From Cohnella sp. OV330 (GTDB lineage Bacteria; Bacillota; Bacilli; Paenibacillales; Paenibacillaceae), in the NCBI RefSeq assembly GCF_900112065.1, contig NZ_FOKE01000006.1, positions 186,001 through 250,000 on the forward strand: a stretch of 64,000 bases of DNA, given 5' to 3'. The position numbers and the translations under genes were made by a program. Below the pieces are notes generated by a model, which worked only from the letters and a program-made list of their open reading frames with translations, made no database searches and had not been told where the DNA came from. Position 1 is the first letter of the stretch, and every line of letters begins with the position of its first letter. Positions 1 to 64,000 of the stretch are shown piece by piece.

Positions 1-219
1 AACAATGAGAACGACGAGAATGCTGCGAATCCAGGTTTCCTTCCAAAAAGACAGACCTAACAATAAGCTGAGTATTAAATAAGCAAATTGGAACAGGATG
101 TAATTTTCAAAATAGATGTCGATCGCAACAACGGCAAGAAATGCGATTCCGAATAAGAAGCGGCCTGTATACTTATTGAGAATAAAGGTTTCCGCATAAT
201 GGGCAATGTAGTTTTTCAT
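1..219 (-). CDS. partial multi-pass membrane protein (C-terminal part outside window)
   Basis: Reading the minus strand from an ATG at 219 gives 73 codons without a stop up to the window edge, so the gene continues beyond base 1. A GAGGT ribosome binding site lies about 9 bases upstream of the ATG. The product starts MKNYIAHYAETFILNKY and then has two or three hydrophobic segments (residues about 20-33, 40-52 and 65-73), typical of the membrane-spanning N-terminus of a sensor or a small integral membrane protein. No family can be named from this much. Hand count gives about 38% G+C (83 of 219), far below the downstream genes, which may mean horizontal transfer or a relaxed AT-rich accessory gene. 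Confidence 0.6.
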   Translation of the reverse strand, partial: MKNYIAHYAETFILNKYTGRFLFGIAFLAVVAIDIYFENYILFQFAYLILSLLLGLSFWKETWIRSILVVLIV

Positions 220-324
220 AGGATCGCGTACCTCGCTGATAGGTTGACGCTGTAAGTTTACTCGATATTGTCAAAATCGACCAGCCTAAGTTGAAATGCG
301 GACCCGAATGTACGGTGGTGCGAG

Positions 325-349
325 AGGAGGAGGCTAGCCGCCTCCTCCT
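325..349 (-). terminator. hairpin downstream of the MFS transporter gene
   Basis: A perfect 10-bp stem (AGGAGGAGGC / GCCTCCTCCT) encloses a 5-base loop, 26 bases beyond the stop of the minus-strand transporter. There is no T-run on either side, so it is at best a weak intrinsic terminator. Its purine/pyrimidine arms could also be a chance low-complexity palindrome. Confidence 0.35.
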
Positions 350-375
350 ACTCCGCTTCTATCATTGCCTGCGGC

Positions 376-1587
376 TCACCTTCCCCTCAGCTCCGCGTCC
401 TTCGGCAGCAACAGCGTGAATATCCCGAGCAGCGGCAGATAGGCACAAATATGCATGACCGTCGATATGCTGGTGTGGTCGGCGATCTCGCCGAGCAGGG
501 CGGAGCCGAGTCCGCCGAGGCCGAACGCGAGACCGAAGAAGAGCCCGGATACGAGGCCGATCTTGCCCGGCAGCAGCTCCTGCGCGTATACGACGATGAT
601 CGAGAAGGCGGAGGAGAGCACGAACCCGGCGCAAACGCACAATACCGCGGACCAGAACGGGTCGGCATAAGGAAGCGCGATCGAGAATGGCGCGGTGCCG
701 AGAATCGACAGCCAGATGATGTTGCGCCTGCCGAACCGGTCGGCAAGCGGGCCGCCGATGAAGGTGCCTGCCGCGGATGCGACGAGGAACGCGAACAGAT
801 ACCACTGCGCGGCTTGCTTGCCTACGCCGAAGTCGTCGATCAAGTATAACGAGTAGAAGCTAGTGAAGCTAGACAGGTACACGTGCTTGGAGAAAACGAG
901 CAGGACCAGAATGCCGACCGACATGCGCACTTTGCCGACGGTGAGCTTGCTGGCGGATTGTACGGACTGCGCCGTCTTTTTCGGCTTGGGCGCCGCGCCG
1001 ACGGCGGCGTACCAGCGTGCGACCAGCGTCTGCAGCACGATCCCAGCTACGGCCGCGACGATGAATAAAAGGACCCCTTTTTGCCCGAGCGGGATGAAGA
1101 TGGTGGCGGTCATGACGGGACCGAGCGCGCTGCCGATGTTGCCGCCGACCTGGAAGATCGACTGCGCCAATCCGCGGTTGTTGCCCGCGGCGAGGTAGGC
1201 GACGCGCGAAGATTCGGGGTGAAACGCGGCCGAGCCGATCCCGATGGCGGTGACGGACAACAGGACGGTCGCGAAGTTCGGCGCGAGCGCGAGCATGACG
1301 ACGCCGAGCAGCGTGAAGCAGACGCCGAGCGGCAAGATGAAGGGACGCGGCTTCTTGTCCGCGAACCAGCCGACGAGCGGCTGCAAAAACGAGGCGGTAA
1401 TGTTCATCATAAAAGCGATGAGGCCGATTTGTCCGTAACTCAGGTGCTGCGACTCGCGCAGCACCGGGAACAGCGCGGTGACGGTCGATTGCATCGAATC
1501 GTTGAGCAGGTGAACCGTGCTGATCATGTACAGGATCGGAAACACGGTGGCGCTGACGGGCAGCGCGCGGGCGACTGCGGTTTTCAT
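376..1587 (-). CDS. MFS transporter, Fsr (fosmidomycin-resistance) type
   Basis: A 403-residue major facilitator superfamily permease with about 12 hydrophobic segments. The stretch HPESSRVAYLAAGN (about residue 122), followed by GLAQSIFQVGGNIGSALGP, is characteristic of the Fsr/fosmidomycin-resistance branch of proton-driven drug efflux pumps; LADRFGRR (about residue 282) is the MFS loop motif between the two halves. Length is normal. The ATG at 1587 is preceded by AAAGGGAGAG. The gene lies 25 bases downstream of a TrmB-type regulator on the same strand, so the two probably form one unit controlled from the operator at 2421-2440. The substrate is not known: Fsr homologues export fosmidomycin, but many relatives have other or unknown cargo. 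Confidence 0.88.
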   Translation of the reverse strand: MKTAVARALPVSATVFPILYMISTVHLLNDSMQSTVTALFPVLRESQHLSYGQIGLIAFMMNITASFLQPLVGWFADKKPRPFILPLGVCFTLLGVVMLALAPNFATVLLSVTAIGIGSAAFHPESSRVAYLAAGNNRGLAQSIFQVGGNIGSALGPVMTATIFIPLGQKGVLLFIVAAVAGIVLQTLVARWYAAVGAAPKPKKTAQSVQSASKLTVGKVRMSVGILVLLVFSKHVYLSSFTSFYSLYLIDDFGVGKQAAQWYLFAFLVASAAGTFIGGPLADRFGRRNIIWLSILGTAPFSIALPYADPFWSAVLCVCAGFVLSSAFSIIVVYAQELLPGKIGLVSGLFFGLAFGLGGLGSALLGEIADHTSISTVMHICAYLPLLGIFTLLLPKDAELRGR

Positions 1588-1612
1588 GTGCGAGGTTCTC
1601 TCCCTTTGATCT

Positions 1613-2398
1613 TCATTCGAGTCCGTATTCGTCGCGATAGCGTTCGAGCAGCTTCTCGTAGTCGCCGCCGTACGCGCGTTCGAGCTCGGGGCCGAAGTCC
1701 CGCTCGATGTCCATCATCATGACGTCGTGCTGGAACGCCTGCTTGAGGACATGCGCCACGGCCGGGTGGTTCGTCTCGAGCGCGGTCGATTTGCCGGCGG
1801 CGCCGAAGCTGCCGATGAATCCTTCTTTCCAGTCGCACAGCACGTAATAGTCTCGCGCGTCCCGGGGCAGCCACATCTCCATCCGTTTGTGCGTACGCAC
1901 GCGCTTAAGCTTCGACCTGACCTGGCCCAGCGTGATCGCCACGACGACGACGCCTCTCGCTTCGGCATCCAGCAGCAACGGCTCGAACTCCGCGAAGTCC
2001 TCGCTCCAGATGTCGACGACGATCGAGCGTTCCGCGCTTGCGATTATTCGCCGAAGAGAGGATCGGATGTTGGTTTCGCCTGACCAGTTATAGAAGGAAG
2101 CCGCCGCCGGTTGCGGCTTAAGCTCCTTGACGAGCACATCGGCGATCTCGTCGAATTCCGAGCGGAGCATACGGATGACCTGGCCGATCGGCACGGCGCC
2201 GTACATAACCGGATCACCTTCCGCGGCTCTGCATACGCCTTTGTCCACGAGAGACCGCAGCGCAGCGTAGACGTTCGTTCGCGATACCGAAACGCGCTTG
2301 GCGACCTCGTAGCCCGAGAGGGCCGCTTCCTCGTGAAGCGTCAGATAGCAGCGAGCTTCCAACTCGGACAATCCGAGCCGTTTTAGTCTTTCGATCAA
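1613..2398 (-). CDS. TrmB-family transcriptional regulator
   Basis: The 261-residue product has an N-terminal winged helix (residues about 1-70) starting MIERLKRLGLSELEARCYL, the TrmB-type DNA-binding signature, with the recognition helix around VSVSRTNVYAALRSLVDKG. Residues about 110-250 resemble the effector-binding/phospholipase-D-like half seen in many TrmB proteins (VVDIWSEDFAEFEPLL). Archaeal TrmB proteins sense sugars; in Firmicutes, stand-alone homologues commonly regulate the adjacent transporter. The start is TTG at 2398, preceded by AAGGAAGG 10 bases away. The gene is the first of a two-gene minus-strand unit with the MFS gene. A near-perfect palindrome sits just downstream of its -10 box, so autorepression is likely (inference). 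The ligand is unknown. Confidence 0.85.
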   Translation of the reverse strand: MIERLKRLGLSELEARCYLTLHEEAALSGYEVAKRVSVSRTNVYAALRSLVDKGVCRAAEGDPVMYGAVPIGQVIRMLRSEFDEIADVLVKELKPQPAAASFYNWSGETNIRSSLRRIIASAERSIVVDIWSEDFAEFEPLLLDAEARGVVVVAITLGQVRSKLKRVRTHKRMEMWLPRDARDYYVLCDWKEGFIGSFGAAGKSTALETNHPAVAHVLKQAFQHDVMMMDIERDFGPELERAYGGDYEKLLERYRDEYGLE

Positions 2399-2420
2399 GG
2401 GACGACCGCCTTCCTTGTTA

Positions 2421-2440
2421 GTCGTATTTTAAAATACTAC
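2421..2440 (-). promoter_or_regulatory. putative operator of the TrmB-type regulator
   Basis: GTCGTATTTTAAAATACTAC is an inverted repeat with 9 of 10 pairs matching and no spacer. It lies just downstream of the predicted transcription start, where a bound repressor would block elongation. Its position makes the adjacent TrmB-type protein the obvious candidate ligand (inference). Confidence 0.65.
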
Positions 2441-2452
2441 TTCGTGATCGCT

Positions 2453-2482
2453 ATTATGATGGGGTAAATAATATATTGTCAA
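2453..2482 (-). promoter_or_regulatory. sigma-A promoter of trmB-like/MFS operon
   Basis: On the minus strand TTGACA (2482-2477) is followed after 18 bases by CATAAT (2458-2453). The start of transcription is predicted about 6-7 bases further on, near 2446, immediately before the palindrome at 2421-2440. Confidence 0.75.
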
Positions 2483-2617
2483 TCCCTAATTGCAATTCAG
2501 GCGACAGGCGCGGATAAGGCTATAAAAATGGTATTGAGAATTCATTCGTATTCATGTATATTTATTCACATCATCTTATTAGGGGCGCCATCGGCGCGGA
2601 CGGAAAGTAGGGAGACC

Positions 2618-3085
2618 ATGAACATAACGATCGTGAGCCGCAAGGCGAGGCCGGAAGACGTAGAGGCGCTGTTCGAATTGATTCAGGGATATGCGGAAAA
2701 AGGAATTATGCTGCCGCGATCGAGAGAAGCCCTGCTGCGCCATATCGATTCCTTCGTCGTAGTCGAGGATGCCGGCAAGCTGATCGGCTGCGGTTCGTTG
2801 TTCCGTCTTGGCTCCGATCTGGTCGAGATCCGTTCGCTCGGGATGTGCGAGGGATATAAGGGCATGGGCATCGGCTCGCGCATCGTCGACGCTTTGATCG
2901 AAGAAGCGCGCCGCATGAATATACCGAAGGTCATGGCGCTTACGTATGAAGTGAAGTTCTTTTTGAAAAACGGCTTCACCGTCGTCGAAAAAGAGATTTT
3001 TCCGGAAAAAGTATGGACGGACTGCGTGCACTGCAGCAAGCGCAACAACTGCGACGAGATCGCTGTCGTACGCATATTGGAATAG
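2618..3085 (+). CDS. GNAT-family N-acetyltransferase, short ArgA-like
   Basis: A 155-residue GCN5-related N-acetyltransferase. Residues about 75-95 (VEIRSLGMCEGYKGMGIGSR) form beta-4 and the acetyl-CoA pyrophosphate loop (G-x-G-I/M-G-S). The C-terminus carries a Cys cluster (VWTDCVHCSKRNNCDEIAV, about residues 131-149) seen in stand-alone N-acetylglutamate-synthase-like proteins, so acetylation of glutamate or a related amino acid is possible; this is family inference. I chose ATG 2618, preceded by AGGGAGA, over an upstream in-frame ATG at 2528 that lacks a ribosome binding site. It stands about 150 bases before hrcA but is outside the CIRCE-controlled unit. Confidence 0.8.
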   Translation: MNITIVSRKARPEDVEALFELIQGYAEKGIMLPRSREALLRHIDSFVVVEDAGKLIGCGSLFRLGSDLVEIRSLGMCEGYKGMGIGSRIVDALIEEARRMNIPKVMALTYEVKFFLKNGFTVVEKEIFPEKVWTDCVHCSKRNNCDEIAVVRILE

Positions 3086-3141
3086 CAGGCAGATCGCCAT
3101 CGGGCGATCGCCCTAATCTATGCCAAACCGCATCGGTCGTC

Positions 3142-3170
3142 TTGACACGGCAGGCGCGGTTTGGTATTTT
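3142..3170 (+). promoter_or_regulatory. sigma-A promoter of the hrcA operon
   Basis: TTGACA (3142-3147), a 17-base spacer and TATTTT (3165-3170). The predicted start near 3177 places the CIRCE operator in the first bases of the transcript. Confidence 0.75.
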
Positions 3171-3181
3171 TGTAATAGTGA

Positions 3182-3208
3182 TTAGCACTCATGATCGTTG
3201 AGTGCTAA
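3182..3208 (+). promoter_or_regulatory. CIRCE operator (HrcA binding site)
   Basis: Perfect 9-9-9 CIRCE element: TTAGCACTC, nine bases, GAGTGCTAA. It is the known HrcA target and lies between the predicted promoter and hrcA, so the heat-shock operon is expected to be autorepressed by HrcA. Confidence 0.97.
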
Positions 3209-3232
3209 CGACGGCGAGGAGGGGAACGATTC

Positions 3233-4258
3233 ATGCTCAGCGAGCGTCAACGTATGATTTTAAGCGCCATTGTAGACGACTACATCCGCTCGGCGGAGCC
3301 CGTCGGCTCGCGCAGCATCTCCAAGCGCAGCGATGTCTCGTTCAGCCCCGCCACCATCCGCAACGATATGGCCGATCTGGAGGAGCTCGGGCTGCTCGAG
3401 CAGCCGCATACGTCGGCCGGCCGCATTCCTTCCATTAAGGGTTATCGTTATTACGTGGATCATTTGATCCGGCTCGGCGGCGTGAAGGAGCAGGACGTCA
3501 AGCGTCTGCGCGGCCTGGTCGCGGAGAAGATGAACCACTGGGAGGGCGCCGTCAGTCATGCCGCGACGATCGTGTCGCAGCTGACCAATTATACGTCGAT
3601 CGTGCTCGGACCGGACTCGTTCCATACGAGCCTCAAGCACTTCCAGCTGCTGCCGCTGACCGAGACGACGGCGGTCGCCATCGTCGTCGCCAATACGGGG
3701 CACGTGGAGCACCGGACCATCACGCTGCCCGAGGGCGTAAGCATGGACGATATGCGCCGAATCGCGAGCCTGCTCAACGACAAGCTGACCGGCGTTCCCT
3801 TTTACAAGGTGAAGACGGTGCTGTATACCGAGGTGGCCAACGAGCTTAGCAGTTACATCGACCATTGCGAGCATATTTTGACCTTGCTCGAGGATACGCT
3901 GAAGGAAGAGACCGAGCCCAAAGTGTACCTGAGCGGCGCGACCAACATCTTGACGCAGCCGGAGTTCAAGGACGTCGACAAGGTCAAAGGCATCCTGGAC
4001 GTGCTCGAGGAGACGCCGCGCCTGATGCAGTTGTTTCAGTCGTTGTCCGAGGGGATACAGGTACGCATAGGGACGGAAAACGGCGTAGAGGCGATCAACC
4101 AATGCAGTCTCGTGACGGCGACGATCACGGCGGACGGCCATTTGCTCGGCACGATCGGCATATTGGGACCGACGCGCATGGAGTACGGCAAGGTCATCGG
4201 CCTGCTGGATTATTTGTCCGGGGATTTGACCCGTCTTTACAACCGATTGTACAAATAA
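3233..4258 (+). CDS. hrcA: heat-inducible transcription repressor HrcA
   Basis: A 341-residue protein of normal HrcA length. The N-terminal winged helix (residues about 1-75) starts MLSERQRMILSAIVDDYI and contains EPVGSRSISKRSDVSFSPAT and NDMADLEELGLLEQPHTSAGR, both hallmarks of the family. The remaining domain (about 80-341) is the GAF-like dimerisation region. HrcA binds CIRCE at 3182-3208 and represses this operon; in Bacillus its DNA-binding activity depends on GroEL, so titration of chaperonin by misfolded protein derepresses the genes. ATG 3233 has a GAGGAGGGG ribosome binding site. It is first in hrcA-grpE-dnaK-dnaJ, the class I heat-shock operon. Confidence 0.97.
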   Translation: MLSERQRMILSAIVDDYIRSAEPVGSRSISKRSDVSFSPATIRNDMADLEELGLLEQPHTSAGRIPSIKGYRYYVDHLIRLGGVKEQDVKRLRGLVAEKMNHWEGAVSHAATIVSQLTNYTSIVLGPDSFHTSLKHFQLLPLTETTAVAIVVANTGHVEHRTITLPEGVSMDDMRRIASLLNDKLTGVPFYKVKTVLYTEVANELSSYIDHCEHILTLLEDTLKEETEPKVYLSGATNILTQPEFKDVDKVKGILDVLEETPRLMQLFQSLSEGIQVRIGTENGVEAINQCSLVTATITADGHLLGTIGILGPTRMEYGKVIGLLDYLSGDLTRLYNRLYK

Positions 4259-4303
4259 CGCGCGAACGCGCAAAATGAATTCGATGAGGAAGGAGCCGAA
4301 GCA

Positions 4304-4864
4304 ATGGATCAGGATTTGAAGCAGGAGCCGCACCTTGACGCGTCGGAGCAAGCCGCGCCCGAGGCGGAAGAAACGGTAGAGGCGCAAGCCGAACAAGCGT
4401 CGGCAGCGCCGGAGGACGATCGTTTCGAGGAGTTGAAGCGCCAAGCCGAGGAGGCGTACCAGCGCCAGCTTCGCGTGCAGGCCGACTTCGACAACTATCG
4501 GCGCCGCACGCTCAAGGAGACGGCCGACCTGCAGAAGTATGCTTCGCTCAAGCTCTTGACGAACCTGCTCCCCGTGCTCGACAACTTCGGGCGCGCGCTG
4601 CAGACCTCGTCCGAAGGATCCGAGAGCGATTCTTTCGTCAAGGGCATCGATATGATCAACCGCCAGCTTTGGCAAGTGCTTGAGGCCGAAGGGCTGAAGG
4701 CGATGGAGCCGGTCGGCCAGCCGTTCGATCCCGAGCTGCACCAGGCGATCATGCAGGTGGAGTCCGAGGAATACGAAGAAGGCACCGTCGTCGAGGTCGT
4801 CCAACCGGGCTACTGGCTGAGCGACAAGGTCATCCGTCCCGCCATGGTCAAAGTTAGCGGGTAA
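4304..4864 (+). CDS. grpE: DnaK nucleotide exchange factor GrpE
   Basis: A 186-residue cytosolic co-chaperone that releases ADP from DnaK. The first about 45 residues are acidic and probably disordered; residues about 45-100 form the long coiled coil that ends in QADFDNYRRRTLKETADLQK, the diagnostic GrpE segment; residues about 130-186 form the beta domain that contacts DnaK, with GQPFDPELHQAIMQVES. ATG 4304 follows AGGAAGGAG. It is 45 bases after hrcA and 71 before dnaK, co-transcribed from the CIRCE promoter. Confidence 0.96.
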   Translation: MDQDLKQEPHLDASEQAAPEAEETVEAQAEQASAAPEDDRFEELKRQAEEAYQRQLRVQADFDNYRRRTLKETADLQKYASLKLLTNLLPVLDNFGRALQTSSEGSESDSFVKGIDMINRQLWQVLEAEGLKAMEPVGQPFDPELHQAIMQVESEEYEEGTVVEVVQPGYWLSDKVIRPAMVKVSG

Positions 4865-4871
4865 TTTCTAC

Positions 4872-4903
4872 TTAACCGAATTTCAAATTAACCGAATTTC
4901 AAA
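4872..4903 (+). repeat. 16-bp perfect tandem duplication upstream of dnaK
   Basis: TTAACCGAATTTCAAA occurs twice head to tail (4872-4887 and 4888-4903), in the otherwise GC-rich grpE-dnaK spacer. It looks like a recent slippage duplication; the AT-rich tract just upstream of the dnaK ribosome binding site (GGAGGA at 4922) could also keep that site unstructured. Confidence 0.85.
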
Positions 4904-4932
4904 TTCACGCATTTTAAGACTGGAGGACTTGA

Positions 4933-6786
<1,854 letters not shown>

Positions 6787-6819
6787 AGCATAGATACCGG
6801 CTGCCGGCGGCAGCGAGTA

Positions 6820-6877
6820 GTCAAAGCCGGTTCCGCTTGGCGTTGCCTCTACGGCGCGCGGCGGAACCCGCTTTGAC
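6820..6877 (+). other. large intercistronic hairpin between dnaK and dnaJ
   Basis: A 17-base arm (6820-6836, starting GTCAAAGCCGG) pairs with 6861-6877 at 16 of 17 positions around a 24-base loop. Only three T residues follow, so it is a weak terminator at most. It could lower dnaJ expression relative to dnaK, stabilise the dnaK 3' end, or be an RNA processing site. Confidence 0.7.
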
Positions 6878-6903
6878 TTTGTCATGGAGATGGAGGTTGA
6901 ATA

Positions 6904-8022
6904 GTGGCGGACAAAAAGGATTTTTATGAGGTGCTCGGCGTCGGCAAGGGCGCATCCGCGGACGAGATCAAAAAGGCTTACCGCGGCCTCGCGCGCAAGT
7001 ATCACCCCGACGTGAACAAGGCGGCCGACGCGGAGGCCAAGTTCAAGGAAGTCAAGGAAGCGTACGATACGCTGAGCGACGATCAGAAGCGCGCCCGGTA
7101 CGACCAGTTCGGCCATGAGGACCCGATGGCGGGAATGGGCGGCGGACAGGGCGACTTCGGCGGCGGCTTCGGCGATATTTTCGATATGTTCTTCGGCGGC
7201 GGCGGCGGCCGGCGCGACCCTAACGCGCCGCAGCGCGGCAACGACCTGCAATATACGATGACGATCGAGTTCAAGGAGGCCGTCTTCGGCAAGGAGCTCG
7301 ACATTACCATTCCGCGCACCGAGAGCTGCGACCACTGTCACGGCAGCGGGGCCGAACCCGGCTCCAAGGTCGATAACTGTCCGACCTGCCGCGGCACCGG
7401 CCAGCAGGAAGTCGCGCAGAATACGCCGTTCGGGCGCATCGTCAACCGCAGAACCTGCTCGACCTGCGGCGGGCGCGGCAAGATCATCAAGGATCGCTGC
7501 AAAGTGTGCTCCGGCAGCGGCCAGGTGAAGAAGCAGCGCAAAATCCACGTCAAGATTCCGGCGGGCGTAGACGACGGCTCGCAGCTTCGCGTTAGCGGCG
7601 AGGGCGAAGGCGGCACGCGCGGCGGACCTGCGGGCGACCTGTACGTCGTTCTGCGCGTCAAAGCGCACGACTTTTTCGAGCGCGACGGCGACGACATCTA
7701 CTGCGAGGTGCCGCTCACGTTCGCGCAGGCGGCGCTCGGCGACGAGATCGAGATCCCGACGCTGACCGAGAAGGTCAAGCTCAAGATTCCGGCGGGCACG
7801 CAGACGGGCACGTTCTTCCGCCTCAAAGGCAAAGGCGTGCCGAAGCTGCGCGGCTACGGCCAGGGCGACCAGCACGTCAAAGTGACGGTGGTCACGCCGA
7901 CGAATCTGAACGACGCGCAGCGGGAGCTGCTTCGCGAATTCGGATCCACGACGGGCGAGTCGACCCACGAGCAGCACCAATCGATTTTCGAGCGCATGAA
8001 AAAAGCGATTTTGGGCGATTAG
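6904..8022 (+). CDS. dnaJ: molecular chaperone DnaJ (Hsp40)
   Basis: A 372-residue type I DnaJ. The J domain (1-70) carries HPD at residues 34-36, which triggers DnaK ATP hydrolysis. A Gly/Phe-rich linker (about 75-105) follows. The zinc-finger region has all four CxxCxGxG repeats ([32 protein letters not shown]), and the rest is the two beta domains that bind client protein. The start is GTG 6904, preceded by GGAGGT. It is the last gene of the CIRCE operon, separated from dnaK by a large hairpin and followed by a terminator at 8029-8083. Confidence 0.98.
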
Positions 8023-8028
8023 TCCGAT

Positions 8029-8083
8029 GAAAAGAAGCCGATTCTCCCTCTATGTGCGCGACATGGGGAGTCGGCTTCTTTTG
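8029..8083 (+). terminator. intrinsic terminator of the hrcA-dnaJ operon
   Basis: AAAAGAAGCCGATTCTCCC (8030-8048) pairs, with a two-base bulge, with GGGAGTCGGCTTCTTTT (8066-8082). The stem ends in the TTTT tract, and the symmetric A-tract on the other side makes it potentially bidirectional. Confidence 0.85.
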
Positions 8084-8198
8084 CGCGTTCGCGGATCCGC
8101 GCGTAATCTCGCCTGCCCGTGCATAAGCCGCCGCCGATCGCGCATCCTATACGGCGACTGCATGCATTTTATTCGCCATTACGGGAGGATCGACACTG

Positions 8199-8351
8199 AT
8201 GGGCAAGCGGAACAAGCGTAACGAACAGTTACCGGTGGCGAGAGTCGAGGACGTCGAGTTCGCGGCGGATCGCGCGGACGCGGACGATCTGGAAGCGCTG
8301 CAGCGCTCGGAGGAAGCCGACCGCCGGGCGCAGCAATACGAAGGGACGTGA
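8199..8351 (+). CDS. YfhD-family small protein
   Basis: A 50-residue highly charged protein beginning MGKRNKRNEQLP, followed by VEFAADRADADDLEALQRSEEADRRAQ. The pattern DVEFxxxxADxxDxEAxxRxxxAD is that of the YfhD family of small Bacillales proteins of unknown function, some of which are made in sporulation. It is soluble with no membrane segment. The ATG is preceded by GGGAGG 11 bases away. It overlaps the next gene by 4 bases (GTGA). The 115 bases between the dnaJ terminator and this gene contain no other recognisable feature. Confidence 0.7.
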   Translation: MGKRNKRNEQLPVARVEDVEFAADRADADDLEALQRSEEADRRAQQYEGT

Positions 8352-8707
8352 GCGACGTGGACAAGACGACGCTTGAAGCGAGCTTCGACTCGCAGGAGGA
8401 AGCTGAAGCCGCCGTTCGCAAGCTGACGGCGCTTCGCGGGGACCGCTTCCGCATGGAGAGCGCGGCTGCGGGCGCGGACTTCGGGTCCAAAGCAAGCCGC
8501 AAGGACGCGATCGCGAGCGGCGTAGCGAGCGCGATGCTATACGGCGGAGCGGAGCTCGAGGCGGCGGAGGAGCTCGGCGGGAACGCGGCGGAATACAGCC
8601 CGGCGGCGTCCAAGGCGGCCGCGATCCACCTGACCGCCGACATTCCCGGCGAATCCGTCGAGCAGGCGCGCAGAGTCATACAAGACACGGGCGGCACGCT
8701 CGCTTAG
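8348..8707 (+). CDS. small protein of unknown function
   Basis: A 119-residue Ala/Glu-rich protein, probably soluble. The first about 30 residues (LEASFDSQEEAEAAVRKLTALRGDRFRME) and the end (VEQARRVIQDTGGTLA) look like two halves of a small alpha/beta domain of the kind found in general-stress proteins (YflT/GSP17M-like); this is a weak resemblance only. Two starts are possible: GTG 8348, overlapping the YfhD stop as GTGA, or GTG 8357, better spaced from GAAGGGA. Translational coupling with the YfhD gene is likely. Compositional bias matches its neighbours, so the frame appears genuine. Confidence 0.55.
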   Translation: MSDVDKTTLEASFDSQEEAEAAVRKLTALRGDRFRMESAAAGADFGSKASRKDAIASGVASAMLYGGAELEAAEELGGNAAEYSPAASKAAAIHLTADIPGESVEQARRVIQDTGGTLA

Positions 8708-8716
8708 CGATTGAGG

Positions 8717-8745
8717 TTGACAGCGCCCGTTAATATCAATAAACT
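8717..8745 (+). promoter_or_regulatory. sigma-A promoter of tyrS
   Basis: TTGACA (8717-8722), 17 bases, TAAACT (8740-8745). It lies just after the preceding gene and just before the T-box leader. Confidence 0.65.
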
Positions 8746-8751
8746 GTCTGT

Positions 8752-9018
8752 AACTCATATGCATTTACGTTGAAGGAATCAGTAGCTGCCTCGTCCCTGT
8801 CTCAGAAAGCCGGGGGTCGATGAGACCCGGTACATACGCTGGCCAGCGAATTACGTTCTGGAGTAACCCGGGTAATGCCGGGCGGAGTGGCGATCGATAT
8901 CTCGCCGAGAGCGGCATCCATGGCGCGCGTACGCGCGGCGTCCATCGGTGCAATTTGGGTGGTAACACGGTGGTCCAATCGTCCCTATGTCTATTTAGAC
9001 TAGGGGCGATTTTTTATT
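8752..9018 (+). promoter_or_regulatory. tyrosine T-box riboswitch leader
   Basis: The 335-base gap before tyrS holds a T-box leader. The T-box core TTTGGGTGGTAACACGGTGG lies at 8954-8973, and its bulge TGGT would pair with a tRNA ending A-CCA, as tRNA-Tyr does. A TAC triplet (Tyr codon) sits in the expected specifier region at 8831-8833, with a second at 8835-8837. The terminator is a stem from ATCGTCCCTA (8978) to TAGGGGCGAT (9010) followed by TTTTTT. Uncharged tRNA-Tyr should stabilise the antiterminator and permit tyrS expression. Confidence 0.92.
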
Positions 9019-9042
9019 TTCAGCCAAGGGGAGCGGGTACCA

Positions 9043-10314
9043 ATGAGCATGAACATTATCGACGAACTCGAATGGCGCGACGCGATCAATCAACAGACCG
9101 ATGCGGAAGGCCTTCGCGAATTGACGTCCCAGAAGGCGGTCTCGCTGTACTGCGGCGTGGATCCGACGGGCGACAGCATGCATATCGGGCATTTGATCCC
9201 GTTCATGGTGCTGAAGCGGTTCCAGCTGGCCGGCCACCGTCCGGTCATCCTGATCGGCGGGGCGACCGGCACGATCGGCGATCCGAGCGGACGCACGACC
9301 GAGCGCTCGCTGCAGACGCTGGAGCAGATCCAGGCGAACGTAGAGGCGCTCGCGGCGCAGCTCACCAAGCTGTTCCTCACGGAAGACGCCAGCCAAGCGC
9401 CGATGCGCATCGTCAACAACTATGACTGGACGCACAAGATCAACGTCATCGATTTTTTGCGCGACTTCGGCAAAAACTTCAGCATCAATTCGATGCTGGC
9501 CAAGGACGTCGTGGCGAGCCGGCTCGACAGCGGCATTTCCTTTACCGAATTCTCGTACCAGATCCTTCAGTCGCTCGACTACCTCCACCTGTACCGCGAA
9601 GAGGACGTCCAGCTGCAGATCGGCGGCTCCGATCAGTGGGGCAACATTACGAGCGGTCTCGATTTGATTCGCAAAAAGGAAGGCGCGGAGGCGAAGGCAT
9701 TCGGCCTGACGATCCCGCTTATGCTGAAGGCGGACGGCACGAAGTTCGGCAAAACCGCGGGCGGCGCCGTGTGGCTGGATCCGAACAAGACGACGCCGTA
9801 CGAGTTTTACCAGTTCTGGGCCAACACCGACGACCGAGACGTCGTCAAGTACCTCAAGTACTTCACGTTCCTGTCCAAGGAGCGGATCGACGAGCTGGCG
9901 GAGAAGGTACAGACCGAACCGCATAAGCGCGAAGCGCAAAAAACGCTGGCCGAGGAAATGACGCGGTTCGTGCACGGAGAAGATCTTCTCGAGCAAGCCA
10001 AGCGCATCACGGACGCATTGTTCAGCGGAGATATCAAGGCGCTGACCGCCGACGAGATCGAGCAGGGCTTCAAGGAAATGCCGACCTTCGAAGCGACGCA
10101 GGAAGCGAAAAACATCGTCGACTGGCTGGTAGATCTGAAGATCGAGCCTTCCAAGCGCCAAGCGCGCGAGGATATCACCAAAGGCGCGATCTACTTGAAC
10201 GGCGAACGCGTCAACGATCTGGAGCTGGAGGTGTCGGCGAGCCACGCGATCGGCGGCCGGTTCGTCATTATCCGCAAGGGCAAGAAAAACTACAGTTTGG
10301 TGAAAATCGTCTAG
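9043..10314 (+). CDS. tyrS: tyrosyl-tRNA synthetase
   Basis: A 423-residue class I aminoacyl-tRNA synthetase that attaches tyrosine to tRNA-Tyr. HIGH is intact at residues 47-50 (DSMHIGHLIPF), the tyrosine pocket segment GGSDQWGNITSGLDLI is present, and KFGKT (about residue 234) is the KMSKS-loop equivalent. The C-terminal S4 RNA-binding domain (about 350-423) contains REDITKGAIYLNGERV. ATG 9043 follows AAGGGGAG. It is preceded by its own promoter and T-box, so it is a separate unit inserted between dnaJ and prmA, which are adjacent in Bacillus subtilis. Confidence 0.97.
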   Translation: MSMNIIDELEWRDAINQQTDAEGLRELTSQKAVSLYCGVDPTGDSMHIGHLIPFMVLKRFQLAGHRPVILIGGATGTIGDPSGRTTERSLQTLEQIQANVEALAAQLTKLFLTEDASQAPMRIVNNYDWTHKINVIDFLRDFGKNFSINSMLAKDVVASRLDSGISFTEFSYQILQSLDYLHLYREEDVQLQIGGSDQWGNITSGLDLIRKKEGAEAKAFGLTIPLMLKADGTKFGKTAGGAVWLDPNKTTPYEFYQFWANTDDRDVVKYLKYFTFLSKERIDELAEKVQTEPHKREAQKTLAEEMTRFVHGEDLLEQAKRITDALFSGDIKALTADEIEQGFKEMPTFEATQEAKNIVDWLVDLKIEPSKRQAREDITKGAIYLNGERVNDLELEVSASHAIGGRFVIIRKGKKNYSLVKIV

Positions 10315-10335
10315 CAAGTCGTTCGGCTCGCGCTT

Positions 10336-10365
10336 TTGCTTCCCGTTCCGAGCTAGATGTATAAT
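10336..10365 (+). promoter_or_regulatory. candidate promoter of prmA
   Basis: A perfect TATAAT (10360-10365) with a weak -35 TTGCTT (10336-10341) 18 bases upstream, between the tyrS stop and the prmA ribosome binding site. Confidence 0.55.
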
Positions 10366-10401
10366 GGGGGCTAACGACGAGTCGTCTAGGGGGAAATCGG
10401 A

Positions 10402-11397
10402 TTGCGTTGGTTTGAAATTACGATCGTGGCAAACGAGCAAGCACAGGAAATGGTCGCTCACTATATGCATGAATTGGGCGCAGGCGGCGTATCCATAGAG
10501 GAATCGTGGTCGCCCGACAAGCCGAGGGACACGTCGCTCGGGCAATGGTACGACAAGCCGCTGAACGACATTCCGGCAGGCCTTGCCGTTATCGCGGGCT
10601 ATTTTCCGGAAGACATCTACGGCGAGACGCTTGTCGCCGAGCTGTCGGAGCTGCTGCGCGGCCTGCCCGAGTTCGACTACGACGCCGGGGCGTTCACCGT
10701 GCAGACCCGCGAGGTGAACGAGGACGACTGGGCGCATGCTTGGAAAAAGTACTTCAAGCCGCTGCCGGTATCCGAGCGGCTCACGATCAAGCCGACCTGG
10801 GAGGACTATACGCCGCGCGAGGACGAACTCATCATCGAGCTGGATCCGGGCATGGCGTTCGGTACGGGGACGCATCCGACGACGGCGCTCTGCCTGCGCA
10901 CGCTCGAAGGCGCGATCAAAGCGGGCGACACCGTCATCGACGTCGGCACCGGCTCCGGTATCCTCGCGATCGGCGCGATGAAGCTGGGCGCCTCGCGCGT
11001 GCTCGCGCTCGACCTGGACCCGGTGGCGGTGTCCAGCGCGACCGAGAACGTAAGGCTGAACGATCTGCAGGACGATATCGAGGTTCGGCTCAGCGACCTG
11101 CTCGGCGTGCTGCGCGACGGCGAGACCGCGGGCGGCGATGCTGTCGCTTCAAGGGTCGTGCCGCCCGTCGATCTCGTCGTCGCCAACATTCTCGCGGAGA
11201 TCATTCTGCTCTTTATCGCGGATGTATTCGACGTGTTGAAGCCCGGCGGCATCTATATCGCCAGCGGCATTTATAAGAACAAGGAAGAGGACGTCGAGGC
11301 GGGGCTTCTCGCGGCCGGCTTCGAGATCGTCGATCGCGTGCGGCAGGACGATTGGATCGCCTTCGTCTGCGGCAAGCCGAAGGGAGAGGACGAATGA
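10402..11397 (+). CDS. prmA: ribosomal protein L11 methyltransferase PrmA
   Basis: A 331-residue SAM-dependent enzyme that trimethylates ribosomal protein L11. The N-terminal substrate-binding part is followed by LDPGMAFGTGTHPTTALCL (about residue 150), the PrmA signature, then the SAM loop VIDVGTGSGILAIGA and the catalytic-side motif VVANILAEIILL. It is about 20 residues longer than B. subtilis PrmA; the excess is a Gly/Ala/Asp-rich insert near residue 240. The start is TTG 10402 with TAGGGGGA upstream. It overlaps the next gene by 4 bases (ATGA). Confidence 0.95.
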   Translation: MRWFEITIVANEQAQEMVAHYMHELGAGGVSIEESWSPDKPRDTSLGQWYDKPLNDIPAGLAVIAGYFPEDIYGETLVAELSELLRGLPEFDYDAGAFTVQTREVNEDDWAHAWKKYFKPLPVSERLTIKPTWEDYTPREDELIIELDPGMAFGTGTHPTTALCLRTLEGAIKAGDTVIDVGTGSGILAIGAMKLGASRVLALDLDPVAVSSATENVRLNDLQDDIEVRLSDLLGVLRDGETAGGDAVASRVVPPVDLVVANILAEIILLFIADVFDVLKPGGIYIASGIYKNKEEDVEAGLLAAGFEIVDRVRQDDWIAFVCGKPKGEDE

Positions 11398-12077
11398 GCT
11401 TTTTTTGGTTTCCGCTGAACGAGCTGCCGTTCGTCCTGCTGACGATGCTCGTCGCGTTCACCGTGCACGAGTTCGCGCACGCATGGACGGCTTATAAGCT
11501 CGGCGATCCGACCGCCTACGAGCAGGGGCGCGTCACGCTGAACCCGATGGCGCACCTGGATCTGTTCGGCATCCTGTTCCTGCTCGTGGCCGGCTTCGGT
11601 TGGGCGAAGCCGGTGCCGGTCCGGCGCAGCCGGTTCAAGCGTCCGCGCCTGATGAGCATCGCGGTCACGGCGGCGGGTCCGATCAGCAACCTGGTTTTGG
11701 CTTTTCTCGGCTTATTCATTTATTTGCTGCTCGTAAAGGTCGGCGCGCTGGATCAATTCGCGACGCGGGAGACCGTATGGACGTTTTTTAGCTATTTCGT
11801 GCCGATCAACGTGATGCTTTTCCTGTTTAACCTGATCCCGCTGCCGCCGCTCGACGGCTACCGGATCGTCGAAGAATTCGCGCCGCTGCGGCTGCGGCTG
11901 AAGATGATGCAGTTCGAGCAGTGGGGCATGTTTTTGTTCCTGTTGTTCGTGTTCCTGCCGCCGCTCAAGGCGGTGACGCTGACGCCGCTGTTTTCGCTCG
12001 GCCGTCCGATCATCGACGGGATGACGGACGCCTTCGTCAGTTTACTCCAGATTACATCCCCTTTTTTACCGGTCTAA
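11394..12077 (+). CDS. site-2 protease family (M50) membrane metalloprotease
   Basis: A 227-residue polytopic protein. HEFAHAW (about residue 24) is the HExxH zinc motif inside the first membrane helix, and NLIPLPPLDGYR (about residue 146) is the conserved NPxPPLDG motif supplying the third ligand (Asp). About five or six hydrophobic segments surround these. It lacks a PDZ domain, so it belongs to the compact YwhC-like group rather than RseP/RasP. Known relatives cut transmembrane peptides; the substrate here is unknown. ATG 11394 overlaps the prmA stop, implying translational coupling. Confidence 0.88.
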   Translation: MSFFWFPLNELPFVLLTMLVAFTVHEFAHAWTAYKLGDPTAYEQGRVTLNPMAHLDLFGILFLLVAGFGWAKPVPVRRSRFKRPRLMSIAVTAAGPISNLVLAFLGLFIYLLLVKVGALDQFATRETVWTFFSYFVPINVMLFLFNLIPLPPLDGYRIVEEFAPLRLRLKMMQFEQWGMFLFLLFVFLPPLKAVTLTPLFSLGRPIIDGMTDAFVSLLQITSPFLPV

Positions 12078-12096
12078 TTCATCGTCTCAGGAATGA

Positions 12097-12148
12097 GAAC
12101 TTCCGATTTCGCGCTTCGCGCGGGACGGAGGTTCTTGTTCGTTTGTCT
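12097..12148 (+). terminator. intrinsic terminator after the M50 protease gene
   Basis: Arms starting GAACTTCCG (12097) and ending CGGAGGTTC (12134) pair over about 17 positions with one bulged A and a 3-base loop, followed by a T-rich tract (TTGTTCGTTTGTCT). Confidence 0.75.
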
Positions 12149-12266
12149 CCTATATACCGCCGCGCTGCTTCCCGATTCGCGCGAGGGAGCCGGAAGCTAG
12201 CGCCTGAACGCGTTTCGAGGTATGATGGACGGTGGAACTTGAATCGATCGTGGAGGCTTCAAGCGA

Positions 12267-13058
12267 ATGCAGCGTTACTTTATCGATCCCGGTCAGATCG
12301 ACGGCGAGGCCGTCGTGCTGCTTGGGGAAGATGCCAGGCATCTGTCAACCGTCATGCGGGCGAAGGCCGGCGACGAGTTCATCGCCTGCGACGGGTCCGG
12401 TCGGGAGAGCCTGGCCGAGATCGTGAACATAGAAGGCGGACGCGTCGAAGGGCGCATCATGCGCGCGCGCGAATCCGAAGCGGAGATGGCCTGGCGCGTG
12501 ACGGTCGCCCAGAGCCTGCCCAAGGGCGACAAGCTCGAGACGGTCATCCAAAAGGGGACCGAGGCGGGAGCGAGCGCGTTTTTGCCTTTCGTTTCGAAGC
12601 GCACCGTCGTTCAGTACGACGCGCGCAAGGAGGCCAAACGGCTAGAACGCTGGCGCAAGATCGCCAAGGAAGCCGCCGAGCAGGCGCATCGCGGCATCAT
12701 GCCCGAGGTCGGGGAGGTCGCTTCCTGGAAGGAGCTGCTGGCTCGCTTCGGCGGCTTCGACCGCGTGCTGCTCTGTTATGAGGAAGAAGGGCGCAAGGGC
12801 GCCGGGCTGAGGCCCGAGCTCGAAGCGTTCGCAAGCCGGCTGCAAGGGGACGCCGAAGGCGCGCCTCGGCCGAAGCTGCTCGTCGTCGTCGGCCCGGAAG
12901 GCGGCTTCGACGAGGACGAAGCCAGGCAGGCGGAGGCTGCGGGAGCGGTCTGCGTCGGGTTGGGCAGGCGCATTTTGCGCACGGAGACGGCGGCGCTCGT
13001 CGCGCTGGCCGCGATCGGATACGAATCCGGAGAGATGGGGGAAGCTCGCCATGTCTAA
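12267..13058 (+). CDS. rsmE: 16S rRNA (uracil1498-N3)-methyltransferase RsmE
   Basis: A 263-residue SPOUT-class methyltransferase modifying U1498 of 16S rRNA. It starts MQRYFIDPGQI, with an N-terminal PUA-like domain (GEDARHLSTVMRAKAGDEF). The knotted SAM site includes VVVGPEGGFDEDE (about residue 210) and GLGRRILRTETAALVAL near the C-terminus. An extra Arg/Pro segment around residues 175-205 makes it slightly longer than B. subtilis YqeU. ATG 12267 follows GGAGG. It overlaps mtaB by 8 bases, so the two are co-expressed. A TATGAT at 12221-12226 may be the -10 box, but no good -35 was found. Confidence 0.95.
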   Translation: MQRYFIDPGQIDGEAVVLLGEDARHLSTVMRAKAGDEFIACDGSGRESLAEIVNIEGGRVEGRIMRARESEAEMAWRVTVAQSLPKGDKLETVIQKGTEAGASAFLPFVSKRTVVQYDARKEAKRLERWRKIAKEAAEQAHRGIMPEVGEVASWKELLARFGGFDRVLLCYEEEGRKGAGLRPELEAFASRLQGDAEGAPRPKLLVVVGPEGGFDEDEARQAEAAGAVCVGLGRRILRTETAALVALAAIGYESGEMGEARHV

Positions 13059-14400
13059 GGTGGCATTTTATACGCTAGGCTGCAAGGTCAACTTCTACGA
13101 TACGGAAGCGATGTGGCAGCTTTTTAAAAAAGAAGGCTACGAACAGGTCGACTTCGAGTCGCGCGCGGCCGACGTGTACGTCATCAATACGTGCACGGTG
13201 ACCAATACCGGCGACAAAAAGAGCCGGCAGATCATCCGGCGCGCCGTGCGCCGCAACCCGGACGCTGTCATCGCGGTGACGGGCTGCTACGCGCAGACGT
13301 CGCCCGCCGAGATTCTCGCGATCGAGGGCGTCGACCTCGTCGTCGGCACGCAGGACCGGGACAAGCTGATGACGTACGTCGCGGACATCCAAGCCGAACG
13401 CAGGCCGGTCAACGCGGTGCGCAACATTATGAAGACGCGCGAGTTCGAAGAGCTCGACGTGCCCCATTTCGCCGATCATACACGCGCCTTCCTCAAGATT
13501 CAGGAGGGCTGCAACAATTTTTGCACCTTCTGCATCATCCCTTGGTCGCGCGGCTTGTCGCGCAGCCGGAATCCCGAGAGCGTCCTCGCCCAAGCGCGGC
13601 AGCTCGTCGCTTCGGGCTACAAGGAGATCGTGCTGACGGGCATCCATACGGGCGGCTACGGCGACGATCTGGAAAATTACCGGCTCGCCGACCTGCTTCG
13701 CGACTTGGACCGGGTAGAAGGGCTTGAGCGGATCCGTATCAGCTCGATCGAGGCCAGCCAGATCGACGACGCGATGATCGAGGTGCTGAACGGCTCGAAA
13801 AAAATGTGCAGGCATCTCCACATTCCGCTGCAGGCGGGCGACGACGAGGTGCTGAAGCGCATGCGGCGCAAGTACACGACGGCCGAGTTCGCGGACAAAA
13901 TCCGGCGGATCAAGGCGGCGATGCCCGGCGTGGCGATCACGACCGACGTGATCGTCGGGTTTCCGGGCGAGACCGAGGCGCATTACGAGCGGGGCTACCG
14001 CTTTATGGAGGAGATCGGTTTCGCGGAGATGCACGTGTTCCCTTATTCCAAGCGGACGGGCACGCCTGCCGCGCGCATGGAGGACCAGGTCGCCGAAGAG
14101 GCGAAGCGCGAGCGCGTCCAGCAGCTGATCGAGCTATCCGAGCGAATGCAGGCCGAATACGCGGCTGGATGGGTAGGCGAAGTGCTCGAGATCATCCCGG
14201 AGCGCGGGGAAAAAGGTCCTGCGGGCAGCGGTCTGATGAGCGGCCATGCGGATAACTATTTGAACATCGTATTCAAGGGCGATCCGTCCCTCGTCGGCCG
14301 GCTGTGCCGGGTGAGGATCGTCGAAGGTGGCGCGAACGAATGCCGGGGCGAACTGATCGAGGCGCCGGCGGCAGGTCTAATGCCTGCCTTGCAGGCTTAA
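13051..14400 (+). CDS. mtaB: tRNA t6A37 methylthiotransferase MtaB
   Basis: A 449-residue radical-SAM enzyme that converts t6A37 to ms2t6A37 in tRNAs. The N-terminal UPF0004 domain provides the three auxiliary-cluster cysteines (LGCKVNFYDTE, INTCTVTNTG, VTGCYAQ). The radical-SAM motif CNNFCTFCIIPWSRG is at about residue 154. A C-terminal TRAM-like RNA-binding region follows (about 370-430). Its start lies inside the end of rsmE, and the order rsmE-mtaB is conserved in Firmicutes. Eighteen bases separate it from the NUDIX-DeoC gene. Confidence 0.96.
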   Translation: MSKVAFYTLGCKVNFYDTEAMWQLFKKEGYEQVDFESRAADVYVINTCTVTNTGDKKSRQIIRRAVRRNPDAVIAVTGCYAQTSPAEILAIEGVDLVVGTQDRDKLMTYVADIQAERRPVNAVRNIMKTREFEELDVPHFADHTRAFLKIQEGCNNFCTFCIIPWSRGLSRSRNPESVLAQARQLVASGYKEIVLTGIHTGGYGDDLENYRLADLLRDLDRVEGLERIRISSIEASQIDDAMIEVLNGSKKMCRHLHIPLQAGDDEVLKRMRRKYTTAEFADKIRRIKAAMPGVAITTDVIVGFPGETEAHYERGYRFMEEIGFAEMHVFPYSKRTGTPAARMEDQVAEEAKRERVQQLIELSERMQAEYAAGWVGEVLEIIPERGEKGPAGSGLMSGHADNYLNIVFKGDPSLVGRLCRVRIVEGGANECRGELIEAPAAGLMPALQA

Positions 14401-14418
14401 TTTAGGAGGATAACGGAA

Positions 14419-15561
14419 ATGTTGGAGATATCGGCAGGCGGCGTCGTATACCGCCAGAACGGCGGCAAGATCGAGATTCAGATGATCGAGGACCGCTTCG
14501 GCAAGACGACGCTGGCCAAAGGCAAGATGGAGCCCGGCGAAACCATCCAAGAGACGGCGCTGCGGGAGATTATGGAGGAGACGGGCATCCGCGGAGACAT
14601 TCGCTCTCCGCTGTCCGTCATTCGCTATCAGTATGAAGCGGCGGACAGGGCGACCGTTCAAAAAGAGGTTCATTATTATCTCGTCGAGGCCGGAGAAGGC
14701 ACGCTGCAGGCGCAAATCGAAGAGATCAAAGGCGTCGCCTGGTATTCTCCCGAGGAGAGCTGGCGGCTTCAGCGCAGCGGCGGTTACGACAACAACGACG
14801 AGGTGCTGCGCGAAGCGCTCCGGCAGCTCGGCTTCGAGCCCCAGGACGGCCATGTCGTCGCGGCGGGCCGCTTCCCGATCTGGACGCCGGGCCAATCGGT
14901 CGCTTCCTTTATCGACCATACGCTGCTCAAGGCGGAGGCCAGGACGGCGGACATCGAGCAGCTGTGCCAGGAAGCGCTCGCTTATCAGTTTTACAGCGTC
15001 TGCGTAAACGGCAGATGGGTGCGGCTCAGCCGCGAACGGCTTGGCGGCACGAACGTCAAAGTATGCGCCGTCGTCGGTTTCCCGCTCGGCGCTGCCGCGA
15101 CGCGCGCCAAAGCGTTCGAGGCGGCAGCCGCCGTCGAGGATGGCGCCTCCGAGATCGACATGGTCCTGTCGATCGGCAAGCTGCTCGACCGGGACTTCGA
15201 TTCGGTCCAGCGCGACATTTCCTCCGTCGTGCGGGCCGTTCAGGGCGGCGCGCTCGTCAAGGTGATTCTGGAGACGGGCGCGCTTACGGACGAGCTGAAG
15301 CGCGAAGCCTGCCGCCTGTCCGAAGCGGCCGGAGCCGATTACGTCAAGACGTCCACGGGCTTCGGCCCCGGCAAGGCGACGGAGGCGGACATCCGTCTCA
15401 TGCGGTCGTCCGTGTCCGGGCATGTCGGCGTGAAGGCGTCGGGCGGCGTTCGCGACGCCGCGACGGCCGAAGCGATGCTGCTGGCCGGCGCGAGCCGCAT
15501 CGGCACGAGCTCGGGCATCGCGATCGTCGGCGGCGACCCGGCGGCTGCCGGCGCGTACTGA
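14419..15561 (+). CDS. NUDIX hydrolase - deoxyribose-phosphate aldolase (DeoC) fusion
   Basis: One continuous 380-codon frame encodes two enzymes. Residues about 1-140 are a NUDIX hydrolase with a perfect GX5EX7REUXEEXGU box (GKMEPGETIQETALREIMEE then TGI). Residues about 157-380 are a full-length DeoC: ASFIDHTLLKAEA at its start, the Asp in ASEIDMVLS, KVILETG, and the Schiff-base Lys in YVKTSTGFGPG. DeoC cleaves 2-deoxyribose-5-phosphate to acetaldehyde and glyceraldehyde-3-phosphate; NUDIX enzymes hydrolyse nucleoside diphosphate derivatives. No in-frame ATG, GTG or TTG precedes the DeoC start, so separate translation of the second half looks unlikely. ATG 14419 follows TTAGGAGGA. Both halves keep their key residues and are probably active (inference). 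Confidence 0.9.
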   Translation: MLEISAGGVVYRQNGGKIEIQMIEDRFGKTTLAKGKMEPGETIQETALREIMEETGIRGDIRSPLSVIRYQYEAADRATVQKEVHYYLVEAGEGTLQAQIEEIKGVAWYSPEESWRLQRSGGYDNNDEVLREALRQLGFEPQDGHVVAAGRFPIWTPGQSVASFIDHTLLKAEARTADIEQLCQEALAYQFYSVCVNGRWVRLSRERLGGTNVKVCAVVGFPLGAAATRAKAFEAAAAVEDGASEIDMVLSIGKLLDRDFDSVQRDISSVVRAVQGGALVKVILETGALTDELKREACRLSEAAGADYVKTSTGFGPGKATEADIRLMRSSVSGHVGVKASGGVRDAATAEAMLLAGASRIGTSSGIAIVGGDPAAAGAY

Positions 15562-15606
15562 CGGGGCGCGACGCTGCCCGAGACGCCGAGGCGCCTGCGG
15601 TAACGA

Positions 15607-16590
15607 TTAAGCGGCTGCGGGCAATGCCGGCTTGGCCGGCGGCTTGAACAAATAGGCGAGCGGCAGCGCCAGCAGCGAGCAAGCGACGTTGAAGATCGTC
15701 TGCGCGTGCGCGATCTGGGCAGCGGCATTGCCCGGAGCGACGTAAGCGGCGGCCGCGAGCAGCTCGTGCCGCAGCGGATAGAACAGCAGCACGCCGCCGA
15801 TGTTCAGCGCGACCTGCGACAACGCGACGAGCTTGCCGCCGCGGCTGCCGCCAAGCGAGACGAGGAGCCCGGTCGCGCAGGTGCCGACATTGGCGCCGAG
15901 CACGATCGCGACGGCCGTGTCAGGGCTCATGGCGCCCGCGGACACGAAGCCCATCGACATGCCGATGACCGCGGCGCCGGAGTGAATGAGCGCGGTGAGC
16001 GCGGCGCCGCCGAGCACGCCAAGCGCGGGCTGCTGCGAGGCCATATCCATCATATGCGCGAACGTGCCCTGCTTCTGCAGCAGCGGTCCCATCGTGCGCA
16101 GCAGCGCAAAACCGGCGAGGAGCAGAGCGAAGCCCGCGAGCACCGCCCCGCCGAAGCGGCAGGAGTCGTGAACGCGGCGGGGGAGCGGCGGCAGCGCCCG
16201 CCATTCGCCGGACATCAGCGACAGGATCCACAGGCCTGTCCCCGCGCCGAGCAGGGGCAAACCATAGCGGTGGAGCTCGAGGCTCATGAGCTCCGTCGTC
16301 AGGCAGGTGCCGACGTTGGTGCCGAGCAGGATGCCGAAGCAGCGCGCGAACGGCAGGATGCCGCTGTTGACGAGGCCGATCGTGAGCAGCGTGACGGCGG
16401 TGCCGCTTTGCAGCAGGGCGCTCGATGCCGTGCCGAGGGCGAACCCGCGGAGCGGCGTCGACGTCGAGCGCGCGACGGCGAGCGCCATGCGGTCCCCGGC
16501 CCAGCTTGCGAGCGCGGCCTCCATCACCTTCATGCCGGAGAGCAGCAGCGCCAGGCCGACGACCGACAGCGAGATCAGATATAGCGTCAT
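15607..16590 (-). CDS. Na/Pi-cotransporter family protein
   Basis: A 327-residue polytopic protein with two inverted repeats of the Na/Pi-cotransporter family (PF02690-like). The first repeat has ALLQSGTAVTLLTIGLVNSG and LLGTNVGTCLTTE; the second has ALIHSGAAVIGMSMGFVSAG and VLGANVGTCATG. The paired QS/HS and G-x-NVGTC motifs form the substrate and ion site. It lacks the C-terminal PhoU-like domain of longer relatives. Phosphate is the likely cargo, by family. I start at ATG 16590, preceded by AAGGAG, not at an in-frame ATG 27 bases upstream. It converges on the NUDIX-DeoC gene with only 45 bases between them and no obvious terminator. Confidence 0.85.
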   Translation of the reverse strand: MTLYLISLSVVGLALLLSGMKVMEAALASWAGDRMALAVARSTSTPLRGFALGTASSALLQSGTAVTLLTIGLVNSGILPFARCFGILLGTNVGTCLTTELMSLELHRYGLPLLGAGTGLWILSLMSGEWRALPPLPRRVHDSCRFGGAVLAGFALLLAGFALLRTMGPLLQKQGTFAHMMDMASQQPALGVLGGAALTALIHSGAAVIGMSMGFVSAGAMSPDTAVAIVLGANVGTCATGLLVSLGGSRGGKLVALSQVALNIGGVLLFYPLRHELLAAAAYVAPGNAAAQIAHAQTIFNVACSLLALPLAYLFKPPAKPALPAAA

Positions 16591-16712
16591 GGGATCGTTT
16601 CTCCTTTTGGGGTACATAGCCGTGAACGGCAGGGAAGACAGGACCGACCTGTCCCGTCTGGACCATCCTATGCGACAATCGTTTTAGACATGATAGAGAA
16701 AGGACTGAGCGC

Positions 16713-18131
16713 ATGCCGACCGACAACAAGCCTTTTGCCGTGCTGAACCGCTCGCGCCGCCCGAGACTGGAGCTCGGCCACCCTTGGATATTCACCAACG
16801 AGATCGAGCGCACCGAAGGCGAGCCGGAAGCGGGCGGCCTGCTGGAGGTTCGCGACCACCGGGGACAATTCCTGGCGACCGGCTATTGGAACCCGGCTTC
16901 GCAGATCTCGATCCGGATCGTGGCTTACGGGCCGCTGGACGCGATGGACGAAGCCTTCTTCGAAGCGCGCTTCCGCGCCTGTCAGGACTACCGGGCGCGG
17001 TTCGCGCCCGGCGACGATTCGTGCAGGCTCGTATTCGGGGAAGCCGACTTCTTGCCGGGGCTCGTCGTCGACCGGTTCGCCGGCGTGCTCGTCGTCCAGG
17101 TGCTGACGCTCGGCATGGACAAGGCCCGGGGTGCGTGGCTTCCCGCTTTAGTGCGCGTGTTCTCGCCTAAGGGCGTTTATGAACGCAGCGACGTCGGCGT
17201 CCGCACGCTCGAAGGGCTCGAGGAGCGCACGGGCGTCCTGTACGGCGATTGTCCGCGCTACTTGCAGATCGTGGAGAACGGTCTGTCCGTCCAGGTCGAT
17301 ATCGAAGGCGGCCAGAAGACCGGCTACTTCTTTGACCAGCGGGAAAACCGCGCGGCGATCGAGCCGCTGATGAAGGGCTGGGGCAAACGGAGCGGCATCG
17401 CCGTCGAGGAACGCGCCACGGAAGAAGGCGTCAGGCCCGTGCCCGTCAACGCCAACGGCAGCGTCGTGACGTTCCCGTACTGGGACGGCGCTACCGTGCT
17501 GGAGTGTTTCGCGCATACGGGCAGCTTCACGCTCCATGCTTGCAAGTACGGCGCCAAGCGCGTCACCTGTCTCGACATCTCGGAGCACGGCATCGATACC
17601 GCCAGGACCAACGCGGCGAGCAACGGCTTCGAGGATCGCGTCGAATTCGTCGTCGCGGACGCGTTCGAATATTTGCGCGAACAGGTCAAGGGGCGAGAGG
17701 AACGCGCGGCGAGAGCCGGCGCAGGAGCGGAGGGCGCTGCCAAGAGCGCTAAGCCTGCGGCTAAAGTCGACACCTCCAAACCGCTGAGCAAGCAGGGGCG
17801 CACTTGGGACGTCATCATACTCGATCCGCCGGCGTTCGCCAAGACGAAGCGCGCGGTGCCCGGCGCGATTCGCGGCTACAAGGACATCAACCTGCAGGCC
17901 ATGAAGCTGATCAACGAGGGCGGCTACCTGGTCACGGCGAGCTGCTCGTACCATGTCCGGCCGGAGCTGTTCATGGAGACGCTGCTCGAAGCCGCGCGCG
18001 ACGCGGGCAAGGTGCTGCGTCGCATCGTCTGGACCGGCGCCGGGCGCGATCATCCGCAGCTGGTCGGCGTCGAAGAAGGGCATTACCTGAAATTCGGCAT
18101 TTTCGAAGTCAGGAGCCGCAGAGAACTGTAA
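16713..18131 (+). CDS. class I SAM-dependent rRNA methyltransferase, RlmI/YwbD family
   Basis: A 472-residue protein with an N-terminal PUA domain (about 1-80; NRSRRPRLELGHPWIFTNEI), an RlmI-type middle part (SDVGVRTLEGL, GGQKTGYFFDQRENR) and a Rossmann methyltransferase domain: VLECFAHTGSFTLHA (SAM loop), LDISEHGI, and the catalytic-site LDPPAFAKTK. RlmI of E. coli makes m5C1962 in 23S rRNA, but the conserved Cys residues should be checked before assigning m5C. It is about 75 residues longer than typical because of two inserts: about residues 222-250, and an Ala/Lys/Arg-rich linker at about 328-360. ATG 16713 sits after GAGAAAGGA. Divergent from the Na/Pi gene. Confidence 0.9.
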   Translation: MPTDNKPFAVLNRSRRPRLELGHPWIFTNEIERTEGEPEAGGLLEVRDHRGQFLATGYWNPASQISIRIVAYGPLDAMDEAFFEARFRACQDYRARFAPGDDSCRLVFGEADFLPGLVVDRFAGVLVVQVLTLGMDKARGAWLPALVRVFSPKGVYERSDVGVRTLEGLEERTGVLYGDCPRYLQIVENGLSVQVDIEGGQKTGYFFDQRENRAAIEPLMKGWGKRSGIAVEERATEEGVRPVPVNANGSVVTFPYWDGATVLECFAHTGSFTLHACKYGAKRVTCLDISEHGIDTARTNAASNGFEDRVEFVVADAFEYLREQVKGREERAARAGAGAEGAAKSAKPAAKVDTSKPLSKQGRTWDVIILDPPAFAKTKRAVPGAIRGYKDINLQAMKLINEGGYLVTASCSYHVRPELFMETLLEAARDAGKVLRRIVWTGAGRDHPQLVGVEEGHYLKFGIFEVRSRREL

Positions 18132-18143
18132 TCGCATGAGCGC

Positions 18144-18190
18144 CGTCCGTCCGTTCCGCCTAACCGCGGGGCGGGCGGTCCGTTTATTTT
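18144..18190 (+). terminator. probable terminator after the RlmI-like gene
   Basis: CCGTCCGTCC (18144-18153) pairs with GGGGCGGGCGG ending 18179, using G-T pairs, and TTTATTTT follows. The arms are GC-rich and repetitive, so the exact pairing is uncertain. Confidence 0.5.
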
Positions 18191-18214
18191 GCGGTGCGAA
18201 CGTCTGTGCGGGTG

Positions 18215-18223
18215 TGGTACAAT
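18215..18223 (+). promoter_or_regulatory. extended -10 promoter candidate of addBA
   Basis: TGGTACAAT is an extended -10 element; the -35 position (TGCGAA at 18195-18200) is poor. It lies directly before the tandem repeat and the addB start. Confidence 0.5.
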
Positions 18224-18229
18224 GATCGC

Positions 18230-18275
18230 TAGAATCGGTTGAACGAACGGATTAGAATCGGTTGAATCGACGGAT
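18230..18275 (+). repeat. 23-bp imperfect tandem repeat in the addB leader
   Basis: TAGAATCGGTTGAACGAACG (18230-18249, plus GAT to 18252) is repeated at 18253-18275 with 20 of 23 positions identical. It begins about 7 bases after the predicted -10 box and so would lie at the very 5' end of the transcript. Confidence 0.8.
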
Positions 18276-18310
18276 GGGAATTAATCTGTACGGAAAAGGG
18301 GGCGTGGGCC

Positions 18311-21300
18311 GTGAAGCTGAGATTGATCGCGGGCCGCTCGGGCAGCGGCAAATCGCATCTGATCAAGGCGGAGATCGCCGAGCGGATCGCGCAGGATCCC
18401 GCAGGGCCGCCGCTTCTGTTGATCGTGCCCGAGCAGGCGACCTTCCAGACCGAATACGCGCTGGCTTCCGCCCCAGGCTCGCAAGGTTTCATGCGCCTGC
18501 AGGTGCTGAGCTTCAGGCGTCTCGCGTTCCGGGTCATGCAGGAGGCCGGAGGCTCGGCCGTCGTGCCGATCGCGGACGACGGGAAGACGATGTTGATCCA
18601 CAAAGCGCTCGTCCGCCGACAGGCGGAGCTTAAGCTGTACCGCAGCGGTGCGGGAGGAGCGAGCTTGGCCGAGCGGATCGGCGAGCTGCTCACGGAATGG
18701 AAGCGGTACGGCACGGACCCGGCCGCGATAAGCTCGGTGCCGCTGGCCGGCCGCGGCGGGGGGCATGCCGCCGGCTCGGACCGTGACGGGCCGGCCGGCG
18801 CCGCGGAGCAAGCGGCCGCTGCCGCCGAAGGCTTGCTGTCGGACAAGCTGCACGATCTGTCCCTGCTGTACGGGGACGTCGAGCGCGAGTTGGCGGGCCA
18901 CTACCTCGACGGGGAGGATTCGCTCGACTTTCTGATCCGCGGAGCGCCGGCGTCGACGCTGCTTCAGGACGCGGAGATTTGGCTCGACGGCTTCCACGGC
19001 TTCACGCCCAAGGAATACGGCGTCATCGAAGCGCTGCTGCGCCGCTGCGCGCGCGTGTCCGCCGCGCTATGCGTGGACCGTCCGTACGGGGCCGGCGAGC
19101 GCCCGGACGAGCTTGACCTCTTCTATCAGACCGCGGACACGTCCGCGCGCCTGTGCGCGACGGCCGAGGCTGCCGGCGCGACGCTGGAGCCTCCTGTCGT
19201 GCTGCGCCCCGGCATACCGCCGCGCTTCGCGGACTGTCCGATGCTGGCGCATCTGGAGCGGGCGATGGACGGCAGGCACCGCTGGGACGGCGGAGAGGCG
19301 CAGCTGCAGCCGGAGCACCCGCGCTGCGGCTTGTCGATTCGGGAGGCCGCCAGCCGGAGAGCCGAAGCCGAGGCGGCGGCGAGGGATATGCTGCGACGCG
19401 TCCGCGAGGACGGCATGCGGTGGCGCGAGATGAGCGTGTTCGCCCGCAATCTCGAGGATTACGGCGAGCTGCTGGCTTCCGTTTTCGAGGATTACGGCAT
19501 CCCGTATTTCCTGGACGGCAAAGCGAGCGGGGCGCAGCATCCGCTCGTGGAGTTCGTTCGTTCGGCGCTGGAATGCGTGATCGGCGGCTGGCGTTACGAG
19601 GCGTTTTTTCGCTGCGCGAAGACGGATCTGCTTCATCCGCAGGGGAGCAGCGTCGCGCGGGCGTCGGTCGACGCGCTAGAGAACTATGTCCTTGCTGCCG
19701 GCATCGACGGCTGGCGCTGGCATGACGACCGCAGCTGGTACTCGCTGTCGGGCCGCGATCTGGAAGACGAGGAGGACGAAGGAGACGGCGCCGCGCGCGG
19801 CGGCCCTTCCATGCAGGCGATCCGGGCGACCCGGGACGCGCTGCTGGCGCCGCTCCGGACATTGGAGTCGCGCTTCAAGCGGTCCAAGACGCTGGCCGAC
19901 CTCAGCCGGGCGCTCTTTTTGCTTCTGGAGGAGACTGCTGCGCCGGACCGTCTGGAGCTGTGGAGCAGGCACGACGAGCTGGCCGGCGATCCGCAGCGCG
20001 CCCGCATGCACCGTCAGCTATGGGACGGCGCGATCGGGCTGCTCGATCAGCTCGTAGAGCTGATGGGAGAAGAGCCTGCGGATCCGGCCTTGTTCGCGGG
20101 CATGCTCGACGCGGGGCTCGAGTCGATCCGCCTCGGGGTCGTGCCGCCTTCGCTCGATCGCGTCCTGATCGGGACGCCCGAGCGCACGCGCACAGATCGC
20201 ATATCGGTACTGTATCTGCTTGGCGTGAATGAAGGCATTATGCCGAGAGCGATCAAGGACGACGGCCTTTTGACCGAGGAGGAACGGGTCAAGCTGGCCG
20301 AATCGGGCGTCGCCATGGCGCCGGGCGCCCGCCGGCGGCTGCTGGACGAGGAGTTTCTCGCCTATCTGGCGCTGACGACGCCTTCGCGCCATCTGTGGGT
20401 CAGCTACGCGCTCGCGGACGAGGAGGGCCAGAGCCTGATCAAGTCCAGCCTAATCGGCCGGATCCGGTCCTGGTTCCCCGGCGTGCCGGTCCGGTCCGAG
20501 TCGGCAGAGCCGCATCCGGGAGCCTCGGACGAAGCGCAGCTGTCTTTCGCCGTCCGGCCCGGCCGCGCGCTGACGCATACGGTCGCCATGCTGCGCAGGC
20601 ATAGGCAGGGCGACGCGTTATCGCCGGGCTGGCGCTCGGCGTATCGCTGGCTCGTCGAGCGCGAGCCGTGGCGGTCGCGCCTGTCCGTCCTGCTTTCTTC
20701 GCTGCGCTTCAGCAACGAAGAGCGACCGCTGACGCCGCAGACGAGCCTCCTGCTGTACGGCGACCGGCTGCTCGCCAGCGTGTCGCGGATGGAACGGTTC
20801 GTCGCTTGTCCGTTCAGGCATTACGCCGCGCACGGGCTTCGGCTCAAGGAGCGGCGCATGTACCGCGTGGACGCGCCGGATATCGGCCAGCTGTTCCATG
20901 CCGCGCTGCGGCAGACGACGGAAAAGCTGTTGATGGGCGATCCGTCGGCGGGAGACGCGGGACTTTGGCATAGCGAGGCCGCGGCCGCGGTCGAGCGGCT
21001 GCTGCCGAAGGTGCAGTCGCAAATTTTGCTGTCCTCGAACCGGCACCGCACGATGGCGCGCAAGCTCAGCCGGATCGTCTCGCAGACGTCCGCGATGCTC
21101 GGTGAGCATGCCGCGCTGTCCGCTTTTCGCCCGGTCGGCCTTGAAGTGGACTTCGGGCCGCAAGGCATCATGCCGCCGCTCAGCCTCTATCTGGGAAACG
21201 GCAGATGGATGGACGTCGCCGGCCGGATCGACCGGGTCGACGCGGCGGAGTCGCAGGATGGCACGCTGCTGCGCATCCTCGACTACAAATCGAGCGCGGT

Positions 21301-21910
21301 CAAACTGAGGCTCGACGAGGTGGCGCACGGCCTTTCGCTGCAAATGCTGACCTATCTGGACGTCGTCGTCACGCACGCGCCGCATTGGCTCGGGCGTCAG
21401 GCCAAGCCGGCGGGCGTGCTGTATTTGCACGTTCACAACCCGCTGCTTCATACGGCGAACGGGCTCGACGAGACCGGCGCGGAGGAAGCGATCCGCAAGG
21501 AATACCGCATGGAAGGGCTCGTGCTTGCCGACGGCGAAGCCGTCCAGCTAATGGACGAGTCGCTCGAGAGCAGCGCCAAGTCGTCGGTCGTTCCCGTCGA
21601 ATATAAAAAGGACGGCAGCTTCTCCGCCCGCTCGCAGGTGGCCGACGGCGCGCAGTGGGAGACGCTGCGCAAGGCGGTCCGGCGGAACATCTCCAAGATC
21701 GGCAAGCGCATCGTCGAAGGCGACGTCGATATCGCGCCGTACCGGCTGGGCAAGAGAAGCCCATGCACGGTGTGCGAATTCCGTCCGGTGTGCCAGTTCG
21801 ACGGGCAGCTCGAGGGCAACCGCCATCACGCGCTGCGCCGCCCGGCGAACAAGGACGAAGTATGGGAATGGCTCGGCGAAGACGAAGGGGAAGGAGGAGA
21901 CGAATCTTGA
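18311..21910 (+). CDS. addB: AddAB helicase-nuclease subunit AddB
   Basis: A 1199-residue subunit of the RecBCD-like AddAB enzyme, which processes DNA double-strand ends for recombination. The N-terminus MKLRLIAGRSGSGKSHLI is an intact Walker A. The C-terminal RecB-type nuclease has RILDYKSS (about residue 990). Four Cys, CPFRHY (about 833) and CTVCEFRPVC (about 1153-1162), are the iron-sulfur cluster ligands typical of AddB. It is slightly longer than B. subtilis AddB (1166), with an Ala/Gly-rich insert near residues 145-175. The start is GTG 18311, and it overlaps addA by 4 bases (TTGA). Confidence 0.96.
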   Translation: MKLRLIAGRSGSGKSHLIKAEIAERIAQDPAGPPLLLIVPEQATFQTEYALASAPGSQGFMRLQVLSFRRLAFRVMQEAGGSAVVPIADDGKTMLIHKALVRRQAELKLYRSGAGGASLAERIGELLTEWKRYGTDPAAISSVPLAGRGGGHAAGSDRDGPAGAAEQAAAAAEGLLSDKLHDLSLLYGDVERELAGHYLDGEDSLDFLIRGAPASTLLQDAEIWLDGFHGFTPKEYGVIEALLRRCARVSAALCVDRPYGAGERPDELDLFYQTADTSARLCATAEAAGATLEPPVVLRPGIPPRFADCPMLAHLERAMDGRHRWDGGEAQLQPEHPRCGLSIREAASRRAEAEAAARDMLRRVREDGMRWREMSVFARNLEDYGELLASVFEDYGIPYFLDGKASGAQHPLVEFVRSALECVIGGWRYEAFFRCAKTDLLHPQGSSVARASVDALENYVLAAGIDGWRWHDDRSWYSLSGRDLEDEEDEGDGAARGGPSMQAIRATRDALLAPLRTLESRFKRSKTLADLSRALFLLLEETAAPDRLELWSRHDELAGDPQRARMHRQLWDGAIGLLDQLVELMGEEPADPALFAGMLDAGLESIRLGVVPPSLDRVLIGTPERTRTDRISVLYLLGVNEGIMPRAIKDDGLLTEEERVKLAESGVAMAPGARRRLLDEEFLAYLALTTPSRHLWVSYALADEEGQSLIKSSLIGRIRSWFPGVPVRSESAEPHPGASDEAQLSFAVRPGRALTHTVAMLRRHRQGDALSPGWRSAYRWLVEREPWRSRLSVLLSSLRFSNEERPLTPQTSLLLYGDRLLASVSRMERFVACPFRHYAAHGLRLKERRMYRVDAPDIGQLFHAALRQTTEKLLMGDPSAGDAGLWHSEAAAAVERLLPKVQSQILLSSNRHRTMARKLSRIVSQTSAMLGEHAALSAFRPVGLEVDFGPQGIMPPLSLYLGNGRWMDVAGRIDRVDAAESQDGTLLRILDYKSSAVKLRLDEVAHGLSLQMLTYLDVVVTHAPHWLGRQAKPAGVLYLHVHNPLLHTANGLDETGAEEAIRKEYRMEGLVLADGEAVQLMDESLESSAKSSVVPVEYKKDGSFSARSQVADGAQWETLRKAVRRNISKIGKRIVEGDVDIAPYRLGKRSPCTVCEFRPVCQFDGQLEGNRHHALRRPANKDEVWEWLGEDEGEGGDES

Positions 21911-24900
21911 GCGAATCGCGGGGAAACGGGAACGACGAACAGTTGGCTTTCGATTGGGGCGGTCTGTTCGATGACGTCGGACGGCGCGACGAGGCGGATG
22001 ATCGGACCGCATCGGGAGACGGAGCGGCCGAAGACGGAATGGCCGAAGCCGCGAACGTGGGCGGCTTGGCAAGCTTCGCCGGCGGAGACGGGCTGGCGGC
22101 TACCTATGCCAGACCCGAGGGTAGCCGCTGGACGGCGGAGCAATGGGCGGCGATCGCTGCCGGCGGCCGCCATCTGCTCGTCGCCGCGGCAGCGGGTTCG
22201 GGGAAGACCGCCGTGCTCGTCGAGCGGATCATTTCCCGCATCGCGGACGAGCGCGACCCGCTCGACGTGGACGCGCTCCTCGTCGCCACCTTCACGAAGG
22301 CCGCCGCCGCCGAGATGAAGGAAAGGATCCGGACTGCGCTGGAGCTGAAGCTCGAGCAGTCGCCCGGATCCGCGCACCTTCGCCGGCAGCTTGCCTTGCT
22401 GCCGCGGGCTTCGATCACGACGCTTCACTCGTTTTGCATGGAAGCGGTGCAGCGTTATGCGCCGCTGATCGGGCTCGATCCGGGTTTTCGGATCGCGAAC
22501 GAGACCGAGGCGGAGCTGCTGCGCATGGACACGCTCGACGAGCTGTTCGAGACGCGTTACGAAGAGGAGCTGGCGCTCGGAGAAGACGGAACGCTGGCGA
22601 CGCTCGCGGACATGTACGGCGGCCAGCGCAGCGACGAGCCGCTGCATCGCCTCGTCCTGGAGCTGTTCGACTTTTCCCGCAGCCATCCGTGGCCGGATGC
22701 GTGGCTGCGCGCTACCGCGGCGAGCTTCGATATCCGAGGCGAAGCGGAGCTTGCCTCGTCGCCATGGGTGCAGAGCATGCGGGCGGACGTGCTCTTGGCG
22801 CTGTCCGGGGCCGCGGGACTTCTCCGCGGCGCATGGGAGCTCGCTTCGGCGCCGGGCGGCCCTGAGCCTTACGCGTCTACGCTCGCCGAGGATGCGGCGC
22901 TCGTGGCGGCGTTGACCGAGACGGTGGCCGATCGGCCCTGGACGGCATGGCGGGAGCCGTTCGCGTCGGCTTCGTTCGGACGGCTCAAGGCCTGCCGCGG
23001 CGACGGCTACGACCCGGAGCTGCAGGAACGGGTGAAGCGAATGCGGGACGAGGCCAAAAAGACGGTGACCCGATTGGCGGAAGAATGGTTCGTCCGCTCG
23101 CCGGCGCAGTATGCGGAGGAGCTCGCCGCGCTGGCGCCTAGAATGCGCGAGATCGCGGAGCTGGTCATCGCGTTCGGCGACAAGTACGAAGCGGCCAAGC
23201 GGGAGAAGGGGCTGCTCGACTTCGGCGATCTGGAGCATTACGCGCTGCGGATTTTGCGCGCGACCGACAGCTCGCCGCATGCGGTGCGGCCATCGGATGC
23301 CGCGCTTGCCTACCGGGAGCGCTTCAGGGAGATCCTGCTCGACGAGTATCAGGATACGAACGAGGTGCAGGAGGCGATCGTATCCCTGATAGCGAGGACG
23401 GATCCCGGCAACGTGTTCATGGTCGGCGACGTGAAGCAGAGCATTTACGGCTTCCGGCTGGCGGAGCCCGGGCTGTTCCTGGCCAAATACAAGACCTACG
23501 ATGTATGGACGCCGCAAGGACCGGAGTCTGCGGGAGGCGGCGCTGCCGCTAACGGCGAAGGCGCAAGCGGCGGGGGTGACGGTCTCAGAATCGACCTGGC
23601 GCGCAACTTCCGCAGCCGCAGCCGCGTACTGGACGCGGTCAATCACGTGTTCAGGCTGATCATGCGCGAGCCCGTCGGCGAGATGGACTACGACCGCCGG
23701 GCCGAATTGATCTACGGCGAGGGTTATCCGGCCGAAGAGGCGGGAGCGGAAGTGCTCGGCAAAGAAGAGATGCCGTCCTATGCGGTGGAGATGCTGCTCA
23801 TCGATACGGGCGCGGGGAGCGGCGGAGCTCGCAGAGTCGAGGTCGCCGCCGCGGATCCGGGCGCCGATAGCGCCGGAGCCGCCGGCGGCAGCGAAGAAGG
23901 CGCGGACGCCGACGAAGAGGAGCTCGAGAGCGCCCAGCTCGAAGCCCGCTGCATCGCGGCGGGGATCGCCAAGTTGACCGGCACGGACGGCTCGGGGCGT
24001 CCGCCGTTCGCCGTCTACGACGGGCGCAGCGGTTTGCACCGCCCCCTGGCTTACCGCGACATCATCATCCTGCTTCGTGCCGCGACCTCGCTCGCTCCCG
24101 TCGTGCTCGAGGAGCTGCGGTCGGCCGGGATTCCGGCTTACGCGGATCTGGCGACCGGCTATTTCGCCGCCGTCGAGGTCGACGTGATGCTGTCCTTGCT
24201 GCACATCATCGACAATCCCGATCAAGACATCCCGCTGGCAGGCGTGCTACGCTCCCCGATCGTCGGCCTCAGCGCGGACGAGCTCGCCGCCGTTCGGATC
24301 GCGGACCGTGCCGGCTCCTTCTGGTCGGCCGTGCGGACCGCCGCCGTCGACGCGGAGGACGAGTCGCTGCGGGAAAGGATAGCCGCCTTCGTTCAGTCGC
24401 TCGAGGGCTGGAGGACGTTCGCGCGCAGAGAGCCGCTCGGCGAGCTGCTGCACGCATTGTACCGGGATACGGGGTACTTCGACTTCGTCGGCGGGCTTCC
24501 CGGCGGAGGTCAGCGGCAAGCGAACCTCCGTGCGCTTATCGACCGCGCCAGGCAGTACGAACGCAACTCGAGCTACCGCGGTTTGTTCCGTTTTTTGCGG
24601 TTTTTGGGACGGATGCGCGACACGGGCGGCGATCTTGGCGCGGCAAGAGCGGTCGGCGAGCAGGAGGACGTCGTGCGCGTCGTCTCCATTCACAAGAGCA
24701 AAGGGCTCGAGTTTCCCGTCGTTTTCGTGGCCGGCCTCGGGCGCCGGTTCAACCGGCAGGATTTGAGCGGGATGTTCCTGCGGCACAAGAAGCTGGGCTT
24801 CGGTCCGCGAATGGTGGAGCGGGTGACGCGCGTCTCCTACCCGACGCTTCCGCAGCTTGCGATACGCCGGCGCATGAAAGCGGAGTTGCTCGCGGAGGAG

Positions 24901-26232
24901 ATGCGCGTGCTGTATGTCGCCTTGACCCGTCCCAAGGAAAAGCTGATCCTGGTCGGCACGACCAAGGACGCGCTGAGCGACCTGGATCACTGGCGCCGCA
25001 CGGCCGCGGACGCGACCGACCGGCTGCAGGATCATGCCGTCGCGGCTGCCGGACGTTATCTGGATTGGCTCGGACCGGCCTCGATCCTGACGGGAGCGGA
25101 CTGGCTGGCCGGCGGGTCGTCCGGAGCGGCAGGGCCGAACGAAGCCGCCGCTCAAGCTGCCGCGGGTGGCGAAGCCGCGGCGTTTCGAACGTCGCGTTCG
25201 CCAGCGCCGGCAGCCTGGACATGCCGCGTCTTGCCGTCCCGCGCGCTTTTGTCGCCCAAGGCGCAGGAGCTGACGGCCATGGAAGGAGAGCCGCTATGGA
25301 ACCTCGCGACGCGGTTAGAGCCGTTGCCCGGTCCGGTATCTCCCGCAGGGGAGGCCGCTTATGCCGCGCTTTCCTGGCAGGATCCGCACGCGGCCGCCTC
25401 GCGGGCGGCGGCCAAAACGTCGATCACGGCGATGAAGTCCGCGCGCGACTTCGATGGCGCCGGTCGTCCCGCGGCCGGATCGGCGGCAGGCGAACGGACG
25501 CCGACGCTCGAAGCCGTGCAGGAATTCGCCGCGCTGCAAAACGGCAGTGACGCCGAGGGCTTCATGGAACCGCAGGATTCGGCGCAAATGCCGGATCTGG
25601 AGGAAATGCGCCACCCGGCCTGGAATCCCGAGGAAGTGCCGGATTCCGGCTATTGGACGTACCGTCTGCGCCGGCCGAAGTTCATGGCCGCCAGAAGGAT
25701 GAGCGCGGCGGAACGGGGCACGGCCGTGCATCTGGTCATGCAGCATTTGCCGATCGGCCTTTCGCCTAATCGCGCGGAAGCCGAAGTGGCGGCGCTGCTC
25801 GAGCGCCTGATCGCGCAGCTGATTCTGACGCAGGAGCAGCGCGAGGCGGCGGAGCGCGTCGATATCGCCTCCTTTTTCCGAACGGAGCTGTACGCGCGAA
25901 TGGGCCGGGCCGCCCGTCTCTGGCGGGAATGGCCGTTTAGCGCGGGCATTCCCGCGGCTGAAGCGCATCCCTCGGCCGACGCCGACGATCTGAAAGGGGA
26001 GACGGTTCTCATTCAAGGCGTGCTCGATTGTCTGTTCGACGACGGCGAGCGGCTCGTGCTGGTCGATTACAAGACCGATGCCGTCCCGGACCGCGACTGG
26101 CAGGCGGCTGCGGAAAAGCATCGCTTCCAGATGGAAATGTACGCGCGCGCCGTCGAAGGCATCATGGGGAGAAAGGTCGACGAGGGCCATATCTACTTCG
26201 TTGAAGGCGGCGTAGGCGTGCAGCTCTATTAA
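21907..26232 (+). CDS. addA: AddAB helicase-nuclease subunit AddA
   Basis: A 1441-residue UvrD-like helicase and nuclease. WTAEQWAAI and LVAAAAGSGKTAVLVERI form the Q-motif and Walker A (about residues 76-110); LLDEYQDTNEVQ is the DExx box; VVSIHKSKGLEFPVVFV and MRVLYVALTRPKEKL are late helicase motifs; LVLVDYKTDAV near the C-terminus is the nuclease motif. It is about 200 residues longer than B. subtilis AddA (1232), owing to a 70-residue N-terminal extension and several Gly/Ala-rich inserts (about 537-557, 635-670 and 1065-1095). The start TTG 21907 overlaps the addB stop and follows GGAGGAG. The sbcD-sbcC genes that often follow addAB are absent here. Confidence 0.95.
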   Translation: MSESRGNGNDEQLAFDWGGLFDDVGRRDEADDRTASGDGAAEDGMAEAANVGGLASFAGGDGLAATYARPEGSRWTAEQWAAIAAGGRHLLVAAAAGSGKTAVLVERIISRIADERDPLDVDALLVATFTKAAAAEMKERIRTALELKLEQSPGSAHLRRQLALLPRASITTLHSFCMEAVQRYAPLIGLDPGFRIANETEAELLRMDTLDELFETRYEEELALGEDGTLATLADMYGGQRSDEPLHRLVLELFDFSRSHPWPDAWLRATAASFDIRGEAELASSPWVQSMRADVLLALSGAAGLLRGAWELASAPGGPEPYASTLAEDAALVAALTETVADRPWTAWREPFASASFGRLKACRGDGYDPELQERVKRMRDEAKKTVTRLAEEWFVRSPAQYAEELAALAPRMREIAELVIAFGDKYEAAKREKGLLDFGDLEHYALRILRATDSSPHAVRPSDAALAYRERFREILLDEYQDTNEVQEAIVSLIARTDPGNVFMVGDVKQSIYGFRLAEPGLFLAKYKTYDVWTPQGPESAGGGAAANGEGASGGGDGLRIDLARNFRSRSRVLDAVNHVFRLIMREPVGEMDYDRRAELIYGEGYPAEEAGAEVLGKEEMPSYAVEMLLIDTGAGSGGARRVEVAAADPGADSAGAAGGSEEGADADEEELESAQLEARCIAAGIAKLTGTDGSGRPPFAVYDGRSGLHRPLAYRDIIILLRAATSLAPVVLEELRSAGIPAYADLATGYFAAVEVDVMLSLLHIIDNPDQDIPLAGVLRSPIVGLSADELAAVRIADRAGSFWSAVRTAAVDAEDESLRERIAAFVQSLEGWRTFARREPLGELLHALYRDTGYFDFVGGLPGGGQRQANLRALIDRARQYERNSSYRGLFRFLRFLGRMRDTGGDLGAARAVGEQEDVVRVVSIHKSKGLEFPVVFVAGLGRRFNRQDLSGMFLRHKKLGFGPRMVERVTRVSYPTLPQLAIRRRMKAELLAEEMRVLYVALTRPKEKLILVGTTKDALSDLDHWRRTAADATDRLQDHAVAAAGRYLDWLGPASILTGADWLAGGSSGAAGPNEAAAQAAAGGEAAAFRTSRSPAPAAWTCRVLPSRALLSPKAQELTAMEGEPLWNLATRLEPLPGPVSPAGEAAYAALSWQDPHAAASRAAAKTSITAMKSARDFDGAGRPAAGSAAGERTPTLEAVQEFAALQNGSDAEGFMEPQDSAQMPDLEEMRHPAWNPEEVPDSGYWTYRLRRPKFMAARRMSAAERGTAVHLVMQHLPIGLSPNRAEAEVAALLERLIAQLILTQEQREAAERVDIASFFRTELYARMGRAARLWREWPFSAGIPAAEAHPSADADDLKGETVLIQGVLDCLFDDGERLVLVDYKTDAVPDRDWQAAAEKHRFQMEMYARAVEGIMGRKVDEGHIYFVEGGVGVQLY

Positions 26233-26306
26233 ATTCCGCATATCCGCAACGGTCCGGATGCCTTGGCCGTATTAACTCCTGAAATTCGATCGAGAGGACT
26301 GGGGTC

Positions 26307-26903
26307 ATGTCAGGCAAAAAGAAATACACCGTACCGATCATGCTGGCGATCATCACGATGTTGACGTTCCTGATCGTCGTGCTGTTCTCGCGGGTGCTTT
26401 TGGACGGGCAATCGCTCAAGACCGAACGGGGCCAGCGGCTTGCGTCGAGCTACAACTATTGCATTTTGTACGCGACTGCGCTGAAGGATGGCTCCGTCGG
26501 GCTGCTCGAAGCGGACAACGAGGAAGCCCGCATGCAGGCAGCAAAGATGTTGGGCAAGCTTGACATCTCCGCCGGAGAATGCGGCACCGGCGTGCTGTTT
26601 CAATCCGGCACGCGCACGGGCCTGAGCAAGGAAGATGCCATGTTGGCCGCCTCCGAGCCGATACAGAAAATCAGCGTCGCGCTAGCGCCTATCGGCGCTA
26701 GCGGCGAAGCGCTCACACAGGAAGAGCGGGCTACCCTGACCGCGGCGGCGGCATCCGCGGACAAGCTGTCCGGCATACTTGGCGCTTATACGGCGCCTAC
26801 GGGGGCCGACCGTTTCAGGCAAATGCAGGCCGGCGTCGATTGGGTGCCCGTCGCGCAGGACTTCGTCAAAGCGCTGAAGGAAGCGGCCGCCGCGATCGGT
26901 TGA
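26307..26903 (+). CDS. membrane-anchored protein of unknown function
   Basis: A 198-residue protein: short Lys-rich cytoplasmic start (MSGKKKYT), one membrane helix (about residues 9-28), then an outward-facing domain of about 165 residues, Ala-rich and mostly helical by composition. Two Cys (SYNYCILY and AGECGTG) could form a disulfide. No family recognised. ATG 26307 is preceded by GAGAGGACTGGGG. It lies between addA and the HIT gene, 74 bases after addA, and may be the last gene of the addBA unit. Confidence 0.6.
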   Translation: MSGKKKYTVPIMLAIITMLTFLIVVLFSRVLLDGQSLKTERGQRLASSYNYCILYATALKDGSVGLLEADNEEARMQAAKMLGKLDISAGECGTGVLFQSGTRTGLSKEDAMLAASEPIQKISVALAPIGASGEALTQEERATLTAAAASADKLSGILGAYTAPTGADRFRQMQAGVDWVPVAQDFVKALKEAAAAIG

Positions 26904-26930
26904 CGGTTTTCCCGAGAGCGCGGGTCGCGA

Positions 26931-26961
26931 TTGGACGAGCCCTGCGGGCGTAGAGTATGAT
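26931..26961 (+). promoter_or_regulatory. candidate promoter of the HIT gene
   Basis: TTGGAC (26931-26936) and TATGAT (26956-26961) with a long 19-base spacer, 36 bases before the start codon. Confidence 0.4.
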
Positions 26962-26996
26962 ATTCATATACGAAGCACAAGCTGGAGGCTGAGCCT

Positions 26997-27353
26997 ATGG
27001 ATACGCTGTTTACCAAGATCATCAACCGCGAGATTCCGGCCGATATCGTGTACGAGGACGAGGACGTGCTGGCCTTCAAGGACATCCGCCCGCAAGCGCC
27101 CGTGCATGTGCTGGTCATTCCTAAAAAGCCGATCCCGACGATGGACGCCGCCGGGCCGGAGGACGCGCTGCTGCTGGGCAAGCTCATGCTCGCCGCGCAG
27201 CTGGTCGCTAGGGACGCGGGCATCGCCGAGAGCGGCTATCGTCTGATCAACAACTGCAATCCCGACAGCGGGCAGGAAGTGTACCACGTACATATCCACG
27301 TGCTGGGCGGGGAAAAACTGGGACCGCTGAACGCCCGTCCGGCGCAAGCATAA
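26997..27353 (+). CDS. histidine triad (HIT) nucleotide-binding protein
   Basis: A 118-residue HINT-branch HIT protein. It begins MDTLFTKIINREIPADIVYEDE and ends with the catalytic triad segment VYHVHIHVLGG (about residues 96-106), whose His residues hydrolyse nucleoside phosphoramidates or AMP-linked substrates. LVIPKKPIPTM is the usual conserved loop. Normal length. ATG 26997 follows CTGGAGGCT. Monocistronic between its own weak promoter and the rpsU promoter. Confidence 0.93.
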   Translation: MDTLFTKIINREIPADIVYEDEDVLAFKDIRPQAPVHVLVIPKKPIPTMDAAGPEDALLLGKLMLAAQLVARDAGIAESGYRLINNCNPDSGQEVYHVHIHVLGGEKLGPLNARPAQA

Positions 27354-27380
27354 TTCCTTTCAAAATCGGCCTCGGGAAAG

Positions 27381-27410
27381 TTGACACTGCCTTTCCCGAT
27401 CGCCTATAAT
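27381..27410 (+). promoter_or_regulatory. consensus sigma-A promoter of rpsU-yqeY
   Basis: TTGACA (27381-27386), 18 bases, TATAAT (27405-27410): both hexamers match consensus exactly, as expected for a strongly expressed ribosomal protein gene. Confidence 0.88.
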
Positions 27411-27460
27411 GAAGTTTGATAACCGTGTGTTGTGGTCTGTTCCGGAGGGAGGGAAAACAG

Positions 27461-27634
27461 GTGTCCGAAACGAAAGTTCGCAAAAATGAAACACTCGACG
27501 CTGCACTCCGCCGCTTCAAGCGTTCGATCGCTAAAGACGGCGTTCTCGCGGAACTGAAAAAACGCAAGCACTACGAGAAACCGAGCGTTAAGCGGAAGAA
27601 GAAGTCCGAGGCTGCTCGTAAACGCAAGTTCTAG
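27461..27634 (+). CDS. rpsU: 30S ribosomal protein S21
   Basis: The 57-residue product (V/M)[19 protein letters not shown]... with a very basic C-terminus ([14 protein letters not shown]) is a complete bS21. It binds the 30S platform near the 3' end of 16S rRNA and aids initiation. The GTG start at 27461 follows GGAGGGAGGG; the frame is open upstream but that part lies in the leader. It is first in rpsU-yqeY, 15 bases before yqeY. Confidence 0.96.
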
Positions 27635-27649
27635 GAGGAATAACGCATT

Positions 27650-28093
27650 ATGAACCTCGCGGACCGTTTGAACGAAGACATGAAGCAGGCGATGAGGGCC
27701 CAGGATAAGTTTCGCCTGACCACGATTCGCATGGTTCGTGCGGCGGTCAAGAATCAAGAGATTGAGCTGCGCCGCCCGCTCGAGGATAACGAAGTTATCG
27801 AGATCCTGAGCCGCGAAGTCAAACAACGCAAGGATTCCCTCCAGGAATTCGGCAAAGCGGGCCGCGACGATCTGGCCACGGCCGCAGCGTCGGAGATCGA
27901 CATCATCAGCGAATACCTGCCCACACAGCTAGGCGAAGAAGAAATCAAGACTCTCGTTAAACAGACCATTCAAGAGACCGGTGCTTCTTCCAAAGCCGAT
28001 ATGGGCAAGTTAATGGGCGCTTTGATGCCCAAGGTGAAGGGACGCGCGGACGGTAAGCTCGTCAACCAGATCGTCCAACAACTACTGCAATGA
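27650..28093 (+). CDS. yqeY: GatB/YqeY domain protein
   Basis: A 147-residue stand-alone YqeY protein: MNLADRLNEDMKQAMRAQDK at the start, ending GRADGKLVNQIVQQLL. The fold matches the tRNA-binding tail of GatB amidotransferase subunits. Its cellular role is not settled; a role in tRNA-dependent amidation or tRNA binding is inferred from the domain. It follows rpsU as in Bacillus and ends at a strong terminator. Confidence 0.93.
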   Translation: MNLADRLNEDMKQAMRAQDKFRLTTIRMVRAAVKNQEIELRRPLEDNEVIEILSREVKQRKDSLQEFGKAGRDDLATAAASEIDIISEYLPTQLGEEEIKTLVKQTIQETGASSKADMGKLMGALMPKVKGRADGKLVNQIVQQLLQ

Positions 28094-28111
28094 TCATCTC
28101 GAGAACGACAG

Positions 28112-28138
28112 GCACTCTCCGTCAGGAGAGTGCTTTTT
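28112..28138 (+). terminator. intrinsic terminator of rpsU-yqeY
   Basis: GCACTCTCC (28112-28120), loop GTCA, GGAGAGTGC (28125-28133), then TTTTT. Perfect 9-bp stem. Confidence 0.93.
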
Positions 28139-28191
28139 GCGTTTTCGCGGCAACTTAAGGGTGCGATGCTGGGCAGTCCGAGGCGCAATAA

Positions 28192-28218
28192 TGAAACGTA
28201 AAGCCCTTACATCACGTA
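28192..28218 (+). promoter_or_regulatory. sigma-W-type (ECF) promoter of nfeD-floA operon
   Basis: TGAAAC (28192-28197) and CGTA (28215-28218) separated by 17 bases match the sigma-W consensus TGAAAC-N16/17-CGTA. The homologous B. subtilis yqeZ-yqfA-yqfB operon belongs to the sigma-W regulon, which supports the call. Confidence 0.72.
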
Positions 28219-28293
28219 CAGAAAGGCATACGGAATGCGGTATGTCGCAAAATCGCCGCAATCCGAGTTTCCCGAGGGAGGGGGAGAAGCTTT

Positions 28294-29703
28294 TTGACCC
28301 GTCATGGAGGAACGAAAAGAAAGGCAGGGCGGACCTTCGCTCGGCTGATTGGGCCGCTGGCGTCACTGATGCTGATCGTTGTCGCGTTAATGGCGGGCAC
28401 GGTCTCGGCCAACGCGGAGTCGAAAGCGCAACCCGCCGCCGCGGAAGGCTATTCGGTATACGTCATTCCGGTTAAAATGACGGTAGAACGCGGACTCGCC
28501 TCTTTTTTGGATCGGGCATTGAAGGAGGCGGAGGAAGCCGGCGCCGCGCTCGCCGTGCTGGAGATCGATACGCCGGGAGGCAGCCTGGCGAGCGCGGAAG
28601 CGATCGGAGAGCGCATCCGTTCGGCCAAGATTCCGACGATGGCGTTCGTCAAAGGCAAAGCCGCGTCGGCTGGCGCGTACATCGCGTTGAACGCGGATCG
28701 CCTCTACATGTCGCCCGGCTCCACGATAGGCGCCGCGATGGTGGTGAATGCCGCCGGAGAGGCCGTCGAGAGCCCGAAGATCGTTTCCTTTTGGAGCAAG
28801 CAGATGAGCTCGGCAGCCGAGATGAACGGCCGGGACGGACAGATCGCCGTCGGCATGGTGGATCCGAACGCGGTCGTCGAGGTCAAAGGCCTGAACTGGA
28901 CCAAGCCGAAGGGCGAGATCATCTCCCTGAGTGCCGATGAGGCGCTGAAGGTAGGGTATGCGGAAGGGCAGGCGGAGACGGCGGAGCAGGCGATCGCGGC
29001 CGAAGGGCTTGCAGAGCTCATGGTCATTCACGAAAATCCGACCCTTGCCGAACGTGTCTCGCAGACGTTGACGAGTCCGGGGATATCGACGCTTCTGCTC
29101 ATCGTCGGCATTGCCGGCGTGCTGATCGAGCTGATCGTACCAGGCTTCGGCGTACCGGGCATTTTGGGGCTGCTCTCGTTCGGCCTGTACTTTTTCGGGC
29201 AGCAAGTGGCCGGCTTCGCAGGACGGGAATCGATCGTGCTGTTCGTGGCGGGCGTCGTCTTTATCGTCTTGGAAATGTTCGTCCCGAGCTTCGGCATTCT
29301 CGGTTTGTTGGGCGGGGCGGGCATCGTCAGCGGCGTCGTTACGGCCGCCTTCGATACGGGCAACGCGTTCGGGTCCCTGGGCTACGCCTTGCTAATCGCG
29401 CTGGCGTTGGTTGCAGTCACCGCATATGTCTTCCGCAGGCGGGGGATTTGGAACCGGTTCATCCTGCAAGAGCGTCTGACGACGGAGCAGGGCTTCGTCC
29501 CGAGCGGGGACGATCGCGAGTTGCTCGTAGGGAGCGAGGGCGTGACGCTGTCGCCGCTTCGTCCATCGGGCGTCGCGGAGATCGGAGGCAGGCGCGTCGA
29601 CGTCATCTCGAGCGGACAATTTCTGAACGCCGGGCAGCGGATCGAGGTCGTGTCCGTCGACGGCACGCGAATCTTGGTCAAGGCCGTGCAACAGGCCGAA
29701 TAA
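28294..29703 (+). CDS. NfeD-family membrane serine protease-like protein
   Basis: A 469-residue long-form NfeD protein. The start TTG 28294 follows GAGGGAGGGGGAG. A signal sequence or membrane helix (about 15-40) precedes a ClpP-like domain (about 50-230) with [17 protein letters not shown] and the candidate nucleophile Ser in [14 protein letters not shown]; four membrane helices (about 265-390) follow, then a C-terminal OB-fold NfeD domain (about 400-469). NfeD proteins accompany flotillins and are thought to act in membrane quality control. It is the first gene of nfeD-floA-(unknown), under the sigma-W-like promoter. Confidence 0.93.
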
Positions 29704-29734
29704 CATTAATTATTTCGATGCGGAGGGATTGCAT

Positions 29735-30724
29735 TTGGATCCGAATGTACAGCTTTTGATTATCGGCGCTCTGATTATTATCGCGCTTGCCGTGTTTTTC
29801 AGCTTTTTCCCGTTTATGCTCTGGATATCCGCCCTCGCCTCGGGCGTGCGGATCAGCATCATCACGCTCGTCGCCATGCGGCTTCGCCGCGTCGTGCCGA
29901 GCCGGATCGTCAACCCGATGATCAAGGCGACCAAGGCCGGGCTAGGCCTTAACATCAATCAGCTGGAAAGCCACTTCCTTGCCGGGGGCAACGTCGACCG
30001 CGTCGTCAACGCGCTGATCGCGGCGCAACGGGCCAATATTCCGCTTCCGTTCGAGCGGGCGGCCGCGATCGATCTGGCGGGGCGCGACGTGCTCCAGGCC
30101 GTGCAGATGAGCGTCAACCCGCGCGTCATCGAGACGCCGGTCGTGTCGGCCGTAGCTAAAGACGGCATCGAGGTGAAGGTCAAGGCAAGGGTCACGGTAC
30201 GCGCAAATATCGACCGGCTCGTCGGCGGCGCCGGCGAAGAGACGATCATCGCCCGCGTCGGCGAAGGCATCGTCAGCACGAACGGCTCGGCCAATTCGCA
30301 CAAGGACGTACTTGAAAATCCCGATCTCATCTCGCGGACGGTGCTAGCTAAAGGGCTCGACGCAGGGACCGCCTTCGAGATTCTGTCCATCGATATTATG
30401 GACGTCGACATCGGCAAAAACATCGGCGCGCATCTTCAAACGGAGCAAGCGGAGGCCGACAAGCGCATCGCGCAGGCCAAGGCGGAGGAACGCCGCGCGA
30501 TGGCCGTCGCGCAGGAGCAGGAGATGAAGGCGCGCGTCGTCGAGATGCGGGCGAAGGTCGTCGAGTCCGAATCCGACGTGCCGCTTGCGATGGCCGAAGC
30601 GCTGCGAGGCGGCAAGATGGGCGTCATGGATTATATGAATCTGAAAAACCTCGAGGCGGATACGCAAATGCGCGGTTCGATCGGCAAGGGCGAGGCGGGT
30701 TCTAACAACGGCGAGGAGCGCTGA
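29735..30724 (+). CDS. floA: flotillin-like protein FloA
   Basis: A 329-residue flotillin-like scaffold of membrane microdomains. It has an N-terminal membrane hairpin (about residues 5-45), an SPFH-type domain ([21 protein letters not shown]) and an alanine/glutamate-rich coiled-coil region ([17 protein letters not shown]) for oligomerisation. The in-frame TTG 29735, 7 bases after GGAGGG, is preferred over TTG 29729, which abuts the ribosome binding site; it gives the usual start (M)DPNVQLL. It is the middle gene of the sigma-W-like operon. Confidence 0.95.
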
Positions 30725-30729
30725 TCGCC

Positions 30730-31365
30730 ATGGAGCAGTTGATCCGCTTTTTGCTCGGGAACATTCATTTTGTCATCGTGGTGCTGGGCATCCTGTTCGT
30801 CCTGCTGCGCAAATCGCCGCTTGAGAAGCCCCCCGGCGACAAGCCGGGCAGTCGTCCTTCCGGACGCATGCCGGACTTCGGCGGTGGCGGACTGCCTCGG
30901 CCGATGCGGCCGGCCTCCGATCCGAAGCCGGCCCCGAGGCCGACGACCGCGCAGCAGCCCATCGAGCGGCGGGAAGGACCGGCAATGCACGAACGGAGGC
31001 AGCCGCCGATCGTGACGCTGCCGGCGCGTCCGCAAAGCTCAAACACGGCGGAGGAAGGGCGCGGCGCTGCCGCCGGAGACAAGCAGATCGTCTACCGCAG
31101 CCCGGGCAGTCCGCCGCCGGCGCCCGTGCCGTGGGCGGGGGAAGGCGAATCGGGCGGCGAAGGCGCGCCCTCGGCGTCCGCGGCACAAGCCGCGCGCGAG
31201 GACGCAGCCTATCACGCGGCCGCGAAAGCATCGCCGCTGTACGCATCCGCGCAGTCGCAGGGCGCTGGAGCGCCGGCTAGGCCGAGGCACAGCGAGCTGG
31301 CCCGCGCAGTGTTGTGGGCCGAGATTCTAGGGCCGCCCCGCTCGCGCAAGCCTTTTCGAAGATAG
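30730..31365 (+). CDS. membrane-anchored Pro-rich protein of unknown function (FloA operon)
   Basis: A 211-residue protein with one N-terminal membrane helix (about residues 9-26), a long low-complexity Pro/Ala/Gly/Arg-rich region (about 30-180, probably disordered) and a short ordered-looking C-terminus, ELARAVLWAEILGPPRSRKP. It starts 5 bases after floA, so it belongs to the same operon. B. subtilis has the small yqfB gene at this position, but there is no clear similarity. The layout (membrane tether, flexible spacer, C-terminal peptide) suggests an adaptor for NfeD/FloA, which is inference only. Confidence 0.75.
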   Translation: MEQLIRFLLGNIHFVIVVLGILFVLLRKSPLEKPPGDKPGSRPSGRMPDFGGGGLPRPMRPASDPKPAPRPTTAQQPIERREGPAMHERRQPPIVTLPARPQSSNTAEEGRGAAAGDKQIVYRSPGSPPPAPVPWAGEGESGGEGAPSASAAQAAREDAAYHAAAKASPLYASAQSQGAGAPARPRHSELARAVLWAEILGPPRSRKPFRR

Positions 31366-31393
31366 CGAACGCTGCTTAACGCATGAGCATTTG

Positions 31394-31435
31394 AGCCGCT
31401 TTGCTCGGAGATCGTCCCGGCAAGGCGGCTTTTTG
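31394..31435 (+). terminator. intrinsic terminator of the nfeD-floA operon
   Basis: GCCGCTTTGC (31395-31404) pairs with GCAAGGCGGC (31420-31429), one G-T pair, followed by TTTTT. Confidence 0.88.
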
Positions 31436-31515
31436 CGATGCGGCAGGCAGGTTGAAACGCCGCTAGGCTGCGATTTTCTCCTTTTGAACAAAGCCCTTAT
31501 CGTATAAAATGCTTG

Positions 31516-31521
31516 TATAAT
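31516..31521 (+). promoter_or_regulatory. -10 box candidate for the TIM-barrel gene
   Basis: A perfect TATAAT with no good -35 at 17 bases; TTGAAC (31484) is 26 bases away. If used, transcription starts near 31528, after the most upstream in-frame TTG (31524). Confidence 0.4.
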
Positions 31522-31565
31522 GTTTGAACTTCCTAGGCGGCAGCTTCCGCCCAAGGGCCGAAAGG

Positions 31566-32348
31566 ATTGATCTTATCTTATCCACCGGCATCGTATCCGT
31601 AACCTTTCGCAAGCTGTCCCCAGATGAGATCGTATCGCTCGCCGCGCAAGCCGACCTTGACGCGATCGAATGGGGCGGGGACGTCCACGTGCCGCCAGGC
31701 GAACTTCAGCTTGCCAGGCAAGTCCGCGACATGACAAAGGCCGCGGGGCTTCGGGTGTCCTCCTATGGTTCGTATTATCGGGTCGGCGGCGACGCGAATT
31801 TTTCGCTTGTATTGGATACGGCAGAAGCGCTGGGCGCCCCGTCCATCCGAATCTGGGCGGGATCCGTCGGCTCGGCCGAAGCGGACGATGACTTGCGCCG
31901 CCGGATCGTAGAAGAAATGAGGCGCATCGCCGAGCTGTCAAAGCAGCGGGGCATCGGACTCTCCTTGGAATTCCACGACGGCACGCTGGCAGACACGGCA
32001 GCTTCGTCCGTTTCTCTTATCCACTCGATTGCCAGCGACAACGTAACCTTGTATTGGCAGCCCCAGATTGCGGTTTCCGCACCGAATAATTTGACGACGC
32101 TGACGGCTTTCTTGCCATGGCTCTCCAACGTGCACGTATTCCACTATGACGAGTTGCGCCGGCAGCAGCCGCTCGAAGCCGGCGAAGCGGCATGGCGAGC
32201 ATACATGGACGTTCTGCGGAGCATGGACAACCCGCGTTATCTCCTGTTGGAATTCGTGAAGGACGGAGAGATCGGTCAGTTTTTAAAAGATGCTTCTACA
32301 CTGAAAAACTTAGTTCGGCTCGGCCGCGAAGGCAGGGCGGATCGCTAA
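31566..32348 (+). CDS. sugar phosphate isomerase/epimerase-like TIM-barrel protein
   Basis: About 260 residues of the xylose-isomerase-like TIM barrel family (AP_endonuc_2-type): STGIVSVTFRKLSPDEIV, LDAIEWGGDVHVPPG, SIRIWAGSVGS, GLSLEFHDGTLADTA and NVHVFHYDE are barrel strands carrying the Glu/His/Asp residues of the metal site. Substrate unknown. The start is uncertain: the frame is open from TTG 31524, but that codon is at or before the predicted transcription start, and no ATG, GTG or TTG follows in frame near the AAAGGA site. I place the start at ATT 31566, a rare initiator, giving (M)DLILSTG. Confidence 0.8.
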   Translation: MDLILSTGIVSVTFRKLSPDEIVSLAAQADLDAIEWGGDVHVPPGELQLARQVRDMTKAAGLRVSSYGSYYRVGGDANFSLVLDTAEALGAPSIRIWAGSVGSAEADDDLRRRIVEEMRRIAELSKQRGIGLSLEFHDGTLADTAASSVSLIHSIASDNVTLYWQPQIAVSAPNNLTTLTAFLPWLSNVHVFHYDELRRQQPLEAGEAAWRAYMDVLRSMDNPRYLLLEFVKDGEIGQFLKDASTLKNLVRLGREGRADR

Positions 32349-32431
32349 AGGGCAGCGAGCATACGCGCCATGCCGTCACAGCGTACAAGTCTATCGGGGC
32401 GTCCCGTGACCCGAATATCGCATCTTCAAGC

Positions 32432-32469
32432 GCCGCCAGCCTGCCCGAGCAGGCTTGGCGGCTTTTTTT
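32432..32469 (+). terminator. intrinsic terminator after the TIM-barrel gene
   Basis: GCCGCCAGCCTGC (32432-32444) pairs with GCAGGCTTGGCGGC (32449-32462) with one bulged T, then seven T residues. Confidence 0.93.
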
Positions 32470-32506
32470 CATGCCTTGCTCGCCGCCGGCGCCGCTGCCG
32501 CCGTTC

Positions 32507-32535
32507 TCATATTCCCAACGCGCCCCGCATATAGA
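32507..32535 (+). promoter_or_regulatory. sigma-E-type sporulation promoter of yqfCD
   Basis: TCATATT (32507-32513) matches the sigma-E -35 consensus KMATATT; 14 bases later CATATAGA (32528-32535) matches CATACAnT at most positions. yqfC and yqfD belong to the sigma-E mother-cell regulon in B. subtilis, which agrees with this reading. Confidence 0.72.
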
Positions 32536-32561
32536 TGGAACGTATGGGAGGGGGACGCGTC

Positions 32562-32846
32562 ATGCCGCGTGTCGGACGCAAGCTGCGCAAATGGACGGCC
32601 CGCGTCCTCGATTTGCCGCAGGACGTCGTATTGGACGTGCCGCGGATCACGATGATCGCGGGACTCCAGCTGACGGTGGAAAATCACCGCGGCGTGCTTC
32701 ACTTTTCGCAGGATCGGCTGCGGCTCGCGATGGACCGCGGCGAGCTGGAAATCGTCGGGAGCGATCTCGTCATCCGGCTCATCGGCGGCGAGGAAGTGTT
32801 CGTCGAAGGAAAAATCACCGGCGTGCTGCTGCATCCGGGCGATTGA
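32562..32846 (+). CDS. yqfC: sporulation protein YqfC
   Basis: A 94-residue YabP/YqfC-family protein: MPRVGRKLRKWTARVLDLPQDVVLDVPRI, then VENHRGVLHFSQDRLRLAM and VIRLIGGEEVFVEGKITGV. It is made in the mother cell in related spore formers, and its molecular role is unknown. I chose ATG 32562 with GGGAGGGGG 7 bases upstream; an earlier in-frame ATG at 32535 lies inside the predicted promoter. First gene of yqfC-yqfD. Confidence 0.9.
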   Translation: MPRVGRKLRKWTARVLDLPQDVVLDVPRITMIAGLQLTVENHRGVLHFSQDRLRLAMDRGELEIVGSDLVIRLIGGEEVFVEGKITGVLLHPGD

Positions 32847-32877
32847 GAGCGGCGGCCGGGAGCGCCTGTGCGCTGTG

Positions 32878-32900
32878 GCCGGTCCCGGCTCGGGACCGGC
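32878..32900 (+). other. short perfect hairpin between yqfC and yqfD
   Basis: GCCGGTCCCG, loop GCT, CGGGACCGGC: a perfect 10-bp GC stem without a T-run, in the 144-base spacer. Possibly an attenuator or RNA-stability element. Confidence 0.6.
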
Positions 32901-32990
32901 AGCCGGTCGCATAGACGGACGTGCGGGGCGCCGCAGCGGCGGTCGCCGGCGTTCAAGCGGCAGGACAAGCCTGTAGAGGGGGAGAAGCCG

Positions 32991-34193
32991 TTGAAGGGTC
33001 AATGGTTAAGCTTCATGCGCGGCAGCGTGCGCGTCAGACTCGTCGGCGGGGACAGCCGGATCTTTTTGAACGCCGCCGGCTCGAATCGGATAGAACTTTG
33101 GGGGATCGCATACGACCGGGAAGGGCGCTTGTCGTTCTGGGTGTCCGTGCCGGACTTTTTCTCGCTGCGTCCGCTGCTTCGCATGGCGGGGAGCCGCCCG
33201 CGCGTGCTGGAGCGTCGCGGCCTGCCTTTCAAGCTGGGCCGCCTATCGCGGCGCAAGACGTTCGCGGGCGGCTTGCTGTTTTTCGTCGCGGCGCTGTTCG
33301 CGCTGTCGACGCTCGTCTGGGACGTGCAGGTTCATACGGACGAGACGGTGCCCGAGGCGGAGATCCGCAAGGCCGCGGCCGCGGAAGGCATTCGGCCGCT
33401 GCAATGGTCACCCCGCCTGCCGGATGCCACGGAGCTGGCGCACCGGCTCGCTCGCAGGCTGCCCGACGCGGCGTGGGTGGGCGTGGAGAAAAGCGGGACG
33501 CGATACGTCATTAACGTCGTTCGGTCGAACAAGCCCGAAGTGAATAAAGAAAGCGGACCGAGCGACCTGATCGCGAAGGCGGACGCCGTCGTGACGCGGA
33601 TCGTCGCGGAGAGCGGCAAGCCGCAGGTCGCGCGCAACGCGCGCGTGCGGAAGGGAGAGACGCTGATCTCCGGACAGCTCGGCGAGGCCGAACGGGTCAA
33701 GCTGGTCGCTTCGGAAGGCGAAGTGCGCGGGCTCGTCTGGTACGAATACGGCATCGTGTCGCCGCTTGCGCGGAGCACGAACTATTATACGGGCGATTCG
33801 GCGGACCGGACCTATCTCGTCATCGGCAACCGGGCGCTGCAGACGAGCGGCTACGGCCAAGAGCCGTATACGGCGTCGAATACGTTCGCGGATTGGCGGA
33901 CGTTCAAGTGGGGGAGCTGGACGCTGCCCTTCGCGATCTTGAAGGAAAAGGAAATGGCGGTCGAAAAACGGAGCGAACGCCTGACGCCCGATGCGGCGAG
34001 AGAAGCGGGGCTGGCGCAAGCGCGGGCGGAAGCTTTGTCCGCGGCGGGCGAGGACGCCGTCATCAAGGCGGAAAAAATTTTGCATGAACAAACGGAGAAT
34101 GGTAAAGTGATGATACGCGTACTGTTTGAAATCGAACAATCGATTGCCGTACGGCGCCCGATCGCGACCGATCCCAAGACGCAGGGGGAATGA
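32991..34193 (+). CDS. yqfD: sporulation protein YqfD
   Basis: A 400-residue YqfD-family protein. A cytoplasmic N-terminal part (about 1-80) is followed by one membrane helix (about 87-108, GGLLFFVAALFALSTLVWDV) and a large external region including VLVRSN-like and GLVWYEYG segments. The family is found only in spore formers and is made in the mother cell under sigma-E; its mechanism is unknown. The start TTG 32991 follows GAGGGGGAG; the frame is open further upstream but there is no better ribosome binding site. It is followed 6 bases later by phoH. Confidence 0.9.
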   Translation: MKGQWLSFMRGSVRVRLVGGDSRIFLNAAGSNRIELWGIAYDREGRLSFWVSVPDFFSLRPLLRMAGSRPRVLERRGLPFKLGRLSRRKTFAGGLLFFVAALFALSTLVWDVQVHTDETVPEAEIRKAAAAEGIRPLQWSPRLPDATELAHRLARRLPDAAWVGVEKSGTRYVINVVRSNKPEVNKESGPSDLIAKADAVVTRIVAESGKPQVARNARVRKGETLISGQLGEAERVKLVASEGEVRGLVWYEYGIVSPLARSTNYYTGDSADRTYLVIGNRALQTSGYGQEPYTASNTFADWRTFKWGSWTLPFAILKEKEMAVEKRSERLTPDAAREAGLAQARAEALSAAGEDAVIKAEKILHEQTENGKVMIRVLFEIEQSIAVRRPIATDPKTQGE

Positions 34194-34199
34194 GGCTTT

Positions 34200-35171
34200 T
34201 TGACAGACAGCAGGCAGTTTATTACGATTCCTCTCCGCAACGCCGCGGAGGGACTGGCTTTGTTCGGTCCGCAGGACAAGTATCTACGTATGATCCAACA
34301 GGAGACGGCAGCCGTTATCCATTCCCGCGACGCGGAGATTACCGTCGAGGGCGCGGAGAGCGACCTGCGGTCTCTTCAACAATTTTTCGACACGGTCCTC
34401 CAGCTGATCCGCAGCGGCCTTACCGTCGGGGAGCGCGACGTGCGCTACGCCTTCGAGCTGGCCCGCGAAATGAAGGCCGACCAGCTGCTCGCGCTGTTCC
34501 AGGGCGAGATCACGACGACGTTCAGAGGCAAGCCGATCGTTCCCAAGACGCTCGGGCAGCGCCATTACATTACGATGATCCGCAAAAAGGACATCGTGTT
34601 CGGCATCGGCCCGGCAGGCACCGGCAAAACCTATCTCGCCGTCGTATCGGCCGTGGCCGCGCTCAAGGAAGGACGCGTCAAGCGCATTCTGCTGACCCGC
34701 CCCGCCGTGGAGGCAGGGGAGAATCTGGGCTTCCTGCCGGGCGATATGCAGGAGAAGGTCGACCCGTATCTGCGCCCGCTCTATGACGCGCTGAACGACG
34801 TGCTCGGTCCCGAAGGCGTCGCCAAAGCGCTCGAGCGGGGCATGATCGAGATCGCGCCGCTCGCTTATATGCGCGGACGCACGCTCGACGACTCGTTCGT
34901 CATCCTCGACGAGGCGCAAAATACGACCGGCGAGCAGATGAAAATGTTTTTGACGCGGCTCGGCTTCGGCTCCCGGATGGTCATCACCGGCGACGTGACG
35001 CAGATCGACCTGCCCAAAGGCAAGAAATCCGGCCTGAACGAAGCGCAGCGCATTCTGAAGGATATTCCCGAGATCGGCCTCGTGTACTTCTCCGAGCAGG
35101 ACGTCGTCCGTCATGCGCTCGTGCAGAAGATCATCGTGGCTTATCAGAAGGACGACGAGACAATTACGTAA
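34200..35171 (+). CDS. PhoH family ATPase
   Basis: A 323-residue PhoH-like P-loop ATPase. Walker A is FGIGPAGTGKTYLAV (about residues 134-148) and Walker B is DDSFVILDEAQNTTGEQM (about 235-252); the LTRPAVEAGENLGFLPGD segment is typical of the family. An N-terminal KH-like part (about 1-100) precedes it. The family is linked to RNA metabolism and sits next to ybeY in many genomes, as here. The start TTG 34200 follows AGGGGGAATGAGG. The gene name phoH is inherited from the E. coli phosphate regulon; phosphate control is not evident here. Confidence 0.94.
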   Translation: MTDSRQFITIPLRNAAEGLALFGPQDKYLRMIQQETAAVIHSRDAEITVEGAESDLRSLQQFFDTVLQLIRSGLTVGERDVRYAFELAREMKADQLLALFQGEITTTFRGKPIVPKTLGQRHYITMIRKKDIVFGIGPAGTGKTYLAVVSAVAALKEGRVKRILLTRPAVEAGENLGFLPGDMQEKVDPYLRPLYDALNDVLGPEGVAKALERGMIEIAPLAYMRGRTLDDSFVILDEAQNTTGEQMKMFLTRLGFGSRMVITGDVTQIDLPKGKKSGLNEAQRILKDIPEIGLVYFSEQDVVRHALVQKIIVAYQKDDETIT

Positions 35172-35186
35172 AGGAGCGAGCGCCGG

Positions 35187-37451
35187 ATGAATCGGACACG
35201 AAGCGGCCCGGCGGGTATTTTATCATCCTTTGCTGCTGCAGGATGGAAGCAGAGCGCGGCGGTCAAAGGGCTGCTGCTGCTCGCGTTCGTCCTGCTGTTT
35301 TATTTTAGCCTGGCGACGCGGCTCGTGCCGGAGACTTACGATATCACCCTGGGCGCGAAGAGCGAGCACGACATCAAGGCGCCGCACCAGGCGACCGACG
35401 AGAAGGCGACGCTCAAGGCCCAGGAAGAAGCGGCCGAAAAGATCGGCGCCATTTATCCGTACGTGGCGCTGCACAGCGAAAATCTGATTGACAGCATCCT
35501 CGTCCGCATCGACCAGCTCAACCAGGACGACCAGGTGACGCTGGAGCAGAAAATCGAGATCTACCGCACGGAGCTGCCGGATCGGGTGGATCAGTTTATC
35601 GATACGTTCATCAGCGCGAATTCGGGCTCGGGCGTCTATTCGGCGAGCCTGTTCGAGGAAATGAAAAAGGCCGTCCAGGCGCAGGCCTACCGGATACCCG
35701 AAGAGACGTTTTACAAGCTGCCTAAGCTGACGACCGAGCAGATCGCGGAGATGCGTACCGTCGGCCGCGACGTCGTCCGCAGGCTGATGGCGGATCCGAT
35801 CACGGACGCCGAAGCCGCGCGCGCGAAGGTGGCGGAGCTGGTCAACGGAAGCTCGCTGGCCCTCAAGACCCAGCGGGAGATCGTGCAGGAGCTGTCGCGA
35901 TTCGTCCTGACGCCGAACAAGTTCTACGACAAGGAAGCGACCGAGGAAGCGAAGGTCCAGGCCAAGCAGAATACGCCGCTCGTCGTCATCAAGCAGGGCG
36001 ACGTCATCGTCAAGGCCGGACAAGTCATCGACCAGGAAACCTACGAGCGGCTCGACGCCTTCGGCCTGCTGCAGGAGCAGCGGACGTATTGGCCGCAGCT
36101 CGGCGCGCTCATGCTTGCGGTGCTGTTCATGCTCGCGCTCTACAGCTACGCGGAGCTGACGGCTTCCGCGGCCAAGCCGGCGATGAAGCGGACGAACGTC
36201 GATTGGCTCATGCTTTTATTCATTTTCGCCATCAATATACTGGTCATGCACCTGGTCGCGCTGGCGCACAGCGAGGCGTGGCCGTATATCATCTATATCG
36301 CCCCGCTCGCGCTCGGCAGCATGCTCATGACGCTGCTCATCGACGTGCAGACCGCGATGGTGGGCTCGCTGCTTTTCACGATTCACGCGAGCATCGTCAT
36401 GAACGTCGAGCAGACGAGCCTGTTCGATTTCCGTTTCGGCTTCGTCGCCGCGGTCGTGCTGTTCACGTCGGTGCTTGCGATCCACCGGGCGAGCCAACGG
36501 TCGGCCATCCTGAAGGCGGGGATCATGGTCAGCCTGTTCGGCTCGTTCGCGGTGACCGCGCTGACGCTGGTCGGCCCGGACCCGGATCGGGCGCAGCTCG
36601 TCCAGTCGGTCGGCTTCATGCTCGCGAGCGGGCTTCTGACCGCCGTCCTCGTCATCGGCATCATGCCGTTTTTCGAGATGACGTTCGGAATCCTGTCCGC
36701 GCTTAAGCTGGTGGAGCTGTCCAACCCGAATCACCCGCTGCTTCGCAAGCTGCTGACGGAGACGCCGGGAACCTACCATCACAGCCTGATGGTCGGCAAC
36801 CTGTCCGAGGCGGCGGCCGAGTCGGTCGGCGCGAACGGACTGCTCTGCCGGGTCGGCTCCTTCTACCACGACGTCGGCAAGACGAAGCGGCCGCTCTACT
36901 TTATCGAAAATCAGAACGGCGGAGACAATCCGCACGACAAGCTAGACCCGAAGGTCAGCGCGTCGATCATCATCGCCCACGCCCGCGACGGCGCGGAAAT
37001 GCTGAAGGCCCACAAGCTGCCCAAGCAGATCCGGGACATCGCGGAGCAGCACCACGGCACGACGTTCCTTAAGTTTTTCTATTACAAGGCGGTTAAGCAG
37101 GCGGAACAAGCCGGCGTGGAGAATGAATGGACGGAGGACGACTTCCGCTATCCGGGTCCCAAGGCGCAGTCCAAGGAAGCGGCCATCGTCGGCATCGCGG
37201 ACAGCGTCGAAGCCGCGGTCCGGTCGCTCGGAGCGCCGACCGTGGAGCAGGTCGAGTCGATCATCGCCAAGATCATCAAGGAACGGCTCGACGACGGGCA
37301 GTTGAGCGAATGCGACCTGACGGTGCGGGAGCTGAACCAGATCCAAGAGACGCTGAAGACGACCGTCATCGGGATGTTCCACTCGCGGATCAAATATCCG
37401 GAAGAAAGCGCCGTAAAAAACGATAACGATAAAAAGGAGCGGGAAGCATGA
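35187..37451 (+). CDS. pgpH: HD-family phosphohydrolase, c-di-AMP phosphodiesterase PgpH type
   Basis: A 754-residue 7TM-HD protein. A first membrane helix (about 27-47) is followed by a large extracellular domain (about 50-300; 7TMR-HDED type), then a bundle of about seven membrane helices (about 305-505) and a cytoplasmic HD domain with TYHHSLMVGNLSEAAA, SFYHDVGKTKRP, QHHGT and VGIADSVEAAVR as metal-binding motifs. PgpH of Listeria and Bacillus hydrolyses cyclic di-AMP. ATG 35187 follows AAAGGAGCGAG. It overlaps ybeY by 4 bases. Confidence 0.94.
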   Translation: MNRTRSGPAGILSSFAAAGWKQSAAVKGLLLLAFVLLFYFSLATRLVPETYDITLGAKSEHDIKAPHQATDEKATLKAQEEAAEKIGAIYPYVALHSENLIDSILVRIDQLNQDDQVTLEQKIEIYRTELPDRVDQFIDTFISANSGSGVYSASLFEEMKKAVQAQAYRIPEETFYKLPKLTTEQIAEMRTVGRDVVRRLMADPITDAEAARAKVAELVNGSSLALKTQREIVQELSRFVLTPNKFYDKEATEEAKVQAKQNTPLVVIKQGDVIVKAGQVIDQETYERLDAFGLLQEQRTYWPQLGALMLAVLFMLALYSYAELTASAAKPAMKRTNVDWLMLLFIFAINILVMHLVALAHSEAWPYIIYIAPLALGSMLMTLLIDVQTAMVGSLLFTIHASIVMNVEQTSLFDFRFGFVAAVVLFTSVLAIHRASQRSAILKAGIMVSLFGSFAVTALTLVGPDPDRAQLVQSVGFMLASGLLTAVLVIGIMPFFEMTFGILSALKLVELSNPNHPLLRKLLTETPGTYHHSLMVGNLSEAAAESVGANGLLCRVGSFYHDVGKTKRPLYFIENQNGGDNPHDKLDPKVSASIIIAHARDGAEMLKAHKLPKQIRDIAEQHHGTTFLKFFYYKAVKQAEQAGVENEWTEDDFRYPGPKAQSKEAAIVGIADSVEAAVRSLGAPTVEQVESIIAKIIKERLDDGQLSECDLTVRELNQIQETLKTTVIGMFHSRIKYPEESAVKNDNDKKEREA

Positions 37452-38017
37452 GCCTGAAGCTGGAATGGGTGGACGAGCGCGAGGAAGCTTCCGCGGGCGA
37501 AGAGGGCTGGCCGTCGCTGTTGACGCGTCTGTTGAACGATGCGGGAGAAGCCGAGGGCGTCGCAGACGGGATCGTCACGTTGACGCTGACGGACAACGAA
37601 GGCATCCGCGAGCTGAACCGGACGTACAGAGGCCTGGACAAGGCGACGGACGTTCTGTCGTTCCCGATGCGGGAGCAAGGCGCGGAGGAATTCGAGATTT
37701 TGTACGAGGACGATTACGAGACGACGACGGTCGATATCGTGAACGGCGAATCGGGCGACGACGAGACGCAAGCCGACGACGAGCCTCAGACGGGCGCCGG
37801 CCGCATCGAGGAGCTGCTCGGCGATATCGTAGTCTCGGTGCCGCGGATGCATGAGCAAGCCGTCGAATACGGCCATAGCGCAGAGCGCGAGCTGGGCTTC
37901 CTTTTCGTGCACGGCTTCCTTCACCTGATGGGCTACGACCACGGCACGGAGGAAGAGGAGCGGGCGATGTTCGCCAAGCAGGAAGCGATACTCGCAAAGG
38001 CGGGCCTGACGCGGTGA
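37448..38017 (+). CDS. ybeY: endoribonuclease YbeY (rRNA maturation factor)
   Basis: A 189-residue YbeY. The zinc motif HGFLHLMGYDHGTEEEE (about residues 157-173) is intact, as is NRTYRGLDKATDVLSFP. YbeY acts in 16S rRNA 3'-end maturation and ribosome quality control. An acidic insert of about 30 residues (about 85-118, rich in Asp/Glu/Thr) lies before DIVVSVPR and makes it longer than the usual about 155. ATG 37448 overlaps the pgpH stop (ATGA), and its end overlaps the next gene (GTGA). Confidence 0.95.
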   Translation: MSLKLEWVDEREEASAGEEGWPSLLTRLLNDAGEAEGVADGIVTLTLTDNEGIRELNRTYRGLDKATDVLSFPMREQGAEEFEILYEDDYETTTVDIVNGESGDDETQADDEPQTGAGRIEELLGDIVVSVPRMHEQAVEYGHSAERELGFLFVHGFLHLMGYDHGTEEEERAMFAKQEAILAKAGLTR

Positions 38018-38385
38018 GCCGCAACCAGTCCGAGCTGGCGTCGTTCAGGCAGGCGCTCCTCGGGATCGCGCACGCGCTGCGTACGGAGCCGCATATGCGG
38101 TTCCATCTCGCGGCGAGCGCCGTCGTGTTGATCGCCGCCGCCTGGCTCGGGCTGCCGCGCGGAGATTGGATGTGGCTGCTCGCGGCATGCACGGCCGTGC
38201 TCTGCGCGGAGTTGGTCAACACGGCCGTGGAGCGCGCGGTCGATCATGCATCGCTGCAGCGGAGCGAGCTGGCCAAAGCGGCGAAGGATACGGCGGCGGG
38301 CGCGGTGCTGGTCGCTTCGGTTTTCGCGGCGTCCGTGGGCTTGATCGTGCTTCTGCCGCCCCTATGGGAGCGGATCTCGGGTTAA
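38014..38385 (+). CDS. dgkA: diacylglycerol/undecaprenol kinase, DgkA family
   Basis: A 123-residue small membrane kinase with three helices. The family motif ExxNTAxExxxD is present as CAELVNTAVERAVDHAS (about residues 67-83). In Gram-positives this family phosphorylates undecaprenol rather than diacylglycerol. It begins at GTG 38014, overlapping the ybeY stop. The position between ybeY and cdd is the conserved Firmicute order. Confidence 0.92.
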   Translation: MSRNQSELASFRQALLGIAHALRTEPHMRFHLAASAVVLIAAAWLGLPRGDWMWLLAACTAVLCAELVNTAVERAVDHASLQRSELAKAAKDTAAGAVLVASVFAASVGLIVLLPPLWERISG

Positions 38386-38425
38386 TTGACTTCGGCCTCG
38401 CGAGGACCGATTCGGAGGATGACAG

Positions 38426-38875
38426 ATGGGGGACATCAATATAGAGGCGCTCGGCTGGACGCCGCAGCAACTGCTGGCCGAGGCGGCCAAGGCGATGGAA
38501 AAGGCGTACGTGCCTTATTCGGGCTTCAAGGTGGGCGCCGCGCTGGTCGATCGCGCGGGCGCGATCCATTACGGCTGCAACGTCGAAAACGCGGCCTACA
38601 GTCCCGGCAACTGCGCGGAGCGCACGGCGCTGTTCCGCGCGATCGCGGACGGCCACGCGCCCGGCAGCTTCCGGGCGATCGCCGTCACGGGCCGGACGGA
38701 TGCGCCGATCACGCCTTGCGGCGTCTGCCGGCAGGTGCTCGTCGAGCTGGGCGGACCGGATTTGCCGGTCATTATGGGCAATGCTAAGGGAGATATCTCG
38801 ATCATGACGGTCGCCGAGCTGCTGCCCGGCGCATTCACGCCTGCGAAGCTGGCGGAGGGAAGGATAGTAGAATGA
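38426..38875 (+). CDS. cdd: cytidine deaminase
   Basis: A 149-residue homotetrameric-type cytidine deaminase of the pyrimidine salvage pathway. Zinc-site motifs: [20 protein letters not shown] (catalytic Glu and first Cys) and [10 protein letters not shown]. It is a few residues longer than most, mainly at the N-terminus. ATG 38426 follows CGGAGGA. It overlaps era by 4 bases (ATGA). Confidence 0.95.
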
Positions 38876-39777
38876 GCGAACCAAAAGGAAAATTCAAGTC
38901 GGGCTTCGTCGCCATCGTCGGCAGGCCGAACGTCGGCAAGTCGACGCTGATGAACCAGGTAATCGGACAGAAGATCGCCATCATGAGCGACAAGCCGCAG
39001 ACGACCCGCAACAAGATTCACGGCGTGTACACGACGGAGGACAAGCAGATCGTGTTCCTCGATACGCCCGGCATTCATAAGTCGAACTCCAAGCTCGGCG
39101 ACTTCATGGTGAAGTCGGCGCTCGGCGCGCTCGAGGAGGTCGAAGCGATCCTGTTCCTCGCCGACGTATCGGAGGAGCTGGGCGGCGGCGACCGGTTTAT
39201 TATCGAACAGCTCAAAAAGGTGAACACGCCCGTCTTCCTCGTGCTGAACAAGATCGACAAGGTTCAGCCCGAAGCGCTGCTGCCGATCATCGGCAAATAC
39301 AGCAAGCTCCATAGCTTCACCGAGGTCGTGCCCGTATCGGCCCGCGACGGCAACAACGTGAATACGCTCCTCGAGCAGATCGGCCGATACCTGCCCGACG
39401 GGCCGATGTATTATCCCGCCGACCAGATCACGGATCATCCCGAGCAGTTCATCTGCGCGGAGCTCATCCGCGAAAAGATCCTGCAGACGACCCGGGAGGA
39501 GATCCCGCACTCCATCGCCGTCGAGATCGAGAGCATGGGGACCGGGGACAACGGCGTCGTCAACATCGGCGCGGTCATTTACGTGGAGCGGCCTTCGCAG
39601 AAGGGCATCATCATCGGCAAAAACGGCGCGGCGCTCAAGGAAGTCGGCAAGCGTGCACGGCATGACATGGAGCGGCTGCTCGGTTCCAAGATTTTTCTCG
39701 AGCTTTGGGTCAAGGTCAAGGAAGACTGGCGCAACCGGGAGTCGGTGCTGAAGTCGCTTGGCTTTAGGCACGATTAA
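38872..39777 (+). CDS. era: GTPase Era
   Basis: A 301-residue ribosome-assembly GTPase. G1 is GRPNVGKST, the effector loop [11 protein letters not shown]3 DTPGIHK, G4 NKID and G5 VSARDG; the C-terminal KH domain (about 225-301) includes [20 protein letters not shown], which binds the 3' end of 16S rRNA. Normal length. Translationally coupled to cdd. Confidence 0.97.
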
Positions 39778-39805
39778 TCGCGCTCGGCGTTCTCGGTCTT
39801 GCGGC

Positions 39806-39822
39806 GTCCGGAGGCTCCGGAC
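39806..39822 (+). other. short hairpin downstream of era
   Basis: GTCCGGA, loop GGC, TCCGGAC. There is no T-run, so terminator function is doubtful. Confidence 0.4.
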
Positions 39823-39913
39823 AAATGTTGTCAGGCATACCCGCGCGGCGGCGGTGGCATTCTAACGGTGGCGATTTGGGAAGATTTCATTTCCACCGGG
39901 GAGGATGAGCGCT

Positions 39914-40066
39914 TTGCGGGATTTCACGTGGCACGTGTTTACGCAGACCGGCGATATCGAAGCCTACCTGCTTTACAAGGAAATGATTCAGCCCGGAGCC
40001 GCCGGCCTGGCGTCGGAAGAACCGGTTCCAGAGGGCGAAGGGGAAGAGAACGGAGCGGGAGCCTAA
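39914..40066 (+). CDS. yqzL: YqzL-family small protein
   Basis: A 50-residue protein beginning (M)RDFTWHVFTQTGDIEAYLLYKEM, which matches the short YqzL family conserved between era and recO in Bacillales; the C-terminal half is an acidic Gly/Glu/Pro tail. Function unknown. Two starts are possible: ATG 39905 directly abuts the GGGGAGG site, while TTG 39914 is 9 bases from it, so TTG is preferred. Exactly the expected genomic position supports the call. Confidence 0.82.
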   Translation: MRDFTWHVFTQTGDIEAYLLYKEMIQPGAAGLASEEPVPEGEGEENGAGA

Positions 40067-40160
40067 AGTCACCATGACCGGCTTCGGCCCGCGCTCGTCG
40101 CGCACCGTTTTGCGGCGCGCGACCCGGCCCTATAGGGGCGACAGAAACGGGGAGAGGCCG

Positions 40161-40925
40161 TTGCTCTATCGGACGGAAGGCATCGTCATCCGCAGTATCG
40201 ATTACGGGGAAGGCAACAAGATCATCACGATCATGACGCCGTCTCTAGGCAAACAGGGCATCGTCATCCGCGGCGCCCGCAAACCGAAAAGCCGCTACGC
40301 ATCGCTCGCCCAGCTGTTTACGCTCGGCGATTTTTCCTTTTACAAGGGCGGCGGCCTCGGAAGCTTGAACAGCGGCGAGATCATCGATTCGTTTCGAGGG
40401 CTCAGGGAAGGTCTCGACCAAGCCGCCTATGCCTCCTACTTGGTCGAGCTATGCGACCGCGCCATCCAGGACGAGGATGCGGGCGCTTTTCTTTATCACC
40501 AGCTGCATGCCGGCTTGACGGCGATATCGGAAGGCAAGAATCCCCGGATCGTCGCCCGCTTATTCGAGATGAAGATCGCGGCGGCGGCGGGATACGCGCC
40601 GATGCTGGACGCCTGCGCAGGCTGCGGTCGGGAGGATGGGACTTTTTATTTCAGCGCCGCCGGGGGCGGGGCCTTATGCGCGTTATGCCGCCACCGCGAT
40701 CCGAGGGCGATGGAGCTGGAGGACGGCGTATGGAAGCTGCTGCGCGTCTTCTCCGCGATGGATATGCGGAGGCTCGGCAACGTGGCCGTGAAGGAATCGA
40801 CGGCGAAGCAGCTGGCGACGGTCATGCGCACGTGGTTCGACCACCATCTGGCGCTGAATTTGAAGTCCCGGCATTTTTTGGATCAGTGGGAACGAGGCGA
40901 AGATTTCTTTAAACCGGTACCCTAA
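40161..40925 (+). CDS. recO: DNA repair protein RecO
   Basis: A 254-residue RecF-pathway protein that helps load RecA onto SSB-coated DNA and anneals strands. The N-terminal OB fold (LYRTEGIVIRSIDYGEGNKI) is followed by a helical part and a zinc finger CAGCG...CALCR (about residues 154-177). The in-frame TTG 40161 follows CGGGGAGAGG and gives the usual family start; the frame is open 87 bases further upstream with no ribosome binding site. It lies 94 bases after yqzL. Confidence 0.93.
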   Translation: MLYRTEGIVIRSIDYGEGNKIITIMTPSLGKQGIVIRGARKPKSRYASLAQLFTLGDFSFYKGGGLGSLNSGEIIDSFRGLREGLDQAAYASYLVELCDRAIQDEDAGAFLYHQLHAGLTAISEGKNPRIVARLFEMKIAAAAGYAPMLDACAGCGREDGTFYFSAAGGGALCALCRHRDPRAMELEDGVWKLLRVFSAMDMRRLGNVAVKESTAKQLATVMRTWFDHHLALNLKSRHFLDQWERGEDFFKPVP

Positions 40926-40937
40926 TTCGACAAAATG

Positions 40938-40946
40938 TGCTATACT
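40938..40946 (+). promoter_or_regulatory. extended -10 promoter candidate of the UbiA gene
   Basis: TGCTATACT matches an extended -10 element, 118 bases before the next start; the -35 region is within the end of recO and is poor. Confidence 0.45.
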
Positions 40947-41063
40947 ATAGTAAGTAACATACGCGATGCAAGCCAAGATACGGGTTCGCTGGATTCGGGC
41001 AGGTCGGCGAGGCCGTTTTCTTATGCGCAATTTGCCCATTATAACTGGAAAGGATGCGGCACG

Positions 41064-41984
41064 ATGGATTCATTCAAACGGTTCATGAAGGCTTCGCGCA
41101 TGCGCGTCATCCCGGTCATGCTGATGCCCGTGGCGCTTGGGGCGCTGGGCGCTTACGTGTGGGACGGCGTCTTCGATTTTTGGCTGCTGCTGCTCACGCT
41201 CGTCGGCTCCGGCGCGGCCCATCTGTTTTCGAATATGATCAACGATCTCTGGGACTATAAGAACGGCACGGACGAAGCAGCGAAAAATACGGCGGACGCC
41301 ATCGGCACCAATTCGGGCTATTTGACGAACGGCGTGTGGAGCATGCGCACGTTCGCGGCGGTTACTTGGGGCTTGTTCGCGCTTGCCGCCGTCAGCGGCG
41401 TCGCGCTGGCCTTTCTGAGCGGAATATGGGCGTTCGTCTTCGGCGCGCTCGGCGGACTCATCGCTTATTTCTACGTCGCGCCGCCGATCCGCTTCGGCTA
41501 CAGGGGCAAAGGCTATAGTGAGATCGCGATCCTGCTCGCGTTCGGCGTGCTGCCGGTGCTGGGCTCCTACTACGTGCAGACGTCCACGTTCGATTACAGG
41601 GCGATCCTGCTGGCGCTGCCGATCGGCTTGCTCACGACGCTGATTTTGTTCAATCACCATTTCCTTCACTGGCAGGCGGACCGGGCGGCGGGCAAGCGGA
41701 CGCTGGTCGTCGTGTGGGGCGAGCGCCGCGCTTTGCAATTTTCGCGCTTGCTGCTCGGCCTTGCGGCGCTGTCGCTGGTCGCGGCAGTGCTCGCCGGCGC
41801 GCTGCCGGTCTATGCGCTCGTCGGTCTGATCACCGCGATTCCGCTTTACCTGACCTACGGACGGCTGCAAGACCAGAACAGCTCGCTGGCGTATTTGCCG
41901 CTCATGGGCGCCTCCGTGCGGGCCGCCAACCGCTGCGGCTCCGTCCTTATCGTATGCCTGATTATCCAAGGCCTCATCCAATAA
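41064..41984 (+). CDS. UbiA-family prenyltransferase (MenA-like)
   Basis: A 306-residue polytopic membrane enzyme with eight or nine helices. The prenyl-diphosphate motif is NMINDLWDYKNGTDEAA (about residues 67-83), and HWQADRAAGKRTLVV (about 199-213) is the second Asp-rich site. The closest functional guess is 1,4-dihydroxy-2-naphthoate prenyltransferase of menaquinone synthesis, but no other men genes are nearby and other acceptors are possible. ATG 41064 follows GGAAAGGA. Confidence 0.82.
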   Translation: MDSFKRFMKASRMRVIPVMLMPVALGALGAYVWDGVFDFWLLLLTLVGSGAAHLFSNMINDLWDYKNGTDEAAKNTADAIGTNSGYLTNGVWSMRTFAAVTWGLFALAAVSGVALAFLSGIWAFVFGALGGLIAYFYVAPPIRFGYRGKGYSEIAILLAFGVLPVLGSYYVQTSTFDYRAILLALPIGLLTTLILFNHHFLHWQADRAAGKRTLVVVWGERRALQFSRLLLGLAALSLVAAVLAGALPVYALVGLITAIPLYLTYGRLQDQNSSLAYLPLMGASVRAANRCGSVLIVCLIIQGLIQ

Positions 41985-42007
41985 AATGACGGGAAGTGAC
42001 CGCTTCG

Positions 42008-42736
42008 ATGGAAAAGCAGCTGGTATTCGGTGATTTTCATCGCATCTTATCCGAAGGAGAGACGTGGAAAATCGGCGGCTTTCCGCTGCCCGACGGCACG
42101 TTCTGGGAATATCGCGAGCCCGATGCGGTCGTCATCGTCCGCAACGGCATCCTCTATGTCCGGGCGCCGCTCAGCCGCAGCCACGACCGCGTGCAGATAC
42201 TGGACAACGCGAAGCATATGTACTATTCCGTCGAGGAGGTCGTCGTGCCGGAAAACGGCGAGGTCAGCTTCGAGCTCGACATTCGCGCCCGCAGCACGGG
42301 TACGGCGCCCGGCGATCTGTACGACGGCTATGTATCGCTGAACCTGCTCGACTTCACGACGGGCGCCGCGCTCGACTTTTTCGCGGGCAACGACAAGTAT
42401 GCCTCCGTTTACGCCGTGCTGCCGTTCCCGGGCGTCGAAGTGCCGAAGTCGGACAAGACCCGGTTTTTCTGCGTATTCCAAGAAGACACGAACTTCAAGG
42501 CGCGCGAATTCAATACGTACAAGATCGTATACAACCGCGCGGAGGACGAGGTCGTCTTTTACCTGAACGGCGCCGAGGTGAGGCGCGAGCGCGAAGTGCC
42601 GGTGAAGATGAACCGCTTCACGATCGCGCTCGGCATCATGACGGAGAAGGACCTGTCGCCGGAGGGAAGCGTGTCGGTACACGGCCAGACGGTCATCGCC
42701 GAGTATTCGCCGGTGAAGGTCGCGATCCGGGAATAG
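42008..42736 (+). CDS. protein of unknown function (DUF6081-like beta-sandwich)
   Basis: A 242-residue soluble protein, rich in beta strands and aromatic residues, without signal peptide or membrane helix. Segments such as LYVRAPLSRSHDRVQILDNAKHM in the N-terminal half and FNTYKIVYNRAEDEVVFYLNG (about residues 180-200) resemble concanavalin-like sandwich domains that bind or process small molecules or glycans; I associate it loosely with DUF6081. No catalytic residues can be named. ATG 42008 follows GGGAAGTGA. It begins 23 bases after the UbiA gene, so the two may be co-transcribed. Confidence 0.65.
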   Translation: MEKQLVFGDFHRILSEGETWKIGGFPLPDGTFWEYREPDAVVIVRNGILYVRAPLSRSHDRVQILDNAKHMYYSVEEVVVPENGEVSFELDIRARSTGTAPGDLYDGYVSLNLLDFTTGAALDFFAGNDKYASVYAVLPFPGVEVPKSDKTRFFCVFQEDTNFKAREFNTYKIVYNRAEDEVVFYLNGAEVRREREVPVKMNRFTIALGIMTEKDLSPEGSVSVHGQTVIAEYSPVKVAIRE

Positions 42737-42745
42737 CGCCGGCAT

Positions 42746-42775
42746 TTGACACGACCGGCGTCCATCGGCTAGAAT
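42746..42775 (+). promoter_or_regulatory. sigma-A promoter of glyQS
   Basis: TTGACA (42746-42751), 18 bases, TAGAAT (42770-42775). It directly precedes the T-box leader. Confidence 0.8.
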
Positions 42776-42781
42776 GTTGCA

Positions 42782-43061
42782 TAACGATGGCATGCGTCTC
42801 GTTGAAGGAGAGAGTAGCCGGTTGCCTGTCGGCAGCTGCAGCGAGCCGGGGGCGGTGCGAGCCCGGCACGACGAATCGGCGAAGGGCGCTCCGGAGAGAA
42901 CGGCCATATCAAAGAGCGGGCAAACGAAGGAGCGCGAGAGCGAGTCGCGGAAGGCGGACTAAGGTCTCGCGTCGAAATCTTCGGGCGTCAAGTAGGGTGG
43001 AACCGCGGGATCAAGCTCCCGTCCCTATGTCTGCGCGGCAGACGTGGGACGGGAGTTTTTT
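42782..43061 (+). promoter_or_regulatory. glycine T-box riboswitch leader
   Basis: The 386-base gap before glyQ is a T-box leader. The T-box core AGGGTGGAACCGCGGG lies at 42994-43009; its bulge TGGA fits tRNA-Gly, whose discriminator base is U. A GGC triplet (Gly codon) in the specifier region is at 42865-42867. The terminator is CTCCCGTCCC (43016-43025) with GGGACGGGAG (43046-43055) then TTTTTT. Uncharged tRNA-Gly should prevent termination and raise glyQS expression. Confidence 0.93.
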
Positions 43062-43122
43062 GTCGCGTTCCGGCGCCGCGGAAAAGGCGGATTCGATCCC
43101 AATTTAAGAAGGAGTGGCGGAC

Positions 43123-44010
43123 TTGAATTTTCAGCAGATGACATTGACGCTGCAGCAATTCTGGGCGGAACAGGACTGCATCGTCGTTCAGCCGTACGAC
43201 ACCGAAAAGGGCGCGGGCACGATGAACCCGATGACGTTCCTTCGCACGATCGGACCGGAGCCGTGGAACGTCGCGTACGTAGAGCCTTCCCGCCGTCCGG
43301 CGGACGGACGCTACGGCGAAAATCCGAACCGGCTGTACCAGCATCATCAATTCCAGGTGATCATGAAGCCTTCGCCGGACAACATTCAGGAGCTGTACCT
43401 CGAGAGCCTGAAGCGGCTCGGCATCGACCCGCTGAAGCACGACATCCGGTTCGTCGAGGACAACTGGGAATCGCCGACGCTCGGTGCCTGGGGCCTAGGC
43501 TGGGAAGTGTGGCTGGACGGCATGGAGATTACCCAGTTCACGTACTTCCAGCAAGTAGGCGGCATCGACTGCCATCCGGTCGCCGTCGAGATCACGTACG
43601 GCATGGAGCGCCTTGCTTCCTACATCCAGGACAAGGAGAACGTTTTCGATCTCGAGTGGGTGAACGGCGTCTCTTACGGCGACGTATTCAAGCATCCGGA
43701 GTTCGAGCATTCCAAGTACACGTTCGAGGTGTCCGACGTTCCGATGCTGTTCAATCTGTTCTCGACGTACGAGGCCGAGGCGAAGCGCGCGATGGACGAA
43801 AACCTCGTGTTCCCGGCTTACGACTACGTGCTCAAATGCTCCCATACGTTCAACCTGCTCGACGCCCGCGGCGCGATCAGCGTCACCGAGCGTACGGGTT
43901 ATATCGGCCGCGTGCGCAATCTGGCGCGCTCGGTCGCCGCGACGTTCCTGCAGGAGCGCGAGCGTCTCGGATTCCCGCTGCTGAAGAAGGAGGCGCCCCA
44001 AAATGCCTAA
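43123..44010 (+). CDS. glyQ: glycyl-tRNA synthetase alpha subunit
   Basis: A 295-residue class II catalytic subunit of the tetrameric (alpha2beta2) Gly[27 protein letters not shown], then RIGPEPW-like and [21 protein letters not shown]. The TTG 43123, 8 bases after GGAG, gives the usual (M)NFQ start and is preferred over GTG 43114, which overlaps that site. It ends inside the start of glyS. Confidence 0.96.
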
Positions 44011-46090
44011 GGACCTGCTGCTCGAGATCGGCCTCGAGGAAGTGCCCGCGCGGTTCGTGCGCGGCGCGATGGAGCAACTCAAGGACAAGACCGAAAAATG
44101 GCTCGAAGCGAGCCGTCTCGCGCACGAAGGCGTGACCGCTTACGCGACGCCGCGCCGACTGGCCGTCATCGTTAAAGGCTTGGCCGACCGCCAGGAGGAC
44201 GTCAGCGAGGAAGTCAAAGGACCGGCGCGCAAGATCGCGCTGGACGAGAGCGGCGCATGGACGAAGGCCGCGCTCGGCTTCGCCCGCAGCAATGCGGTGG
44301 AGCCCGAGGCGCTGTTCTTCAAGGAGCTCGGCGGCGTTGAGTACGTCTACGCCAACAAATCCAGCATCGGCGTCGAGACGGCCGGCCTGCTGCCTGAGGC
44401 GCTGCCCGCGATCGTTACGTCGATGACCTTCCCGAAGAACATGCGATGGGGCGACTACGATCTTCGCTTCGTGCGTCCGATCCGCTGGCTCGTCGCGCTG
44501 CACGGCGAAGCGGTCGTGCCGTTCGCGATCACGGACGTCGAGACCGGCCGCACGACTCGCGGCCATCGCTTCCTCGGCGCCGACGCGGAGATCGCCGACC
44601 CGTCCGAGTACGTGTCGAAGCTGCGCGGCCAGCATGTCATCGCCGACGTCGAAGCGCGCCGCGAGGCGATTCTGGCGCAGCTTCGCGAGCTCGCCGAATC
44701 CCGCGGCTGGGAGATCGCGATCAAGGACGACTTGCTCGAAGAGGTGCTTTTCCTGGTCGAGACGCCGACCGCGCTGTCGGGCTCGTTCGATCCGGCCTTC
44801 CTGGACATCCCGCAGGAGGTGCTGATCACGTCGATGCGCGAGCATCAGCGCTACTTTCCGGTGCTGGACGCGCAGGGCAAGCTGCAGCCGCACTTCGTCA
44901 CCGTGCGCAACGGAGACGCCGCTTCGCTGGCTAACGTCGCGAAGGGCAACGAAAAGGTGCTGCGCGCCCGGTTGTCGGACGCGAAGTTTTTCTACGCCGA
45001 AGACCAAAAGGGAAAAATCGACGCCTTCCTGCAAAAGCTGGAGAGCATCGTCTATCACGAAGAGCTCGGCACGGTCGCCGACAAGGTGCGCCGCATCCGG
45101 GTGACCGCCGACAAGCTCGCGGAGCTGCTGAGAGCGGACGAGAAGGTTCGCGCGGCCGCGTCGCGCGCCGCGGACATTTGCAAGTTCGACCTGGTGACGC
45201 AGATGGTTTACGAATTCCCCGAGCTGCAGGGCATCATGGGAGAAGACTACGCGCTTAAGTTCGGCGAGTCGCCTGCGGTCGCCACGGCGATCAACGAACA
45301 CTATTCGCCGCGCAACGCTTCGGACAATCCGCCGGCTTCGCTCGTGGGCGCGATCGTGGGCATCGCCGACAAGCTCGACACGATCGTCGGCTGCTTCCTG
45401 ATCGGCATCATTCCGACGGGCTCCCAGGATCCGTACGCGCTACGCCGCCAGGCCGCCGGCATCGTGTCGACGCTGCTGGCGCACGGGCTCGAGCTCAAGC
45501 TGTCCGACCTGTTCAAGCTGTCCCTCGACGTCTATGCCGCCGCCGGCCTCGGCAAGCGCGAAGCGTTCGAAGTCTCGCGGGACTTGAGCGAATTTTTCGC
45601 GCTGCGGGTAAAGAACGTATTGACGGAGCAGCAGATCCGTTATGACGTCACCGATGCGGTGCTCGGCGCGGGCTGCGACGACGTCCGCCGCACGGTGCTG
45701 CGCGCGCAGGCGCTGCAAGCTGCCGCCGGCGGCGATGACCGCGAGACGTTCCGTCCCGCGGCCGAGGCGTTCGGACGCGTCGCGAATCTCGCGGCCAAGG
45801 GCGGGGATTCGCGCCAGGTGGACGCGTCGCTGTTCGCCGACCCGGCCGAAGGCGCGCTGTACGAAGCGTGGATGAACGCGCACGGCAAGATTCTGACCGC
45901 GACGGCCGAGGCGAGGCTGTCCGAGGCGCTGTCGGCGCTGTCGGCGCTCAGCGGGCCGATCGCCGCGTTTTTCGAGGCGGTCATGGTCATGGCCGAGGAC
46001 GAGGCGATCCGCCGCAACCGGCTGGCGCTGCTCGGGCTGATCGCGGACGACGTGCGCGGCTTCGCCGACTTTGCCAAGCTCGCGGGCTGA
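44003..46090 (+). CDS. glyS: glycyl-tRNA synthetase beta subunit
   Basis: A 695-residue beta subunit that binds tRNA-Gly. It begins [61 protein letters not shown], an HD-like segment and a C-terminal anticodon-binding region ([14 protein letters not shown] at the end) are all family features. It overlaps glyQ by 8 bases, so the two subunits are translationally coupled. Confidence 0.97.
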
Positions 46091-46130
46091 CCCTGGCCGC
46101 GCCGCGGCCAATCGAACGGAGGGATGCACC

Positions 46131-46937
46131 ATGGAAGCAACAAGCGTAACCGTCTACGTCGTCTCCGATTCGGCCGGCGATACCGGAGAACTCGCGGTGC
46201 GGGCGGCCGCCGCCCAATTTCACCCGCTCAAGGTGCAAATCCGGCGGGCCGGCTTTATCCAGCGGGAGGCGGCGATCGACGCCGTGCTCGAGGCGGCGCA
46301 GAGCGAACGTGCCGTCGTGCTGTATACGCTCGTCATCGATGCGCTCCGCGCTTATATGGCTACGGAGTCCGCGCGGCGGGGCATCTCGGCGATCGATCTG
46401 CTCGGCCCGCTCATCGACCAGATGGAGCAGCGCTTCGGCTGTCAATCCAGGCATGAGCCGGGTTTGAATCATGTGCTCGACGCCGGGTATTTCCGCAAGG
46501 TCGAGGCGGTCGAGTTCGCGGTTCGTTACGACGACGCGCGCGACGTGACCGGCGTCAGCAAGGCGGACATCGTGCTGACCGGCGTCTCCCGGACGTCGAA
46601 GACGCCGCTCTCCATGGTGCTCGCGCACCGGACGTACAAGGTCGCGAACGTGCCGCTCGTACCGGAGCTCACGCCGCCGCGGGAGCTGTTCCTGGTCCCG
46701 AAGACCAAGATCTTCGGGCTGACGATCCGGCCGGACGCGCTGAACGCGATCCGCGTCGAACGGCTCAAGGCGCTCGGACTGCCGAACACGGCTTCGTACG
46801 CGACGGCCGAGCGGATCCAGCAGGAGCTGGAATACGCGCACGGCATTATGAAGAAGCTCGGCTGCGTCATCATCGACGTGTCGAATAAGGCGGTTGAAGA
46901 GACGGCCAGCCTGATCATGGAGCAGCTGGAAAAATAG
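46131..46937 (+). CDS. yqfL: pyruvate, phosphate dikinase / PEP synthase regulatory protein
   Basis: A 268-residue DUF299-family bifunctional kinase/pyrophosphorylase. VYVVSDSAGDTGELAVRAAA is the N-terminal hallmark and TGVSRTSKTPLSMVLA (about residues 147-162) is the P-loop-like nucleotide site. These enzymes use ADP to phosphorylate, and phosphate to dephosphorylate, a Thr on PPDK or PEP synthase, switching gluconeogenic flux. ATG 46131 follows CGGAGGG. In B. subtilis the repressor gene ccpN lies between glyS and yqfL; it is missing here. Confidence 0.92.
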   Translation: MEATSVTVYVVSDSAGDTGELAVRAAAAQFHPLKVQIRRAGFIQREAAIDAVLEAAQSERAVVLYTLVIDALRAYMATESARRGISAIDLLGPLIDQMEQRFGCQSRHEPGLNHVLDAGYFRKVEAVEFAVRYDDARDVTGVSKADIVLTGVSRTSKTPLSMVLAHRTYKVANVPLVPELTPPRELFLVPKTKIFGLTIRPDALNAIRVERLKALGLPNTASYATAERIQQELEYAHGIMKKLGCVIIDVSNKAVEETASLIMEQLEK

Positions 46938-46962
46938 TCGCATTTCGACAAAAAAACGGCGG

Positions 46963-47002
46963 ACAACCGGCATGCCTCCAAGGCGGCTGGTTGTTGCTTT
47001 CT
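46963..47002 (+). terminator. intrinsic terminator after yqfL
   Basis: ACAACCGGC (46963-46971) pairs with GCTGGTTGT (46986-46994), followed by a T-rich TGCTTTCTT. Confidence 0.7.
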
Positions 47003-47061
47003 TACGGGAACCCGGCCTGAAATTTTGGGCCGCAGGAAGGATTTATCGCGCCGGTAGCGTA

Positions 47062-47067
47062 TATAAT
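47062..47067 (+). promoter_or_regulatory. -10 box candidate for yqxD-dnaG
   Basis: TATAAT 37 bases before the yqxD start; no convincing -35 at 16-18 bases. Confidence 0.45.
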
Positions 47068-47103
47068 AGGGACTCACAACATCATCAATGAGCGGGGTGT
47101 CGA

Positions 47104-47574
47104 ATGCTGCAAAATCCGGTCCGGGTCGTGGTCGACGCGGACGCCTGCCCGGTAAAACCGGAGATCGCCGCGTGCGTGAGGGCGGCGGGGACGAGAGCCC
47201 TGCTCGTATCTTCGCATGCGCACGTGCTCCAAGCCGAGGAAGGCGTCGACGTCGTGACGGTGGACGCCAGCGACCAGTCGGCGGATCTGTATATCGCCAA
47301 TGCGCTTAAAGGCTCGGACATTCTCGTCACCGGCGACTATGGGCTGGCCGCGTTAGGACTGGCGCGCGGAGCGGCGGTGTTGACGCCGCGCGGCAAGGCG
47401 ATCGACGAGGAGAATATCGACGGTCTGCTCGCGCAGCGGCATTTTTCGGCCAAGCAGCGGCGCGGCGGGATGCGGACGCGAGGACCGAAGCCGTTCACTG
47501 ACGAGGACCGCGACCGCTTTCAACAAAAACTGACATTGCTGCTGCGGAGGTTGCAGGAGAATTCGTTCGTTTAG
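47104..47574 (+). CDS. yqxD: YaiI/YqxD family protein (DUF188)
   Basis: A 156-residue PIN/NYN-like domain protein: VVVDADACPVKPEI at the N-terminus, DASDQSADLYIANAL and LVTGDYGLAALGLARGA supply the acidic residues expected of a metal-dependent nuclease fold. The C-terminal part includes RGGMRTRGPKPFTDEDR. No activity is established. It precedes dnaG, as in Bacillus, by 48 bases. Confidence 0.92.
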   Translation: MLQNPVRVVVDADACPVKPEIAACVRAAGTRALLVSSHAHVLQAEEGVDVVTVDASDQSADLYIANALKGSDILVTGDYGLAALGLARGAAVLTPRGKAIDEENIDGLLAQRHFSAKQRRGGMRTRGPKPFTDEDRDRFQQKLTLLLRRLQENSFV

Positions 47575-47622
47575 CGAATTGTATTACGTGCCGAAATCGA
47601 ACGGCAGGGCGGATGGCTTAAT

Positions 47623-49449
47623 ATGTATAACGGCATGATTCCACAAGAGACGATCGACGAGGTTCTTCGGCGGTACGACATTGCGGAGACCGTCGGTCGT
47701 TACGTTCAGTTGTCCAGGAACGGCAAGTATTTGAAGGGGCTTTGCCCTTTCCATTCCGAGCGCACGCCTTCCTTCACGGTGACGCCGGAAAAGCAGATCT
47801 TCCATTGCTACGGCTGCGGCAAGGGCGGGAATGTCGTCAAGTTCGTGATGGAAATCGAAAACGAGACTTTCCCCGAAGCGATCCGGAGCATGTGCGAGGA
47901 AGCGGGCATTCCGATCTCCTGGCAGGCGCCGGAAGGAGAGCAGTCCGAGCGCCAGAAGGAACGCTCCGTCATGACGGAGGCGCATGCGTACACGGCGAAG
48001 TTCTATCACGCCGTGCTGCGCAACACCGCGGCCGGCACCGGTGCGATGAACTATCTCCGGGACCGCGGCATGACGGACAAGCTGATCGAGGAGTTCGGGC
48101 TCGGCTACGCGCCGGCCCGGTGGGATACGCTGACGCAGGCGTTGGACAAGAAGGGCTTCGACCTGGCGGAGATGGACCGGGGCGGACTTCTGTCCAGGCG
48201 GCACGAAGGCGAAGGCTTCGTGGACCGCTTCCGCGACCGCGTCATGTTCCCGATTCACGACGGCGACGGCAAGATTATCGCTTTCGCGGGGCGGCTGATG
48301 TCGGACGGCCAGCCGAAGTACCTGAATTCGCCCGAGTCGCCGCTGTTCAGCAAGAGCCGGACGCTGTACCGGTTCCACGCGGCGAAGGGCACGATTCGCA
48401 AGACGAGGCAGGTCGTGCTGCTCGAAGGCTACATGGACGTCATCAAAGCTTGGTCGGCAGGCGTGCACAACGGCGTCGCGACGATGGGGACCGCACTCAC
48501 CGGCGAGCACGCTTCCTTGCTGAAGCGCTACGCGGACGAGGCGATCGTCTGCTACGACGGGGACGATGCGGGGATGGCCGCGGCGAGCAAGAGCATCCCG
48601 CTCCTGGAGAACGCCGGCTTCAGAGTGCGGGTGGGCGTGCTGCCCGGCAAGATGGACCCGGACGAATACATCTCGGCATACGGCTCCGAAGCTTATATGC
48701 GGGAGATCGTCGAAGGCGCGGTGTCCGCCCTCAAATTTCAGCTCATCTATTTGAGGAAATCCCATATACTGCTAGAAGAAGACGGGAAGCTCCGGTATCT
48801 CGAAGACGCCATCAAGCTCGTGGCCAGGCGCGAATCGGCTACCGAGCGGGAGTTGACGCTCAAGGAGCTGGCGCAGGAATTCGGGGCTTCGACGGACAGT
48901 TTAAAGCAGGACGTGTTCAAGATCAGGCAGCAAGAGAAATTGGGAACGGCTGGGGATATTCCGGACGGATCGTGGAATAATGAATGGAATGATAACCGAA
49001 GTTCGGCCAAGCTTCCCAAGGTGTCGGTCGACTATGTCAAGGCCGAGCAGTATCTCCTGTCGTGGATGCTGCAGGACGGCGAGACGGCGGGGATCGTCCA
49101 GGGACGGTTGGGCGATCGCTTCCATGTGGAGGATCACGCGGCAATCGCTGCTTATCTATATGCCTATTACGCGCAGGGCAACCAGCCTGACATAGGAAGA
49201 TTCATCGCCACGCTGCAGGACGACCGGCTGGAGCGCGCGACCAGCGCCATCGCGCTGATCGAAGTGCCATTCGGAGAGCGGGAACTTGCCGATTGCATGC
49301 GAACGGTCGAACGCCAGGTGACGAAAAAGGACGATTTGCAGAGCTTGTACGAAGAAATGAACCGAGCGGAGCGTACCGGTGATCCATTGCGCGCCGCGCA
49401 AATATTGACAGAGATTATCGCCCTGGAGAGACGGCAGAAGGAAAGCTGA
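47623..49449 (+). CDS. dnaG: DNA primase DnaG
   Basis: A 608-residue primase that makes RNA primers at the replication fork. The zinc finger [11 protein letters not shown]...[10 protein letters not shown] (about residues 39-67) binds template DNA. The RNA polymerase domain (about 110-320) has the Toprim motifs [12 protein letters not shown] and [11 protein letters not shown]. The C-terminal helicase-interacting domain (about 440-608) is present. ATG 47623 is preceded by AGGGCGG. First of the macromolecular-synthesis pair dnaG-sigA. Confidence 0.97.
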
Positions 49450-49480
49450 AGCCGCCGCTGCAGGGAGGAGGGAGTCGGAA

Positions 49481-50617
49481 ATGGCGAACGATCAACACAC
49501 CGGACTCGAGACGGAGAGCTCGCTGGAGCAGGTCAAGTCGCTGCTCATCGAACAAGGCAAGAAAAAGGGCGGACTAACCTATAAAGACATCATGGAGAAG
49601 CTGTCTCCGTTCGACCAGGACGCCGAACAAATCGACGATTTCTTCGAGCAGCTGGCCGATCACGGCATCGAGGTCGTCAACGATCACGACGAGATCGGAG
49701 GCGGCCGGGATCGCGAACGCGACGAGGACGAACGCGACGAGTTCAACTTCGACGACGATCTGTCGCTCCCGCCCGGCATCAAGATCAACGATCCGGTTCG
49801 CATGTACTTGAAGGAGATCGGACGCGTGCCGCTGCTGGGCGCCGACGACGAGGTCGAGCTTGCGAAGAAGATCGAGATCGGCGGCGAAGGCGGCGAGGAA
49901 GCGAAGAAGCGTCTGGCCGAAGCGAACCTGCGCCTCGTCGTCAGCATCGCGAAGCGGTACGTCGGACGAGGCATGCTTTTCCTCGACCTCATCCAAGAGG
50001 GCAATATGGGCCTGCTGAAGGCCGTCGAGAAGTTCGACCATACGAAGGGCTACAAATTCAGTACGTACGCCACCTGGTGGATTCGCCAAGCGATCACGCG
50101 GGCGATTGCCGACCAAGCGCGGACGATCCGGATTCCCGTCCATATGGTGGAGACGATCAACAAGCTGATCCGCGTATCGCGTCAGCTGCTGCAGGAGCTC
50201 GGACGCGAGCCGGCGCCCGAAGAGATCGCGGAGCAAATGGAGCTCAGCGTGGATAAGGTTCGCGAGATCATGAAGATCGCGCAGGAGCCGGTGTCGCTCG
50301 AGACGCCGATCGGCGAAGAGGACGACTCGCATCTGGGCGACTTCATCGAAGATCAGGAGGCGTTGGCGCCGGCGGATGCGGCGGCTTACGAGCTGCTGAA
50401 GGAACAGCTGGAGGACGTGCTGGACACGCTGACCGAACGCGAGGAAAACGTGCTCAGGCTGCGGTTCGGCCTCGATGACGGCCGCACGCGTACGTTGGAG
50501 GAAGTCGGCAAAGTATTCGGCGTCACGCGCGAGCGGATCCGGCAGATCGAAGCGAAGGCGCTCCGCAAGCTTCGTCACCCGAGCCGCAGCAAGCGTCTGA
50601 AGGACTTCCTGGAATAA
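49481..50617 (+). CDS. sigA: RNA polymerase primary sigma factor SigA (RpoD)
   Basis: A 378-residue housekeeping sigma factor. Region 1.1 is short; 1.2 starts at [16 protein letters not shown]; regions 2.3-2.4 are [21 protein letters not shown]; region 3 contains [20 protein letters not shown]; region 4 is [20 protein letters not shown] and [20 protein letters not shown]. An acidic/Arg-rich low-complexity linker (about residues 70-92) sits before 1.2. ATG 49481 follows AGGGAGGAGGGAG. It is 31 bases after dnaG. Confidence 0.98.
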
Positions 50618-50644
50618 AAACCGAACGCCGGACTGCGTTCATGC

Positions 50645-50683
50645 AGAGGACCTTGCGCCGATCCATGGGCTGCAAGGTCCTCT
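50645..50683 (+). terminator. hairpin downstream of sigA lacking a T-run
   Basis: AGAGGACCTTGC (50645-50656) and GCAAGGTCCTCT (50672-50683) pair perfectly over 12 bp around a 15-base loop; TGGCATCC follows. It could act as a terminator without a canonical U-tract or as an mRNA 3'-end stabiliser. Confidence 0.55.
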
Positions 50684-50722
50684 TGGCATCCAGGGTGCTA
50701 CGTAGCGAGAGGAGCTGTCGAC

Positions 50723-51556
50723 ATGCCTCCATTGGACGAGGACAAGAGGAAATGGGTCGTGCGGGAGATCGAATCCTGGCGCCGGGCGAAAATGCTGCCC
50801 GAACAGTATTGCGACTTCCTGCTGAATTTGTATTTGGACGATCTGACGGTTCGGCCCAAGAGCGCGGCGGGCGAAAAGCTGCGTCAGATCGGTCAGGCTT
50901 CCGGAAAACAATGGTTGTATGTCATTGGCATATTTTCCTTGATCTGCCTTGTTGTCCTTCATTTTAGCGCGTTTCCGCTGGCATTGCAAATAGCGGTCGC
51001 GGTCATCGGCACGGGCGCGCTCGTCGGTCTAGGCTCTCGCTATAGGGAGCGTCTGCCGGCGCGCGGCCTGGCGCTGCTCAGCGCCGGGATGCTGCTGCTG
51101 CCCGCCGCGGGCACGGCGATCCTTTACGTTCAGGGCTGGACGGACGGACCGGGATTGTTCGTGCTGCTGCTCGCCAGCGCCCTCATCTGGATCGTATGCG
51201 GCATCGCGGAGCGCTTCGCGGTGCTGCACTGGCTCGGATGGATGGGCGTCATCGCGCTCTACGCAGCCGTGCTGTCTCGGCAGGTGCCGCATCCGAGCTG
51301 GCTCGAGGTGCAGGTGTTCTGGGTGCCTGCGGCGCTGCTGTTCGCTTGGCTCAGCTGGTTCGCGCACGTGAAGTTCAAGGCGACCGGCGCCGTGCTGTTC
51401 GCGACGGCGCTTATTCTATGGTTCATGCCCGAGGTATACTCCGCGCTGTTCGGCGTGGACCGGGATTGGATCCAGGTCGAGCTGCTGGTTAAAATCGCGC
51501 TGGTCGGCACGCTCATGTTCCGGCTGCGCAGACAATGGATGGAATGGGTTGCATGA
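50723..51556 (+). CDS. multi-pass membrane protein of unknown function
   Basis: A 277-residue protein. The first about 65 residues are cytosolic (REIESWRRAKMLPEQYCDFLLNLYL, similar to the short helical segment in front of DUF2157-type membrane proteins); then about eight hydrophobic segments run to the C-terminus. Function unknown. ATG 50723 is preceded by GAGAGGAG. It lies between sigA and trmK and overlaps trmK by 4 bases (ATGA), which suggests co-expression with the tRNA methyltransferase. Confidence 0.75.
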   Translation: MPPLDEDKRKWVVREIESWRRAKMLPEQYCDFLLNLYLDDLTVRPKSAAGEKLRQIGQASGKQWLYVIGIFSLICLVVLHFSAFPLALQIAVAVIGTGALVGLGSRYRERLPARGLALLSAGMLLLPAAGTAILYVQGWTDGPGLFVLLLASALIWIVCGIAERFAVLHWLGWMGVIALYAAVLSRQVPHPSWLEVQVFWVPAALLFAWLSWFAHVKFKATGAVLFATALILWFMPEVYSALFGVDRDWIQVELLVKIALVGTLMFRLRRQWMEWVA

Positions 51557-52374
51557 ACATGAATGATAGGAACGGCAAACCTTCGATAGATGCGCCGAAG
51601 CTGTCGAAGCGGCTCGCCGCGCTTGCTGGGCTCGTGAGGCCAGGCGCGCGATTCGCGGACATCGGCACCGACCACGCGCTGCTCCCCGTGCATTTGGCTT
51701 TGGCCGGCACGATCGCGTATGCGGTCGCGGGCGACGTAAACGCCGGACCGGCCGAGGCGGCCAGGCGGCAGGTACGTGCCGCGGGCGTCGGGGACGTCGT
51801 GACCGTCCGCCATGGCGACGGTCTGACGGTGCTCGCGCCGAATGAAGTGGACACCGTCTGCATCGCCGGCATGGGCGGCAGCCTGATGGTGCGCCTGCTC
51901 GAGGAAGCGGGCGAGGCGCTGTCGGGCGTGACGACGCTCATCCTTTCGCCGCACGTAGCCGAGGATCAGGTTCGGCGCTGGCTCGAAAACAATCGCTACG
52001 TGCTTGAGCTGGAGCGCCTCGTCGAAGAAGACGGCGAGATTTATACGCTGCTGCGGGCGGAGCGCGCGGCGAGCGCCGCGGAGTCCGAAGCCAGGCACAA
52101 GGCGCTGTACGATGCGGCCCTGCTCGGCGCCGAAGGCAAGGCGGTTCCGACGGATTTGTTATACGAGATGGGCCCGTTGCTGCTCCGTTCGCCGGACGAA
52201 GCGTTCATGGCCAAGTGGCGCGGCGAACTGTCGAAGCGCGAGCGCATCGCGCAGGGAATGAAGCAATCGGACGCCCCGGAAACGCGCGCCAAGCTGGAAG
52301 CCTGGACGCGCACGACGGCCGAGATCGAGGAGGTATTGGCATGCTTGCAAGGGGAGAGACGATCGCCCAATTGA
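51553..52374 (+). CDS. trmK: tRNA (adenine22-N1)-methyltransferase TrmK
   Basis: A 273-residue SAM-dependent enzyme making m1A22 in tRNA. KLSKRLAALAGLVRPGARFADIGTDHALLP includes the SAM-binding loop; the catalytic-side motif is VCIAGMGGSLMVRLLEEA. A C-terminal coiled coil (about 215-270) is typical of the Gram-positive family. The start is ATG 51553, overlapping the preceding gene; ATG 51559 is an alternative. It ends 34 bases inside the beginning of the next gene. Confidence 0.94.
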   Translation: MNMNDRNGKPSIDAPKLSKRLAALAGLVRPGARFADIGTDHALLPVHLALAGTIAYAVAGDVNAGPAEAARRQVRAAGVGDVVTVRHGDGLTVLAPNEVDTVCIAGMGGSLMVRLLEEAGEALSGVTTLILSPHVAEDQVRRWLENNRYVLELERLVEEDGEIYTLLRAERAASAAESEARHKALYDAALLGAEGKAVPTDLLYEMGPLLLRSPDEAFMAKWRGELSKRERIAQGMKQSDAPETRAKLEAWTRTTAEIEEVLACLQGERRSPN

Positions 52375-53456
52375 TGGAACGGCTCGCGCCGAAGCACTTC
52401 GCGGTCGAAGGGGACAAGATCGGCCTGCAGGTCGGTTCGCTGCGCAAGGAGATTAAGCGCGTGCTGGTGACGCTCGACGTCAATCCGGACGTCGTGAAGG
52501 AAGCCGTCGGATTGGGGGCGGAGCTCATCGTCGCCCATCATCCGATCATCTATCGGCCGCTCGCCCATCTGCAGACGGATACGCCGGCCGGCGCGCTAGC
52601 CGCGGAGCTGATCAAGCGGGATATCGCGGTCTACGTGTCGCATACGAACCTGGATACCGCCGAGGGCGGTCTCAACGATTGGATGGCGGAAGCGCTCGGC
52701 CTCGAAGGCCGGGACGTGCTGGAGGAAGTCCACACGGACAAGCTGTACAAGCTGGCCGTATTCGTGCCGCGTACGCACGGCGAGGCCGTACGGGACGCGA
52801 TGTTCCGGGCAGGCGGCGGCTGGATCGGCAATTACAGCCATTGCAGCTTTAACGTCGACGGCATCGGCACCTTTATGCCGCGCGAGGGGAGCGACCCGTT
52901 CATCGGCGAGAAGGGGAAGCTGGCGAGCGCCGAGGAGACGCGAATCGAGATCATCGTCCCCGAGAGCGCGCGCAAGGCGGTCGTGCAGGCGATGCTGAAG
53001 GCGCATCCGTACGAGGAGGTCGCCTACGATCTGTACGGCGTCGACCTGAAGGGCCGTTCGTTCGGTCTTGGCCGTGTCGGCAAGCTGCCGGCGGCCATGC
53101 CGCTGGACGACTTCGCCGACCATGTCAAGGAACGGCTCGGCATGCCGTTCGTCCGCGTCGTCGGGGACGGCGCGCGGCCGGTGCGCAAAGTCGCCGTGCT
53201 CGGCGGCTCGGGCCGCAGCTACATCAAGCGGGCGATGTTCATGGGCGCAGACGTGCTCGTCACGGGCGACATCGACTTCCATTCGGCGCAGGATGCCGAA
53301 GCGGGCGGGCTCGCGATCGTCGACCCGGGACATTATGCGGAAAAGATCATGCGACCCAAGACCGCGCAGTGGCTGCGCGAGCGGCTCGCGGAGAAGGGCT
53401 ACGCGACGGAAGTGTTCGCGTCCGAGGTGCATACCGATCCGTTCAGGCTGAAATAG
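52341..53456 (+). CDS. Nif3-like dinuclear metal center protein (YqfO family)
   Basis: A 371-residue toroidal-hexamer family member. Metal-site residues: AHHPIIYRPLAHL (about residues 56-68), VSHTNLDTAEGGLNDWMA, and C-terminal VTGDIDFHSAQDAEAGGLAIVDPGHYAEK. A central CutA1/PII-like insert (about 132-235; KLAVFVPRTHGEAVRDAMF) identifies the long Gram-positive form. Biochemical function is unsettled; a GTP cyclohydrolase I type 2 label often used for it is unproven. ATG 52341 follows GAGGAGGT and overlaps trmK, matching the conserved trmK-yqfO order. Confidence 0.93.
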   Translation: MLARGETIAQLMERLAPKHFAVEGDKIGLQVGSLRKEIKRVLVTLDVNPDVVKEAVGLGAELIVAHHPIIYRPLAHLQTDTPAGALAAELIKRDIAVYVSHTNLDTAEGGLNDWMAEALGLEGRDVLEEVHTDKLYKLAVFVPRTHGEAVRDAMFRAGGGWIGNYSHCSFNVDGIGTFMPREGSDPFIGEKGKLASAEETRIEIIVPESARKAVVQAMLKAHPYEEVAYDLYGVDLKGRSFGLGRVGKLPAAMPLDDFADHVKERLGMPFVRVVGDGARPVRKVAVLGGSGRSYIKRAMFMGADVLVTGDIDFHSAQDAEAGGLAIVDPGHYAEKIMRPKTAQWLRERLAEKGYATEVFASEVHTDPFRLK

Positions 53457-53477
53457 CTGGCGGCCGAGGCGCCCCTC

Positions 53478-53661
53478 ATCCTGCAAAAGCGCAGGATCGC
53501 GGAGCGAGGCGCTTTCAGAATGAGGCTATCCTGCAAAAGTGCATGATGAAACGTCTAGTTTATGCGAAAATGGCTATTTGCGCGGCTGTATCATGCAAAT
53601 TTGCGCGATAGCATGCGGTTAATCACATATGTCCAGCGTTTATCATGTATTTTTACATGAT
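53478..53661. repeat. cluster of four related 20-nt palindromes
   Basis: Four 20-base inverted repeats with 7-base arms: ATCCTGCAAAAGCGCAGGAT (53478-53497, perfect), ATCCTGCAAAAGTGCATGAT (53528-53547, one arm mismatch), ATCATGCAAATTTGCGCGAT (53590-53609, one mismatch) and ATCATGTATTTTTACATGAT (53642-53661, perfect). Start-to-start spacing is 50, 62 and 52 bases. They fill most of the 317-base gap between nif3 and rnpB, where I see no gene. They look like degenerating copies of one intergenic palindromic repeat; binding sites or RNA hairpins are alternatives. Confidence 0.8.
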
Positions 53662-53731
53662 ACCGACGACGCAAGAAAAGGCGCACAAGCCCGTGTAGCA
53701 GCCTACTTTCCGGCAGTGGGCGCCGCTGCCA

Positions 53732-53760
53732 TTGTGCCGGAGCGCAATATTCGTTATACT
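53732..53760 (+). promoter_or_regulatory. sigma-A promoter of rnpB
   Basis: TTGTGC (53732-53737), 17 bases, TATACT (53755-53760); the predicted start near 53767 is just before the first paired base of RNase P RNA. Confidence 0.7.
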
Positions 53761-53773
53761 TATCGGTGCATAT

Positions 53774-54188
53774 CGGAAAGTTCGACAGACAATCGCTGGC
53801 GGCTTCGCGCCGCGAGAGGAAAGTCCGGGCTCCGTAGGGCAGGATGCTGGATAACGTCCAGTCGGCGCGAGCCGAAGGATAGTGCCACAGAAATGGACCG
53901 CCGATGGCCGCGATTCGTCGCGGATCAGGCAAGGGTGGAACCGTGGTGTAAGAGACCACGAGGAGCACTGGCGACTTTGCTCCTGGTAAACCCCATCCGG
54001 AGCAAGACCGAAGAGGAACGCAGCGGCCTTGAGCCGCGGCCCTTGCCCGGGGCGCGTTCGGGTTGGTCGCTTGAGCCGTGCGGCAACGTACGGCCTAGAT
54101 AGATGATTGTCGCTTCCATCCGTGGGAGGACCACCAGGTCCGTCTTACCACCGGAAGTACAGAACCCGGCTTACGTCGCGCTTTCCGA
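53774..54188 (+). ncRNA. rnpB: RNase P RNA, Bacillus type (class B)
   Basis: About 415 bases. The universally conserved blocks are present: GAGGAAAGTCCGGGCTC near the 5' end (53815-53831), AGTGCCACAGAAA, GGTAAACCCC, TAGATAGATGATTG and ACAGAACCCGGCTTAC near the 3' end. The 5' CGGAAAG (53774-53780) pairs with CTTTCCG (54181-54187) to form helix P1 and fixes both ends. The RNA is the catalytic subunit that removes tRNA 5' leaders. It has its own promoter. Exact termini are inferred. Confidence 0.95.
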
Positions 54189-54245
54189 TTATGCGCTAAT
54201 GAATCCGTCCTTGCTTTTTACATAAAGGATAGGAGGTCGATACAG

Positions 54246-54743
54246 ATGAGCGTGCACGAACACAACGAAGCATGCGGCCATGACGAAGATTCGGACGGCG
54301 AAGCCGCGACGGTCCAAGAGATGGTGTCGATGATGAGCAGGGCCGGATGGCGCATTACCGACCAGCGCCGGACGCTTGCCCGCATTTTCGCCGATACCGA
54401 AGGCTATTTGTCTCCGAAGGACGTTTACGACCAGTTAGCCGTGAAGTATCCGAGCGTCAGCTTCAATACCGTTTACCGCAATCTCCGGATGCTCAGCGAT
54501 ATGGGCGTGCTGGAGCAATTTTATTTTATGGACGGCGGGCTTAAGTTCAGGGCGAACTGCGCCAAGCACCATCATCACCACCTCATCTGCACGAACTGCG
54601 AGAAGACGCTGTCGTTCGACTACTGCCCGATGAAGGAAGATCTGGAGCTGCCCGGCAGCTATCGCGTGCTCAGCCACCGATTCGAGATTTACGGCGTGTG
54701 CGAGGAATGCCAGCAAGAAGGCGCGAAGGCGATCGCCCGTTAG
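54246..54743 (+). CDS. zur: zinc uptake regulator Zur (Fur family)
   Basis: A 165-residue Fur-family repressor. The winged helix (about 25-95) has RITDQRRTLARIF and SVSFNTVYRNLRML. The metal sites include KHHHHHLICTNC (about 114-125), CPM, HRFEIYGVC and CEEC, giving the structural CxxC-CxxC zinc and the regulatory site; the HHHHH-xI-C and HxFEIYG pattern matches B. subtilis Zur more than PerR or Fur. A His/Cys-rich N-terminal stretch (HEHNEACGHDED) may bind extra zinc. ATG 54246 follows AGGAGGT. It is directly upstream of the zinc importer genes, which carry Zur-box-like sites. Confidence 0.9.
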   Translation: MSVHEHNEACGHDEDSDGEAATVQEMVSMMSRAGWRITDQRRTLARIFADTEGYLSPKDVYDQLAVKYPSVSFNTVYRNLRMLSDMGVLEQFYFMDGGLKFRANCAKHHHHHLICTNCEKTLSFDYCPMKEDLELPGSYRVLSHRFEIYGVCEECQQEGAKAIAR

Positions 54744-54761
54744 TCGCGAAGCCATGAATAG

Positions 54762-54792
54762 TGTTGACGCTTATGCGGCATACTGCTATATT
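54762..54792 (+). promoter_or_regulatory. promoter of znuCBA
   Basis: TTGACG (54762-54767) and TATATT (54787-54792) with a 19-base spacer, in the 168-base gap after zur. The first Zur-box-like site begins 7 bases after the -10 box. Confidence 0.55.
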
Positions 54793-54798
54793 GTTTAA

Positions 54799-54813
54799 GT
54801 GTAATTGTTACGG
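54799..54813 (+). promoter_or_regulatory. Zur-box-like operator 1
   Basis: GTGTAATTGTTACGG resembles TCGTAATNATTACGA at the inner positions. It overlaps the predicted transcription start of znuCBA. Confidence 0.6.
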
Positions 54814-54873
54814 ATAAATGGATACGAGTATGTTAAAGCCGGCTGCGAAGCGGGCTTTCGTTATGCGATATAA

Positions 54874-54888
54874 GCGTAACTTTTACGA
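54874..54888 (+). promoter_or_regulatory. Zur-box-like operator 2
   Basis: GCGTAACTTTTACGA matches 11 of 14 defined positions of TCGTAATNATTACGA, with CGTAA/TTACG arms. It lies just before the znuC ribosome binding site. Confidence 0.7.
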
Positions 54889-54911
54889 TAAAGGACGAGG
54901 AGGAGAACGAA

Positions 54912-55622
54912 ATGGCGCTCGTAGCGATGGAGCAGGTCGTGTTCGGTTACGACGACGTACCGAGCCTGGAGGACGTGAATCTTGAGATTGGCGCAGGCGA
55001 ATTCGTCGCCGTCACCGGACCGAACGGCGCATCCAAGACGACGCTGCTCCGACTCATGATGGGCCTGCTGGCCCCTTGGAAGGGCAAGATCAGCCTGGCG
55101 TCCCGAGGCACCGGCGGCGGCAAGCTGACGATCGGTTACGTCCCGCAGCAAATCGCGGCGTTCAACAGCGGCTTTCCGAGCAGCATTCTGGAGTTCGTGC
55201 GCTCCGGCCGCTATACGAAGGGCTCGTGGCTCAGGAAAATGGACGCCCGGGATCATGAACAGACGGAGTTGGCGCTCAAGCAGGTGGGGATGTGGCATCT
55301 GCGGCACCGCAAGATCGGCGAGCTGTCCGGCGGCCAGAAGCAGCGGATTTGCATCGCGCGGGCGCTGGCGATGGAGCCGGACCTGCTCGTGCTGGACGAA
55401 CCGACGACGGGCATGGACCGGGAGAGCCGGTTCGGTTTTTACGAGCTCATGAAGACGCAGACGGAGCAGTACGGACGCACCGTCGTCATGGTCACGCACG
55501 GCCTGGACGAAGTATCGCCATATTTGGATCGCATCATCGAGCTGGAACGGAAGGAGGATGGCAAGTGGAGATGCTGCACTACGACTTCATGCAGAGGGCA
55601 TTTCTCGCCGGCGCGCTCATAG
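54912..55622 (+). CDS. znuC: zinc ABC transporter ATP-binding protein
   Basis: A 236-residue ABC ATPase. Walker A is TGPNGASKTTLLRL (about residues 34-47), with Ser in place of the usual Gly before Lys, a form common in AdcC/ZnuC-type proteins. The signature LSGGQKQRICIARAL and Walker B LLVLDEPTTGMD are intact, with the H-loop in VTHGLDEV. The last about 19 codons overlap the permease gene by 58 bases and are of low family similarity. ATG 54912 follows GAGGAGGAG. It energises zinc or manganese uptake with the next two genes; zur next door points to zinc. Confidence 0.93.
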   Translation: MALVAMEQVVFGYDDVPSLEDVNLEIGAGEFVAVTGPNGASKTTLLRLMMGLLAPWKGKISLASRGTGGGKLTIGYVPQQIAAFNSGFPSSILEFVRSGRYTKGSWLRKMDARDHEQTELALKQVGMWHLRHRKIGELSGGQKQRICIARALAMEPDLLVLDEPTTGMDRESRFGFYELMKTQTEQYGRTVVMVTHGLDEVSPYLDRIIELERKEDGKWRCCTTTSCRGHFSPARS

Positions 55623-56482
55623 CGCTCGTCGCATCGGCGCTCGGCGTCTACCTGATGCTTCGCAGGCAGGCGCTGATGGCCGACATGCTCTCGCACGTCT
55701 CGCTGGCGGGCATCGCGGCCGGCGCTTATCTCCACTGGAATCCCACCCTGACGGGATTCGCCATCGCCATCGTCGGCGCGGTCGCCGTCGAATATGTCCG
55801 CCGATCGTACAAGACCTACAGCGAGATCTCCGTCGCGATCATCATGGTCGGCGGGCTGTCCAGCGCCGTCATCATCATGAACCTGAACCAGAGCGTGAAC
55901 AAGAGCTTCTCGTCTTACTTGTTCGGCTCTGTCGTGGCCGTCAACCGGACCGAGCTTATCCTGATGCTCGCGGTGTCGGTGCTGGCCGCCTTGTTCTTCA
56001 TCCTGATGCGCCGTCCTCTCTATCAGATGACGTTCGACGAAGATACGGCCAAGACGTCCGGGCTGCCTGTCAACTGGCTGTCGCTCGCGTTCAGCGTCGT
56101 CACGGGGATGATCGTCGCCGCGGCGATGCCGATCGTCGGCGTCCTGCTCGTCTCGTCGCTCGTCGTGCTCCCTGCGGCGCTCGCCATCCGGCTCGCCTCG
56201 AGCTTCGCGATGGCGATCGGTCTCTCGATGGCGTTCGGCCTCGGCGGCGTATGGTCCGGACTGGCTGCCTCGTATGCCTTCAGCACGCCGCCCGGCGCGA
56301 CGATCGCGCTCATCCTGCTCGCGATTCTGCTCGTCGGCATCGGGCTCAAGAAGGGCGCGCTTCGCGCGGCGAAGCGCAAAAGCAGGCTCGGCCATACCGG
56401 CGCTGCGCCGGATTCGCCGTACGAAGCGGCGCGATTCAGCAGCACGGCGCGCGTCGCGGAGAAGGGGGAGTCGCGAGGGTGA
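55565..56482 (+). CDS. znuB: zinc ABC transporter permease
   Basis: A 305-residue ABC-3 family permease with eight or nine membrane helices: FLAGALIALVASALGVYLML and QALMADMLSHVSLAGIAAGAYL at the N-terminal half, then GVLLVSSLVVLPAALAIRLA. The start GTG 55565 has GGAAGGAGG 7 bases upstream. The C-terminal about 30 residues are a hydrophilic tail. It overlaps znuC by 58 bases and znuA by 4 (GTGA), consistent with a tightly coupled operon. Confidence 0.93.
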   Translation: MEMLHYDFMQRAFLAGALIALVASALGVYLMLRRQALMADMLSHVSLAGIAAGAYLHWNPTLTGFAIAIVGAVAVEYVRRSYKTYSEISVAIIMVGGLSSAVIIMNLNQSVNKSFSSYLFGSVVAVNRTELILMLAVSVLAALFFILMRRPLYQMTFDEDTAKTSGLPVNWLSLAFSVVTGMIVAAAMPIVGVLLVSSLVVLPAALAIRLASSFAMAIGLSMAFGLGGVWSGLAASYAFSTPPGATIALILLAILLVGIGLKKGALRAAKRKSRLGHTGAAPDSPYEAARFSSTARVAEKGESRG

Positions 56483-57432
56483 AGGAGATTCTGGCTAAAG
56501 CGGCGCTGTCGTCGCTGGCCGCATCGATGCTGCTCGCGGGGTGCGGGCATGGCGGGACGAACAACGCCGCGGGTACCGGCGCGAATGGGGACTCGCCGGG
56601 CAAGCTTCATGTGGCGGCCAGCTTTTATCCGATGTACGAATTCGCCAGGCAAGTCGCCGGCGACCTCGCCGACGTGACGTTGATGGTGCCGGGCGGCGTG
56701 GAGCCCCACGATTGGGAGCCGACGCCCAAGGATATGGCGCTGCTGTCCAAAGCCGACGTTTTCGTGTACAACGGCATCGTAGAGGGCTGGGCCGAGCAGG
56801 CGATCTCTAGCGCGGGCAACGGGGATCGCGTCGACGTCGAAGCTTCTTCCGGGCTCGAGCTCGAGACGGGCGGCGGCGAACAGGCGTCGGACACCCGCGA
56901 GCAGGCCGGCATGGACCCGCACGTATGGCTGAGTCCCGTGCTTGCGCAGCGGGAAGTCGAACGCATCAGAGACGGCCTGTCAAAGGCCGATTCGGCACAC
57001 GCCGCCGACTACGAAGCGAATGCCAAGGCCTATATCGCGAAGCTGCAGCAGCTTGATGCGGACTACCGCACGGCGCTTGGCCAAGCGAAGAACAAGACGT
57101 TCGTGACGCAGCATGCCGCATTCGGCTATTTGGCGCGCGAGTACGGGCTGACGCAGCTGCCGATCTCCGGCCTGTCCCCGGATCAGGAGCCGACGCCTGC
57201 GCAGATGGCCTCCGTCGTGAAGGAGATCAAGTCGCTCGGCATCTCGACGATCTTTTTCGAAGAACTCGTCGACCCGAAGGTCGCCGAGACGATCGCGAGC
57301 GAGACGGGCGCGAAGACCGACGTGCTGAATCCGATCGAGGGGCTCACGAAGGATGACAAGAAGCAGGGACTCGATTATATCGGCTTGATGAATCAGAACC
57401 TGGCTGCGCTCGAAAAAGCGTTAAACGCTTAA
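56479..57432 (+). CDS. znuA: zinc ABC transporter substrate-binding lipoprotein
   Basis: A 317-residue cluster A-I metal-binding lipoprotein. The signal peptide ends in the lipobox LLAGC (Cys about residue 23). Metal ligands by family: His in GGVEPHDWEPT, His in MDPHVWLSP, His in VTQHAAFGYL and Asp/Glu near the C-terminus. The flexible loop usually rich in His/Asp is short (about 122-142; TGGGEQASDTREQAG). It is anchored outside the cell and delivers Zn2+ to ZnuB. GTG 56479 overlaps the znuB stop. Followed by a strong terminator. Confidence 0.93.
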   Translation: MKEILAKAALSSLAASMLLAGCGHGGTNNAAGTGANGDSPGKLHVAASFYPMYEFARQVAGDLADVTLMVPGGVEPHDWEPTPKDMALLSKADVFVYNGIVEGWAEQAISSAGNGDRVDVEASSGLELETGGGEQASDTREQAGMDPHVWLSPVLAQREVERIRDGLSKADSAHAADYEANAKAYIAKLQQLDADYRTALGQAKNKTFVTQHAAFGYLAREYGLTQLPISGLSPDQEPTPAQMASVVKEIKSLGISTIFFEELVDPKVAETIASETGAKTDVLNPIEGLTKDDKKQGLDYIGLMNQNLAALEKALNA

Positions 57433-57473
57433 TAAGAGCTGCGCTTCCTATATGTTCGCGACATGTTTGCGAT

Positions 57474-57500
57474 AAAAACCCCGGTTTTCCCGGGGTTTTT
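57474..57500 (+). terminator. intrinsic terminator of znuCBA
   Basis: AAAAACCCCGG (57474-57484), short T-rich loop, CCGGGGTTTTT (57490-57500). Symmetric A and T tracts make it potentially bidirectional. Confidence 0.95.
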
Positions 57501-57559
57501 GCTTGTCCGAAAGAGGTCGTCTTTCGTTTAATCCCATTAAAATGACCGGACAGTTCAGT

Positions 57560-57588
57560 TTGTGATCGATCCTCGAATTCGGTACAAT
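57560..57588 (+). promoter_or_regulatory. promoter of the first M29 aminopeptidase
   Basis: TTGTGA (57560-57565), 17 bases, TACAAT (57583-57588), 40 bases before the start codon. Confidence 0.65.
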
Positions 57589-57627
57589 ATAGAAAACCGA
57601 ATGCATTCTGAAAACGGAGCGTGAGAC

Positions 57628-58860
57628 ATGTCGGAGTTCGAACATGATTTGTCCAAGTACGCCGAACTGATCGTAAAGATCGGCGCCAACGTGCAGCAAG
57701 GCCAGGACGTGTACGTCTCCAGCCAGATCGAGGGGGCGCCGCTGGCCCGTCTGGTCGCGGAGCATGCCTACAAGGCCGGGGCCGGCAACGTGATCGTGGA
57801 CTGGGCGGACGATGCGCTCACCCGTCTGAAGTACGATCATGCCGCGCCTGAAGTATTCACCCAGTTTCCCGAGTGGGAGAAGCTGCGCCGCAACGAAGTC
57901 GTCGAGCGAGGCGGCTGCTTTATTTTCCTCAACTCGTCCAACCCCGATCTGCTGAGCGGCGTCGATCCTAAAAAGATCGGCAGTTATCAAAAGGCGGCCG
58001 GCGAGGCGCTCGCCGTCTATCGGCAGGCAACGGCGTCGGACAAGATTGCCTGGACGATCGCGGCCAGCGCCACCAAGGCATGGGCGGCGAAGGTATTCCC
58101 CGGCGAATCCGCCGAGGTGTCCGTCCGCAAGCTATGGCAGGCGATCTTCGATGCGGTCCGTCTCCATGCGGACGATCCGGTAGAAAATTGGCGCGCGCAT
58201 GATGCGAATCTGCAGGCCAGAGCCGCTTGGCTGAACGAGCAGCGGTTCGACAAGCTGCACTACAGCGCGCCGGGTACGGACCTTACGATCGGGCTGCCGA
58301 AGGGCCATCTGTGGATGACGGCCGGCGGGACGAAGCCGGACGGCATCGGTTTTATGAAAAACATGCCTACGGAGGAAGTGTTCACGGTTCCTCACCGCGA
58401 CGGCGCCAGCGGGTATGTGAGCAGCTCGAAGCCGCTTAGCTACAGCGGCACGCTCATCGACCGCTTTAAGCTGACGTTCGAGAACGGGCGAATCGTCGGC
58501 GTAGAAGCCGAGGAAGGCGAGGAGATTCTGAAGCAGATCGTCGAGACGGACGACGGCTCGCATTACTTGGGCGAAGTCGCGCTCGTGCCGCATCGGTCGC
58601 CGATCTCGAACGCCAATCTTTTATTTTACAATACGTTGTTCGACGAGAACGCGTCCAACCACCTGGCGATCGGACTCGGCTTCCCGTTCACGCTTGAAGG
58701 CGGCAAAACGATGTCGCCCGAGGAGCTGCGAGAGGCCGGCGTCAACGCAAGCGTCGTTCACGTCGACTTCATGGTCGGAAGGGCCGACATGGAGATCGAC
58801 GGCATTCGGGCGGACGGCACGAAGGTACCGGTATTCCGCGGCGGTAATTGGGCGAACTGA
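57628..58860 (+). CDS. M29-family metallo-aminopeptidase (copy 1)
   Basis: A 410-residue cytosolic thermophilic-type aminopeptidase (AmpS/PepS/aminopeptidase T family). Metal and catalytic segments by family: NMPTEEVFTVPHRDGASGYV (about residues 247-266), ETDDGSHYLGEVALVPH (about 310-326), NTLFDENASNHLAIG and HVDFMVG. These cobalt/zinc enzymes remove N-terminal residues from peptides with broad specificity. ATG 57628 follows GGAGCGTGAG. It lies 45 bases upstream of a close paralogue, so the pair is a tandem duplication. Confidence 0.94.
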   Translation: MSEFEHDLSKYAELIVKIGANVQQGQDVYVSSQIEGAPLARLVAEHAYKAGAGNVIVDWADDALTRLKYDHAAPEVFTQFPEWEKLRRNEVVERGGCFIFLNSSNPDLLSGVDPKKIGSYQKAAGEALAVYRQATASDKIAWTIAASATKAWAAKVFPGESAEVSVRKLWQAIFDAVRLHADDPVENWRAHDANLQARAAWLNEQRFDKLHYSAPGTDLTIGLPKGHLWMTAGGTKPDGIGFMKNMPTEEVFTVPHRDGASGYVSSSKPLSYSGTLIDRFKLTFENGRIVGVEAEEGEEILKQIVETDDGSHYLGEVALVPHRSPISNANLLFYNTLFDENASNHLAIGLGFPFTLEGGKTMSPEELREAGVNASVVHVDFMVGRADMEIDGIRADGTKVPVFRGGNWAN

Positions 58861-58905
58861 CGTTCACGCAGCCTACCCATTTCGAACGATACGGAGGATG
58901 ATCCT

Positions 58906-60135
58906 ATGGAACCATTCGAGCAGCAGCTGGCCCGGTACGCGGAACTTATCGTCAAAGTCGGCGCGAACGTCCAACAAGGCCAGGAAGTGTTCATCGTCAG
59001 CCAGATCGAGACGGCGCCGCTGACGCGCCTCGTCGCCGCGGCGGCCTATGAAGCGGGCGCTTCCAACGTGCACGTGGATTGGAGCGACGACGCGGTGTCC
59101 CGCCTCAAATACGATCATGCGGACCCCGAAGTATTCCGGTCATTCCCCGCATGGGAGACGTTGAAACGCGGCAGCTTCGTGGAAAAGGGCGCCTGCTTCA
59201 TCTCGTTCGTCTCGTCGGGCCCGGACGTTCTGAAGGGCGTCGATCCGCAGCGGATCGGCGACTATCAAAAAGCGGCCGGCGCGGGACTCGCCGAATTTCG
59301 CAGGGCGATCCAATCCGACAAGGTCGCGTGGACGGTCGCGGCGGCGGCATCGAACGATTGGGCGCAAAAAGTGTTCCCGGGCGATGCGCCGGAAATCGCG
59401 CTCAGCAAGCTGTGGCTGGCGATCTTCGACGCGGTCCGCCTGCACGCGGACGACCCGGTCGAAGCTTGGCGCGAGCATGACCGCGTCCTGCACGGCAAGG
59501 TCGATTGGCTGAACGGCTTGCGTCTGCGCAAGCTGCACTACAAAGCCGCCGGCACGGACCTGACGGTCGAGCTGCCGGATCGCCATCTGTGGGTCGGCGC
59601 CTCAAGCGTGACGCCTGGCGGCGTCAACTTCATGGCGAACATGCCGACCGAAGAAGTGTTTACGGCACCCCGGCGCGACGGGGTGAACGGCTACGTGAGC
59701 AGCACGAAGCCGCTCAGCTATGCGGGCAATATCATCGACCGCTTCAAGCTGACGTTCGCGCTCGGACGGATCGTCAAGGCCGAGGCCGAGGAGGGCGAAG
59801 CGATCCTGCAGCAGCTCGTCGAGACCGACGAAGGCTCGCATTATCTCGGGGAGATGGCGCTCGTCCCGCATCGCTCGCCGATCTCGGAGTCGAACATCCT
59901 GTTCTACAACACGCTGTTCGACGAGAATGCGTCCAATCACTTCGCCATCGGCAGCGGCTACGCGTTCAACGTCGAGGGCGGCAAGACGATGACGCCGGAA
60001 GAGCTGGCGGCGAGCGGCGTCAATACGAGCGTCGCGCACGTCGACTTCATGATCGGGTCCGCCGAGATGGATATCGACGGCTACTTGGAAGACGGAACGG
60101 TCGTGCCTATCTTCAGGAACGGCAATTGGGCGTGA
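58906..60135 (+). CDS. M29-family metallo-aminopeptidase (copy 2)
   Basis: A 409-residue paralogue of the preceding gene, collinear over its whole length and more than half identical by eye: FEQQLARYAELIVKVGANVQ, NMPTEEVFTAPRRDGVNGYV, ETDEGSHYLGEMALVPH and HVDFMIG repeat the metal-site segments. All expected metal ligands appear kept, so both copies are probably active. ATG 58906 follows CGGAGGA. Likely co-transcribed with copy 1 and terminated at 60149-60187. Confidence 0.94.
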   Translation: MEPFEQQLARYAELIVKVGANVQQGQEVFIVSQIETAPLTRLVAAAAYEAGASNVHVDWSDDAVSRLKYDHADPEVFRSFPAWETLKRGSFVEKGACFISFVSSGPDVLKGVDPQRIGDYQKAAGAGLAEFRRAIQSDKVAWTVAAAASNDWAQKVFPGDAPEIALSKLWLAIFDAVRLHADDPVEAWREHDRVLHGKVDWLNGLRLRKLHYKAAGTDLTVELPDRHLWVGASSVTPGGVNFMANMPTEEVFTAPRRDGVNGYVSSTKPLSYAGNIIDRFKLTFALGRIVKAEAEEGEAILQQLVETDEGSHYLGEMALVPHRSPISESNILFYNTLFDENASNHFAIGSGYAFNVEGGKTMTPEELAASGVNTSVAHVDFMIGSAEMDIDGYLEDGTVVPIFRNGNWA

Positions 60136-60148
60136 CGATCGCGCATCG

Positions 60149-60187
60149 AAAAAAGGTTGACCGGCAGCTGCCGGCCAACCTTTTTTT
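60149..60187. terminator. bidirectional terminator between aminopeptidase and bdbC
   Basis: AAAAAAGGTTGACCGGCAG (60149-60167) pairs with CTGCCGGCCAACCTTTTTT (60168-60186), with one mismatch. It serves the + strand aminopeptidases and possibly the converging minus-strand operon. Confidence 0.92.
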
Positions 60188-60206
60188 GCTTTGCGGCGTT
60201 CGCCGC

Positions 60207-60677
60207 TTAACGATCCTCGAATTCCGAGTCGTCGGATTCGGCTTCGGCCCAGCCGTCGCGGCCTTGCTTCCTGCTCCCGTACCAGAGCAGCAGACCGATC
60301 AGGATAAAGGCCGTGAGCGCCATAAGCGGAATGGTGATGACGCCGAACCAATCCAAGTAATCTTCGTTGCACGGAACGCCGACCGTGCAGGGGAGAATGC
60401 TGGCCATGCCCGGCACCTTTTGCTCGCCGTAATGATAGAGCGAGATGAACCCGCCGATCGCGATTAACGGCGCGACGTAGCCGACGATGCGCCGGTCGCC
60501 GCGAATGGCGGCGCGGCCGAGCAGCAGCACGAGCGGGTACATGAAGATCCGCTGCAGCCAGCACAGCTTGCAGGGCGCGTAGTTCAGCACCTCGCTCATG
60601 AAAAGGCTGCCGCCGGTCGCGACGAGCGAGACGACCCATGCCAAGTAGAGGAAGTTAGCCCGGATAAACGAACGCAT
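60207..60677 (-). CDS. bdbC: disulfide oxidoreductase BdbC (DsbB family)
   Basis: A 156-residue membrane protein with four helices. The first redox pair is CKLC (APCKLCWLQRIFMYP, about residues 36-39), next to the quinone-binding region; the second pair is in ILPCTVGVPCNEDYLDWFG. This matches DsbB/BdbC, which reoxidises a DsbA-type partner using quinone. The C-terminus is an acidic cytoplasmic tail. It lies 16 bases downstream of the thioredoxin-fold partner gene, forming a two-gene minus-strand operon. Confidence 0.93.
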   Translation of the reverse strand: MRSFIRANFLYLAWVVSLVATGGSLFMSEVLNYAPCKLCWLQRIFMYPLVLLLGRAAIRGDRRIVGYVAPLIAIGGFISLYHYGEQKVPGMASILPCTVGVPCNEDYLDWFGVITIPLMALTAFILIGLLLWYGSRKQGRDGWAEAESDDSEFEDR

Positions 60678-60693
60678 CGCTTAAGCGTCCTCC

Positions 60694-61452
60694 TTAGGAG
60701 GCCGAGGCGGAAGCGGTCGAGGCGGCCGGCGCTTCCGGCGACGCCTTGAGCGCCTTCTCGATCTCGGCTTTCAGATTGTCGTAGCTCAGCGCCTGGTCGT
60801 CGGACAGCTTTTTGCCGTTCAGAACAAGGGTCGGCGTGCCGGTGAAGCTGTTGTCGCGCGCGATCTTATTGTGTTTGTCCACTTCGGACTGGTATGTAGC
60901 GCCGTCGATGTCTTTTTTCAGCTTGTCGAAGTCGAGCTTCAGCGACTTGTCCTGCGCCAGTTTGACGAGGAAGTCCGAGGTCGCCCAAGTCGCGCTCTCG
61001 GCGCCTTGATTTTCGTAGACGGCATGATAGAAGTTCCAAAACTCGTCGTTGCTCTGATGATAGACGGCTTGCGCGGCGAGCGCGGCGGTTCTCGAGTCCG
61101 TCTGCGGGCTGATGATCGTGAAGTTCATGAAGCTGAGCGATATTTTGCCTGTATCGATAAAGTCCGCCTTTAACTTCGGATAGATCTCGTCGTTAAAATA
61201 TTTGCATGTCGTACACTTGAAATCGCCGAATTCGACGAGCTTGACGGGCGCGTCGGTCTGGCCGATCGTCGGCAGCGTATCGTAATCGAAATTCAAGTCC
61301 TCGGGCTCGGGCCGGAATACGATGGCAAGCGCGATGATCGCCACGGCGGCCACGACCGTCGTCCAAACCCAGATCCGCGATTGCTTGCGCCTCTTGCGCG
61401 CCAACTCTTCTTTTTTCAACCGTTCTTCTTTCTTTCGCTGTGCCTTGTCCAA
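60694..61452 (-). CDS. bdbD: membrane-anchored thiol oxidoreductase BdbD (DsbA family)
   Basis: A 252-residue protein: a Lys/Arg/Glu-rich cytoplasmic segment (about 1-25), one membrane helix (about 28-47) and an extracellular DsbA-like thioredoxin domain with FGDFKCTTCKYF (active site CTTC, about residues 80-83) and the cis-proline loop FTGTPTLVLNG. It should oxidise Cys pairs in exported proteins, being reoxidised by BdbC. I start at TTG 61452, preceded by GAAGGGG 9 bases away; an in-frame ATG at 61554 overlaps the -35 box and cannot be transcribed from that promoter. Confidence 0.88.
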   Translation of the reverse strand: MDKAQRKKEERLKKEELARKRRKQSRIWVWTTVVAAVAIIALAIVFRPEPEDLNFDYDTLPTIGQTDAPVKLVEFGDFKCTTCKYFNDEIYPKLKADFIDTGKISLSFMNFTIISPQTDSRTAALAAQAVYHQSNDEFWNFYHAVYENQGAESATWATSDFLVKLAQDKSLKLDFDKLKKDIDGATYQSEVDKHNKIARDNSFTGTPTLVLNGKKLSDDQALSYDNLKAEIEKALKASPEAPAASTASASAS

Positions 61453-61474
61453 TGAGCTCGACCCCTTCGTTCCG

Positions 61475-61488
61475 GATGAATATTCATC
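61475..61488 (-). promoter_or_regulatory. perfect 14-bp palindrome in the bdbDC leader
   Basis: GATGAATATTCATC is perfectly self-complementary and lies between the predicted transcription start (about 61519) and the TTG start of bdbD. A repressor binding site is plausible; chance is not excluded. Confidence 0.5.
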
Positions 61489-61525
61489 GTAATTTCGGCG
61501 ATCTTTCCAAACCGCGCTTCTCTCT

Positions 61526-61554
61526 ATTATAGAAGTCCGAGAGTCAAACGACAA
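61526..61554 (-). promoter_or_regulatory. sigma-A promoter of bdbDC
   Basis: On the minus strand TTGTCG (61554-61549), 17 bases, TATAAT (61531-61526). Confidence 0.68.
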
Positions 61555-61580
61555 ATCGTAGTTTTCGAGGCGGCAAAATA

Positions 61581-61645
61581 AAAGCCGTTCCGCGCGGAGA
61601 GCGGGAGCGCAATGTCCCGAGCTCCGCGGCAGAACGGTTTTTAAG
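61581..61645. terminator. terminator of the subtilase gene (minus strand)
   Basis: GCCGTTCCGCGCGGAG (from 61583) pairs with CTCCGCGGCAGAACGG (to 61637) with small bulges. On the minus strand the stem is followed by CTTTTATTTT, a good T-tract; on the plus strand by TTTTT. Confidence 0.82.
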
Positions 61646-61711
61646 CCGATCGTTCGCGAGAGAAGCGCATCATGCTTTCGGCCGGAAGGACGGCAAACGA
61701 GGGAAGCGACG

Positions 61712-63703
61712 TCAGCGGCCCAGCAGGTTGGACAACAAGTTTTGCAATCTTACCAGGAGCCGTTGCTGAACGATGTCGGCCTGGCCTGCGTTTTGCGTGT
61801 CGGCAACGGCAGCCTGCTTATTAGCGGCCGGAGCGGCGCTTTTGCCCGCGGCCGCCTCCACGGCCCCGCGCACGTCGATCTGGCCGTAGCCGAATTCCGT
61901 GTCTTTGCCGGCTGCGCCGAGGTCTCTGGCGGTCTTGCCGAGCAGCTCGGCGATCCGGTCGTTCGTCAAGCTGCCGTCTGCCGCCAGCATGAGCGAAGCG
62001 AGCGCCGACACGTGCGGCGCAGCCATCGACGTGCCGGATAGCGCCGCGTACCGGCTACCGGGATACGTGCTGGCGATAGAGGTGCCCGGCGCGGCTACGT
62101 CGATATAGTCGCCGTAATTCGAATACGGCGCCCGCAGCTCGTCGGAGCCGGTCGCGCCCACCGCGACGACCTCCGGATAGGCGGCCGGATAGCCGGGCCG
62201 ATCCGTGTTGTCGTTGCCGCTGGCGGCAACGACAATTACGCCCTTATCGTGCGCGTATTTGATCGCGTCGTGAAGGAACTGGGCCTCCGCATAGTTGCCG
62301 AGGCTCAGATTGATGACCTGCGCGCCATGGTCGGCCGCCCAGATGATGCCTTCGGCGACGGAGTAGGTCGTGCCGGCGCCGGAGTTGTCCAGCGCCTTGA
62401 CCGGCATCACTTTCGTGTACCAGGTCATGCCCGCGACGCCTTCGTTGTTGTTCACCTCGGCGGCGATAATGCCCGCGACGTGGGTGCCGTGTCCGACATC
62501 GTCCTCCGGCGGCGCCGAAGGATCCACGATGTTGGTGCCCGCCACGAGGCGGCCCTTCAGATCCGGATGATCCAGCTGGACGCCGGTATCGACGACGGCG
62601 ACGACGATGTCCTGCTTGCCTCGGGTGACGTTCCAGCCGCGCTCCGTCGCGATCTCCGGCAGGTTCCACTGGTATTGCCCGTACAGCGTGTCGTTGGGCA
62701 CGACGTCGGTCTGGAGCGGGCTTCCCGCGCCAAGCGGCGCCGGGCGGCCCGCTGGCTTGCCGTCGTTGGTCAAATACAGGTAATGCGGCTCCGCGAAGAC
62801 GGGGTTCCAGTTTTTCTTGAAGTAGTCGATCAACTGGGCGGTCCGGAGCGTCTTCGATCGGAAAACGTACGTCTGCCGGCGGTGCTCGCGTGCGACAGTC
62901 AGGTTCAACGTTTTGCGCAGCTGCAGAAGCTCCCGCGGCGTGAGCTGGCGCCTCAACTTGACGACGACTTCGTCGACGGCGTAATGGCTGGCGTTGCCGT
63001 TCGCGTCGCCCGACGTAACCTGCTTGTCCTTCAGCCTGCCCGGCTCCGTCGCTTGCGTTCTGAAGCGGCTGTTGTCGGGATACGGCACGAGCCGCAAGTT
63101 TCGGCGTTGATGTTTTCCGACTTCGTCGATGGCGTCCGCGTGAATCAGGGCGACGAGGCCGCCGCCGCCGGCCGGAACCGCGAGCACGTAGCCGCTGTCG
63201 CCGTGGATCGGGAGGGCGGCGGATTCAAAGCTGCGTCCCTGACGGACCGCGGACATCCCTTCTTGCCAGGCCTGCCGAACCGTGGGGTCGTATCGCTCCA
63301 TTTTCGCGCCGACTGCGGCCTCGGACGAACCCGAAGAACCGGATGGTGCGGACGTCCACGCCATCGCTTCAAAGTGCGGATTGGCAGCCAGCATGTCCTT
63401 CATGAACGCTTTTTTCCGTGCCTCTGACAGGGTGGCTGATCCGGATTTTGAAGCCGCGGCCGCCAGCTTGCGCATATCGCTGCTGCATTCGATCCGGCAC
63501 AGCATGCCGGTCGTCTCCATATCCCGCTTGATCGTGTCGAGCTTTTCGGCATGCTCTTCCTTGGCCGCCGCCGAGTACCGGCTCTCCTGCCGGGCCGGAG
63601 GAGAGACGTCCCGCGCGCCGGGCGCCGGCACGATGATCGGCACGGCGAAGATGGCCACGGCAACAGTAAATAATAATCCGACGATCGCATATCTGCGGCG
63701 CAT
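61712..63703 (-). CDS. secreted S8 (subtilisin-like) serine protease with N-terminal extension
   Basis: A 663-residue exported subtilase. Signal peptide or anchor (about 1-28). Residues about 100-190 form a sensor-like domain (YDPTVRQAWQEGMSAVRQGR, then GYVLAVPAGGGGLVALIHAD), similar in pattern to extracellular Cache domains. Residues about 237-320 are a fervidolysin-type prodomain (DEVVVKLRRQLTPRELLQL to VFAEPHYLYL). The catalytic domain (about 340-620) has the full triad: Asp in VVDTGVQLDHPDL, His in GHGTHVAGII, Asn in ASGNDN and Ser in LSGTSMAAPHV. An Ala/Gln-rich C-terminal tail follows. ATG 63703 has AAGGAGT upstream. Likely processed after export; cleavage targets unknown. Confidence 0.9.
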   Translation of the reverse strand: MRRRYAIVGLLFTVAVAIFAVPIIVPAPGARDVSPPARQESRYSAAAKEEHAEKLDTIKRDMETTGMLCRIECSSDMRKLAAAASKSGSATLSEARKKAFMKDMLAANPHFEAMAWTSAPSGSSGSSEAAVGAKMERYDPTVRQAWQEGMSAVRQGRSFESAALPIHGDSGYVLAVPAGGGGLVALIHADAIDEVGKHQRRNLRLVPYPDNSRFRTQATEPGRLKDKQVTSGDANGNASHYAVDEVVVKLRRQLTPRELLQLRKTLNLTVAREHRRQTYVFRSKTLRTAQLIDYFKKNWNPVFAEPHYLYLTNDGKPAGRPAPLGAGSPLQTDVVPNDTLYGQYQWNLPEIATERGWNVTRGKQDIVVAVVDTGVQLDHPDLKGRLVAGTNIVDPSAPPEDDVGHGTHVAGIIAAEVNNNEGVAGMTWYTKVMPVKALDNSGAGTTYSVAEGIIWAADHGAQVINLSLGNYAEAQFLHDAIKYAHDKGVIVVAASGNDNTDRPGYPAAYPEVVAVGATGSDELRAPYSNYGDYIDVAAPGTSIASTYPGSRYAALSGTSMAAPHVSALASLMLAADGSLTNDRIAELLGKTARDLGAAGKDTEFGYGQIDVRGAVEAAAGKSAAPAANKQAAVADTQNAGQADIVQQRLLVRLQNLLSNLLGR

Positions 63704-63786
63704 GGGCGGATCGACTCCTTTTGCATGTAGGGGTGAACGCGAAGGTCTCGGCTTATCGCCTTTGTAGGCTTTGATAAGGGGGAAAA

Positions 63787-63792
63787 ATTATA
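63787..63792 (-). promoter_or_regulatory. -10 box candidate for the subtilase gene
   Basis: TATAAT on the minus strand, 84 bases before the start codon; no good -35 at the usual distance. Confidence 0.4.
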
Positions 63793-63835
63793 CGGAGGAA
63801 TTGCGCGCGGCGCAGTACCGTTCGAGGTCGATTTA

Positions 63836-63844
63836 TGGTACGAT
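63836..63844 (+). promoter_or_regulatory. extended -10 promoter candidate for the gene at 63919
   Basis: TGGTACGAT is an extended -10 element; the -35 region is poor. A palindrome ATGCATGTGCAT (63884-63895) lies between it and the ribosome binding site. Confidence 0.4.
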
Positions 63845-63918
63845 AAAGGCATTGCGTCTCTCGGGAACTCTGTGAGGCGCCCCATGCATGTGCATATATG
63901 GAAAGGGGAAAGCAATTT

Positions 63919-64000
63919 ATGCCATCCGCCAACGTGAAGGCGTTAGCCGAGTCCAGCCGCGACAAACTCAAAGCGGCCATCGATCCACTTGAGACCTTCC
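63919..64000 (+). CDS. start of an unidentified gene (3' part outside window)
   Basis: ATG 63919, preceded by GAAAGGGGAA, opens a frame of 27 codons running off the window: MPSANVKALAESSRDK..., continuing with a charged helical segment and no signal peptide. It is divergent from the subtilase gene. Too short to identify. Confidence 0.55.
   Translation, partial: MPSANVKALAESSRDKLKAAIDPLETF

Follow-up and report, generated by a model that had tools for sequence, protein, structure and literature searches.

A NUDIX hydrolase fused in frame to a deoxyribose-phosphate aldolase, conserved in Cohnella and recurrent in other Bacilli

Ndx1 of Thermus thermophilus (1vc8), given as an Ap6A pyrophosphatase (PMC5389931), and AP4A hydrolase (3i7u) have solved structures of 126 and 134 residues, respectively, with no DeoC domain attached, and passages of PMC5389931 contained no match for deoc, aldolase or fused. 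The deo operon listed in PMC3146418 includes no NUDIX gene. Text searching in PMC, in which titles and the starts of abstracts were considered among the matches listed, did not yield a NUDIX-DeoC fusion, and databases of the InterPro type may list the architecture. Here we describe a gene of this kind within the window, the whole stretch of 64,000 nucleotides of Cohnella sp. OV330 that was analysed.

The fused gene and its parts are listed in Table 1. Both domains of the 380-codon open reading frame scored above their Pfam cut-offs (NUDIX, 68 bits at residues 4-119, cut-off 21.1; DeoC, 53.3 bits at residues 164-368, cut-off 23.8), placing the N-terminal part in the NUDIX superfamily, and the C-terminal part belonged to the NCBIfam deoC family TIGR00126 (268 bits, cut-off 117.3). 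Nine NUDIX models were listed for the window protein in the same kind of profile search, all of them scoring below their own cut-offs. The NUDIX box, complete by the usual consensus, had G35, E38, E41, R49, E50, E53, E54, T55 and G56 invariant in all 16 Cohnella fusions. These results confirmed the sequence-only reading in that the NUDIX and DeoC domains are both complete and share one frame, the two whole enzymes being genuinely fused in the window open reading frame. The gene immediately upstream is presumably mtaB. At its extreme end, just before the ribosome site of the fused gene, we observed a terminator-like hairpin (14382-14396) followed by only a weak run of T; the scanned region contained 12 sites of this type, where 6.6 were expected.

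Table 1. Positions in the window of the fused gene, its parts and its upstream neighbour
Feature	Position	Strand	Remarks or basis
Fused NUDIX-DeoC gene	14419..15561	+	380 aa, ATG start, TGA stop included
AGGAGG, ribosome-binding-site-like, before the fused gene	14404..14409	+	Sequence reading
NUDIX domain, residues 4-119	14428..14775	+	Pfam PF00293
NUDIX box, residues 35-57	14521..14589	+	Cohnella fusion alignment
Variable linker, residues 137-149, about 13 residues	14827..14865	+	Alignment and AlphaFold2 pLDDT
GAGCCC, at the site of GAGG in 17/30 unfused rows	14836..14841	+	Sequence comparison
DeoC N-terminal segment, residues 150-160, xFPIWxPGQ	14866..14898	+	Like the segment in unfused Cohnella DeoC
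DeoC domain, residues 161-369	14899..15525	+	TIGR00126; fold match to 8qps
K310 codon, DeoC	15346..15348	+	Alignment of 19 fusions
mtaB-like gene, conserved upstream neighbour	13051..14400	+	

An unbroken frame across both domains was found in 16 of 37 Cohnella genomes, the window's own included, and the other 15 fusions ranged from 99% (C. ginsengisoli) down to 70% identity to the window gene. The possibility that two genes were joined by an error in sequencing or assembly, which had been raised as a frameshift or a lost stop in this assembly, was thus ruled out and keeps a practically negligible probability: broken frames are seen in other genes of the genus (mtaB of G023 and a second deoC of G027), but none was found in the fused gene, and the 16 genomes exclude the case in which relatives always carry two genes and this assembly is a single outlier. 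As for the broken mtaB-like gene of G023 (G023:C9:216642-217987, L132), it was in two pieces in different frames with a stop in the second, due either to a sequencing error or to a true break, while the other 45 genomes compared for mtaB had one piece each without stops.

The locus behind mtaB in the 37 genomes contained 16 fusions, 10 separate pairs, seven NUDIX genes only, two deoC genes only and, in two cases, neither. The 10 separate pairs had the same gene order behind mtaB and some of them apparently overlapped, the likeliest candidate start of deoC lying in some pairs within the final part of the NUDIX gene, but in a different frame. Because 10 genomes of the genus hold the separate genes in this order, the most likely origin of the fusion is a closely spaced pair in which the stop codon of NUDIX was lost, in agreement with the alternative offered earlier, a mere fusion of neighbouring genes. 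The distance between mtaB and the NUDIX gene was 679 (L152, G287), 798 (L153, G286), 481 (L126, G021) and 415 (L143, G036) bases in four rows and 16-194 bases in the remaining rows, with the exception of G023 and its broken mtaB.

In the MtaB tree the 16 Cohnella fusions fell into two supported blocks on a fork without resolution, so that a single origin within the genus is no more than probable. In a tree of the NUDIX and DeoC parts together, the 16 fusions grouped with that of G393, a genome of the same family and another genus, with a support of 81. Cohnella lubricantis (G014), nested in one of the fused blocks of the MtaB tree, retained DeoC and lacked NUDIX, suggesting that NUDIX was probably lost there after the fusion and that the pairing is not essential.

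The junction was compared in fused and unfused rows. In 17 of 30 unfused rows (only four of 10 in Cohnella) a GAGG motif was found at a constant position near the end of the NUDIX gene, where it mostly encodes E-V; besides coding the tail of NUDIX, it can serve there as a ribosome site for deoC. Among the Cohnella fusions, in contrast, the GAGG in register was kept in one of 16 (G034), and nine of 16, the window included, had GAGCC there. When GAGG was counted anywhere in the scanned stretch, the contrast was weaker (19 of 30 unfused rows against eight of 19 fusions), so that the difference between fused and unfused genes rests on the register. A start codon near DeoC was absent in 10 of the 16 Cohnella fusions, and of the six with an ATG near the DeoC start only G022 had a motif, GGAG, 12 bases upstream. 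As had been noticed before, an independent DeoC start was lacking in the window: no ATG, GTG or TTG was found within 25 codons upstream of the DeoC core, and a hidden separate start was rejected. The DeoC of the Cohnella fusions is thus probably produced only in fused form, the fusion being probably obligate. The segment at residues 150-160 resembled the N-terminus of unfused Cohnella DeoC, suggesting that it was probably inherited from DeoC rather than being new linker.

Outside Cohnella we found at least 20 further fused frames, at least 19 of them in other families. They included those of G393, G446 (family f6) and G400 (family f8), and at least 17 of 397 other genomes, taken as an even draw of the class, were fused (families f27, f32, f35, f37, f40 and f58). 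The class, order and family searches joined pieces in the same frame only, with E cut-offs of 1e-68, 1e-75 and 1e-20, and these figures are therefore too low for fusions with a long linker and for split pairs whose genes lie in different frames; in one of the searches the G393 fusion appeared as DeoC only. The sequence-only reading had known the two enzymes only as separate proteins, a view that does not hold, because fused genes are present in several Bacilli families. The comparisons with relatives that it proposed gave, within Paenibacillaceae, the same architecture in the Cohnella fusions and in G393, and adjacent NUDIX and deoC genes in the 10 Cohnella genomes described above.

The quick NUDIX and DeoC tree contained 82 rows with long branches, 36 fused and 46 split. 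From 36 non-window rows spanning both domains we took 32 (17 of 17 without stops and 15 of 19 with stops), plus G567; four rows with stops (G875, G859, G724 and G843) were left out, and G514, cut by the end of its contig, was not included in the tree. A single ancient fusion common to all was rejected, since placing the 36 fused rows on one side of a branch gave an AU p of 1.2e-06. The fewest changes between fused and split on this tree were eight, at least five of them forced by starred branches, their number and direction being unsure because the tree was a quick one with long branches. Closely spaced pairs have probably given rise to the fusion on more than one occasion, and part of the changes may correspond to the splitting of old fusions.

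In families f27, f32 and f40 a start codon lay 6-9 codons before the DeoC core, preceded by a ribosome-site-like motif in eight of nine fused frames. The motif had four or five bases (five in five of the nine frames), a loose count given that four-base motifs also precede starts in f58 (G822 and G775). The persistence of start and motif before DeoC makes two products possible in these three families, and their frames look like an intermediate stage of fusion. The G393 fusion (L136, 1967-3175, minus strand) had a long Ala/Gly-rich linker, R at position 310 and no GTSSG motif; its aldolase is probably dead, and the replacement of K310 together with the loss of GTSSG indicates that a fused DeoC can decay.

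In order to evaluate the constraint on both halves, dN/dS was calculated for 12 pairs of fused genes, some genomes being shared between pairs. The NUDIX part gave values of 0.02-0.22 and the DeoC part values of 0.02-0.17. For the linker, whose 13 codons do not allow firm estimates, dN/dS was higher in 10 of the 12 pairs (0.31-1.5); of the other two pairs, one gave zero and one an undefined value. An intact frame shared by 16 of the 37 genomes, together with low dN/dS in both halves, is that of a natural fusion of two enzymes. D247, K310 and K339, the expected catalytic Asp, the Schiff-base Lys and the second Lys of DeoC, were conserved in all 16 Cohnella fusions, and K310 was retained in 18 of the 19 aligned fusions.

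The fused copy was the only DeoC found in five of the 16 fused genomes (G002, G013, G018, G029 and G036), each of which had a deoB match above the cut-off; a deoB match was present in all 16, that of G009 being in two pieces and below the cut-off. Because the catalytic residues are kept, the fused gene is the sole deoC in five genomes and deoB is present, the fused DeoC very likely acts as an aldolase. The other 11 genomes had further DeoC matches elsewhere. In the window's genome this was a stand-alone deoC behind a regulator gene, presumably similar to deoR of Bacillus, and in G027 the second, stand-alone deoC (G027:C1:73270-73916) was in two pieces in different frames.

These additional copies, the lack of NUDIX in C. 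lubricantis and the missing DeoC motifs of G393 are what would be expected if the fusion were neutral drift of adjacent genes with one domain dispensable or inactive. Low dN/dS in both halves among the window's relatives and the five genomes with no other DeoC match speak against this explanation, which we consider improbable.

The solved proteins nearest in sequence to the NUDIX half were Ndx1 (72 bits) and AP4A hydrolase (54 bits), followed by an 8-oxo-(d)GTP phosphatase (41 bits), whereas ADP-ribose pyrophosphatase was a much weaker match (E 5.5e-05). Diadenosine polyphosphate hydrolases and 8-oxo-(d)GTP phosphatase are expected to yield nucleotides, not deoxyribose 5-phosphate. A direct hand-over from NUDIX to DeoC is unlikely, because the products of an Ndx1/MutT1-like enzyme are not expected to be substrates of DeoC. 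AlphaFold2 predicted two confident domains in the 380-residue protein (mean pLDDT 90.3, pTM 0.61) and a stretch with pLDDT below 50 at residues 144-149; given this pTM and the weak stretch, the model provided no confident fixed arrangement of the domains. In a fold search with this model the best 50 matches were all to the DeoC half.

It had been suggested that the pair forms a clean-up or salvage enzyme. In a coupled enzyme of this kind the NUDIX half would act on a deoxyribose-bearing nucleotide whose product would feed DeoC directly or after further steps, and the fusion would aid transfer. Repeated selection for such coupling would explain why the two genes are neighbours in several Bacilli families and why they have passed repeatedly between the split and the fused state, but close gene spacing by itself makes repeated fusion easy. 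In addition, one half was present without its partner at nine of the 37 loci, and both the relatives of the NUDIX half and the uncertain placement of the domains argue against coupling. We regard a coupled salvage enzyme as improbable, and a damaged-nucleotide pathway shared by NUDIX and DeoC is not supported by the sequences compared, the interpretation proposed in the sequence-only reading being, as a whole, partly supported. Less probable still is a more specific version, in which the NUDIX half would cleave a deoxyribose-containing dinucleotide, for instance a 2'-deoxy-ADP-ribose, to give deoxyribose 5-phosphate, consumed at once by the tethered DeoC; if it were true, a clean-up pathway in one chain would explain why the pair stays together and repeatedly fuses in Bacilli.

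The explanation that we favour, with a probability of about 75%, is that of an obligate fusion of NUDIX and DeoC derived from an adjacent pair, both halves probably active and the benefit being their 1:1 production. In this protein a NUDIX pyrophosphohydrolase of the Ndx1/MutT1-like kind would form the N-terminal part and a class I deoxyribose-phosphate aldolase the C-terminal part, the two most likely working independently and being connected by a short flexible tether. It would have originated, probably once in Cohnella, when the NUDIX stop was lost in the closely spaced pair behind mtaB, and the ribosome site and start of deoC would have decayed afterwards, as comparison with the unfused relatives suggests. 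Both halves are probably active because their motifs are kept and dN/dS is low, DeoC serving presumably as a cellular aldolase, in some species as the only one. Fixed 1:1 production, and not the passing of an intermediate, would be the most likely benefit, because DeoC does not act on the products expected from NUDIX.

Both enzymes are known housekeeping ones, and there was no sign that their fusion brings a new function. The fusion points to a link in function or expression between a NUDIX hydrolase and DeoC in Bacilli, and living genomes show what appear to be its successive steps, from close separate genes to one frame with an inner start and then to an obligate fusion. Two reactions that apparently have no intermediate in common would here be joined repeatedly; if equal dosage were the only gain, this would be a clean example of a neutral or mildly useful gene fusion. 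We consider the case moderately interesting as gene evolution, with no support so far for a new pathway.

Compared with known systems, the fused DeoC matched the fold of the Geobacillus DERA 8qps (rmsd 0.9 over 212 columns, 59% identity) and shared the expected catalytic residues with DeoC proteins of TIGR00126 such as 8qps and BH1352 of Bacillus halodurans (6d33). It differed from these stand-alone enzymes in the added N-terminal NUDIX and in the absence of its own start codon. MutT1 (NF052459) and PRK08999, whose similarity is weak, resemble the fusion in having an N-terminal NUDIX within a longer protein, their second domain being histidine-phosphatase or ThiE-like and not DeoC. The window protein fell outside both families, with 46.5 bits over the NUDIX part only against a cut-off of 475 for MutT1, and 26.3 bits over the NUDIX part, far below the cut-off of 245, for PRK08999. 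The inner DeoC start with its motif seen in eight of nine frames of f27, f32 and f40 has no counterpart in the Cohnella window, whereas the order of the domains, in one frame, is the same in the window, in G393 and in the frames of f6, f8, f27, f32, f35, f37, f40 and f58.
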